Made by a program: the position numbers and the translations under genes. Below the pieces are notes generated by a model, which made no database searches, was not told the DNA's origin, and was given only the letters and a program-made list of their open reading frames with translations. Below are positions 1-39,473 of a DNA stretch of 39,473 nt, piece after piece. Location of the stretch: positions 1 through 39,473 of the forward strand of contig JAUNGV010000023.1 in the NCBI GenBank assembly GCA_030524225.1. The letters run 5' to 3'. Each line of letters opens with the position of its first letter. Positions within the stretch are counted from its first letter, which is position 1. The stretch is from Eubacteriales bacterium. Lineage in GTDB: Bacteria > Bacillota > Clostridia > Lachnospirales > Lachnospiraceae.

Positions 1-392
1 TTCACTTTGTCTGATCATTCACTTTTCTGATTTCTGATGATTTGATTCTCTGATGATCCGCTTTTTCCTCTTCACCTCTTCGCCTTTTATTTGTCTCCTC
101 GGCGTTTTCCATCTGTTCGCCCCGGTGCTCTCTCAGCATAGACCTCTTATGTCAACGTCCGGTAAACGGATTCGTTTATCTTTTGTTTATCTTTCCATGA
201 TATGATGGCAGTGTCATAAGGTTGGAACGCAGTCGGAAATCCGGCGCATACCGCCATGAGCGGCTCGCAGGAAGTGTATGATCATGTTATAATCTGAAGA
301 AATTCAACTACTGTCTGAGAGCTGTCTGATCAGATTGTTACAATTGATCTGTTTTTATTTGTGTGATTTATTACAGAAAGGAAACTTCCAAG
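1..392. other. Non-coding region upstream of the two-component system
   Basis: No convincing gene is seen here. The first 60 bases are a low-complexity stretch in which TCTGAT and TGATGAT recur. A tandem direct repeat and a -10-like hexamer lie at 174-206 (separate entry). A second possible -10, TATAAT at 288-293, has no good -35. The SD for the regulator, AAAGGA, lies near 377-382. The region probably holds the promoter and a leader of 100-180 nt. Confidence 0.5.
174..206 (+). promoter_or_regulatory. Candidate response-regulator operator and promoter
   Basis: GTTTATCTTTT (174-184) is followed directly by GTTTATCTTTC (185-195), an 11-bp direct repeat with 10 of 11 bases equal. A TATGAT hexamer follows at 201-206. 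OmpR/PhoB regulators typically bind tandem direct repeats of about 11 bp that replace a weak -35, and no good -35 is seen here. The site would fit autoregulation by the downstream regulator. This is inference from spacing only. Confidence 0.45.
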
Positions 393-1082
393 ATGTTCAA
401 AATACTGGTTGCCGAGGACGACCCCAGCACAAACCGGCTGTTCTGCGCGATCCTGCGCCGCGCCGGATATGAACCGGTTTCCGCCGCAGACGGCGAGGAG
501 GCTCTGCAGAAACTGGAGGAGCATCAGATTGATCTGCTGCTCTGTGATGTCATGATGCCCAAATTAGACGGTTTTGCCTTGACACGCGCGATCCGCGACG
601 GCGGCAGCCTCCTTCCCATCCTGATGGTCACCGCCAAAGCCCTGCCGGAGGACAGACGCCGCGGATTTCTGGTCGGCACTGACGACTACATCACGAAACC
701 GGTGGACAAAGAGGAGATGATCCTGCGCATCCGGGCTCTGCTCCGACGCGCCCGGATTGTGGATGAGAGACGGATCACCATAGGCGACGCAGTGCTGGAA
801 TACGACACCCACACCGTACGCCGCGGCCATGAAGTGATGACTCTGCCGCCCAAAGAATTCCAGCTGCTCTATAAACTGCTCGCCTATCCGGAACGCACCT
901 TTACCCGCCTTCAGCTGCTCGATGAGATCTGGGGCATGAATTCCGAGAGCGACGAGCGCACGGTCAATGTTCATATCAATCGTCTGCGCAGCCGTTTTTA
1001 CGACTGGCCGGAATTTGAAATCCAGACGGTGCGGGGCCTCGGCTACCGCGCTCTCAGAAAGGCGGATCCCGATGCGCAATAA
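393..1082 (+). CDS. OmpR/PhoB-family DNA-binding response regulator
   Basis: This is a 229-residue regulator. The receiver domain (about 1-115) has the acidic pair D9/D10, phospho-acceptor D52 in the CDVMMPKLDG stretch, T80 and K102. A winged-helix DNA-binding domain follows (about 130-225), ending in the usual VRGLGYR motif. The ATG at 393 is preferred over a GTG at 363: it follows AAAGGA at a good distance and gives the normal family N-terminus. The sensor kinase gene starts inside its last codons (11-bp overlap), so the pair is translationally coupled. The signal and targets are unknown. Domain organisation resembles cell-envelope regulators of Firmicutes, but no closer assignment is possible. 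Confidence 0.93.
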   Translation: MFKILVAEDDPSTNRLFCAILRRAGYEPVSAADGEEALQKLEEHQIDLLLCDVMMPKLDGFALTRAIRDGGSLLPILMVTAKALPEDRRRGFLVGTDDYITKPVDKEEMILRIRALLRRARIVDERRITIGDAVLEYDTHTVRRGHEVMTLPPKEFQLLYKLLAYPERTFTRLQLLDEIWGMNSESDERTVNVHINRLRSRFYDWPEFEIQTVRGLGYRALRKADPDAQ

Positions 1083-2157
1083 ACTCAAATACGGTCTTTT
1101 TACCGTCAATATGACCTTTCTGCTCACGCTGAATCTCTTTTTCATTATCGCGCTCGTACTGCTTGTAATCGCACTGACCGGCTGGCTGGCGATATGGGCC
1201 GGCTGGCTCGATATGTCTCAGCTGCTGACGCCGGAAAACGTGATGGTAGCGATTTATGCGACGGCAATTCTGATCGGCATCAGCGTCGTCGTCATGATTC
1301 AGAAGGTGATTCTGGATCCGATGCGTTCCATGGTGCAGGCCATGCAGCGGCTCCAGTCAGGGGATTTCACCGTCCGTATGAACTGCAGGGGATGGATGCG
1401 GCCTCTGGAACTGCGGGAATTCACCGACGCCTTTAACGCATCAGCCGGGGAACTGGGAAACACCGAGCTGCTGCGCAGGGACTTCATCAATAATTTTTCC
1501 CATGAGTTCAAGACGCCGATCACCTCTCTGGGCGGCTTCGCCGATCTCCTCCTCGAGGACAACGAAATGCCGGAGGCGGAACGCAGGGAATATCTGGAAA
1601 TCATCAGCAGCGAGAGTCACCGTCTGGCCTCGCTGGCAAGCAGCGTGCTGGCCCTGTCACGCCTGGAAGCGCAGACAATCCTGACCGACGCCGCTCTGTT
1701 CCCTCTCGCCGAACAGCTGCGCCAGAGCGTCATGATGATCGAACAGAAATGGGCGCGCAAAAAAAACGCCGTCCTGACGGCACAGCTGCCGGAGGACGAC
1801 GAATATGACTATTATGGAAATGAGGCGCTGCTCAAAGAGGTATGGGTCAATCTCCTCGACAACGCCGTTAAATTTTCACCGGACGACGGGGCGGTGAACG
1901 TGACGATTCACCGCGAAAAGGACGCCATCACCGTCACTGTGACGGACCACGGCCCCGGCATGGATGAAGCGATTGCCGCCCGCATTTTTGAGCAGTTCTA
2001 TCAGGGTGACACCAGCCACAAAACCGAAGGTAACGGCCTCGGTCTGGCGATGGTCCAGAAGATCGTATCCCTGCACGGCGGAACCGTCACCGTAGACAGC
2101 AGCCCCGGTCACGGCAGCGCGTTTACCGTACGGCTTCCGCAGCGTTCCCCGGCCTAA
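1072..2157 (+). CDS. Sensor histidine kinase, HAMP type
   Basis: This is a 361-residue membrane kinase paired with the preceding regulator. Two hydrophobic segments (about 11-37 and 56-80) flank an outer loop of fewer than 20 residues, so it probably senses within the membrane or through a partner. HAMP follows at about 80-130. The HisKA helix carries H144 in FSHEFKTPI. The ATPase domain has an N box around N264 (NLLDNAVKF), G1 DHGPGM at 292-297 and G2 GNGLGL at 320-325. The ATG at 1072 overlaps the regulator's stop region. The stop codon lies in the loop of a GC-rich hairpin, and the last 35 bp overlap the convergent membrane-protein gene. Confidence 0.93.
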   Translation: MRNKLKYGLFTVNMTFLLTLNLFFIIALVLLVIALTGWLAIWAGWLDMSQLLTPENVMVAIYATAILIGISVVVMIQKVILDPMRSMVQAMQRLQSGDFTVRMNCRGWMRPLELREFTDAFNASAGELGNTELLRRDFINNFSHEFKTPITSLGGFADLLLEDNEMPEAERREYLEIISSESHRLASLASSVLALSRLEAQTILTDAALFPLAEQLRQSVMMIEQKWARKKNAVLTAQLPEDDEYDYYGNEALLKEVWVNLLDNAVKFSPDDGAVNVTIHREKDAITVTVTDHGPGMDEAIAARIFEQFYQGDTSHKTEGNGLGLAMVQKIVSLHGGTVTVDSSPGHGSAFTVRLPQRSPA

Positions 2158-3739
2158 GCCGGGGCCTCTTCCCCACTTCCCTGAGCGCCAGACAATACGC
2201 GGTATAAAATGGTGCAAATCCATACACCATATACCGGGAGAGACAGATAATCGTCACGGAAACGGTCGCTGTATTCATCAGAATCGCCGCCACCGCCACT
2301 GCCAGACAGGCAGCGGCAGTGGCAGTGGACGTCCTTTCCGCTTTTGCCGAAGAAAACGCCGCCGCATCACGCTTTCCCGCTTCCGCCGAAGAAAACGCCG
2401 CCGCCCCGCATTTTCCGCCTCCCGCCCGCCTCGACAACCGGATCACCAATACCGCAGCCGACACATACAGCAGCGCGGCGGCCACATTGACCGCGCCCTG
2501 CACCACCGCGATACTGCGAATCAACCCGTACCCGGCCAGCAGCAGATAGTCCCACAGCCACTGCCCCAGACACGCCGGAAAAACTCCCGCAATGATTCTG
2601 CCCGCCGTCTCGTCCGCCAGGAGATTCTGCTCGATGTAATCTGTCGTCACCGTCTCGTTGTACGTCTCGTAGAATACATTCTCCACCATCTCATATTTGA
2701 TGGTGTCATGCCACTGTTCGAAATACTCCGCCTGCTCCCGGATCGACTCCCCCGCATATTTATAATTGGCCCGGTTCTGGTCCGCCAGATCGTACATTTC
2801 ATAGAAAAACGCCCGCGCCTCCGGATCACTGATCCTCTCTCCATCCTCCCTGTCCGAAGCATAGAGAATATTCGCCAGCGTATTGACCGTCCCGTATGTG
2901 TTGTTGATAAAGCGGCCGTTAAAGACCAGATTATACGCCTTGACTGCGTACAGGCGGCCCGCAAGAACGAGAGCGACGATCCCGATCACCGCAGCAGACC
3001 GCAGGAAGAGCCGCAGCGTCAGCCGCAAATTTCTTCCCGTCTCCGCCGAACCTGCGCTCCCCGCGAGAGTCTCGCAATGCGCCAGTTTCCACGGTGACTC
3101 CGTATCCGCACCGGTTCTCCCCCTATCTGCCAGAGCGATGTTCCCAGCACGCGGCGCTTTCCGCATCCTTCTCCTGACATTCCAGATCACCAGTCCCGCC
3201 CAGAGCGCGAATGTCCAGAGCATCTGACTGCGCGTCAGTGAGAGCAGAAAAGCAAGGAAAAGAGAGAGGCAGGCCGCTCTTTGGAAGCTCCGCCCCTCTC
3301 CCCGTATCGCAAGTTCCCAGCACTCTGTCATAAAAAAAGTAAAGAGCGGCAGGCACAGCGCCTCGCTCATCACCGAGCCCGGAATAAAAATATGCAGCGA
3401 GGAGAAAAATCCCGTCGCCGCATAAGGCGCCAGTCCCAGCAGATACACCGCGCATTTCTCCCATGCGTGTAAGGAAAAATGCGCGGCCGTCCACTCCGCA
3501 AAGCGCCGGATACTGACCGCCGCCAGTACCCCCTGTATAATCCCCATCGCCGTCATCCACCCGTCTCCGAAGAGGCGGCGCAGCGCCGCCAGAAACAGCG
3601 GATAGAGAGGTTCCCGATGGATGTGCATTTTGATATACTGGTCGGAGTCGTCATAGACCCCCGGCTCCGTCAGGGCAAACACCGCCAGAAAGAAGGCCGT
3701 CAGCAGCAGGAGTGGGCACAGATTCTTTACTTTTCTCAT
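2123..3739 (-). CDS. Polytopic membrane protein, GT-C glycosyltransferase-like
   Basis: The product has about 538 residues and about ten hydrophobic segments. After the first segment an outer loop carries a DD pair followed by HREPLYPLFL. Acidic residues in that loop are typical of GT-C enzymes of the PMT/ArnT type, which transfer sugars from lipid-phosphate donors outside the membrane. The ATG at 3739 is chosen over a GTG at 3766 because GAGAGGA lies just upstream of it. Two oddities are visible: an internal duplication in a hydrophilic stretch near the C-terminus, and a 35-bp overlap with the convergent kinase gene. Substrate and role are unknown. It could be an uncharacterised O-antigen- or teichoic-acid-type transferase. 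Confidence 0.6.
   Translation of the reverse strand: MRKVKNLCPLLLLTAFFLAVFALTEPGVYDDSDQYIKMHIHREPLYPLFLAALRRLFGDGWMTAMGIIQGVLAAVSIRRFAEWTAAHFSLHAWEKCAVYLLGLAPYAATGFFSSLHIFIPGSVMSEALCLPLFTFFMTECWELAIRGEGRSFQRAACLSLFLAFLLSLTRSQMLWTFALWAGLVIWNVRRRMRKAPRAGNIALADRGRTGADTESPWKLAHCETLAGSAGSAETGRNLRLTLRLFLRSAAVIGIVALVLAGRLYAVKAYNLVFNGRFINNTYGTVNTLANILYASDREDGERISDPEARAFFYEMYDLADQNRANYKYAGESIREQAEYFEQWHDTIKYEMVENVFYETYNETVTTDYIEQNLLADETAGRIIAGVFPACLGQWLWDYLLLAGYGLIRSIAVVQGAVNVAAALLYVSAAVLVIRLSRRAGGGKCGAAAFSSAEAGKRDAAAFSSAKAERTSTATAAACLAVAVAAILMNTATVSVTIICLSRYMVYGFAPFYTAYCLALREVGKRPRLRPGNAAEAVR
2147..2164. terminator. GC-rich hairpin at the convergent gene ends
   Basis: CCCCGGC (2147-2153) and GCCGGGG (2158-2164) form a perfect 7-bp stem around the loop CTAA, which contains part of the kinase stop codon. 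No T-run follows on either strand, so it is not a canonical intrinsic terminator. It may serve as a weak bidirectional stop or block 3'-end decay. Confidence 0.4.
2346..2423 (-). repeat. Internal 39-bp tandem duplication inside the membrane-protein gene
   Basis: GCCGAAGAAAACGCCGCCGC occurs at 2346 and again at 2385, a period of 39 bp or 13 codons. The protein reads AAAFSSAEAGKRD followed by AAAFSSAKAERT. The duplicated stretch is low-complexity and lies between membrane segments, so copy number could vary without breaking the frame. Confidence 0.8.
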
Positions 3740-3852
3740 TCCATCCTCTCTTAGCCGGACTATCACTTCCGGCTCACTCCCGCCCTCTTTTTATATCATA
3801 GCGCACTCCCCTTCTTCCCGCAAACGATGTCACAGAAACTACACAAATATAT

Positions 3853-3918
3853 GTAACAGTTCCGCCCGCGCCATTCGCAACGCCGCGCTGCCGCGCTCTC
3901 CGCCTCTTCGCGGCTGCC
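3853..3918 (-). repeat. R2 structured repeat, copy a
   Basis: Read on the minus strand, this stretch starts just past the gtfA stop codon and matches the 80-nt repeats at 10621-10700 and 28987-29066. The shared core includes GGCAGCCGCGAAG and GCGAATGGCGCGGGC. This copy lacks the first part seen in the other two. It sits at the 3' end of the sugar operon, where it may act as a 3' stabiliser or terminator. No T-run is present. Confidence 0.75.
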
Positions 3919-3920
3919 TT

Positions 3921-5354
3921 TTACAGTTCCACCGTCTCCCCGTTGTGTGTGATCGTAAACTTCTTCGACTTAAAGTCAGCCTCGAGTACCGCCACATCGT
4001 CTCCGCAGCGTCTCTCGATCGTGAGCGCGTCGTCCGCGGTCTCCTTCATGGCAAAGCTGCCGTCGAAGGCCTTCGCCGTGTTCCGGAACTCCATCAGCTT
4101 GATGAGTTTCTGTACGACAGGGCGCTTCACCTCCTCGCCCACCTCTTCCTTCGTGTAATAGTGACGGTTGATGTTGCGACCGACCTTCGTCTCTTCGAGA
4201 AGTTTTAAGTCGTTCTTGCCGGCGAGCAGTCCGACATAATAGACCTGCGGAATGCCGGGCGCAAAGAACTGCACCGCCCGCGCCAGCAGATACGCGTCGT
4301 CGTCATCGCCCAGTGCAGAGAAGTAGGAGCAGTTAACCTGATAGATATCGAGGTTATTATACGCCTCCGAGCTGTAGATCTTCTTAACATTCGCCCCGTA
4401 CTGGAAAATATCCTCCTTCGTCTTCAGGATCTCTTCATCCGGCAGCAGATCCTTGACGTCCACCACGCCAATGCCGTCGTGCGTATCGAGGGTGGTGAAA
4501 CAGTTCTGCGGGCAGATCTCAAACCAGTGCTTCAGGTACTGCGTCTGTCCGTAATACAGGGCGTTGAGCAGCAGCATCGGCAGCGCGAAATCATAGACCG
4601 GGAAGCCCTCCTTCGCAATCTTCTGCTGCATCGTGTAATGCTCATGGATCTCCGGCAGAATCTCCACGTTCTTCGGCTTTAAGATGTCCTCCGCCTCGCG
4701 CAGCAGTTCCCACACGTCCGGCTCCACGAAAAAGCAAGTCGTATCCGCGCGCTTCGTCGCATACGCAAACGCATCCAGACGGATCAGAGCCGCTCCGTGC
4801 TGCGCCATTCTCTCGAGATTGTCCCGCAGGAATTTCTTCGCCGTCTCGCTCTTGCAGTTGATATCAATCTGTTCCTCGTCAAAGGTGCACCACACCTTCT
4901 CCTCGGTTCCGTCCGCAAAGTGCGCCATGACATACGGAGCCCGCGGTTTCCTCTTGTAGATCTTATCCACCTGTTCCTCGGTCGGCTCGCCGCCCTCCCA
5001 GAAATCCTTGTAGCGGATAAAGAGATCCTTCCACTCGGAATCCTCCTTTTTCGCAAGGAAATCCTGATAGTACGGGCTGTGCGCGGAAATATGGTTAATC
5101 ATATAATCGAACATCAGATAGAAATTCTCCGCGATTGCCTCCACGTCCTTCCAGTCCCCGAACGCCGGATCCACCTCCCGGTACTCCATCGGCGCAAATC
5201 CCCGGTCTCCCGACGACGGGAAGAAGGGCAGAATATGCACACCTCCGATCGCCTTGTCAAAATACGTCGTCAGGATCTCGTTCAGTTCTTTCAGGTTATG
5301 CCCCATCGAATCCGAATAGGTAATCAGCATGATTTTGTTTTCCAGATGTTTCAT
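3921..5354 (-). CDS. gtfA: Sucrose phosphorylase (GH13_18)
   Basis: This cytoplasmic enzyme of about 477 residues splits sucrose with phosphate into glucose 1-phosphate and fructose. The sequence follows the streptococcal GtfA pattern closely, including PFFPSSGDRGFAP near residue 43, IYKRKPRAPY near 132 and GRNINRHYY near the C-terminus. The probable nucleophile is D194 (IRLDAFAYATK), the acid/base E235 (EILPEIHEHY), and the stabiliser D293 (LDTHDGIG). The ATG at 5354 gives the standard N-terminus (ENKIMLITYSDS). It is the last gene of the lacI-controlled operon, behind GH31 and GH1. Sucrose 6'-phosphate phosphorylase is a less likely alternative, since import here is by ABC rather than PTS transport. 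Repeat R2-a follows the stop. Confidence 0.88.
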   Translation of the reverse strand: MKHLENKIMLITYSDSMGHNLKELNEILTTYFDKAIGGVHILPFFPSSGDRGFAPMEYREVDPAFGDWKDVEAIAENFYLMFDYMINHISAHSPYYQDFLAKKEDSEWKDLFIRYKDFWEGGEPTEEQVDKIYKRKPRAPYVMAHFADGTEEKVWCTFDEEQIDINCKSETAKKFLRDNLERMAQHGAALIRLDAFAYATKRADTTCFFVEPDVWELLREAEDILKPKNVEILPEIHEHYTMQQKIAKEGFPVYDFALPMLLLNALYYGQTQYLKHWFEICPQNCFTTLDTHDGIGVVDVKDLLPDEEILKTKEDIFQYGANVKKIYSSEAYNNLDIYQVNCSYFSALGDDDDAYLLARAVQFFAPGIPQVYYVGLLAGKNDLKLLEETKVGRNINRHYYTKEEVGEEVKRPVVQKLIKLMEFRNTAKAFDGSFAMKETADDALTIERRCGDDVAVLEADFKSKKFTITHNGETVEL

Positions 5355-5381
5355 CTCTTTCAGTCTCTCCCTTTCCGCCGC

Positions 5382-5475
5382 AGCCCGCCTGCGGCCTTGT
5401 TCTGTCTCCCCGCGGTCTGTCTGTCTCTCTGTTCGTATCACAGGCAGCCCATCCACAACCCTGTTCTGTCTTCCT
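5382..5475 (-). repeat. R3 degenerate repeats in the gtfA-GH31 spacer
   Basis: On the minus strand the motif AGACAGAACARGGCCG, with degenerate extensions, appears near 5387-5407 and again around 5459-5472, just past the GH31 stop codon. Two further copies lie in the spacer upstream of GH31 (7926-8050). Function is unknown. The spacer also carries the GtfA SD. Confidence 0.55.
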
Positions 5476-7903
5476 ACCGGCTGCCCGCGGCGATGATCTC
5501 CGCCGCCGCTCCGTAAATCTCCTCTTCCAGACCCACCGCTCTCATCTGTGTCAGCGCCGCCGCTTTATCCTGCGCCTGCAGATACGCCGCATAGGCGTTT
5601 TCCTTCGACGGATTGTCGGTCTGTGCCTGATTGAGCAGGGCGAACAGTCTCTCCTTCTCGTGATTGTCGTTTAAGGTCAGCGGCTCCGCGAATCCGATCC
5701 TGATCTCCTCTGTCACCGCTGTCTCCGGAAGGGAAATCCGCAGACAGCCCATCATGGACTCATAGGAAACCGAAACCTGCAGTTTCTCTCCACCCGACGT
5801 AACATGAGGAACATTCTCCCTCACTCCCATCAGACACACCGTATAGGAACGTGCCTGCGGAATCAGCGTGAGTTCTCCCTCCGCCGCCCGCAGCACGACT
5901 TCCGAGTGATCCCAGTCAAGCTCAAACCGCGTTCTGACGCAGACGTCGCTCCGGTAATCCTCGGAGGCGCCGTCGTCCTCATACAGGGTAAAGCTGCCGT
6001 TTGCTCCGCCGTACATCCGTATCTCAAGCGACGCCGGATTCTGCTCCGGCGCTCTGCCGAAGATCTCCTGCGTCATCGGCACGATGCCGCCTGCTCTGAC
6101 CAGAACCGGAATCGAGGCGAGGGGACGGTACAGATCCATGCAGCGTCCTCCCTGATACCGCAGTCCGGTAAAGAAGTCATGCCAGATTCCCTCCGGAATC
6201 CAGACCTGTGTTTTGCCCATATGCACGGATGCAATCAGATCCGTCGTGATCGGCGCGGCAATCATCTCGCTGCCGAAGAAATACTGGTTCGGATGGCCGT
6301 CCCAGATATAAACTCGCGCCGGATATGCGCCCGGCTCTTCCGGATACCGGTAGTACATCGGCTCCACAATCGGTTCGCCTTCCTCGTAGGCGCGCCGGTT
6401 CATCGTGTAGAGATACGGAATCAGACGATGGCGCAGCCGCAGGAATTCATCCACCGCTTCTCTCGCCTCCGGTCTGTAATTCCATGGCTCTTTGCCGCTG
6501 AATTCACACTTGGAGCTGTGCAGGCGCATAATCGGGGAAAAGACGCCCAGCTGCACCCAGCGCACCTGCATCGTATCCGATTTCTCTCCCAGCATGTGAC
6601 CGCCGATGTCATGACTCCACCATCCGTATCCGATGTTGGAAGCCGTCGCTGTAAAATACGGCTGGAACTGCAGCGAATCCCACGAGATCACGGAATCCCC
6701 GGAGAATCCGATCGGATAGCGGTGCGATCCCGGCCCCGCATAGCGGGAGAATGTCATCGGACGGTCTCCCTTCCGGCCGCTGTCGAGGAAATGATAATGA
6801 TTCAGCATCCAGAGCGGATCCAGATGCGGGATTCTCGTATGCGTTCCCTGCTGCCAGTCGATCCACCAGAAATCCACGCCTTCCTCCTCCAGCGGATGGA
6901 GAAGCTTCTCGAAATACGCCCTGATAAACCGGCAGTTTGTGACATCAAACGGAACCGTCTCTCCCGTCTCCGGATCAATCCCCATCGCCCGCGCCACTTC
7001 CGGATACGCCTCCTCATAAGCGCGCACACCGCTCGCCGGATGAATGTTGAGCGTCGTTTTCATGCCGCGCTCATGGAGCCATTCCAGAAATGCCTTCGGA
7101 TCAGGAAAGAGTTCTCTGTTCCATGTATAGCCCGTCCAGCCGTCCCCGTATTTCGGATCAATATTGACCAGATGCCAGTCCATGTCGATGACTGCGACGG
7201 AGAAGGGAACCTTCTCCTCATCGAACCGCTTCATCAGTTCCTGATAGCTTTCCTGCGTGTACTCGTAGTACCGGCTCCACCAGTTGCCGAGGGCGTAGCG
7301 CGGAAGCATGGGCGTGCGCCCGGTCAGTCTGTAGTAATCGCGGAGCGCTCCTCTGTAATCATGTGCGTAGGCAAAGAGATAGAAATCCTCTTCCTCCTGT
7401 CTCGGCGCAATCCATCCGTCCTGCGTCAGCGCGATCGTCTCCGAATCGTCGAGCACCGCGAATCCATCCGTCGCCAGAATACCGTCCGAGAGCTCCACCG
7501 CTCCGTCCGCCTCATCCAGCGTGCGCGCCGTTCCTTTCAGGTTCTTGCTCTTCCTTCCATAAAACCATTCCGGATCGCACTCCCTCGGCGCTCCTTTTAA
7601 CTTCGCCGACAGTCCCGCCGTGGAGAATTTCTGTTCATCGTATCTCAGAATCAGAGCGTCTGTCTCAAGCTCCAGAGCATACTCCGTGCGGCGCACGGTA
7701 TAGGAAACCTCTCCCAGATCCCGGAACCACACGATCTGCGTCGCTCTGTCCTCAAACTGCCCGCTCTCACTGTACTCAAACCGAAACAGCCGATCCGTCA
7801 GAACCGTAATGCGGTACTTCTCCCCCTGCACCACATTCCCGGAGTGCGGGAGCGGGTGCATTTCATAAGTGCTTCTTCCTTCTGTCTCTGCCATACTTCC
7901 CAT
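5474..7903 (-). CDS. GH31 family alpha-glucosidase-type glycoside hydrolase
   Basis: This intracellular enzyme has about 809 residues and no signal peptide. It has the GH31 layout: N-terminal beta-sandwich (about 1-195), (beta/alpha)8 barrel (about 200-570) and C-terminal beta domains. The likely nucleophile is D349 in WWIDWQQG. The likely acid/base is D403 in GFSGDS. The DWQQG form differs from the common WxDMNE motif, so substrate cannot be set by motif alone. Alpha-glucosidase on imported oligosaccharides is the best guess, with alpha-xylosidase or a transglucosylase as alternatives. Two possible ATGs lie nine bases apart (7903 and 7894). The last dozen codons resemble non-coding sequence at 8000-8050 (R3). 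Confidence 0.82.
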   Translation of the reverse strand: MGSMAETEGRSTYEMHPLPHSGNVVQGEKYRITVLTDRLFRFEYSESGQFEDRATQIVWFRDLGEVSYTVRRTEYALELETDALILRYDEQKFSTAGLSAKLKGAPRECDPEWFYGRKSKNLKGTARTLDEADGAVELSDGILATDGFAVLDDSETIALTQDGWIAPRQEEEDFYLFAYAHDYRGALRDYYRLTGRTPMLPRYALGNWWSRYYEYTQESYQELMKRFDEEKVPFSVAVIDMDWHLVNIDPKYGDGWTGYTWNRELFPDPKAFLEWLHERGMKTTLNIHPASGVRAYEEAYPEVARAMGIDPETGETVPFDVTNCRFIRAYFEKLLHPLEEEGVDFWWIDWQQGTHTRIPHLDPLWMLNHYHFLDSGRKGDRPMTFSRYAGPGSHRYPIGFSGDSVISWDSLQFQPYFTATASNIGYGWWSHDIGGHMLGEKSDTMQVRWVQLGVFSPIMRLHSSKCEFSGKEPWNYRPEAREAVDEFLRLRHRLIPYLYTMNRRAYEEGEPIVEPMYYRYPEEPGAYPARVYIWDGHPNQYFFGSEMIAAPITTDLIASVHMGKTQVWIPEGIWHDFFTGLRYQGGRCMDLYRPLASIPVLVRAGGIVPMTQEIFGRAPEQNPASLEIRMYGGANGSFTLYEDDGASEDYRSDVCVRTRFELDWDHSEVVLRAAEGELTLIPQARSYTVCLMGVRENVPHVTSGGEKLQVSVSYESMMGCLRISLPETAVTEEIRIGFAEPLTLNDNHEKERLFALLNQAQTDNPSKENAYAAYLQAQDKAAALTQMRAVGLEEEIYGAAAEIIAAGSR

Positions 7904-7925
7904 TTTCCTTTCTGTCTGTCACAGT

Positions 7926-8050
7926 CCGGCTGCGGCTCTATTCTGCTTCTCCGGCGGCTTGTCTTCGTCTCACCGGCAACCCGGCTACGGCCCTGTTCTG
8001 TCTTCCGACTGCCCTCGGCGATAATCTCCGCCGCTCATCTGTATCGCCGC
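7926..8050 (-). repeat. R3 repeats in the GH31-GH1 spacer, including a copy of the GH31 3' end
   Basis: The stretch from about 8000 to 8040, read on the minus strand, would encode AAEIIAEGSR, nearly the C-terminal AAEIIAAGSR of GH31. It continues into GGAAGACAGAACAGGG just as the GH31 3' flank does. A weaker copy lies at 7926-7951. This is either an interspersed repeat that supplied the GH31 tail, or a remnant of a duplicated GH31 3' end. Confidence 0.55.
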
Positions 8051-8072
8051 CGGTCCGCTCCCTGATTTTCCC

Positions 8073-9437
8073 CTACAGGTTCTCTCCGTTGGCCGCCGCT
8101 GTTTCCCGATAGAAGTAACCGGAATCCTTGACCGTTCTCTTCTGCGTCGCATAGTCCACATAAATCAGCCCGAACCGCTCGGAATAGCCGTACGACCACT
8201 CAAAGTTATCGTGACTGCTCCATGCAAAATATCCTCTCGCGTCCACCCCGTCCGCGGCCGCTCTGCGGTACTCCCGCAGATACCGGTGCAGGAAATCGAC
8301 CCGGGCCGCGTCGTGAACCCTGCCGTCCAGCGAAACCCAGTCGTGGGAGGACATTCCGTTCTCCGTGATGTAAAAGGGCTTGTGATACCTCTCATAGAGG
8401 AACTTCGGTCCCCAGTACATGCACTCCGGCGTCACCGGCCACTGAATCGCCGTTTTCGGAAATCCCTCCGCCCGTTTGACGCGCACCGGATTTCCCTGCT
8501 CATCAGCCCGTACCATGACTGCGTTGTACATATTCTGTCCGTAAAAATCAAGCGGGGAGGAAATCACCTTCCACTCCTCCTGCGAGAGCGGCGGCAGGAG
8601 TTTCCCGAACCGCTCCTGTGTTCCCTCCGGATAATGACCGAAAAAGACCGGATCCGACCAGAACGCAATATTCCAGACCGCATCGTTCGGCGTATCGCCC
8701 GCTATCGTGAACATCGCCCTGCGCGCCGCCTCGATATCCGCCGCGCTCTCCGTCTCCGGATAGTAGAGCGCGCTGCACGGCGCCGCGCCGATCTCCACCG
8801 GTCCCTTTGCATGCTCCCGGAGCGCCTGCACCGCTCTGCCGTGGGCCAGCAGGAGGTTCTGCCAGACATGGAAGAAGTCATACGCCCCTACCTTTAAGCC
8901 CGGCGCGTGTTCCCCTGTCAGATACCCCAGACCCGCCGCGCACTGCGGCTCGTTGATCGTAAAGAACTTTTTCACACGGTCAGAGAAATGCTCCGCCACA
9001 ACCGCCGCATAATCATAAAACCACTTCGGGCTCTCCGGATTCATCCATCCGCCCCGGAGCTGGAGCGCATAGGGCAGATCCCAGTGATAGAGGGTGACGT
9101 ACGGCTCTATTCCGTTTTCCAACAGGGCGTCGATCAGCGCGTCGTAATACGCCAGCCCCTTTTCGTTGACCCTGCCCGTTCCCTCCGGCATAATCCGGGC
9201 CCAGCTCAGGGAAAAGCGGTACGCCCGGATCCCCATCTCCTTCATCGTGCGCACATCCTCCTGATAGCGGTGGTACTGATCGCACGCCACGTCTCCGCTG
9301 TGTCCCTCGTAGATCTTCCCCGGCTCCTTGCAGAACACGTCCCAGATATTAAGTCCCTTGCCGTTCTCATAAGCCGCGCCCTCTACCTGATACGAGGCGG
9401 TCGCCGCGCCCCAGACAAAATCCTTCCGAAATCCCAT
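8073..9437 (-). CDS. GH1 family beta-glucosidase-type enzyme
   Basis: The product has 454 residues, the normal size for a cytoplasmic GH1 barrel. The N-terminus FRKDFVWGAATASYQVEG is typical. The acid/base is the glutamate of TINEP and the nucleophile that of YITENG, both retained. The ATG at 9437 has a strong SD (AAGGAGG) eight bases upstream. No clear phospho-sugar pocket can be judged by eye, so beta-glucosidase is preferred over 6-phospho-beta-glucosidase because the operon imports by ABC transport. Its presence beside alpha-specific enzymes (GH31, GtfA) suggests the operon handles mixed glucosides. A spacer of 155 bp separates it from the MBL gene, with a TATAAT-like sequence near 9582 that might be an internal promoter. 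Confidence 0.9.
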   Translation of the reverse strand: MGFRKDFVWGAATASYQVEGAAYENGKGLNIWDVFCKEPGKIYEGHSGDVACDQYHRYQEDVRTMKEMGIRAYRFSLSWARIMPEGTGRVNEKGLAYYDALIDALLENGIEPYVTLYHWDLPYALQLRGGWMNPESPKWFYDYAAVVAEHFSDRVKKFFTINEPQCAAGLGYLTGEHAPGLKVGAYDFFHVWQNLLLAHGRAVQALREHAKGPVEIGAAPCSALYYPETESAADIEAARRAMFTIAGDTPNDAVWNIAFWSDPVFFGHYPEGTQERFGKLLPPLSQEEWKVISSPLDFYGQNMYNAVMVRADEQGNPVRVKRAEGFPKTAIQWPVTPECMYWGPKFLYERYHKPFYITENGMSSHDWVSLDGRVHDAARVDFLHRYLREYRRAAADGVDARGYFAWSSHDNFEWSYGYSERFGLIYVDYATQKRTVKDSGYFYRETAAANGENL

Positions 9438-9592
9438 GCTGTCCTCCTTCCGGTCATGCGCCGTATTTTCGTTCTCTCCCGCGCGCTCTGACTCATACTG
9501 CAAATTTTCAACTCAGGATCATCGAAGGGCTCTCCTGCCCCTGCAGAAGCTCCCCCCTGTCTCCTTCTCATCACAGTACTATTATATACGAT

Positions 9593-10420
9593 TTACCGCG
9601 AGTCGTCTCTGTACACCGTCTCCGGCAGATACGAGATTCCTATCGTCCGGTAGGAATACAGCAGCTTGTGACCCTCCGCCAGTTCCACCCGTTCCCCGAT
9701 CCGGGGATTCTCCAGAATCCTCCTCGCCGCCGTCTCATAATCCTCGATAATCTCCGCTCCCAGAGGACAACTGTGATGTCCCGGCCAGATTGCGTCGTAT
9801 CTGTCTCTGAGCCCGTACAGCTTCTCATCCGATGCGAGCACATCCTCCACCGTCGCGGAGTGATCAAAATACACGAGAATTTCATTATTGCAGACCGTAT
9901 CCCCGGAGAAAAGCATCCGATTCCTCTCGTCCAGCAGGCAGATACTCCCCCTCGTGTGTCCCGGCGTCTCAATGACGCGGAGCGGACGCTCTCCGGGATC
10001 AAAAACATCCCCTTCCGCCAGATACGAATACCTCGCAGGAGCCTTCACTTCCGCAAAGTCCGCTCTCTCCCTCTCTGTCATCCTCACCTGATAGAGAGCA
10101 CAGAAAAAGTCCGCCTCTTTCTCCCGGTATTCCCTTTCGAATCCTTCCCGCATCAGCTTCTCGTCCCGCTGCGAGATCCAGACCCTGCCATGTTCGAACT
10201 CGCCCGCACAGCCCGTGTGATCAAAATGACCGTGCGAGAGAATGACCGAAACCGGCTTATCCGTCAGCGTCCGAATGGTCTCCGAAAGCCCCGAAAAGCC
10301 GTTGCCTGCATCAAACAGGACGGCTTCTCTCTCGCCCTCTATCACGTAGAGGTAAGTATGGAACGGATCTTCCAGCTGCCATGTCGCGCCGTCTATTTGT
10401 CTGATTTTATAATTTCCCAT
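9593..10420 (-). CDS. MBL-fold metallo-hydrolase inside the sugar operon
   Basis: The product has about 275 residues. The metal-binding HxHxDH motif is intact (SHGHFDH), followed by the downstream ligands ETPGHT, SGDT and WPGHH, so it should bind two metals and be active. The ATG at 10420 is chosen because the reading frame further upstream runs into non-coding repeat R2-b. Its SD is weak (AAGAG). The substrate is unknown: glyoxalase-II-like thioesterase, lactonase or phosphodiesterase activity are all possible for this fold. Its position between transport and glycosidase genes suggests a role in handling a metabolite or modified sugar imported by the operon. Confidence 0.78.
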   Translation of the reverse strand: MGNYKIRQIDGATWQLEDPFHTYLYVIEGEREAVLFDAGNGFSGLSETIRTLTDKPVSVILSHGHFDHTGCAGEFEHGRVWISQRDEKLMREGFEREYREKEADFFCALYQVRMTERERADFAEVKAPARYSYLAEGDVFDPGERPLRVIETPGHTRGSICLLDERNRMLFSGDTVCNNEILVYFDHSATVEDVLASDEKLYGLRDRYDAIWPGHHSCPLGAEIIEDYETAARRILENPRIGERVELAEGHKLLYSYRTIGISYLPETVYRDDSR

Positions 10421-10620
10421 ATCCGCTCTTTTCTGCTGCGGCAGCGGGCATCTCCAACAGTTTTCATATCTCAAATACCGCACTGTCCGCCTCTGTCTTT
10501 CTCTCCGATGCCGCTTCACAATCGCTGCGCCCGTGCTGCCTTTACACCCTGATGCGGCTCTGCGGACGCTCCCCGCGCCCGCAGTCCGTATCTCTTCTCT
10601 TTCCATACTGGCAGAGTAAA

Positions 10621-10700
10621 GTTCAGCCCGCGCCATTCTCAAAGTCGCGCTGCCGCACTCTCCGCCGCTACGCTGCTGTCTTTACTCATGAACTGGCGCT
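10621..10700 (-). repeat. R2 structured repeat, copy b
   Basis: This 80-nt repeat, read on the minus strand, matches copy c (28987-29066) at 70 of 80 positions by direct comparison. It begins 7 bp past the permease stop codon. An outer stem pairs GCGCCA with TGGCGC, and an inner stem pairs AGAGTGCG with CGCG-CTTT around a bulge. Most changes relative to copy c keep pairing by G-U wobble. It may be a 3'-end or intercistronic stabilising element. Confidence 0.8.
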
Positions 10701-10707
10701 GCCATAA

Positions 10708-11556
10708 TCAGCCCTTGACGCTTCCCGCCACAATACCTTCGATGATGTATTTCTGTCCGATCAGGTACAGAATCAGTACAGGAAGCATCATCAGAACCAG
10801 ACCTGCCATCATCGGAGCGTAATCCGCCGAGTGCGTCGTCAGGAAGGAGTACGTCATCAGTGGCAGCGTCTTTACTTCCTTGACCGAGAGGAACGTGCTC
10901 GCCAGAATGTAGTCGTTCCAGATCGAGAGTGCCGTAAACACCACGCAGGTGATCGTGATCGGTTTGAGCAAAGGATAGATGATCCGGTAGAACGTCTTTT
11001 CCGAAGACGCGCCGTCGATCAGAGCCGCCTCATCGAGTTCTTCCGGAATGCCGCCGATAAAGCCGCAGTACAGGAAGGTCGGGAACGGAATGTTCAGACC
11101 GATGTGGAAAAACGTAACGATCCAGATATTGTTGGCCAGTCCCAGCGTCGATCCGTAGATCTTAACGAGGGGAATCATGACGACCTGGAAAGGAATAACC
11201 ATCGCGGCCACCAGAATCATAAAGACCGCTTTGTTGATTTTCCAGCTGCTGTAACGGGTCAGTACATAAGCGTTCATCGCGCTGAGTACGGAGCTGAGCA
11301 CCGTTGCGATCACGCAGATGATAATAGAGTTCAGGAACGCCTGCGCGAAATTCATCGTGTTAAACGCCGACACATAGTTGCCCCACTGGAACGCCTTGGG
11401 CCAGCTGAACGGATTCGCAACGAATTCCGCCGATTCCTTAAAGCTGTTCAGAATCACAAGGAAGAACGGCATCACAAACAGAATAGCCAGCAGCAGAACC
11501 ACAATAAAGACGAGGATCCGCATATTTCTCGCTTTTTTCATTTTGCTCTTTTTCAT
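10708..11556 (-). CDS. ABC sugar transporter permease, MalG type
   Basis: The product has 282 residues and six hydrophobic segments. The family EAA loop is at about 185-215 (IPEELDEAALIDGASS...YPLLKP), which contacts the ATPase. It pairs with the MalF-type permease, whose stop codon overlaps this start by one base (TAATG). An SD, AAGGAGG, lies inside the upstream gene, so translation is coupled. It belongs to the carbohydrate uptake family CUT1. No ATPase gene is present in the operon, so a shared MsmX-like ATPase encoded elsewhere is probably used, as is usual in Firmicutes. Confidence 0.92.
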   Translation of the reverse strand: MKKSKMKKARNMRILVFIVVLLLAILFVMPFFLVILNSFKESAEFVANPFSWPKAFQWGNYVSAFNTMNFAQAFLNSIIICVIATVLSSVLSAMNAYVLTRYSSWKINKAVFMILVAAMVIPFQVVMIPLVKIYGSTLGLANNIWIVTFFHIGLNIPFPTFLYCGFIGGIPEELDEAALIDGASSEKTFYRIIYPLLKPITITCVVFTALSIWNDYILASTFLSVKEVKTLPLMTYSFLTTHSADYAPMMAGLVLMMLPVLILYLIGQKYIIEGIVAGSVKG

Positions 11557-12431
11557 TATGCCTGTACCTCCTTCTTCTTAGAGGTGCTTACCTGAATCAG
11601 GGAGACAATCGCCACGATGATAAACAGAACGACCGCTTCCGCCTGTCCTTTGCCATACTCGAAATTCGAGAACGCCGTCTGATAAATCTTCAGTGCCAGC
11701 AGCTCTGTGGATTTGTACGGACCGCCCGACGTCAGGGAGAGGTTGACATCAAAGGACATGAACGCCTTCGAAATCGCCATAAATGTGCAGATCGTCACCG
11801 AGGAACGGATCATCGGCAGCTTGATGTAGCGGAACAGCTGGGTTCCCGTCGCGCCGTCAATCTCCGCAGCCTCAAGCATCTCGCTGGAAATATTGGTCAG
11901 ACCCGCGACATAAATGACCATCAGGTAACCGCTCATCTGCCAGACCGTCACGATGATCAGGGCAATCAGAGCCGTCGTCGGTTTCGTCAGCATCGAGGTC
12001 TCAAGAGCCTCCCATCCCATCGTCTCGCCCACCTTCGTGACCGCGAAGGAAAAGATGTAATTCCAGATATAACCCATGATGATGCCGCCGATCATATTCG
12101 CTGCAAAGAAGCAGGTACGGAACACACCCTGCAGCTTGATCCCGTACGTCAGCAGAACCGCCAGTGCAATACCGATCACATTGCTGAGTACCACGACGAA
12201 AAACACATAGACAAATGTTTTTCCAAGTGAGGACAGGAAGGTCTTGTCCTGGAAAATATCAATATAGTTCTGCACACCCACCATATTATACGTCGTGGAG
12301 AGACCGTTCCAGTCCGTGAATGTCAGATAAATACCGTAGATCAGGGGCATAATCACGACCAGCGCCCAGATCAGCATCGGGGGAATAACAAATTCGCAGA
12401 ACAGCTTGATTCCCTTTTTCTTCTTATTCAT
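11556..12431 (-). CDS. ABC sugar transporter permease, MalF type
   Basis: The product has about 291 residues and six or seven hydrophobic segments. The EAA loop reads MLEAAEIDGATG...KLPMI. It forms the membrane channel with the MalG-type partner for CUT1 sugar import. The ATG at 12431 is preferred over the ATG 12 bases further upstream because GGAG then lies six bases ahead of the start. It is separated from the binding-protein gene by about 200 bp carrying a hairpin, the usual arrangement for keeping binding protein in excess over permease. Confidence 0.92.
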   Translation of the reverse strand: MNKKKKGIKLFCEFVIPPMLIWALVVIMPLIYGIYLTFTDWNGLSTTYNMVGVQNYIDIFQDKTFLSSLGKTFVYVFFVVVLSNVIGIALAVLLTYGIKLQGVFRTCFFAANMIGGIIMGYIWNYIFSFAVTKVGETMGWEALETSMLTKPTTALIALIIVTVWQMSGYLMVIYVAGLTNISSEMLEAAEIDGATGTQLFRYIKLPMIRSSVTICTFMAISKAFMSFDVNLSLTSGGPYKSTELLALKIYQTAFSNFEYGKGQAEAVVLFIIVAIVSLIQVSTSKKKEVQA

Positions 12432-12520
12432 AAGAAACTCCATTCTTCCGAATCATAAACAACAGTTACGCTCAGGCACCCTGTGATACCCTGTCTGTCA
12501 GACTCTCTGAAAGAAAGAGG

Positions 12521-12549
12521 GCTGCCGCGCCCTTACGATGCACGGCAGC
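12521..12549 (-). promoter_or_regulatory. Intercistronic hairpin between binding protein and permease
   Basis: GCTGCCG (12521-12527) pairs perfectly with CGGCAGC (12543-12549) around a 15-nt loop. On the minus strand a C/T-rich stretch follows, but no clean T-run. Such hairpins after binding-protein genes commonly stabilise the upstream mRNA or stop part of transcription. The role here is inferred from position. Confidence 0.5.
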
Positions 12550-12634
12550 GCCTGCTTTGCTTCTTCTCTTAAATGATATCAATTACTTCTTATTGTTTAT
12601 CACTTTTATTACTTATTAGTTTTCGTCCGCCGCA

Positions 12635-14020
12635 TTAGTTCTGGCTCTGCCAGTACGCCTGGATCGCATCCGCCGCGCCGTCTCTGTCGATCTGGCCTGC
12701 GAGATATTGCTGCATCGTAGCGCCGTTCTCCGACCAGAAATCGGAAGGAAGAAGCGCGCTGAACGCATAGGTGCTGTAGGTATTGCCGTCTGCGATATAC
12801 TGTTTTACAGACTCAGCTAACGGATTGCTGTAAGTAACATCAGATGCTTCAAACGGAAGCGCTGTGCCCACCAGATCCGCAAACTTCTGGGACTCTCCCT
12901 TTAAAATAAACGTAATCAGTCTCTTTCCAGCTTCCTGCTGCGCTTCGTTATTCTGGCTCTTATCCACACAGAAGCCCTTTGCCGGGAATGCTCCAATCTG
13001 GCTGTTAATCGCATCATCCGCATTATCTGTCAGCGGGACAGGCATAAGACCGTATTCATCTCCCTCTTTCGCCAGATCCTTGATATAATCCCATCCCCAG
13101 TCGCCCATGAAGTACATCGCAACTTCACCGTTTGCAATGGCCTGTCCATCAATATCAGTATTGCCTACGAGCGGATCCTTTGCATTATAGTTATACTCCG
13201 CAAAGAGATCAAACGTATCCATCACACTATTCCATGCGGAATCTGTCTTTAAATCAACATTACCAGCTTTAATCTCATTGATAAAATCACTCTGCGCCTG
13301 CGCGTCTCCGCGAATACCTGTAAACACCTGACTCAGGTAATGAGAACCAAGAGACCAGTCAACGCCGGTCAACATCAAAGGCGCTACGCCGCCCGCCTGA
13401 ATCTTTTCGCACAGCGCTCTTAAATCGCTGAGACTCTTGATTGTGGAAGGATCAAACTCCTCGCCGGTAGCATTCTCAATCGTCGTCTTATTATAGATAA
13501 TTCCCATCGCCGTTACCGTATCCGGAACGCCGTAAATCTGACCGTCATCCCCTTTGAATACGTCTGTGTACATGCTGTCGATTCCCTGCAGAGACTCTTC
13601 TGTGGCCGGGTCAAACGCCACCATGCTCTCCTGATTCTCCAGAATATCGATTGCATCCATAATTGATACTGTGGGTGCCTGTCCGCCTGCATACAGAGTC
13701 ATCCATTTCTGCTTCTCACTGCTGTCATAGGCAATATAATTGACCTTAACGTCAGGGTTTGCAGCCATGAAATCATTTACCAGTTCTTCAAACTCTGCAT
13801 CTTTACCCGGCAGAGTAGTGTACAGTGAAATGACCGTCTGGCCGTCCGCTGCCGCTTCACTCGCCGTTCCATCCGCAGAATCGGACGTCTCGGTCGCCGC
13901 CGCGTCTCCCGAACTGCTGCTGGAATCCGTGCTCGCCACCCCGTAGCATGCAGTCATGGAAACTGCCATCGCCGCTGCTGCCGCGCACGCCATCACCTTA
14001 GTTGCCCATCTCTTTTTCAT
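12635..14020 (-). CDS. ABC sugar-binding lipoprotein (extracellular solute-binding family 1)
   Basis: The product has 461 residues. A signal peptide (about 1-24) is followed by a lipobox-like MTAC with C25 as the lipidated cysteine. A Ser/Ala/Asp-rich linker (about 28-60) holds the domain off the membrane. The mature part has the usual two-lobe pattern beginning ISLYTTLPGKDAEFEELVNDF. The SD GGAGGAG precedes the ATG at 14020. It captures the sugar for the two permeases downstream. Together with GtfA and GH31 the likely ligand is sucrose or a small glucosyl-oligosaccharide, but the ligand cannot be read from sequence. Only 77 bp separate it from lacI, so both probably share one transcript. Confidence 0.92.
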   Translation of the reverse strand: MKKRWATKVMACAAAAAMAVSMTACYGVASTDSSSSSGDAAATETSDSADGTASEAAADGQTVISLYTTLPGKDAEFEELVNDFMAANPDVKVNYIAYDSSEKQKWMTLYAGGQAPTVSIMDAIDILENQESMVAFDPATEESLQGIDSMYTDVFKGDDGQIYGVPDTVTAMGIIYNKTTIENATGEEFDPSTIKSLSDLRALCEKIQAGGVAPLMLTGVDWSLGSHYLSQVFTGIRGDAQAQSDFINEIKAGNVDLKTDSAWNSVMDTFDLFAEYNYNAKDPLVGNTDIDGQAIANGEVAMYFMGDWGWDYIKDLAKEGDEYGLMPVPLTDNADDAINSQIGAFPAKGFCVDKSQNNEAQQEAGKRLITFILKGESQKFADLVGTALPFEASDVTYSNPLAESVKQYIADGNTYSTYAFSALLPSDFWSENGATMQQYLAGQIDRDGAADAIQAYWQSQN

Positions 14021-14097
14021 CCTTTTTCTCCTCCGTAAACATTAAGATTGTCAAGAGTATGTTTTGTATCTATTAGAGACCGGTTCTGAACCGGATT

Positions 14098-15120
14098 CTA
14101 AACTTTTTCCGCCGCGCGCCTTGTGGAACTGCGGCGCAGCACCCTGTAGGGGTAATAAATCCATTCCTTTTTCTTGTCGGCGTCCTCGCCCTCTGCAAAC
14201 AGCTGCTCACAGATAATCTTCCCTCTGTCATAACTGCGCACCGTCGAGAGCGGAATCTCAAACAGGTCGTCGACCGAATCGTCAAAACCGAAAACAGAGA
14301 CATCCTCCGGCACCCGCATCCCCATCTCTTTCAGATAGCGGATCGCTCCTGCCGCAATCACATCGCTCCCCGCCACCACCGCAGTCGGAAGAATCAGATT
14401 GTTTTCATAAATCTGGCGCATTCCTGTCTTGCCGCCTTCCAGCGAGAATTCCGTCTGTGCGATATAAGTCGTCGGAATGTCCAACCCGTTCTCTTCCATC
14501 GCATCGAGAAATCCTTTCAACCGCAGCCGCTCGTTCGTATAATCATTCGCGTCGCCTCCAATAAAGGCAATCCGTCTGTGATTCTCCCGGATCAGGAAAT
14601 TTGTCACATCCTTTTCCGCATGGTAGCTGTCGTCTGTCACAGTCGTGAAGCGCTGCCGCTCTCCTTCCTCGCCCTGCTGCGCCAGCACCACCGGACACGG
14701 GAACTCCTCCAGCTTCTGGAGTATCCTTTCCTCCAGCACGACTCCCATGAATACGACGCCGTCCACATTTCTCTCCAGCAGGTTATTCAGGAGCGAAATC
14801 GCTTTGTCATTGCTGTAGCCATAATCGCAGGTCATCATGATCTTGTTGCGATGCGTGCAGTACTCATCAATTTCCTTCAGGATCATTGTCGTGACCGGAT
14901 TCATCATATCCGCCTCCACGACCGCAATGATATTCGAGCGTTTCGTGATCAAACTGCGTGCCGCCGCATTGGGCCGGTAGTGAAGTCTGCGCACACTCGT
15001 CATAACCCTTTCCCGCAGATCATCGCTCACCATCGCCGTATCATTCATCACACGCGACACCGTTGACACGGATACGCCCGCATCCTTCGCTATATCTCTG
15101 ATGGTGATACTCTCTCCCAT
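14098..15120 (-). CDS. LacI-family transcriptional regulator of the sugar operon
   Basis: The product has about 340 residues. The N-terminal helix-turn-helix is classical (TIRDIAKDAGVSVSTVSRVMND) with the hinge helix at about 50-60 (RPNAAARSL). A periplasmic-binding-protein-like effector domain follows (about 62-330). The ATG at 15120 has AAAAGGAG upstream and gives the normal LacI N-terminus, so the upstream extension of the frame is rejected. It is the first gene of the operon. A LacI-type palindrome just downstream of the strong promoter suggests autorepression relieved by an imported sugar. Confidence 0.93.
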   Translation of the reverse strand: MGESITIRDIAKDAGVSVSTVSRVMNDTAMVSDDLRERVMTSVRRLHYRPNAAARSLITKRSNIIAVVEADMMNPVTTMILKEIDEYCTHRNKIMMTCDYGYSNDKAISLLNNLLERNVDGVVFMGVVLEERILQKLEEFPCPVVLAQQGEEGERQRFTTVTDDSYHAEKDVTNFLIRENHRRIAFIGGDANDYTNERLRLKGFLDAMEENGLDIPTTYIAQTEFSLEGGKTGMRQIYENNLILPTAVVAGSDVIAAGAIRYLKEMGMRVPEDVSVFGFDDSVDDLFEIPLSTVRSYDRGKIICEQLFAEGEDADKKKEWIYYPYRVLRRSSTRRAAEKV

Positions 15121-15140
15121 GCCTGTTTGCCGCTCCTTTT

Positions 15141-15152
15141 GAAACCGTTTTC
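15141..15152 (-). promoter_or_regulatory. LacI-type operator in the leader of the sugar operon
   Basis: GAAACCGTTTTC is a near-perfect palindrome centred on CG, the hallmark of LacI-family operators. It lies about 15-25 bases downstream of the -10 element, between promoter and SD, where a bound repressor would block initiation or elongation. Confidence 0.6.
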
Positions 15153-15166
15153 TTTTTGACGATGTC

Positions 15167-15195
15167 ATTATAAATCTCTTGGTTATTTTCGTCAA
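15167..15195 (-). promoter_or_regulatory. Strong sigma-A promoter for the sugar operon
   Basis: On the minus strand TTGACG (15195-15190) and TATAAT (15172-15167) are separated by exactly 17 bases. This is the best-matching promoter in the region and places the start about 40 bases ahead of the lacI SD. Confidence 0.8.
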
Positions 15196-15420
15196 CACCG
15201 TTTGTCTAATATTCCTATATTTCTCTTTATTTAACAAGTTTTTTCAAAAAATATTGTACATATTAAACAATTGATTTTTATGAAAACCTAATTCTTTCAC
15301 CTATCCCTCTTCTGGCTTTAGATTTATTTTTTTCTATTTATTCTGTCTGGATTTTAAATATTATTTATAATTTAGCTTTTTTTAATTCTATTTGTTATTT
15401 TTTAAATCTTTTATCTCTTT

Positions 15421-15450
15421 GTTATATTTCTACTATGCAAACGTTTTCAA
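15421..15450 (-). promoter_or_regulatory. Distal promoter with cre-like site
   Basis: On the minus strand TTGAAA (15450-15445) and TATAAC (15426-15421) are 18 bases apart. TGCAAACGTTTTCA (15436-15449) overlaps the -35 and spacer and fits the CcpA cre consensus at nearly every position. It could also be a second LacI operator. It would allow catabolite repression of a long-leader transcript. Confidence 0.45.
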
Positions 15451-15530
15451 AAAAGAATGCTATATTGTCCTTGCTATAAGTATTCCTTATTCTTGTCACT
15501 TACGATTAAATTTTTGATTTTCTGTAAATA

Positions 15531-15595
15531 CCAAAATTCCCAGCAAACTCCATAAGTCTCACAAATATATGAGTCTCAGGAATTCACTGGGAATT
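15531..15595 (-). terminator. Terminator-like inverted repeat after the GH172 gene
   Basis: AATTCCCAG (15535-15543) pairs with CTGGGAATT (15587-15595). A further weak stem lies inside the loop. On the minus strand the closing arm runs into a short T-run (TTTT). It lies about 70 bp past the GH172 stop codon. Confidence 0.45.
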
Positions 15596-15664
15596 CTCTA
15601 AAACAGTTCTGATAAAATTTTTTCTTAAAACTCAAAAACTTTCCCGCTTTTTTTCACATTGTCC

Positions 15665-16690
15665 TTATTTCATATGCAGTTCCTGCTCCGGCGGCAATTT
15701 CATCTGCAATTTCGAAGGCTCTGTCTGATACCAATAGGCAACCGTCGTATAATCATCATAGCGTGGCCCTACCAAACTATGATTATCTAAAGTCATACGA
15801 AAACTCTTATCAAAATAAATCGGATCTTTTACATGCCAGCGATATAACATAAATCTCTGCTGACCGTTATAAAACTCTCCCGTATCTCCGATTTGTGCAT
15901 ACAGCCCCGCATACAGTCCACTGAAATTTTGATACTGATGCATTGCCACATCATATCCAAACGCATATGATCCGCAGAAATAATCCTCTGTTCCCGTATA
16001 GTTAATGGTTGGGTACTGATCACCATCCAGATATATCTTTGCTTCCCCTTCCACCCAACAGTCATTTGCGCCATTCAATCCTGCAGCAAGAGATATCCCC
16101 ATAAAGCATCCTTTTCCCTGAATGCCATCAATCACAGTATACGCTCGCCCCTTTTGCACCGGATGTTCCTGTCTGTATGCCGCATGAAAATAACCGCTTA
16201 ACTCCGAAATCGCTCCACGCCAACCGGAAATCATATAGTAAAGAACTTTTGATTCCGCACTGCGATTCTCAATTGTCACTCGGCATCGTCTGCGAAATGG
16301 CATTTCCCAATAACAATTGTATCCGCGTCCCGGAGCCACCAATATCATTGCCGAATTCAATACCGGATACTTTCCATCTTTATCCTTTAAGTTTTCGTCA
16401 TATGCACATCCAAAAAAAGCTGATAATGGTGCTTCCACAGAAGGATATTCTGCCTCTTCCCAATAAATACGCAAAATAAAAGAATGACCTATATAACCGG
16501 TGAACCAAAAATGCGTCAGCATTCCCGGCCCCTGTACATCACATAATGTCAGCGTTTCTCCGGGTTCAATCCATACACATGGACGCATTTTTTCACAGTC
16601 CTTCCCCTTTGAACCTCCATTTCTTTCTCCAGTCGGATTTTCTGCCGAATAGGCAAAACTGGTGCGATTCGTCATTTCAAATACAGACAT
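15665..16690 (-). CDS. GH172 (DUF2961) family protein, probable exo-furanosidase
   Basis: The product has 341 residues and no signal peptide, and spans the family's single double-jelly-roll domain. Conserved blocks are visible: the GPGMLTHFWFT stretch near 54, GYNCYWEMPF near 123, CWVEGEAKIYLDGD near 211 and TGTEDYF near 232. E214 and E235 are the likely catalytic pair of this family. Characterised members act on alpha-fructofuranosyl or alpha-arabinofuranosyl links, for example difructose dianhydride I. AGGAGGA precedes the ATG at 16690. The gene is clearly more AT-rich than its neighbours and uses A/T-ending codons, suggesting recent acquisition. It follows metA by 63 bp but is functionally closer to the adjacent sucrose operon. 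Confidence 0.82.
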   Translation of the reverse strand: MSVFEMTNRTSFAYSAENPTGERNGGSKGKDCEKMRPCVWIEPGETLTLCDVQGPGMLTHFWFTGYIGHSFILRIYWEEAEYPSVEAPLSAFFGCAYDENLKDKDGKYPVLNSAMILVAPGRGYNCYWEMPFRRRCRVTIENRSAESKVLYYMISGWRGAISELSGYFHAAYRQEHPVQKGRAYTVIDGIQGKGCFMGISLAAGLNGANDCWVEGEAKIYLDGDQYPTINYTGTEDYFCGSYAFGYDVAMHQYQNFSGLYAGLYAQIGDTGEFYNGQQRFMLYRWHVKDPIYFDKSFRMTLDNHSLVGPRYDDYTTVAYWYQTEPSKLQMKLPPEQELHMK

Positions 16691-16753
16691 GTTTTCCTCC
16701 TGTTTTCTTCCTTTTATGCCCTATCTCTGAGAATTTCATTTCCATTCGCCCCC

Positions 16754-17683
16754 TCACTGCAGTTCCGGCACTCTGGAGAGGTCGTAGGGCGTCGCCTGAT
16801 AGACGTAGTAGTTGATCCAGTTGCAGTACAGGTTATTGCTGTGGGAGCGCCACTGCAGGAGCGGGCGCTCATCCGGATCGTCCCCCGGGAAATAGTTGAC
16901 AGGCATCTTAATGTTCAATCCCTTTTCCAGATCTCTCTCATACTCGTCGCGCAGTGTGTAGCGGTCATACTCCGGATGCCCCATGATGAAAATCTGCTTG
17001 CCGTTTCTGGACATACACAGCAGAACCCCAGCCTCCTTCGACTCCGCCAGCACCCGCAGATCAGGGCAGGCGTGGATGCGTGCGGCGGGAACTTCCGTGT
17101 AGCGGCTGTGCGGAATCAGAAAATAATCATCGAACCCTCTCACCAGCGGCTCCTTCCGGTGCAGTACCTTATGGGAAAAGACGCCGAACAGCTTCTCCGG
17201 CAGCAGCTGTTTGTTCAGTCCGTAATGGTAATAAAGACCTGCCTGCGCACCCCAGCAGATGTGATACGTGCTCGTGACGTTTCTCTTACTCCACTCCATC
17301 GCGCGGCACAGCTCCGGCCAGTAATCCACATCCTCATACGCCAGCTTTTCCACCGGCGCTCCCGTGATAATCATCCCGTCAAACGTCCTGTCTTTCAGTT
17401 CATCAAACGTATAGTAGAACTTGTGGAGATGTCCGGAAGAGGCTCTGTTTTTGGCTTTATGCGAACTCATGCGCATAAAGGTAACGTCCACCTGCAGCGG
17501 CGTATTGGAAAGCATCCGCAGCAGCTGCAGCTCCGTATCCTCCTTCTGCGGCATGAGATTGAGAATACACAGCTGCAGCGGACGAATATCCTGATGCATC
17601 GCCGTATTCTCATCCATCACAAAGAGATTTTCCCGCTCAAGGATCTCCTTGACCGGAAGGTCATTCTGTATTTTTATGGGCAT
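16754..17683 (-). CDS. metA: Homoserine O-acetyltransferase, MetA type
   Basis: The 309-residue product acylates homoserine in methionine synthesis. The catalytic cysteine is C143 ([10 protein letters not shown]), with H236 and E238 in MGHPEYD. The acyl-donor position after TGAPV is a glutamate (E112). In this family glutamate there marks acetyl-CoA users and glycine marks succinyl-CoA users, so acetyltransferase is inferred. GGAGG lies five bases ahead of the ATG at 17683. The frame stays open upstream through the structured leader to a TTG at 17818 that also has a GGAGG, giving a possible 45-residue extension that is not part of the family. It follows ligA in the same run. Confidence 0.93.
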
Positions 17684-17820
17684 ATTTACCTCCATACCGG
17701 AGCGTTCTTCGCGACGGGGCGACGCAAATCTCCAATTTGCGTCTGCCATAATCGAGATTTGTGACACTCCGGCACAAATCTCGGGATTGAAAAATAAGCT
17801 ATCGAGCTTATTTTTCAATC
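17684..17820 (-). promoter_or_regulatory. R1 structured leader element A, upstream of metA
   Basis: In transcript order there are four hairpins. First is a perfect 16-bp stem (17820-17805 with 17800-17785, loop of 4). P1 is a perfect 11-bp stem (17783-17773 with 17763-17753) with the 9-nt loop CCGGAGTGT. P2 is a perfect 9-bp stem (17743-17735 with 17729-17721) with the loop TGGAG. P3 is a small GCG/CGC hairpin (17712-17702). Then come CTCCGG and the SD GGAGG (17693-17689). The P1 loop can pair with AACGCTCCGG (17706-17697), a possible pseudoknot. The CTCC could instead pair with the SD. Similar elements precede GH95, hemZ and an MBL gene. Confidence 0.65.
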
Positions 17821-17844
17821 TTTTACCTCCATTCCGCAGCTTGC

Positions 17845-19902
17845 TTATTCTTTCTCCCGCACCATCTCCAGGAAATCCTCCTCCGAGATCACCGGCACGC
17901 CGAGCTCCTGCGCCTTCTTGTTCTTTCCCGTCGTCGAGTGCACATCGTTGTTGATCAGATAGCTCGTCTTTGACGTCACGCTTCCCGTCGCCTTGCCGCC
18001 CAGACTCTCAATGCGCGCTTTCAGTTCGTTTCTGTTTGCAAAGTGATTCACCGCTCCCGTGATGACGAACACCTTGCCCGCCAGCGGCAGCTCCGCCTCT
18101 TCCGGATATTCGTTTTTCCTGATAACAAGCTCCCCGCACAGCTCTTCCAGACGTTTCCGGTTCGTCTCCTGTGCGAAGTAATCGGCAAATGCTCCCGCCA
18201 GCACAGGCCCGATTCCCTCGATCTGCGCCAGTTCCTCCTGCGTTGCCGCAAGCATCGCTGCCAGATCATCCGCAAAGTGACGGCAGAGAAGCTTTGCGTT
18301 CGCCGCCCCGATTCCCGGAATTCCGAGCGCATAAATCAGACGCGGCAGCTCCGTATGGCGGGAAGCCTCCACCCCAGCCTGCAGATTGGCGAAGGATTTC
18401 TCCCCGAAGCCGTCCATCTGTTCGATCTGTTCCCGGTAGCGGTCGAGATGATAGATATCGTCATAGTTGTGTATGAAACCTCCCGCGATCAGCTTCTCCA
18501 GCGTCATCTCCGAAAGGCCGTCAATATTCATCGCGTTGCGGCTGGTAAAGAGGGTAAAGGCCTTGATTTTCTTGGCCGTACATTCCGGATTCGGACAGAC
18601 GAGCACCTGCGCGTCGTTGTCCTGGCGCACCTGCGTCGCCTCCCCGCAGACGGGACAGTGCGCCGGGATCTCCAGCGTATCCGATCTCGTCAGATTCTCC
18701 GCAATCTGAGGGATAATCATGTTCGCCTTGTAAACCGAAATGCGGTCGCCGATCCCCAGCTGCAGGCTGCGCACAATGCTCACATTGTGGACGGAAGCCC
18801 GCTGTACCGTCGTCCCCTCCAGCTCCACCGGGGCGAACACCGCCACCGGATTAATCAGTCCCGTCCGGCTCGCGCTCCACTCCACAGCAAGGAGCGTCGT
18901 CTCCTGCACCTCGTCCGCCCATTTAAAAGCGATGGAATCCCGCGGGAACTTGGCCGTTCTCCCCAGAGACTCCCCGTAGGCGATATCATCGTACGTCAGC
19001 ACCAGACCGTCCGAAGGAAGATCAAACGTTTCCACCTCCCTCGAAAACCGCTCCACCTCGTTCAGAATCGTCTCCCCGCTCACCCGCACATACGGCACCG
19101 TCTCAAACCCCTGTTCCTGCAGGAAAAGGAGCTGTCTCTCACGGGAATTGTGAAAATCAGCCTCGCCCTGCGCCTCCACCAACGCAAAGGCATAGAGGTG
19201 TACCCGCCGCTTTGCCGTGACCTCACTGTTCAGCTGCCGCACCGAACCACTGCAGAGATTGCGGGGATTTTTGTAACGGCTCTCCGCCTCGCCTTCCTCC
19301 TCCGAAGTCCGGCTCAGAACCGCAAAATCAGAATATCTGATAATCGCCTCGCCCCGCAGAATCAGCTTGCCCCGAAAAGGAATAGCAAGCGGCAGGTTGC
19401 AAAAGACGCGGGCGTTCGGCGTGATCACCTCGCCGATCTCCCCGTTTCCCCTCGTCACCGCCTTGGAAAGGGCACCGTTTTCATACGTCAGAACCACAGT
19501 CAGACCGTCCAGCTTCCACGAGAGCAGGCCTTCCTGCTCTCCCAGCCACGCCCGCAGTTCCTCTCTCGATTTTGTCTTTCCGAGGGAGAGCATCGGCTTC
19601 TCGTGTCTCTCCTTGGGCAGAAAGTCAACCGCCTCATAGCCGACCCGCACCGTCGGGGAGCCTGCCAGCACCACACCCGTCTTCTTCTCCAGCGCGCTGA
19701 GCTCGTCGCAGAGCGCATCGTACTCCCGGTTGCTCATGATCTCGGCGTCTTCCGCGTAATAGGCCCGCGCCGCGCGCTCAAGCAAAGCGGTCAGTTCCTT
19801 CATCCGCGCCAGATCGACGCCCTCCCCGGCAGCCGAGGCGGGCGCGCTCTTTGCCTCCTGCGTCACTTCCTCCTCAGAGTCCCGCTGCATGATAGAGTGC
19901 AT
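17845..19902 (-). CDS. ligA: NAD-dependent DNA ligase
   Basis: The product has about 685 residues with the LigA order: Ia helices with [15 protein letters not shown] near 48, adenylation domain with the nucleotide-binding lysine K130 (SWKLDG), OB fold, four-cysteine zinc finger (CPVC...CPNPEC), helix-hairpin-helix repeats, and a C-terminal BRCT domain ([13 protein letters not shown] onward). It seals nicks in replication and repair. The adenylation region is divergent: [12 protein letters not shown] replaces the usual TRGDG..GEDVT. It may thus be a lineage-specific form or a second ligase. The ATG at 19902 has GGGAG upstream and overlaps the preceding gene by 29 bp. Confidence 0.9.
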
Positions 19903-20728
19903 TCCTTTCTTCTCCCTTGATTTCCCGCATCTCCCCCGGCTGCAGATCATTCAGACGCACCGTCAGAACGCGGATTCTTTTTAACGTCTTGACTTCATTT
20001 CCCACGACCCGGCACATGCGGCGGATCTGGTGATTGAGTCCCTGGGTGAGCACGATCCGTATCGTGGATTCTCCAAGCCTTGCCACCTCGCAGGGCCTCG
20101 TCGTCACGTCCAGCTCCTTCAGATACACGCCCTTGCGCAGACGCTGCAGGCTCGCGTCGGAAATCCTGCCCCGCAGGCGGACGATATACTCCTTCTCGTG
20201 CCCGCCGGAGGCGCGCATCATCGCGTCGATCAGCCTGCCGTCATTCGTCATCAGGAGCAACCCCTCCGACTCACGGTCGAGACGCCCCGCATACGTCAGA
20301 CGCACCGGATAGAAAAAAGCGTCCGAGACCGTCCGCTCCGCATGCGGATCCCGGGCCGTACACGTCACGCCCACCGGCTTATACCACGCGACGACCACCT
20401 TCTTGTCCTCGCCCCGCAGACGCTTCCCTCTCACTGTGATCTCTTCCCTGCCGCTCACCCGCATGCCCGGCTGCGCCGGCGCGCCGTTGACCGCAACGAG
20501 CCCCTGTGCAATGAGCTGATCCGCATCCCTGCGGGAACAGATCCCGCAGGAAGCAATATACTGGTTCAGGCGCATACCGCCCGGCTGCGGTGCCTTCTGC
20601 GGCTGCTGTGATGACGACTGCGGCCGGGGCGCTCTCTGCGGCTGCCCACCTTCTGCCGCGCTCCTGCGCGTATGTCCGCCCGGCTGCCGCAGCGCGCTTC
20701 CCGACCTTCTCTTGTCATTTCTGTTCAT
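19874..20728 (-). CDS. RsuA/RluB/RluF-type rRNA pseudouridine synthase
   Basis: This enzyme of about 284 residues converts a specific uridine of ribosomal RNA to pseudouridine. An S4 RNA-binding domain begins at MRLNQYIASCG (about residue 52). The catalytic aspartate is D151 in AGRLDRESEGLLLMTNDG. The C-terminal LTQGLNHQIRRM motif is typical of the family. Whether it modifies 23S (RluB/RluF-like) or 16S RNA cannot be decided here; RluF-like is the best guess. The first 50 residues are a Gln/Pro/Arg/Ser-rich, probably disordered tail. The ATG at 20728 overlaps the mecA stop by four bases (ATGA), and its 3' end overlaps the ligA start, so all three are coupled. Confidence 0.87.
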   Translation of the reverse strand: MNRNDKRRSGSALRQPGGHTRRSAAEGGQPQRAPRPQSSSQQPQKAPQPGGMRLNQYIASCGICSRRDADQLIAQGLVAVNGAPAQPGMRVSGREEITVRGKRLRGEDKKVVVAWYKPVGVTCTARDPHAERTVSDAFFYPVRLTYAGRLDRESEGLLLMTNDGRLIDAMMRASGGHEKEYIVRLRGRISDASLQRLRKGVYLKELDVTTRPCEVARLGESTIRIVLTQGLNHQIRRMCRVVGNEVKTLKRIRVLTVRLNDLQPGEMREIKGEERNALYHAAGL

Positions 20729-21576
20729 AGCTTCGCCAGCATTTCGATGGCGTCCTTGTCCCACAGGCATTCCGTGTGCTCCTTTAAATATGCGGTATAT
20801 TCCGGCCGCGCCGTGATCAGTGTGCCGAACTCATTGGCGTGCAGCACCGCCTTCTCAAACGCATCGTCCTCCGGTGAATTTTTTTCCAGAACGAGGCAGT
20901 ATGTTCCATTCTTTTCCTGATAGTAGAGCGCCGAGGGAACTCTTGCTCCCGCGCCCCACTGTCTGCAGCAGTCGATCGCCGCCCGCATCGTCGGGAAGGA
21001 AACAATATATTCCGTCTCCGGTCTCTCATACCCGTTTTCCGCAGCGCTCTGCGTCCCGTTCTGTGACGCCCCCTGCGCCTTCTCTCTGCGCTCTGTCTCC
21101 GCGCCGCTCCGCCCGTTCTCCGCTTTGTCCCGGCTCTTCCCCGATGCGCCGGAAGAGGCCTTGCGCTCAGCCTCCGCCCGCAGCGCCCTCTTTTGCTGGG
21201 AAGCCGCATAGTCCTTTAAGCGTTCCACTCTCTCATCATCGGAGAGAAGGCGCAGCTCATCAATCAGCTCCTGGGGAAAAGTAATGCCCAGCTTGGTCCG
21301 CAGCTTATCCAGCAGATTCTGGAACGCCTCCCCGGTTTTCTCCGAGAGCGTCAGACTCACCGAGTGATCCGGCAGCACTGCGATCTGCATGGAAGTAATC
21401 GCCCCCTGAGGCCGGAAATCAACGGCCTTCGCCGCCTCGTCCACCACGGCATGCAGGAACTCCATCGCCTCCTTTTTCTTCTCGAACAGATCATCGATCC
21501 GGAGTCCCTTTTCGCGCATATCCTCCTCTGTTATGATACAGTTGACCGTATTGTCATCAATTCTCTTAAACGTCAT
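20725..21576 (-). CDS. mecA: MecA-type adaptor protein for the Clp protease
   Basis: The product has 283 residues. The N-terminal domain (MTFKRIDDNTVNCIITEEDM, then a helix with FLHAVVDEAAKAV) binds substrates in this family. A charged, low-complexity linker follows (about 125-180). The C-terminal domain (TEYIVSFPTMRAAIDCCRQW to the end) binds ClpC. Such adaptors direct proteins to ClpCP. The start overlaps the stop of the GH95 gene by four bases (ATGA), so its translation depends on that gene, an unusual partner for a proteolysis adaptor. The next gene overlaps its stop in the same way. Confidence 0.85.
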   Translation of the reverse strand: MTFKRIDDNTVNCIITEEDMREKGLRIDDLFEKKKEAMEFLHAVVDEAAKAVDFRPQGAITSMQIAVLPDHSVSLTLSEKTGEAFQNLLDKLRTKLGITFPQELIDELRLLSDDERVERLKDYAASQQKRALRAEAERKASSGASGKSRDKAENGRSGAETERREKAQGASQNGTQSAAENGYERPETEYIVSFPTMRAAIDCCRQWGAGARVPSALYYQEKNGTYCLVLEKNSPEDDAFEKAVLHANEFGTLITARPEYTAYLKEHTECLWDKDAIEMLAKL

Positions 21577-24095
21577 TCTTCTTTCGTTTCTCCTTCAAAA
21601 TCCTTCTCCGTCAGCCGGAACACATCTCTTCCCTCCACCGTCCGGACGAGGCTTCTGCCCCGGTAAACGAATTCAATCCGCCTCGGCTGATCCGCTTTGG
21701 AATAGACTCTCGCGTCCAGCAGTCTGCCGTCTGCAAAGAACAGATCGATCTGGATCGCGCCCCACGCCCGCAGACCGCACGCCTGTCCGTTGCCCAGCTC
21801 CCGCGGCAGCGCCGGGAGCAGAATGACTCTGTTCTCCTCATTCTGCAGAAGCATCTCGCTGATTCCCGCCGCTGCGGCAAAATTGCCGTCGATCTGGAAC
21901 GGAGGATGCGCGTCGAAAAGATTCGGGTACGTCCCGGCTCCCTCGCCCTCCGCGGCGATCGTCCGCTGCTCCTGGGTCAGATGCAGCTGGCGCTTCAGGA
22001 GGGAAAGGGCTCTGTCCCCGTCTCCCAGACGCGCCCAGATATTGATCTTCCATCCGAGACTCCATCCCGTCCCCACATCGGTGCGCTCTTCCAGCGACCT
22101 GCGGCACGCCCTGATCCAGCGGTTCTCCCCGTCCTCCTGCATCCCGCTCCGGTCCACACGGAACTCCCGGCCCGGATAAAGCGGATACAGATGGGAAATG
22201 TGACGGTGATGAATCTCATCCTCCTCAAACTCCTCATCCCACTCCAGAAGCTGTCCCCGGCTGCCGATCCGGTACGGCGCAAGCCGCGCCAGCGCCTTCC
22301 GCGCCCTGTCCGCAAGAGGATCTCTGGCGTCGCACCGTTCCTGAATCTCATCCGTCATCGTTTTCTGGCGTTCCTTTGACAGATAGGCCGGGATCTCCTG
22401 CTGCCGGTCCGTCCGATCCAGAATTTCCACCGTTCTGACAAAGTTGCCGAGAACTTCCCGCACAATCGCAAGACTCATCGTCGTGTATTTCGTATTATGG
22501 CATTTCTCCCCGTTTTGCACAAACGTATTTTCGGGGGAACCGGAAACCGGAAGAACAAGATTTCCCTCCCCATCCTCCGTCAGAATATCGAGGAAGAACT
22601 GCGCCGCCTTTTTCAGCACGGGATAACAGCGGTTCTCCAGAAACTCCTGATCCAGCGTATACGCATAGTGTTCGCAGAGATGACGCGCCAGCCACCCGTA
22701 AGCCATATTCCAGAAACCGCAGGTATTCATATTGTGCTGCGGATGACGGATCCCGACCGGATGCGCCATACCCCAGATATCCGTATTGTGATGCACGACC
22801 GCGCCGTCCGCATGATAGAATTTCTGCGCTGTCTGTGCTCCGGTCTCAGAGAGAATATCGATGAAATCAAAGAGCGGCCCCGTCAGTTCCGAGAGATTCT
22901 CCGCCTCCGCGCCCCAGTAATTCATCTCCAGATTGATATTCGTCGTGTAATTGGAGGACCACGGCGGCTGAATTTTATCATTCCAGATTCCCTGCAGGTT
23001 CATCGGCCTCGTGCCCGCCCGGGACGCCGCAATCGTCAGATAACGGCCGTACTGGAAGAGAAGGGAATACAGATACGGGTCGTCTTGGGTCTCCTGAAAC
23101 AGACGCAGGCGCTCGTCCACCGGCAGCTCGTCCTCCTCCGGCCCGCCTGCAAAGCGCAGACTGACGCGGCTATAGAGACTGCGGTAATCCGCGATATGCC
23201 TTTTCTTCAATTCGTCATAGGAAAACGCGGCCGCGCGCCTGTCGTCATCCATCAGAAGGCTCCGACAGTCCGCACCGTCCAGATACGGATGTCTGTCATA
23301 TCCCCGGAAAGAGGTGCGCAGATAAATCCGCATTTCCACTCGATCCGCCTTCTGCACGCGAATGCAGGGAACTCTCTCCTCTGCCTCCGATTCCGTTGTC
23401 GCCGCACAGACGCTTCCTCCCTCCGCCTCCAGAGAAATGAGAACGCCGAAACGCATTCCTTTCCGCGCGTCCTCCTGCTCATAGCGAACCGGGTCCGGCG
23501 CTTCCAGATAACCCGGCAGATCCTCCGACGGCGCGATCCCGTCCAGCGTCAGCGTCGCCCTGCCGTCTCCCGCCTCACCCGCCGTATGGAAGCGGAGCGG
23601 CGAATCGATTCTGACATCAAAGGTTATATGACCCGGTTCCGTCGCCTCGAACTTCATCACCATAACCTGATCCGGTTCGGAAATAAAGGTTTCTCTCCAG
23701 AACAGCGCATCGCCCGAAACATAGGCCGTGTGATGGATCGCTCTCTCGAGATCCAGATTTCTCTCATATTCACTGTAGCTGCTCTCCGGGAAAGTAAAGT
23801 GCAGCGTTCCCGCCGGCAGATACGACTCTGAATACCGTCCCAGCAGGTGCTCTTCGATATACGCGTCGGCCTGCGCCCGCTCCCCTGCCATAACGAGTTC
23901 CCGCGCCCGCTGCATATGCGTCCACGCATCCGTCACACCGTCGTCCTTGCCCGGATATCCTGACCAGAGCGTGTCCTCATTGAGGCAGACCGTTTCCTTC
24001 TGCGGATCTCCGAAGAGCATCGCGCCGATTCTCCCGTTCCCAAGCGGCAGAGCCTGTGTCCAGCAGTCTGCCGGCTGTCTATACCATAATCTCAT
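21573..24095 (-). CDS. GH95 family alpha-L-fucosidase-type glycoside hydrolase
   Basis: The product has about 840 residues and no signal peptide, so it acts inside the cell. The N-terminal beta domain starts LWYRQPADCWTQALPLGNGR, followed by the (alpha/alpha)6 barrel. Family blocks include the paired asparagines in NYTTNINLEMNYW, the HHNTDIWGMAHPVG stretch and D in AHPPFQIDGNFAAAAG. Known members cleave alpha-1,2-linked L-fucose by inversion, and some act on L-galactose. The ATG at 24095 follows GGGAGAGG and is chosen over upstream ATGs because the extra frame is the R1 element. It is the first gene of a coupled run with mecA, the pseudouridine synthase and ligA. No fucose-metabolism genes are nearby. 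Confidence 0.87.
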   Translation of the reverse strand: MRLWYRQPADCWTQALPLGNGRIGAMLFGDPQKETVCLNEDTLWSGYPGKDDGVTDAWTHMQRARELVMAGERAQADAYIEEHLLGRYSESYLPAGTLHFTFPESSYSEYERNLDLERAIHHTAYVSGDALFWRETFISEPDQVMVMKFEATEPGHITFDVRIDSPLRFHTAGEAGDGRATLTLDGIAPSEDLPGYLEAPDPVRYEQEDARKGMRFGVLISLEAEGGSVCAATTESEAEERVPCIRVQKADRVEMRIYLRTSFRGYDRHPYLDGADCRSLLMDDDRRAAAFSYDELKKRHIADYRSLYSRVSLRFAGGPEEDELPVDERLRLFQETQDDPYLYSLLFQYGRYLTIAASRAGTRPMNLQGIWNDKIQPPWSSNYTTNINLEMNYWGAEAENLSELTGPLFDFIDILSETGAQTAQKFYHADGAVVHHNTDIWGMAHPVGIRHPQHNMNTCGFWNMAYGWLARHLCEHYAYTLDQEFLENRCYPVLKKAAQFFLDILTEDGEGNLVLPVSGSPENTFVQNGEKCHNTKYTTMSLAIVREVLGNFVRTVEILDRTDRQQEIPAYLSKERQKTMTDEIQERCDARDPLADRARKALARLAPYRIGSRGQLLEWDEEFEEDEIHHRHISHLYPLYPGREFRVDRSGMQEDGENRWIRACRRSLEERTDVGTGWSLGWKINIWARLGDGDRALSLLKRQLHLTQEQRTIAAEGEGAGTYPNLFDAHPPFQIDGNFAAAAGISEMLLQNEENRVILLPALPRELGNGQACGLRAWGAIQIDLFFADGRLLDARVYSKADQPRRIEFVYRGRSLVRTVEGRDVFRLTEKDFEGETKEE

Positions 24096-24275
24096 ACCCT
24101 CTCCCATCCGGAGCGCTCCACGCGACAGAGGCAGGGCAAATCTCAAGTCTGTGCCTGCCGTCCCGGAATTTGTGACGCTCCACCACAAATCCCGACATAG
24201 ACATATTAGTCCCTTCTCAATTTGCTATGCAAATTGAGAAGTAGCAGTCAAAGATTCACCCAAGGTGAATCTTTA
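24096..24275 (-). promoter_or_regulatory. R1 structured leader element B, upstream of GH95
   Basis: In transcript order: a perfect 11-bp hairpin (24274-24264 with 24260-24250, 3-nt loop) and a perfect 13-bp hairpin (24241-24229 with 24225-24213, 3-nt loop). P1 follows, an 11-bp stem (24194-24184 with 24174-24164) with the 9-nt loop GTGGAGCGT. Next are an imperfect P2 (about 24155-24130), a short GCG/CGC P3 (24123-24113), CGCTCCGG (24115-24108) and the SD. P1 stem and loop lengths equal those of element A, and the P1 loop GGAGCG can again pair with the downstream CGCTCC. The whole leader is thus a chain of hairpins. Confidence 0.65.
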
Positions 24276-24281
24276 ACCTTG

Positions 24282-24287
24282 ATTATA
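24282..24287 (-). promoter_or_regulatory. Extended -10 promoter of the GH95 run
   Basis: On the minus strand TGGTATAAT gives a perfect -10 (24287-24282) with the TGn extension. No good -35 is seen, as is common for extended -10 promoters. Transcription would start near 24275, giving a leader of about 180 nt that covers element B. Confidence 0.6.
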
Positions 24288-24313
24288 CCATTCTTTTTTC
24301 GATAGTACAGAGG

Positions 24314-24344
24314 AAGACGGTATACGTTTGCCGCATACCGTCTT
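24314..24344. terminator. Hairpin after the PqqD-like gene
   Basis: AAGACGGTAT (24314-24323) pairs perfectly with ATACCGTCTT (24335-24344) around an 11-nt loop. It lies 18 bp past the stop codon. On the minus strand only a short pyrimidine stretch follows, so it is a moderate terminator candidate separating this operon from the GH95 promoter. Confidence 0.55.
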
Positions 24345-24361
24345 GTGACCGTCCGGATTAT

Positions 24362-24721
24362 TTATTTCTTTTTCTGCACTCTGGGGCGGCTGTAGCCGAT
24401 GAAGTGGTTGGCGTACAGGATCTTGAAAAACTTCGTCAGTCTCGGCAGGAGCGGTTCGGCTTTCTCTCCGTACTTCTCCTTTACCAGAACGCTGATGTCG
24501 TAGATCGTCCTTGTCCCGTCCATCTGCTGCCAGATAAAGCTGCCGTATTCATCCAGACTGATCCGGCTCTCCTTCGGCCGGTGAAAGAATTTCTGCGCCA
24601 GCCGGTTATAGAATCCCGTATTGCGGACGAGGATCTCTACCAGTCCCTTTTCATCCAGCTTCCACTCGCGGTCCGGGGCGCAGACGGGCACATAATCCAG
24701 ATAATTCTCCTTCTTTCCCAT
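24362..24721 (-). CDS. PqqD-like small protein next to an OPT transporter
   Basis: The product has 119 residues. The middle (about 55-100: SRISLDEYGSFIWQQMDGTRTIYDISVLVKEKYG, quoted here only as a domain span) matches the PqqD pattern of a hydrophobic-W-x-x-x-D-G-x-x-T-I core followed by helices. PqqD-like winged-helix domains bind leader peptides of ribosomally made peptides. No precursor peptide or radical SAM maturase lies nearby. The ATG directly follows the transporter's stop (TAAATG), with an AGAAAGAAG SD inside that gene, so the two are coupled. A role in handling the transporter's peptide substrate is inference. Confidence 0.68.
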   Translation of the reverse strand: MGKKENYLDYVPVCAPDREWKLDEKGLVEILVRNTGFYNRLAQKFFHRPKESRISLDEYGSFIWQQMDGTRTIYDISVLVKEKYGEKAEPLLPRLTKFFKILYANHFIGYSRPRVQKKK

Positions 24722-26659
24722 TTATTTCTTCTTTCTCAAAAGCGTCGATTTCCACAGCATCGCCAGAAGCAGGGCAAAGAATACGATGCCGCCCAGATTG
24801 CTGTTGATCGGCGTGCCGGAGACGAGGCTTCCTAAAAACTCGCTCAGGTTCGCATACCCATTCTTGGGAATGAACACCGCCAGAGCCAGCAGGATACCCA
24901 CAATTCCCTCTCCTGCGATCAGTCCGGAACAGTAGAGAATCCCTCTGTCCGCCATTTCCTTTCTCTCGCTCTTGCTCTTTTTGCGCTTCTCCACGAGCAG
25001 ACGCACCACGCCGCCGACCATAATCGGCATACTCATATGGATCGGCAGATACAGTCCCACCGCAAACGGGAGAACCGGAATCCCCAGAATCTCCACCACA
25101 ATACCGATAAAGACACCGATCAGAACCATATTCCACGGCAGATCGCCTCCCATGACACCCTCGACGATCATCTTCATCAGCGCCGCCTGCGGAGCCGGAA
25201 GCTCCGTAGAATCAAATCCCCACGCCGCGTTCAGCAGATAGAGAATCGCACCGATCGCCACGGAGGACGCCACCACGCCAATGATCTCACCGATCTGCTG
25301 CCAGAACGGCGTCGCCCCCACGATGTATCCCGTCTTTAAATCCTGGGAGGTATCTCCGGAAATCGCCGTAACCACGCAGATCACCGCGCCGACTGCCAGC
25401 GCCGCCACCATGCCCTCGCGCCCGGTCTGGCCGGTCGCCTTCATGATCAGAGACGTCGCGAGCAGGGCCGCAATCGTCATACCGGATACCGGCGAATTAC
25501 TCGTGCCGATCACGCCCACCATACGGGAGGCGACCGTCGCGAAGAAGAACCCGAAGATCACGATCAGGAACGCGCTGAGCAGATTGACCGGAACAGCCGG
25601 TACCAGCCAGATCACCACGGCAAGCACCACGACGGACACCACAATCACCGGAAGAGGGATATCCCGATCCGTGCGGAGATTCGTCCCCGCTGCTCCCTTT
25701 TTCCCAAAGTCCTTCAGTGCGTCCCGGAACGTCCGTCCGATCAGCGGCAGGGCCTTAATCAGGCTGATGACGCCGCCCGCCACGAGAGCGCCCGCGCCGA
25801 TATACTTGATGAAATTCGTCCAGATTCCCATGGAGCCGGCCTTCTCATACAGAGCCGTCACGGAAATATCAGCCGGGAAGCAGACAGTGTCTCCTCCGAA
25901 CAGTACGATCAGCGGCATCAACACGAACCACGCCGTCGCGCCGCCCGCAAAGAGATAGGAGGAAACCTTCGCTCCGCAGATATAGCCGACGCCGACCAAT
26001 GCCGGAAGCACGTCCGCACCGATTCCCGATCCTCTGTACGCGGGAATCTCATAATGCACCTCGCTCGGGAACAGCTTTAAACCGTCCGTCACGAACTTGT
26101 ACAGCGCCGCAAAGCCCAGCCCCTTAAAGACCAGACCTGCTTTCTCTCCCCCTGTCTCGCCCGCCAGAAGGACCTCCGCGCAGGCCTGTCCCTCCGGATA
26201 CGGCAGCACGCCGTGCTCCTGCACGATCAGCGCTTTGCGCAGCGGAACCATGAACAGAATGCCGAGGATGCCGCCGACCGCCGCTATAATCGAGATCTCC
26301 ACGAGGGAGGGCGTTTCGGTTCCCCACTCGGATGCCCACAGAAACAGAACCGGCATCGTAAAGATCGCGCCGCCCGCCACGGATTCTCCCGCGGATCCGA
26401 TCGTCTGCACGATATTATTCTCCAGAACGGAATCCCGGTGCAGCAGCACGCGGATGATTCCCATAGACAGAACAGCCGCCGGAATCGAAGCCGAAACCGT
26501 CATTCCCACACGCAGTCCCAGATAAGCGTTTGCCCCGCCGAACAGAACCGCGAGCAGAATGCCCAGAATTACGGATAGAGGAGTAAATTCCGGCAGATTC
26601 TTTTCCGCCGGGATAAATGGTTTAAATTCCTTATCCGGTTTCATTTCCCTGTCACTCAT
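24722..26659 (-). CDS. OPT-family oligopeptide transporter
   Basis: The 645-residue membrane protein has about 14 hydrophobic segments. Its start (FTPLSVILGILLAVLFGGANAYLGLRVGMTVSASIPAAVL, given as a span near 25-65) is characteristic of the OPT superfamily. GTSNSPVSGMTIAALLATSL near 395 and GDTSQDLKTGYIVGATP near 455 are family motifs. Members carry small peptides or metal-chelate conjugates by secondary transport. The ATG at 26659 has GAGAGGGG upstream. It follows the tsf terminator and so should have its own promoter, which is not obvious. It is translationally coupled to the PqqD-like gene. Confidence 0.9.
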   Translation of the reverse strand: MSDREMKPDKEFKPFIPAEKNLPEFTPLSVILGILLAVLFGGANAYLGLRVGMTVSASIPAAVLSMGIIRVLLHRDSVLENNIVQTIGSAGESVAGGAIFTMPVLFLWASEWGTETPSLVEISIIAAVGGILGILFMVPLRKALIVQEHGVLPYPEGQACAEVLLAGETGGEKAGLVFKGLGFAALYKFVTDGLKLFPSEVHYEIPAYRGSGIGADVLPALVGVGYICGAKVSSYLFAGGATAWFVLMPLIVLFGGDTVCFPADISVTALYEKAGSMGIWTNFIKYIGAGALVAGGVISLIKALPLIGRTFRDALKDFGKKGAAGTNLRTDRDIPLPVIVVSVVVLAVVIWLVPAVPVNLLSAFLIVIFGFFFATVASRMVGVIGTSNSPVSGMTIAALLATSLIMKATGQTGREGMVAALAVGAVICVVTAISGDTSQDLKTGYIVGATPFWQQIGEIIGVVASSVAIGAILYLLNAAWGFDSTELPAPQAALMKMIVEGVMGGDLPWNMVLIGVFIGIVVEILGIPVLPFAVGLYLPIHMSMPIMVGGVVRLLVEKRKKSKSERKEMADRGILYCSGLIAGEGIVGILLALAVFIPKNGYANLSEFLGSLVSGTPINSNLGGIVFFALLLAMLWKSTLLRKKK

Positions 26660-26729
26660 TGCTGTATTCCCCTCTCATTGATTTCTGCTTTTCCATAGAG
26701 ACACCTCTGCCCACTGTGCGTCTTTATGG

Positions 26730-26760
26730 AAAAAGCGGCGTACCGTCTCCTGTACGCCGC
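26730..26760 (-). terminator. Intrinsic terminator of rpsB-tsf
   Basis: On the minus strand GCGGCGTAC and GTACGCCGC (26760-26752 and 26743-26735) form a perfect 9-bp stem around an 8-nt loop, followed by a run of five T (26734-26730). This is a textbook Rho-independent terminator about 100 bp past the tsf stop. Confidence 0.88.
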
Positions 26761-26856
26761 CCTGCCCTGCGCCGCATACCGGCAGATCCGTGCGGGATAT
26801 TCTCCCTCCGCAGTTCTGCCGAATACGCCGTTTTCATTTGTCACTGTGTATAAAGC

Positions 26857-27810
26857 TTAGTTCTTGTGCGCCTGTGCCATAACCTCTTCCGCGAAGTTCT
26901 CCTGCTTCTTCTCGATGCCTTCGCCGGTCTCGAAGCGGACGAATCTCTTTACGGAGAGAGCCGCGCCGTTCTCCTTGCCGACCTGTGCCAGATACTGCGC
27001 TACGGTCTGCTTGCCGTCCTCTGCCTTAACGTAAACCTGATCGTTCAGGCAGATTTCCTTTAACTCCTTGTTCAGTCTGCCGATCAGCATCTTCTCAATG
27101 ATCTGCTGCGGCTTCTGCTTCTCAGCCGGAAGCTCGGAGTTCTCCTTGAGGGCCTGCGCCAGAAGGATCTCCTTCTCGTGCTCCTTGTACTCCTCGGAGA
27201 TCTCGTCAGCGGAAACATACTTCGGATAAAGTGCCGCGATCTGCATTGCCACGTTGTTGAGAGCTTCCTTTACCGCATCGTTGACAACATCCGTCTTCGC
27301 CTCAACAATAACGCCGATGCGTCCGCCGCCGTGCACATAAGTAGCCAGGCAGCCTTCCTCTGCAACAACCTTCTCGAACCGGCGGATGCTCAGCTTCTCG
27401 CCGATGGTCGCGATCTTCTCCACGAGTTCTTCCTGCACGGTTCTGGAAGCATCGCCTTCCCACTTCTCAGCCATGAAGGAATCCATATCCTTGCTGTCGG
27501 AATCCAGAGCCTGCTTGGCAACTGCCTGCACATATGCCTGGAACTTCTCATTCTTCGCCACAAAGTCGGTCTCGGAGTTCACCTCTACCACAGCCGCCTT
27601 CTGATCGCCGTCCTTCTCGATCCAGCAGAGACCTTCCGCCGCAATGCGGTTTGCCTTCTTCTCCGCCTTCGCCTGGCCGTTCTTTCTCAGGAACTCCATT
27701 GCCGCATCCATATCGCCGTTCGTCTCAGCCAGCGCCTTCTTGCAGTCCATCATGCCCGCGCCGGATACTTCTCTTAACTCTTTGACCATTGCCGCTGTAA
27801 TTGCTGCCAT
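26857..27810 (-). CDS. tsf: Translation elongation factor Ts
   Basis: The 317-residue product recharges EF-Tu by displacing GDP. The N-terminal UBA-like domain is typical (ITAAMVKELREVSGAGMMDCKKALAETNGD), and the TDFV motif that contacts EF-Tu is present (NSETDFVAKN near 79). The length is somewhat above the usual 280-300 residues, mainly from a charged insertion in the second core domain. AGGAGG lies eight bases ahead of the ATG. It follows rpsB as in nearly all bacteria, with a hairpin in the spacer. Confidence 0.97.
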   Translation of the reverse strand: MAAITAAMVKELREVSGAGMMDCKKALAETNGDMDAAMEFLRKNGQAKAEKKANRIAAEGLCWIEKDGDQKAAVVEVNSETDFVAKNEKFQAYVQAVAKQALDSDSKDMDSFMAEKWEGDASRTVQEELVEKIATIGEKLSIRRFEKVVAEEGCLATYVHGGGRIGVIVEAKTDVVNDAVKEALNNVAMQIAALYPKYVSADEISEEYKEHEKEILLAQALKENSELPAEKQKPQQIIEKMLIGRLNKELKEICLNDQVYVKAEDGKQTVAQYLAQVGKENGAALSVKRFVRFETGEGIEKKQENFAEEVMAQAHKN

Positions 27811-27851
27811 CTCGATATCCTCCTGTTTTCTTCGTGTCTATTACCCGAAAA

Positions 27852-27883
27852 CAGCCCATCCTATTTAGAAAACGAATGGGCTG
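27852..27883 (-). terminator. Hairpin between rpsB and tsf
   Basis: CAGCCCAT (27852-27859) pairs perfectly with ATGGGCTG (27876-27883). On the minus strand TTTTCGGG follows. It may be a partial terminator or processing site that sets the S2 to EF-Ts ratio, as known for rpsB-tsf operons elsewhere. Confidence 0.5.
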
Positions 27884-27932
27884 TCAACTTTCATTCATAG
27901 TGTCGATCCGCCCTGCGGCGAATCACAGCTTC

Positions 27933-28712
27933 TTACAGAGTTCCCTCTGCCGCCTGCTCCTCTTCACTCGCTGCGGACTCTGCTGCCAGAGACTCCTGCT
28001 CCGCCGCATCTGCTGCGACGTCTGCTTCCTGACCCTGGTGCGCCTCGATCACAGCGTCTGCCATCTTGCTGCACAGCAGCTTGACTGCACGGATCGCATC
28101 GTCGTTGCCCGGGATGATGAAGTCAAGATCTTCCGGATCGCAGTTCGTATCACCGATACCGATCAGAGTGATTCCGAGCGCGTGTGCTTCCTGTACGCAG
28201 ATCTTCTCTTTCTTCGGGTCTACCACGAAGATAGCATCCGGAATACGGGTCATCGTCTTGATGCCGCCGAGATTTCTCTCGAGCTTGTCCCACTCCTTCT
28301 GGAGCTGTGCGACTTCCTTCTTCGGAAGAACGTCGAAGGTTCCGTCCTCAGACATCTTCTCGATCTTCTTCAGTCTCTCGATTCTGGACTGGATCGTCTT
28401 AAAGTTGGTGAGCATGCCGCCCAGCCATCTCTCGTTGACATAGTACATACCGCAGCGCTCCGCCTCGGTTCTGACTGCATCCTGCGCCTGCTTCTTCGTG
28501 CCGACGAACAGGAGCGTGCCGCCCTGGGATGCGATCTCGAATACAGCCTTGTACGCATCCTCTACCTTAATAACAGACTTCTGCAGGTCGATGATGTGGA
28601 TTCCGTTTCTCTCCGTGAAGATGTACGGAGCCATCTTCGGGTTCCAGCGTCTCGTCTGGTGACCGAAATGTACGCCTGCTTCCAGCAGCTGCTTCATAGT
28701 AATAACGCCCAT
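27933..28712 (-). CDS. rpsB: Small-subunit ribosomal protein S2
   Basis: The 259-residue product has the S2 N-terminus ([24 protein letters not shown]-type block, here with ITMKQ). It also has the conserved [12 protein letters not shown] near 96 and [13 protein letters not shown] near 200. An acidic, Ala/Glu-rich tail of about 35 residues extends the C-terminus. The ATG at 28712 has GGAGG upstream; the frame open to 28871 is leader sequence. A good promoter and a leader of about 145 nt precede it. In other bacteria S2 autoregulates through its leader, which is plausible here. Confidence 0.97.
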
Positions 28713-28856
28713 GTTTCTTTCCTCCATTTTGGTTTGTCTTCCGCACCCAGCCGACAGCTTCGGATCGATTCCTCTCTCCGGAAGGAAACGCACCCGCGAA
28801 ACAATCATGTTCCGCCACCTGCGCGCCTGCCCAGAATGCGTGAATTTTTCACAACA
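28713..28856 (-). promoter_or_regulatory. Leader of the rpsB-tsf mRNA
   Basis: This is a GC-rich leader of about 145 nt between the promoter and the rpsB start. Several short stems can be drawn, for example TTCCTTCC against GGAGAGAGGAA. A ribosomal-protein leader that binds S2 is expected from knowledge of other bacteria. No recognised consensus was identified by eye. Confidence 0.35.
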
Positions 28857-28861
28857 TTCGA

Positions 28862-28890
28862 ATTCTATCACAAAGCGGGGCTTTACGCAA
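28862..28890 (-). promoter_or_regulatory. Promoter of rpsB-tsf overlapping a perfect hairpin
   Basis: On the minus strand TTGCGT (28890-28885) and TAGAAT (28867-28862) are 17 bases apart, a good sigma-A match. The -35 and most of the spacer lie inside the inverted repeat 28872-28901. Confidence 0.6.
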
Positions 28891-28901
28891 GCCCCGCTTT
28901 T
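28872..28901. terminator. Perfect 12-bp inverted repeat with flanking T/A runs
   Basis: AAAGCGGGGCTT (28872-28883) and AAGCCCCGCTTT (28889-28900) enclose the loop TACGC. A further T follows on the plus strand. It looks like a terminator for codY-side read-through, but it coincides with the rpsB promoter. Confidence 0.55.
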
Positions 28902-28921
28902 AAATGAATCACCAGTTCATC

Positions 28922-28982
28922 CAGCCGTGAGCAAGAGGTGCAAATCGTGTTCGCACGAATTTGTGCCTCTTGCTTTCGGCTG
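28922..28982. repeat. Long nested palindrome between codY and rpsB
   Basis: The inner arms GCAAGAGGTGCAAATCGTG (28931-28949) and CACGAATTTGTGCCTCTTGC (28954-28973) pair along their length with two wobble pairs and one bulge around the loop TTCG. The outer arms CAGCCG (28922-28927) and CGGCTG (28977-28982) extend it. No T-run follows. It is directly followed by repeat R2-c. Confidence 0.75.
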
Positions 28983-28986
28983 AGGG

Positions 28987-29066
28987 AGCGCCATCTCATG
29001 AGCAAAGGCAGCCGCGAAGCGGCGGAAAGCGCGACAGCGCGACTTTGCGAATGGCGCGGGCTGAAC
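28987..29066 (+). repeat. R2 structured repeat, copy c
   Basis: This 80-nt copy is on the plus strand, opposite to the flanking genes, and matches copy b at 70 of 80 positions. The outer stem is GCGCCAT with ATGGCGC. The inner hairpins are GCCGC-GAA-GCGGC and AAAGCGCG with CGCG-A-CTTT. Its opposite orientation argues against a simple terminator role and for a mobile or dispersed repeat. Confidence 0.8.
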
Positions 29067-29086
29067 TGTGACTGTCAGTTTTATTC

Positions 29087-29133
29087 CGAAGCGGCTCTGC
29101 CGCTTCGCCGCAGCTTTTCTGCGAAAAGCTGCG
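29087..29133 (-). terminator. Two perfect hairpins after codY
   Basis: Just past the codY stop, an 11-bp stem (29133-29123 with 29119-29109, loop of 3) is followed by an 8-bp stem, CGAAGCGG with CCGCTTCG (29107-29100 with 29094-29087). Neither has a T-run. The second hairpin plus the following GGAAT resembles P3 of the R1 elements. They probably end or protect the codY mRNA. Confidence 0.5.
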
Positions 29134-29135
29134 TA

Positions 29136-29927
29136 TTACCCGTGCAGCTGTTTCTTCATCTGATCGATCTCTCCGTAGACCGCATCGTTCAGAACCTTGA
29201 TATAGGTTCCCTTCATGCCCGAAGAGCGGGACTCGATTACGCCTGCCGACTCGAACTTGCGCAGTGCGTTGACGATCACTGAGCGGGTGATGCCTTCCTT
29301 GTCCGCGATCTTGCTCGCCACGAGAATTCCCTCCGTGCCGTTGAGTTCGTCGAAAATATGGATGATCGCTTCCATCTCCGTATAGCTGAGCGTGCCGATC
29401 GCCGATTTCACGACCGAAATCTTGCGGTTCTCCTCCGCCGTCTCCTCCGTCACCGCCCGCAGCATCTCAAGACTGACGACGGTCGTGCCGTACTCGCAGA
29501 GAATGATATCGTCGATGTCGTACTGATCGTTCTGCTTGTAGATAAACACGGTTCCAAGACGCTCGCCCGCGATCTCGATCGGCGCGATGATTGCGTTGTA
29601 ATTGTCGTCCACGTCCCTCTCAAAACCGAGCGTATCAAGGTTGACGTTCTCCTTCGTCGAGAGCACTCCGAGAAATCTCTCGTTAAGAGCGGGATCGATG
29701 AAGGTGCCCACCTTGTCAACGATCATCTCCGTCAGTGATTTCACGTCGGCCACCTCCCCGTAGCCGAGCACCTTGCCCTTTCTGGAAATCACCAGAATAT
29801 TGGAGCCAAGAATATCGCACATGATACGGCAGATATCGTTGAACACCACTTTTCCGGTATTGTTGTTGTGAAGCAGTTTCCCGATCTTTCTTGTTTTGTC
29901 GAGTAGTTTTACGTTATTCGTCGCCAC
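29136..29927 (-). CDS. codY: Global nutrient-response regulator CodY
   Basis: The 263-residue product represses or activates many genes in response to branched-chain amino acids and GTP. An N-terminal GAF domain (about 5-155) binds the effector. The winged helix near 200-245 is nearly identical to the family consensus (ITRSVIVNALRKFESAGVIE). A GTG start at 29927 is chosen over an ATG at 29954 because GGAGGAG lies six to seven bases ahead of the GTG and the resulting N-terminus fits the family. It is transcribed alone from a promoter at 30270-30242. The neighbourhood topA-codY-rpsB-tsf recalls the Bacillus order, without the intervening clpQY and trmFO genes. Confidence 0.95.
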   Translation of the reverse strand: MATNNVKLLDKTRKIGKLLHNNNTGKVVFNDICRIMCDILGSNILVISRKGKVLGYGEVADVKSLTEMIVDKVGTFIDPALNERFLGVLSTKENVNLDTLGFERDVDDNYNAIIAPIEIAGERLGTVFIYKQNDQYDIDDIILCEYGTTVVSLEMLRAVTEETAEENRKISVVKSAIGTLSYTEMEAIIHIFDELNGTEGILVASKIADKEGITRSVIVNALRKFESAGVIESRSSGMKGTYIKVLNDAVYGEIDQMKKQLHG

Positions 29928-30235
29928 TGTTCTCTCCTCCGCTTTCTGTCCCAATATCTGTTGTCAGCTGCTGTCCCCAGTTCCTTTTTGTTGTTTGCTT
30001 CCCCGTCCCCTGATGAAAACACCTTCTTTGCTCACGCCTTACTGCTTACCTCTATATCGTGCAACGCGCCCCTTCCGGCCGCCATGTACAGTCCAATACA
30101 GCGTTCCGGCCGCACTGCTCCCGCTTCCCCGCTCTTTCGTGTGCGCCGTCCCGCTCTCCATGTATCCGTTTTCGCGCTTCTGCACTGCTTCGCGGAGGCA
30201 TATCGTCGCTCCGCCATACGTTTTTCCGTGTTCTT
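29928..30235 (-). promoter_or_regulatory. Long leader of codY
   Basis: About 300 nt lie between the predicted start of transcription and the GTG. No gene is seen. Possible stems include GCGGAG with CTCCGC (around 30192-30214) and the CGGCCG pair near 30077 and 30105. Such a long leader for codY is unusual and could carry regulation. No known riboswitch was recognised. Confidence 0.35.
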
Positions 30236-30241
30236 GATATC

Positions 30242-30270
30242 ATTGTACCATAAAAAGAGAAAAACGTCCA
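30242..30270 (-). promoter_or_regulatory. Promoter of codY
   Basis: On the minus strand TGGACG (30270-30265) and TACAAT (30247-30242) are 17 bases apart, and a TG one base before the -10 makes it an extended -10. A CodY-box-like stretch (about 30319-30333, four mismatches to the 15-bp consensus) lies 50 bp upstream and might allow autoregulation. Confidence 0.6.
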
Positions 30271-30473
30271 TATAGTTGTCTGAATCTTTTTGCTTTATTC
30301 GTTAAATTTGCCTATATTTAATAATTTGAAAATGATTAAATTGATTTTTTTGTGCACAATTTCACGTCTGACGCGTGAAAAACGCCGTTCAAAGCGCACA
30401 GAAAGAGCCTTGACAACGTTTTCTCATCTCCCGAAGACCGGATTTCTCCCCGCCTGTCCCGCTCATAAAAACA
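30271..30473. other. AT-rich spacer between topA and the codY promoter
   Basis: No gene is seen. An imperfect hairpin, TTTCACG with CGTGAAA, lies near 30359-30380. No strong terminator for topA was found, so read-through into codY is possible. Confidence 0.4.
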
Positions 30474-32579
30474 CTATTCCGTTTTTTCCATCACATTGCC
30501 GCAGTCCTCATTATAGCAGACGAGCTTGTTCCCTTTCTCCAGCATGATGGAGCCGCATTTCGGACATTTCTGCTGGCTGGGCTTCTGCCAGACCATGAAA
30601 TCGCACTCCGGATTTCCCATACATCCGTAGTATTTCCGGCCTTTTTTCGTCTTTTTCAGGACGATATCCCTGCCGCATTTCGGGCAGGAGACGCCTATTT
30701 TCTCATAATACGGCTTTGTGTTGCGGCACTCCGGGAATCCCGGGCACGCGAGGAAACGGCCGTGCGGCCCGTACTTGATCACCATGTGACGGCCACAGTT
30801 CTCGCAGACCTCCTCGCTCACCTCGTCCGCCACCTCGACCTGTGCCAGCTCCTGCTCCGCTTTCTTCACCGCAGCCTCGAGATCGGGATAGAAATTCTCG
30901 ATGATTGTTTTCCACTTCACCTTGCCGTCGGCCACGCCGTCCAGCAGGCTCTCCAGATTCGCGGTAAAGCGCGGGTCCACAATCGAGGGGAACGCCTCCT
31001 TCATCATATTGTTCACGACCTCGCCAAGCTCCGTCATATAGAGGTTTTTCTCCTCCTTGACGATATAGCGGCGGGCAAGAATCGTCGTGATGGTCGGCGC
31101 ATAGGTGCTCGGGCGCCCGATTCCCTGTTCCTCCAGCGCACGCACCAGAGAAGCCTCCGTGTAGTGCGGAACCGGCTGCGTGAAGTGCTGCTTTGCGTCG
31201 AACTCCTCCATCGACAGGACAGAGTTCTCGTCCAGCCCCTTCATCATCGCGCCTCCCGTCTCCTCGTCCTCCTCGTCCGTATAGACGCTCAGGAAACCGT
31301 CGAACGCAATGCGCGACGCAGCCACCGTAAAGAGCTGCTGCGACGCTGTGCTCTCCTCCGGAGACGCCGTGATTTTGACCTGTGTCGTTTCGTATCTGGC
31401 GGGTGTCATCCGGCAGGCGACGAATCGTTTCCAGATCAGCTGATAGAGCCGGAACTGATCCCGGGAGAGGGATTCCTTGATCGAAGCCGGCGTCCTTGCG
31501 ATATCAGTCGGGCGGATCGCCTCGTGCGCGTCCTGAATTTTGGCCTTGCCCTTCTTGACCGTCTCTTCTGCCGCCAGATACTCCCTGCCGTACTGCGACT
31601 CGATGTAAGCCGCCGAGGTTTCCACCGCCTCGTCGGAAATCCGGGTGCTGTCAGTACGCAGATAGGTGATCACACCGATGGTTCCGCTTCCTTTAATGTC
31701 CACGCCTTCATAGAGCTGCTGCGCAATCCGCATCGTTTTCTGTGTGGAGAAATTCAGCGTTTTGCTGGCTTCCTGCTGCAGGGTCGAGGTGGTAAACGGC
31801 AGCGGCGGCTTCTTGGTGCGCTCTCCTTTTTTGACCTCCGTCACAGCAAAAGAGGCGCCGGAAAGCTCTCTCTGCAGGCGATCCGCCTCCTCCTGATTAT
31901 GAATATCCGCCTTCTTTTTCGGCGCCTTTCCCTCCGAAACAGGGCCGTAATAGTGAGCAAGCAGCGTTTTCTTCTCTCCCTTTACCCCGAGAACGGCGTC
32001 CAGCGTCCAGTACTCCTCCGGAATAAAGGAGTTGATCTCGTCCTCTCTGTCGCCGATCATCCGCAGAGCCACCGACTGCACGCGCCCCGCGGAGAGCCCG
32101 CGCTTTACCTTCTGCCACAGCAGCGGGGAGATCCGGTATCCCACCATGCGGTCGAGACAGCGGCGGGCCTGCTGCGCGTCGACAAGATTCATGTCGATTT
32201 CCCTTGCATTCTTAAGGGATTCCGAGACTGCCTTCTTCGTGATCTCGTTAAAGGTAATCCGGTACACCTTCTTGTCCTGAAGATGCAGGGCGGTAATCAG
32301 ATGCCACGAGATCGCCTCCCCCTCCCGGTCAGGGTCGGTCGCGAGATAGATTTTCTCCGATTTTTTGACGAGCTTGCGCAGCCCCGCAAGCAGATCGCCC
32401 TTTCCTCTGATTGTGATATACTTCGGCTCATAGCCGTTTTCCACGTCGATTCCCAGCTTACTCTTGGGCAGGTCCCGGACATGCCCGTTGCTCGCCGCCA
32501 CCTCATAATTGGAACCGAGGAATTTCTTAATTGTCTTAACCTTCGCCGGTGACTCCACTATGACCAGATATTTCGCCAT
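30474..32579 (-). CDS. topA: DNA topoisomerase I
   Basis: The product has about 701 residues. The TOPRIM domain has E9 (VIVESPAK) and DPDREGE at 82-88. The DNA-cleaving tyrosine is Y306 in GVITYLRTDSTR. Three C-terminal four-cysteine zinc ribbons follow (about 585-695: CENCG..C..C, CPKCG..C..C, CPKCG..C..C). It relaxes negative supercoils. The ATG at 32579 with GGAG five bases upstream gives the standard MAKYLVIVESPAK start. The open frame beyond it is only the repeated leader. A good promoter at 32831-32803 shows that topA is transcribed separately from hemZ, with a leader of about 215 nt made almost wholly of repeated hairpins. Confidence 0.97.
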   Translation of the reverse strand: MAKYLVIVESPAKVKTIKKFLGSNYEVAASNGHVRDLPKSKLGIDVENGYEPKYITIRGKGDLLAGLRKLVKKSEKIYLATDPDREGEAISWHLITALHLQDKKVYRITFNEITKKAVSESLKNAREIDMNLVDAQQARRCLDRMVGYRISPLLWQKVKRGLSAGRVQSVALRMIGDREDEINSFIPEEYWTLDAVLGVKGEKKTLLAHYYGPVSEGKAPKKKADIHNQEEADRLQRELSGASFAVTEVKKGERTKKPPLPFTTSTLQQEASKTLNFSTQKTMRIAQQLYEGVDIKGSGTIGVITYLRTDSTRISDEAVETSAAYIESQYGREYLAAEETVKKGKAKIQDAHEAIRPTDIARTPASIKESLSRDQFRLYQLIWKRFVACRMTPARYETTQVKITASPEESTASQQLFTVAASRIAFDGFLSVYTDEEDEETGGAMMKGLDENSVLSMEEFDAKQHFTQPVPHYTEASLVRALEEQGIGRPSTYAPTITTILARRYIVKEEKNLYMTELGEVVNNMMKEAFPSIVDPRFTANLESLLDGVADGKVKWKTIIENFYPDLEAAVKKAEQELAQVEVADEVSEEVCENCGRHMVIKYGPHGRFLACPGFPECRNTKPYYEKIGVSCPKCGRDIVLKKTKKGRKYYGCMGNPECDFMVWQKPSQQKCPKCGSIMLEKGNKLVCYNEDCGNVMEKTE

Positions 32580-32621
32580 ACAAACTCCATTCCGCGCCGT
32601 CTCCGACACAGGGATTTTATT

Positions 32622-32798
32622 GCAGCTTCGCTGCTTCGAATGAACTTTGTGCCTGAGAAAAGCAAATTCATTTCTCTCACACCGAAGCAACTTTGTTGCT
32701 TCGAACGAACTTTGTGCCGATGAAAGCAAATTCATTTCTCTCACACCGAAGCAGCTCCGCTGCTTCGAACGAACTTTGTGCCGCGCACAAAGTTCGTT
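32622..32798 (-). repeat. Tandem array of hairpin units in the topA leader
   Basis: GAACTTTGTGCC recurs at 32642, 32707 and 32771, giving units of 65 and 64 bp. Each full unit holds a perfect 8-bp hairpin: GAAGCAAC/GTTGCTTC (32684-32702) in one and GAAGCAGC/GCTGCTTC (32748-32766) in the other. A third, shorter copy lies at 32622-32634. The G-C to A-T exchange on both arms preserves pairing. At the 5' end of the transcript, a 13-bp stem (32768-32780 with 32786-32798, loop CCGCG) closes the array. Confidence 0.9.
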
Positions 32799-32802
32799 TT
32801 GC

Positions 32803-32831
32803 ACTATACCCTACTTTTCTCCGATTGGCAA
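32803..32831 (-). promoter_or_regulatory. Promoter of topA
   Basis: On the minus strand TTGCCA (32831-32826) and TATAGT (32808-32803) are separated by 17 bases, a good sigma-A match. Transcription would start around 32796, so the tandem hairpin array is the first thing transcribed. Confidence 0.75.
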
Positions 32832-32877
32832 GTTAAAAATTTGTGAAGCGCCGTTTATTGTTCCTTCGCCCCGCTCC

Positions 32878-34440
32878 TTATTCAGCGAACAGACGCTCCT
32901 TCCGGTGCAGCATTTCCTCAATATTCTGAATGTAAGTCGCCACGTCCTTGCAGTTATCGCTCCTCTCGATTCTGCCTCCGGGGAAGAGGGCTTTGGAAAT
33001 GGAACCCGCTCCCAGCGCCATGATCGACTGCTTTTCCTCCATGATCAGAATGTTGTAAATCCCGTAGCGCCCCTCTCGGGCATACCCCACATTCTCGAAA
33101 TTGCCCGACATATTCTTCTGCCGGTACAGGTAATACGGATTCATCCCGAGCCGGTGCGCTCCCTCCGCCGCGATCCGCATGCAGTCGTCCGTATTATGAA
33201 TAGAAGAAATCCCGTTCTTCTCGATCCACTGGTTCAGACGGGACGCTCTCTTGATGGCCAGTGAGTGAACGGTCAGACTGTCCGGCGAGAGCTTCTCCAC
33301 CTCCTGAATCGTGTAGGCCACATCCTCCTGCGTCTCTCCCGGGAGTCCCAGAATCAGATCCATGTTGATATTGTCAAATCCGGCCTCCCGCGCGGCGCTG
33401 AACGCCTCCTTCACCTGCGCCACCGTGTGATGCCTGCCGATCAGACGCAGCGTCTCGTCCTTCATCGTCTGCGGGTTGACGCTGATCCGGGTGATTCCGT
33501 GGGCTTTCAGAACAGTCAGCTTCTCCGGTGTGATACTGTCCGCCCTTCCCGCCTCCACCGTATATTCCTGCAGCCTCTCCAGCGGGAAATACCTCTCCAC
33601 CGCCAGAAGCAGTCTCTCCAGCTGCGGAGCGGAGAGCGTCGTGGGCGTACCGCCGCCGATATAAACCGTATCGAGAATCCGCCCCCGCATCAGCGCCGCC
33701 GTGTGGGCCATCTCCCGCTCCAGCGCATCCAGATACGCCGCGACGCGGTCCTGCCACGAGGCGATCGGGAAGGAGGTGAAGGAACAGTAGAGACAGGTCG
33801 TCGGGCAGAAGGGGATTCCAATATAGAGACTGTATCCGTTCTCGTAATGAATCGGAGCCAGAATCTCCCGCTCCCGCGATGCGATCTCGACGGCCAGCGC
33901 CGCCTTCTCCCCGCTGACGCAATACTCTCTCTCCAGCGCCGCCTGCGCCTGCTCCGCCGTCTCCCCGCCCAGCAGATGCGTCATCGCGATTTTCGTGGGC
34001 CGGATGCCGATCAGCTCTCCCCAGGGGAGCGTTCTCCCCGTCAGTTCGCACAGCGCCCGGTAGAGAAGATGTTTCAGCACATCCTTACAGACCTTGCTCT
34101 TCACGGAATAATCGATCCGGCCCTCTTCCTGATCCGCCGGATGCGCCTCATTTCCGGCCTCTTCCTCATTCTCCGGATTCGCCGTCCTTCCTTCTGCGGT
34201 AAATCCTCTCTCCCGGGCAGAGAAGCTGCGCTCTCCCTGCCGCACCACGATATCCTCCTGTGAGAAGATCACCGCAAAACGGAGCGAGATTTCCGGCGCA
34301 GTTTTCTCATGGGCAAGGTAACGCGCATAGCTCTCGCTTCCCTCCGCGTAGACCTTCACCTCTTTCTCCGGATAAAACGCCTTGATCAGCGAGTGAATCT
34401 CATAGGCGTACAGTTCTTTGTTTTCGATTGCCAGAATCAT
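32878..34440 (-). CDS. hemZ: HemZ-type radical SAM coproporphyrinogen dehydrogenase
   Basis: The product has about 520 residues. The radical SAM cluster motif CxxxCxxC is present (C212, C216, C219 in PFCPTTCLYCSF), followed by GGGTPTTL and the HemN/HemZ-type C-terminal block (NVGYAREGRYGIYN). A non-catalytic N-terminal domain of about 190 residues, poorly conserved, marks HemZ rather than HemN. The assigned reaction is oxygen-independent oxidation of coproporphyrinogen III, though HemZ proteins are little studied. The ATG at 34440 is preferred over the ATG 12 bases upstream: GGAG lies six bases ahead. R1 element C and a terminator-like hairpin separate it from the MBL gene. Confidence 0.87.
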   Translation of the reverse strand: MILAIENKELYAYEIHSLIKAFYPEKEVKVYAEGSESYARYLAHEKTAPEISLRFAVIFSQEDIVVRQGERSFSARERGFTAEGRTANPENEEEAGNEAHPADQEEGRIDYSVKSKVCKDVLKHLLYRALCELTGRTLPWGELIGIRPTKIAMTHLLGGETAEQAQAALEREYCVSGEKAALAVEIASREREILAPIHYENGYSLYIGIPFCPTTCLYCSFTSFPIASWQDRVAAYLDALEREMAHTAALMRGRILDTVYIGGGTPTTLSAPQLERLLLAVERYFPLERLQEYTVEAGRADSITPEKLTVLKAHGITRISVNPQTMKDETLRLIGRHHTVAQVKEAFSAAREAGFDNINMDLILGLPGETQEDVAYTIQEVEKLSPDSLTVHSLAIKRASRLNQWIEKNGISSIHNTDDCMRIAAEGAHRLGMNPYYLYRQKNMSGNFENVGYAREGRYGIYNILIMEEKQSIMALGAGSISKALFPGGRIERSDNCKDVATYIQNIEEMLHRKERLFAE

Positions 34441-34546
34441 ACTATTCTCCATTCCGAAGCGCTTTCGCGTGACGAGGCGACGCCACACTCTCCTGTTTGG
34501 TTTGCATCTGCCATCAGCAAACTTTATGCCGGAGCGCCCGCGCGAT
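34441..34546 (-). promoter_or_regulatory. R1 structured leader element C, upstream of hemZ
   Basis: This copy shares with element A the blocks ATGGCAGA-N-GCAAA and GCGTCGCC-N-CGTC. It also shares the small P3 (GCG-AAAG-CGC at 34468-34459) and the CTTCGG segment next to the SD GGAG (34450-34447). The long P1 hairpin is replaced by a GTTTGC/GCAAAC stem. CTTC can pair with the SD GGAG through one wobble. The distance from the element's ATGGAG to the chosen start equals that in elements A and B (12 nt). Confidence 0.55.
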
Positions 34547-34549
34547 GAA

Positions 34550-34596
34550 ACAGCATACAAAAGCAGGCGGCCATGCGCCTGCTTCTCTGCTGTATG
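34550..34596 (-). terminator. Terminator-like hairpin between the MBL gene and hemZ
   Basis: AAGCAGGCG (34561-34569) pairs perfectly with CGCCTGCTT (34576-34584) around a 6-nt loop, inside a longer ACAGCA/TGCTGT outer pairing. On the minus strand TTTTGT follows. It could stop part of the rel-MBL transcript before hemZ. Confidence 0.6.
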
Positions 34597-34635
34597 GAAC
34601 GATTTCCACCCCTGCCGCCCCGCCGGACTTTCCGT

Positions 34636-35283
34636 TTACACAAAGGCGTTGTACTTCTTCTCGTGACCGATCGTTGTGAAGCCGCCGTGTCCCGGACAGA
34701 CCGTCGTATCGTCCGGCAGTTCGAAAAGCCTGTCCCGGATCGAGCGGATCAGTGCGCTCGTGGAACCGGTCGGAAGATCCGTCCGCCCGATGGATTCCTC
34801 AAAGAGCGTATCGCCGCTCATCAGAATGTGCTGGATCTCCTCCCCGTCGGTGTGTTCGATATAATAACAGCAGCTGCCCACCGTGTGTCCCGGCGTCGCA
34901 ATCACATGAACCGTGATACCCGCCGCCGTGATTGCCTCTGCGTCTTTCAGATAGCGGTCCGGCACGACAGTATAGGGCTTGCCGCACTCCCGCGAACAGT
35001 TATTGTCCGCATCCTCGCAGAGCACCTGCTCCTCCTCATAGGCGTAGAGAGGTGCCTTGGCGAGCTCCCGCAGCTCATTCGCCCCCAAGATATGGTCGAA
35101 ATGCGCATGCGTCAGGAAAATTGCCCTGACCTGCAGCCCCTGCGCCGTCAGCTTCTCATAGAGCAGATCCCCGTTGTCCGCCGGATCGAAGACCACGACC
35201 TCATTGGAATCCTCCAGATGCAGATAATAGAAATTCGTCTGCACCATCCCGATTGTATAAACGCCAACCTGTATTTTACTCAT
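34636..35283 (-). CDS. MBL-fold hydrolase, glyoxalase-II-like
   Basis: The 215-residue product has the metal site THAHFDH (H-x-H-x-D-H), then ATPGHT, MSGDTLF and CPGHG, all intact. Proteins of this type lie between rel and hemZ in many Clostridia and are annotated as hydroxyacylglutathione hydrolase-like, but the organism need not make glutathione, so the substrate is open. The ATG at 35283 has GGAG six bases ahead. It follows rel by 60 bp, with R1 element D filling the gap. Confidence 0.88.
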   Translation of the reverse strand: MSKIQVGVYTIGMVQTNFYYLHLEDSNEVVVFDPADNGDLLYEKLTAQGLQVRAIFLTHAHFDHILGANELRELAKAPLYAYEEEQVLCEDADNNCSRECGKPYTVVPDRYLKDAEAITAAGITVHVIATPGHTVGSCCYYIEHTDGEEIQHILMSGDTLFEESIGRTDLPTGSTSALIRSIRDRLFELPDDTTVCPGHGGFTTIGHEKKYNAFV

Positions 35284-35333
35284 ACTCTTCTCCGTTCCGG
35301 AGCGCGCTGCGCGGCTCCCCTGTCCGTCTGCCG
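35284..35333 (-). promoter_or_regulatory. R1 structured leader element D, short form
   Basis: This short copy between rel and the MBL gene keeps GGCAGACGG (35332-35324), a P3 hairpin (GCGC-AGC-GCGC at 35312-35302), CGCTCCGG (35304-35297) and the SD GGAG (35293-35290). CTCCG and CGGAG can pair directly around a 3-nt loop, masking the SD. P1 and P2 are missing. Confidence 0.5.
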
Positions 35334-35342
35334 CCCTCTGCG

Positions 35343-37805
35343 TCAGCCCGTTGTTCTCACAATGTCAATCACGCTCGGCACCATCCGGAGCCTGTCGATC
35401 ATCTGCGTGAGCTGTTCTTTGCCGTTGATCTGGAACACGACCGTCATGGTCGCCAGTCCCTGCTTGTTTGTTCTCGTGTTGATCGCCAGAATATTCACAT
35501 TCTTTTCTGTAAACGCGCGGGAAATATCATTGAGCAGACCGCTTCTGTCGTTCGCAAAGATACTGATCTCCGCCTCGAACGCCCCTTCGATCGTCGTCTG
35601 GGCTCCGTCCTCCCACTCCGCGTCAATCAGCCGCACCCGATCCATCTCCGGCATATGGATAATATTCACGCAGTCCGTCCTGTGAATCGTCACGCCGCGT
35701 CCCCGGGTCACAAATCCCACGATCTCGTCACCCGGCACCGGATTGCAGCAGCGGGAGAAACGGACCGCCACATCGTGGATGCCCTTGACGACGATGGCGT
35801 TCTTTCCTTTCATATGCGGGTGTCTGGCGTTCTCTTCCACCTGCGCCAGCACCTCCTCGTCCGTCAGATGCTTCGTGTGCTCCTGCTCGTAGAGCTCCTG
35901 CATCTTGTTGACGATCTGTCCCTCCTTGAGGCCGCCGTGGCCCACCGCCGCCATCACCGCATCCCAGTCGCGGAAGCCGTACTTCTTCATGACCGCTTCC
36001 ATATACTCCGGCTTCATCAGATCGGACTGCACGATGCTCTTGGCTTTGCAGTAAGCGGCGAAGAGCTCTTTGCCCCGGACGATATTCTCTTCCTTTAACT
36101 CGTTTTTGAACCACTGGTTGATCTTGTTCTTCGTCTGCGCGCTCTTGACGACGTTTAACCAGTCCCGGCTCGGCCCCTTGGAGTTCTGGGAGGTCAGAAT
36201 CTCCACCCGGTCGCCGTTCTGGATCTGATAGTTGATATTGACAAGCTTGCCGTTGACCCGCGCGCCGATCATCTTATTGCCCACCGCCGTGTGAATCGCA
36301 TAGGCGAAATCAATCGGCGTGGAACCCGCCGGAAGGTTCTTGACCTCTCCCGTCGGGGTAAAGCAGTACACACTGTCGGAAAACAGATCCAGATCGCTCT
36401 TTAAGAGATTCATGAACTCCCTGTTGTCCGACATATCCCGCTGCCATTCCAGAATCTGGCGCAGCCAGACGAGCTTCTCCTCCTCCTGCGTCTCCACCTT
36501 TTTGCCGTCGGAGGCCTCTTTGTACTTCCAGTGCGCGGCGATACCGTATTCCGCCGCCTTGTGCATCTCATAGGTGCGGATCTGGATCTCAAAGGGCTGC
36601 CCCGTGGAGCCGATCAGCGTCGTGTGCAGGGACTGATACATATTCGCCTTGGGCATCGCGATATAATCCTTGAACCGCCCCGGAATCGGCTTGTACATCT
36701 CATGGATGACGCCCAGCGCCGCATAGCAGTCCTTGACCGTATCCACGATAATCCGAACCGCAAAGAGATCGTAAATCTGATCCAGTGTCTTGCCCTGATT
36801 GACCATTTTCTTGTAAATACTGAAGAAATGCTTGACCCGGCCGTCCACCTGTCCCTTGATACCGGCCTCCGCGATGTGCTGCCTGACCTCTTCCGCGATC
36901 TCCTGCACGTATTTCTCCCGCTCGCTCTTGCGCTCGCGCACCTGCTCGACGAGATCGTAGTAAACGTCCGGCTTTAAGTATTTGAGCGAGAGATCGTCCA
37001 GTTCCACCTTGATCTTGCTGATGCCGAGGCGCTGCGCGATCGGAGAGTAGATGTCGAGCGTCTCCTGCGCGATGCGCTTCTGCTTTTCCGGCGGCATGTG
37101 GGAGAGCGTCCGCATATTGTGGAGACGGTCTGCCAGCTTGATCAGGATGACCCGGATGTCCTTGGCCATGGCGAGGAACATTTTGCGCAGATTCTCCGCC
37201 TGCATCTCCAGCTGCTCCGGCGTCTTGTCCTTGTAATCGCCGGAGAGACGGAGCTTCTGCAGCTTCGTCACGCCGTCCACCAGCAGGGCGACGTCCGGCC
37301 CGAAATCCGCCTCGATTTCCTCTTTGGTCAGAATCGTGTCCTCGACGACATCGTGCAACAGCCCCGCCGCAATCGTCTCCTTGTCCATTTCCAGATCAGC
37401 GAGAATAATCGCGACATAGAGCGGATGAATGATATAAGGTTCTCCGGATTTGCGCACCTGTCCCGTGTGCGCCTTGTCCGCGACGCGGTACGCCTTCTCG
37501 ATCATGGAAATATCGTCGGAAGGGTGATACCGTCTCACACGGTCGATCAGATCCTGATACAGCACCGAAGGACTCACGTACTCCGCGATACTCTCAATCC
37601 GCCCGTCGTCAAAACCGACGCCGCGCCGGCCGGTCGCCGTCAGGGGAGAAATATCCATCTTCTCCTTCTCCGGCTTTCCGGACGCCGCAAAGGTTCTTGA
37701 GAGCTGCGGCTGCGGCACTTCCCGCAGCACCGCCTCATGAATGCTGTTTGTCTTTTCCTGCTGTCCTGCCGCCTCTTGAGCCGCCGTCATCCTTTTTTCG
37801 TCCAT
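35343..37805 (-). CDS. rel: Bifunctional (p)ppGpp synthetase/hydrolase Rel
   Basis: The product has about 820 residues. The hydrolase HD site is intact (H113, H127, H151-D152 with EDT after it), so the enzyme should degrade as well as make (p)ppGpp. The synthetase domain has GRFKDYIAMPKANMYQSLH. TGS, the conserved-cysteine/zinc-finger region (RFSRCCNPVPGDEIVGF) and a C-terminal ACT domain follow. About 85 extra N-terminal residues, Gln/Glu-rich, exceed the usual family start. The ATG at 37805 has GGAAG upstream, but a later start is possible. It heads the rel-MBL(-hemZ) transcript from its own strong promoter. Confidence 0.95.
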   Translation of the reverse strand: MDEKRMTAAQEAAGQQEKTNSIHEAVLREVPQPQLSRTFAASGKPEKEKMDISPLTATGRRGVGFDDGRIESIAEYVSPSVLYQDLIDRVRRYHPSDDISMIEKAYRVADKAHTGQVRKSGEPYIIHPLYVAIILADLEMDKETIAAGLLHDVVEDTILTKEEIEADFGPDVALLVDGVTKLQKLRLSGDYKDKTPEQLEMQAENLRKMFLAMAKDIRVILIKLADRLHNMRTLSHMPPEKQKRIAQETLDIYSPIAQRLGISKIKVELDDLSLKYLKPDVYYDLVEQVRERKSEREKYVQEIAEEVRQHIAEAGIKGQVDGRVKHFFSIYKKMVNQGKTLDQIYDLFAVRIIVDTVKDCYAALGVIHEMYKPIPGRFKDYIAMPKANMYQSLHTTLIGSTGQPFEIQIRTYEMHKAAEYGIAAHWKYKEASDGKKVETQEEEKLVWLRQILEWQRDMSDNREFMNLLKSDLDLFSDSVYCFTPTGEVKNLPAGSTPIDFAYAIHTAVGNKMIGARVNGKLVNINYQIQNGDRVEILTSQNSKGPSRDWLNVVKSAQTKNKINQWFKNELKEENIVRGKELFAAYCKAKSIVQSDLMKPEYMEAVMKKYGFRDWDAVMAAVGHGGLKEGQIVNKMQELYEQEHTKHLTDEEVLAQVEENARHPHMKGKNAIVVKGIHDVAVRFSRCCNPVPGDEIVGFVTRGRGVTIHRTDCVNIIHMPEMDRVRLIDAEWEDGAQTTIEGAFEAEISIFANDRSGLLNDISRAFTEKNVNILAINTRTNKQGLATMTVVFQINGKEQLTQMIDRLRMVPSVIDIVRTTG

Positions 37806-37915
37806 ACTCTTCCACCCGTCTGCGCGCTGTTCACCTCTCACCAAAAGCGCAGATCTATCCGCAACGTTTCCGCGCAGATACATCTGCCTTTTCAAGTATC
37901 CTCGAATGTTAGGTA

Positions 37916-37944
37916 ATTATAATAGCAAACGTCCGAAACGTCAA
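37916..37944 (-). promoter_or_regulatory. Strong promoter of rel
   Basis: On the minus strand TTGACG (37944-37939) and TATAAT (37921-37916) are exactly 17 bases apart. The -35 lies four bases past the stop codon of the esterase gene. The leader is about 100 nt. Confidence 0.8.
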
Positions 37945-37947
37945 ATC

Positions 37948-38922
37948 TCACCAGATACGGGAGAGCCACTGCTGCGCCAGCTCCGGCCATATCCTGACCT
38001 CTTCGTTCGTCTCCTCTTTCTCCCCCAGACTCATATTGGAAAAGGCGCAGATCTGCTCGCTCTCCTGTTTCGGAAGAACGAGGCTGCCGTCCTTCACCGC
38101 CCCGATCATCGCCATGAGCTGCTCCACCGTATACGGCTCTCCGAATTCACGGTTCGCCCAGGTCTCGTCCGCCAGAGAGAGGCCGTGATGTCCGTGTGAG
38201 AAAATATGAAGCGCGTGGCGGATTCCCTGCTTTCTCAGGGCCTCTGCAAAGAGCAGGCTGTTCTCCACCGGAACCGCCTCGTCATCCGCCGTGTGCCAGA
38301 GAAAGCAGGGCGGCGTTCCCGCTCCGACGTGCTTCTCCAGCGACATATACTCCAGTTCCTCTGCGGCCTGCCCGCTCTCCACCCTCTCTCTGCCCAGCAG
38401 CGCCTTGAAGGAATCCACATGCGCCGCGGAGCCGGAGGAGATCACCGGATAGGAGAGAATCGCCGCATCGGGCCGGTTGGAGCAGGCCGCGAACGCCTCG
38501 TTTTCTTCCGCGACGTCCTCCCAGTGTACGCAGAGGCTCGCGCAGAGATGGCCGCCCGCGGAGAACCCGCAGATTGCCAGCCTCTCCGGATCGATCCGGT
38601 AGCCGTCCGCTCCCGCCCGGATCACCCGCACGGCCCGGGAGAGATCGCGCAGCGGCTGCATGCCCAGCGCCTCCGTCATCGGAAGATCCGTCGTATACGT
38701 CAGAACGAAAGCATTGTAGCCTTTCTCATAGAATTTCAGCGCGATGATCTCCCCCTCTGTCGGCGAAACCATGCAGTATCCGCCTCCCGGCACCACGAGC
38801 ATGCACGGACGGACACTCTCGTCCTCCTCATGCAGATAGCTGCGCAGATTCGGCACAAAGCCGAATGCCAGCGGATAGGAATACTCCCCCTCCTGCCACA
38901 GTACAATTTTTTCTTTTTTCAC
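37948..38922 (-). CDS. Alpha/beta-hydrolase fold esterase (acetyl-esterase-like)
   Basis: The 324-residue intracellular product has the Aes/lipase-type pattern: oxyanion-hole VPGGGY at about 44-49, nucleophile S121 in GFSAGGH, acid D214 in TADDEAVP, and the histidine in SHGHHG near 246. Such enzymes commonly remove acetyl groups from imported sugars. The start is GTG at 38922 with GGAGAAG upstream; it lies ten bases past the sugar-kinase stop, so both share a transcript. The pairing with a sugar kinase favours a carbohydrate esterase, but the substrate is not readable. Confidence 0.83.
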   Translation of the reverse strand: MKKEKIVLWQEGEYSYPLAFGFVPNLRSYLHEEDESVRPCMLVVPGGGYCMVSPTEGEIIALKFYEKGYNAFVLTYTTDLPMTEALGMQPLRDLSRAVRVIRAGADGYRIDPERLAICGFSAGGHLCASLCVHWEDVAEENEAFAACSNRPDAAILSYPVISSGSAAHVDSFKALLGRERVESGQAAEELEYMSLEKHVGAGTPPCFLWHTADDEAVPVENSLLFAEALRKQGIRHALHIFSHGHHGLSLADETWANREFGEPYTVEQLMAMIGAVKDGSLVLPKQESEQICAFSNMSLGEKEETNEEVRIWPELAQQWLSRIW

Positions 38923-38932
38923 GTTTCTTCTC

Positions 38933-39473
38933 CTATTCCGGCCATCTCCCGCAGCTGCGCATCAGTCCCTCGACTTCTTCCCGCTCCGGCATCACACAGA
39001 GTGCGCCCTTTCTCGTTGTAATCACGCTCGCCGCCGCGTTCGCAAACAGAAGCAGTTCGTGCAGGTTATCCTTCGTCAGATTCTTCAGTCCATAGCGAAG
39101 CACAAAATGGAGCGCGCACGCGCAGAAGGTGTCCCCCGCGCCTGTCGTTTCGATCGTGTCCGGATTCAGGAATCCCTCCTCTTCCACCTTATAGCCGCCG
39201 TAATACGCACGGCTGCCGTTTCTGCCCAGCGTCGCGAACACGAGCGGAATCTCGTACCGGTCGATGATCTGCCGGATTCCCGCGTCAATGTCCGACGTCC
39301 CCGTCATCAGCTCGATCTCATTGTCGGAAATTTTCAGAATATCGCAGTTCTGCAGGCCGAAAATAATCTTCTGCTTGGCCTCTTCCTCGGAATCCCAGAG
39401 CGGCGCGCGGTAATTGGGATCAAAAGAGATCAGCGCGTCGTTCTCCTTGGCGATCGTCAGCGCCTCCCTCGTC
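38933..39473 (-). CDS. PfkB-family sugar kinase, fructokinase-like (partial)
   Basis: This is the C-terminal part of the gene (about 179 residues). The 5' part lies beyond the window edge, and the frame is open to the last base. DPNYRAPLW near the visible start and the ATP-site motif TTGAGDTFCA with the catalytic aspartate are typical of PfkB fructokinases. It would phosphorylate fructose or a related sugar. Fructose is the product of the sucrose phosphorylase elsewhere in the window, although the two loci are 24 kb apart. Confidence 0.88.
   Translation of the reverse strand, partial: TREALTIAKENDALISFDPNYRAPLWDSEEEAKQKIIFGLQNCDILKISDNEIELMTGTSDIDAGIRQIIDRYEIPLVFATLGRNGSRAYYGGYKVEEEGFLNPDTIETTGAGDTFCACALHFVLRYGLKNLTKDNLHELLLFANAAASVITTRKGALCVMPEREEVEGLMRSCGRWPE

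Follow-up and report, generated by a model that had tools for sequence, protein, structure and literature searches.

The locus considered here lies on the minus strand of the window (the whole stretch of DNA analysed, 39,473 nucleotides), in which metA is preceded by ligA and, directly upstream of its start codon, by a compact stack of hairpins (Table 1). The original prediction had described three perfect stems of 16, 11 and 9 bp immediately before the Shine-Dalgarno sequence (SD) of metA, and inverted-repeat analysis of the window recovered all three, each with 100% complementarity. Read along the minus strand between 17830 and 17681, one meets a first SD (GGAGG, 17830-17826), the 16-bp hairpin, the 11-bp hairpin with its loop CCGGAGTGT, the 9-bp hairpin, the tail AACGCTCCGG, a second SD (GGAGG, 17693-17689) and the metA ATG at 17683. 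The 9-nt loop is complementary to the tail, as had been claimed; the spacing of five bases given for CTCCGG to GGAGG, however, holds for the end of CTCC, CTCCGG itself ending 3 bases before it. Judging from its sequence, the left-hand SD is probably the original metA SD, i.e., the left copy of a duplicated target. More widely, 17685-17709 and 17822-17846 form a direct repeat (84%), and a tail-like GCTGCGGAATGGAG is seen at 17840-17827.

The metA-leader strand folds at -63.4 kcal/mol versus -36.6 +/- 3.8 for 200 shuffled sequences (z -7.1). In its minimum-energy fold, the 11-bp stem gives way to a long helix joining the loop region and the tail; the folding of a single sequence is therefore no proof of a pseudoknot. 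At gathering score, Rfam gave no match in the window, in line with the earlier statement that this leader is not a SAM-I riboswitch; against 11 loci of the element, it returned 2 sub-threshold snoRNA matches, none convincing. A TTG-started frame of 354 codons (16754-17818, minus strand) crosses the element in phase with metA, a trap by which gene callers may extend proteins into the element. In addition, a short second hairpin (CCGCAG-N5-CTGCGG or similar) often stands directly 5' of the left SD, as in the left flanks of L003, L009 and L018 and of the loci that overlap them, and may represent a further SD-proximal repeat family.

Table 1. Features of the metA leader and related sequences in the window.
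Feature	Position	Strand	Basis
Left-hand SD GGAGGTAAAA	17821..17830	-	Sequence; 9/10 letters as in 17684-17693
P1, 16-bp hairpin, CGAT loop; arms 17785-17800/17805-17820; first base of the element is the start of P1	17785..17820	-	Inverted repeat and covariation
P2, 11-bp hairpin, 9-nt loop CCGGAGTGT (17772-17764); arms 17753-17763/17773-17783	17753..17783	-	Inverted repeat; 6/11 pairs changed on both sides
P3, 9-bp hairpin with GGC/GCC base; arms 17721-17729/17735-17743	17718..17747	-	Inverted repeat; 6/6 counted stem pairs changed on both sides
Tail AACGCTCCGG, pseudoknot partner of the P2 loop	17697..17706	-	Complementarity, covariation
Complete element, 127 nt	17694..17820	-	Boundaries from 19 aligned own-genome copies and model R1
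Right-hand SD GGAGGTAAAT, closest to the metA ATG; right copy of duplicated target	17684..17693	-	Sequence and flank-duplication tests
metA, homoserine O-succinyltransferase family, 309 aa	16757..17683	-	Pfam HTS, E 1.1e-136
Second, diverged copy before GH95 glycosidase gene	24101..24229	-	R1 match 24105-24229, 54.5 bits, E 8e-14
Third, degraded copy (P3-like part and tail GCTTCGGAATGGAG) before radical-SAM gene, ATG 34440	34447..34591	-	R1 match 34451-34591, 24.3 bits, E 2e-5
Tail-only relic GCTCCGGAACGGAG before metallo-beta-lactamase-fold gene (34636-35283)	35290..35303	-	Tail match

A repeat family at translation starts

A first DNA search of the source genome, in which 40 candidate places were scored, matched the unit at 83-100% identity, mostly over at least 120 bases, and 19 own-genome copies measure 127-129 nt. 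Nineteen of the 20 best own-genome copies (L017, whose left end was unmatched, was dropped from alignment A1) were used to build model R1, which yielded 140 matches at E<=0.01 in this genome with 150 of 1719 candidates scored; at least 11 of these matches read as opposite-strand echoes of other copies in the count. Moreover, the 14-nt tail GCTCCGGAATGGAG has 105 exact occurrences in the source genome versus 0 for the reversed control; 98 of these tails lay in the loci examined. By a simple expression, P1 is absent from 72 of 96 tail sites, the bodies of which are, among the sites listed, modular or decayed. Regarding the window itself, the ATG of the GH95 gene lies by inspection at 24095, the ORF list starting this frame at 24188.

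Several variants accompany the family. An additional hairpin resembling ACGCAAAATCAAAGATTTTGCT stands between P2 and P3 in copies L088, L092, L094, L239 and L241, while L096, L102, L108 and L109 have, at the 3' end of the model, a stretch around GATGCTTCTTGAACG(C/T)AGTTCAAGAAGATG instead of P3 and the tail, the exact tail being found further downstream in L096, L102 and L108. Elsewhere in the window, at 32660-32820 of the minus strand, an imperfect tandem repeat (GCACAAAGTTCGTTCGAAGCA...) stands just 5' of a gene which we take, from its translation, to be topoisomerase-like, and is in frame with this gene in the ORF list.

Nearly all examined copies are situated just before a start codon and in the orientation of the gene. 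Indeed, a frame of at least 60 codons (or one open to the end of the locus) follows 87 of the 98 distinct tail sites, and the start codon of this frame lies 4-8 nt after the GGAG of the tail at 80 of the 98, most commonly 6 nt (48 sites) and then 7 nt (19), versus 5.8% for 1,960 positions drawn at random from these loci. Among the 20 best copies inspected by eye, all except L014 have a start codon a short way downstream of the second SD, and a few further copies with no start codon nearby occur in the list of 70. Most full copies also have an SD-like left flank and so stand between two SDs. Among 20 downstream genes tested, metA included, 19 belong to Pfam families of many kinds and one to none, and no function is common to them.

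A protein-coding leader was considered and rejected. Of the three sense frames, the one that begins at position 3 of the element ([ATG]TG AAA AAT) is uninterrupted in 32 of 53 own copies and 17 of 29 others, the two other frames being open in at most 4. However, one antisense frame is open as well (21 of 53 own copies), the ends of the position-3 frame are scattered, and among 46 own copies with an [ATG]TG start no more than 7, that of metA included, have this frame joined to the gene; there is therefore no conserved coding or coupling, nor a conserved open frame fused to the gene of the kind known from Rickettsia palindromic elements.

Beyond the source genome, the family is found in a part of the relatives. 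Among 61 genomes drawn as relatives, 20 were positive with R1, namely the source genome, 18 of 36 same-genus species (1 to 34 matches) and G043, a genome of another family with 15 matches; under strict filters, the 18 remaining same-genus relatives had no match, so that the element is patchy even within the genus. A model search of Lachnospiraceae, which had been suggested as a check, was run with R2: of 250 genera of this family, 34 were positive, the own one included (12 of the 34 with at least 13 matches), and a class-wide draw gave 2 positive genomes out of 341, the source genome and one other member of its family. Whenever more than 40 genomes were scanned together, the filters were stricter and few candidates were scored per genome, so that these counts are lower bounds. 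Of 19 loci from as many other genera, 17 show a similar anatomy, the exceptions being L326 (tandem-type joint) and L329 (no long frame). A plasmid collection gave no match to the element, and IMG/VR no exact match to the P1 pattern of one subfamily. Two unannotated scaffolds of a phage collection labelled Bacteriophage sp., MT836788.1 (L335) and MT838414.1, match part of the element; the former, to judge from the enolase-like frame beside the element, is probably chromosomal.

No copy was seen upstream of metA in 29 same-genus loci or in 39 loci from named records, two sets that overlap in organisms; when 38 of the latter were scanned with R2, 2 matches came up, neither of them upstream of metA. 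In many of these element-free loci, the end of ligA runs, by eye, up to metA and an SD-like stretch stands shortly before the ATG. The proposal that the hairpins regulate metA is thus not upheld: they are a dispersed unit found before genes of unrelated function, and have not been seen at metA of relatives.

Conservation of the fold and of the pseudoknot

Covariation among homologues had been set beforehand as a test of the pseudoknotted fold at the SD, and it proved to be strong. In alignment A1, comprising 19 own copies, 97.0% of the cells pair and 8 pairs show double changes versus 2.0 after shuffling. In alignment A3, made of 40 chosen copies (11 own and 29 from relatives), 96.1% pair and 26 of 39 pairs have changes on both sides versus 15.2 shuffled, a count lowered in P1 by five rows of one subfamily that stand one column off; the covariation score is 0.394 versus 0.131 shuffled and at most 0.107 in slid controls. 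Alignment A2, which contained strand echoes, was excluded from counting. The outer pairs of P1, for example, change together between copies (GATTG/CAATC, GTGTG/CACAC, GAGTG/CACTC, GTATG/CATAC), and within the pseudoknot 4 of 8 pairs have changed on both sides, giving loop/tail forms such as CCGGAGCG/CGCTCCGG, GTCGAAGCGC/GCGCTTCGAC, GTGCCGGAGC/GCTCCGGCAT and TTTCTGAGCG/CGCTCAGAAA.

A loop:tail helix of at least 6 bp can be formed in 90 of 94 copies. For the 48 copies from foreign genomes, the helix reaches at least 6 bp in 96% and at least 8 bp in 85%, versus 63% and 42%, respectively, after loops and tails had been exchanged among the copies; these counts omit copies whose P2 loop fell outside the search expression and keep 16 of the 19 loci from other genera. 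It is thus shown that P1, P2, P3 and the pseudoknot between the P2 loop and the tail have been kept through compensatory changes. Regarding the nucleic acid on which this conservation acts, a palindrome functioning as DNA only was rejected on P2, in which G.U exceeds A.C (14 versus 4, in copies with a 9-nt loop); P1 does not show such an RNA bias (15 and 12), and the excess in the pseudoknot (51 versus 11) is a count biased by the choice of register.

It had also been proposed that CTCC chooses between the loop and the SD. This is possible in the source genome, in which 35 of 46 copies offer at least 4 Watson-Crick pairs between tail and SD, but it is not general, since only 13 of 48 copies from other genomes do so. 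Hence, Watson-Crick CTCC:SD pairing is mostly limited to the source genome whereas the pseudoknot is general; the enolase leader of L335, for instance, has the pseudoknot CCGCAGGCG/CGCCTGCGG and, by inspection, a tail devoid of CTCC. When G-U pairs are counted, 37 of the 48 foreign copies form 4 bp between tail and SD, and a weak CTCC switch using G-U pairs would be possible on the sequences. Although its position at the SD and these alternative pairings are what a translational switch dedicated to metA would call for, the scarcity of Watson-Crick tail:SD pairing abroad and the failure to see the element at metA of relatives speak against such a switch, and the dispersal of the repeat refutes a metA-specific device; we grant it next to no probability.

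Empty sites, flanks and the search for a mover

The element is dispersed, stands at start codons and is absent from orthologous loci that keep the SD and the start codon. At L274, the orthologues of G013, G024, G033 and G003 (89-92% identical over the query) are empty, these four relatives reading (T)CAGGAGG..ATG versus TCAGGAGGAA-element-GGAGGTAAAAGTGAAATG in G007. At L273, G024, G003 and G036 have GAAAGGGG..ATG versus an element between GAAAGGGGAAAACA and GAGAGGAAACATG in G007, and G014 and G033 are likewise devoid of the element, with another SD. One insertion is common to G036 and G025. The pair closest by identity, G003 and G013 (99%), did not provide a clean empty site, a P1-like hairpin being kept in G013, and the comparison within the L270 group could not be read as filled and empty.

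Additional evidence comes from the flanks. Over 91 copies, the match between left and right flanks has a mean score of 3.84 versus 2.55 shuffled (p<=5e-5), with a mode of 8 bp, and the excess is found in own copies (4.14 versus 3.03), in relatives (3.27 versus 2.19) and in other genera (4.05 versus 3.08). Fourteen of the 91 copies, the metA copy (L023) among them, score at least 7 versus 3.4 expected, and 6 of the 14 seem to be tandem or nested. Such copies were nevertheless rejected as an explanation of the signal, since it persists once all 19 copies of tandem or nested appearance are dropped: the 72 others score 3.83 versus 2.68 (p 5e-5; separately 0.0001 for own copies, 0.014 for relatives and 0.02 for other genera), and 8 of them, again with the metA copy, reach at least 7 versus 2.9 expected. 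These tests took in 42 of 70 own copies, those with both ends matching simple expressions, and left out the relatives L062, L064, L065 and L070 (odd or truncated ends), L282 and repeats of one place. In a fixed 8-bp register, pooled own copies were not significant (p 0.11), the GTG-type subfamily was (9 copies, p<2e-4) and the GATTG type was not (p 0.63); the free-register flank test gave p 0.034. The match is seen at 24 tail sites with P1 (p 0.02), and there is no signal of target duplication at 72 tail sites devoid of P1 (p 0.58) or when 96 tail sites are pooled (p 0.22 to 0.55). As most flank pairs are imperfect and SDs resemble one another anyway, the duplication rests on statistics.

Other junctions exist. 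In G008, G010, G027 and G094, several copies are joined at their end to a further GAGTG unit with no SD; L057, L058, L062, L076, L077 and L326 similarly show a copy followed by a GAGTG unit with no SD between them, L077 having GCTTTGAAA on both sides. Comparison by inspection of the left end, GATTGAAAAATA, with the reverse complement of the right end, ATTCCGGAGCG, revealed no terminal inverted repeats.

Altogether, we favour, with a probability of about three in four, the reading that the metA hairpins are one copy of a family of non-autonomous, SD-targeting mobile elements of Lachnospiraceae with a conserved pseudoknotted leader RNA. An enzyme would insert the unit at or just behind an SD, duplicating about 8 bp; the gene would keep an SD at the usual distance, so that the insertion would be tolerated. 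The pseudoknot would then tie up the tail beside the new SD, leaving this SD probably single-stranded and shielded from the upstream stems, and expression of the gene would come to depend on the fold of the element. Later on, the 5' part would decay while the tail with its SD would stay because the gene needs it, which would explain the tail-only relics.

The conservation of the whole internal fold is unexpected for a passive MITE and counts against this reading. It would be accounted for, together with the location at the SD in the orientation of the gene and the retention of the tail where the rest is missing, by a host regulatory RNA of a large regulon, whose fold, pseudoknot included and conserved across genera, would bind a common factor or sense a common condition to open the SD of many genes, and which would have spread by duplication and selection, not as a selfish element. 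Yet the 20 downstream genes have no function in common, the distribution within one genus is patchy, the presence of the element at metA and at the two loci with clean empty sites is specific to a lineage, and the match between left and right flanks points to insertion; we thus hold such a regulon to be unlikely. The two readings are compatible, as a mobile element may have been domesticated.

Regarding the mover, Y1_Tnp, RVT_1 and Transposase_mut were not seen in the source genome (81% complete), and none of them shows a positive association with the carriers across 250 genera: Y1_Tnp is rarer in carriers (12 of 34 versus 131 of 216 other genera, p 0.008), RVT_1 is not enriched (20 of 34 versus 122 of 216, p 0.85) and neither is Transposase_mut (7 of 34 versus 74 of 216). 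No autonomous partner with common ends was met in this search, which covered the three enzyme families. These counts bear on two other modes of transposition. An RNA-mediated, SINE-like mobility, in which the folded leader RNA is the substrate and new SDs are located by the 3' end that bears its own SD, would suit the near-constant orientation, the lack of terminal inverted repeats, the target duplication, the constant 3' end beside a variable 5' part, and a conserved fold with an intramolecular pseudoknot at its 3' end. It is, however, highly unlikely given the distribution of RVT_1, and no target duplication is seen around copies without the 5' part, contrary to what 5' truncation predicts. 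The broader idea of a bacterial counterpart of SINEs, in which a structured leader RNA with the SD as its landing address and the fold as its transposition substrate has become the translation start region of about 100 genes in one genome, appears quite unlikely. As for a hairpin-ended, non-autonomous relative of IS200/IS605 or REP sequences moved as single-stranded DNA by a Y1 transposase, the hairpins, the near-constant orientation to a short target and the missing terminal inverted repeats are as expected, but the IS200/IS605 family is not known to make a target duplication, whereas one is detected statistically here, and with Y1_Tnp rarer in carriers the chance of such an origin is very remote.

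Relation to known repeats and RNAs

If the mobile-element reading is true, the element aims at SDs and can thereby enter genes that are expressed and leave them active, and it has rewritten the translation start regions of many genes in one rumen-type member of Lachnospiraceae. The question is then raised of which enzyme recognises the SD, in DNA or in RNA. Filled and empty sites moreover offer natural material to measure the effect of a pseudoknotted leader on translation, and the family is a warning that a screen for conserved leader RNAs may return mobile elements. No description of the element was recognised in the open-licence PMC literature, PMC3049150, PMC8632094 and PMC10969869 among it, which is weak evidence of novelty and not proof of it.

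Among described repeats, BOX, RUP and SPRITE of pneumococcus are MITE-like, small interspersed sequences that are highly base-paired, occur in many dispersed copies with target duplication and nested insertions, and reside in transcribed leaders (PMC3049150). The element resembles them in all these respects. Unlike them, it has no terminal inverted repeats by inspection, an SD target taken in one orientation, a covarying pseudoknot and a usable SD at its 3' end. With MITEs in general, it has in common that it is short, non-coding and dispersed in many copies; a target-site duplication is seen statistically (mode 8 bp, mostly imperfect, and not at tail sites devoid of P1), and terminal inverted repeats common with an autonomous element are not found.

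REP/BIME sequences and palindromic repeats derived from IS200/IS605 consist of hairpins, have an orientation fixed to their target and lack terminal inverted repeats. The element resembles them in these three respects and differs by the missing association with Y1, by its target duplication and by its larger fold with a pseudoknot. Rickettsia palindromic elements, which are palindromic, dispersed and located inside proteins, find a parallel in those copies, 7 of 46 in the source genome, whose frame continues into the gene; the present element, by contrast, stands before the start codon and not inside proteins, and does not keep a reading frame. Finally, conserved secondary structure with compensatory changes is what is expected of a cis-regulatory RNA, and some translational riboswitches have an SD-proximal pseudoknot with a possible alternative pairing, as does the element; it departs from them in being a dispersed repeat with no gene class and no Rfam match. 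Small non-autonomous mobile elements are a known kind; what is unusual in this one is the combination of an SD as target, the absence of terminal inverted repeats and a covarying pseudoknot.
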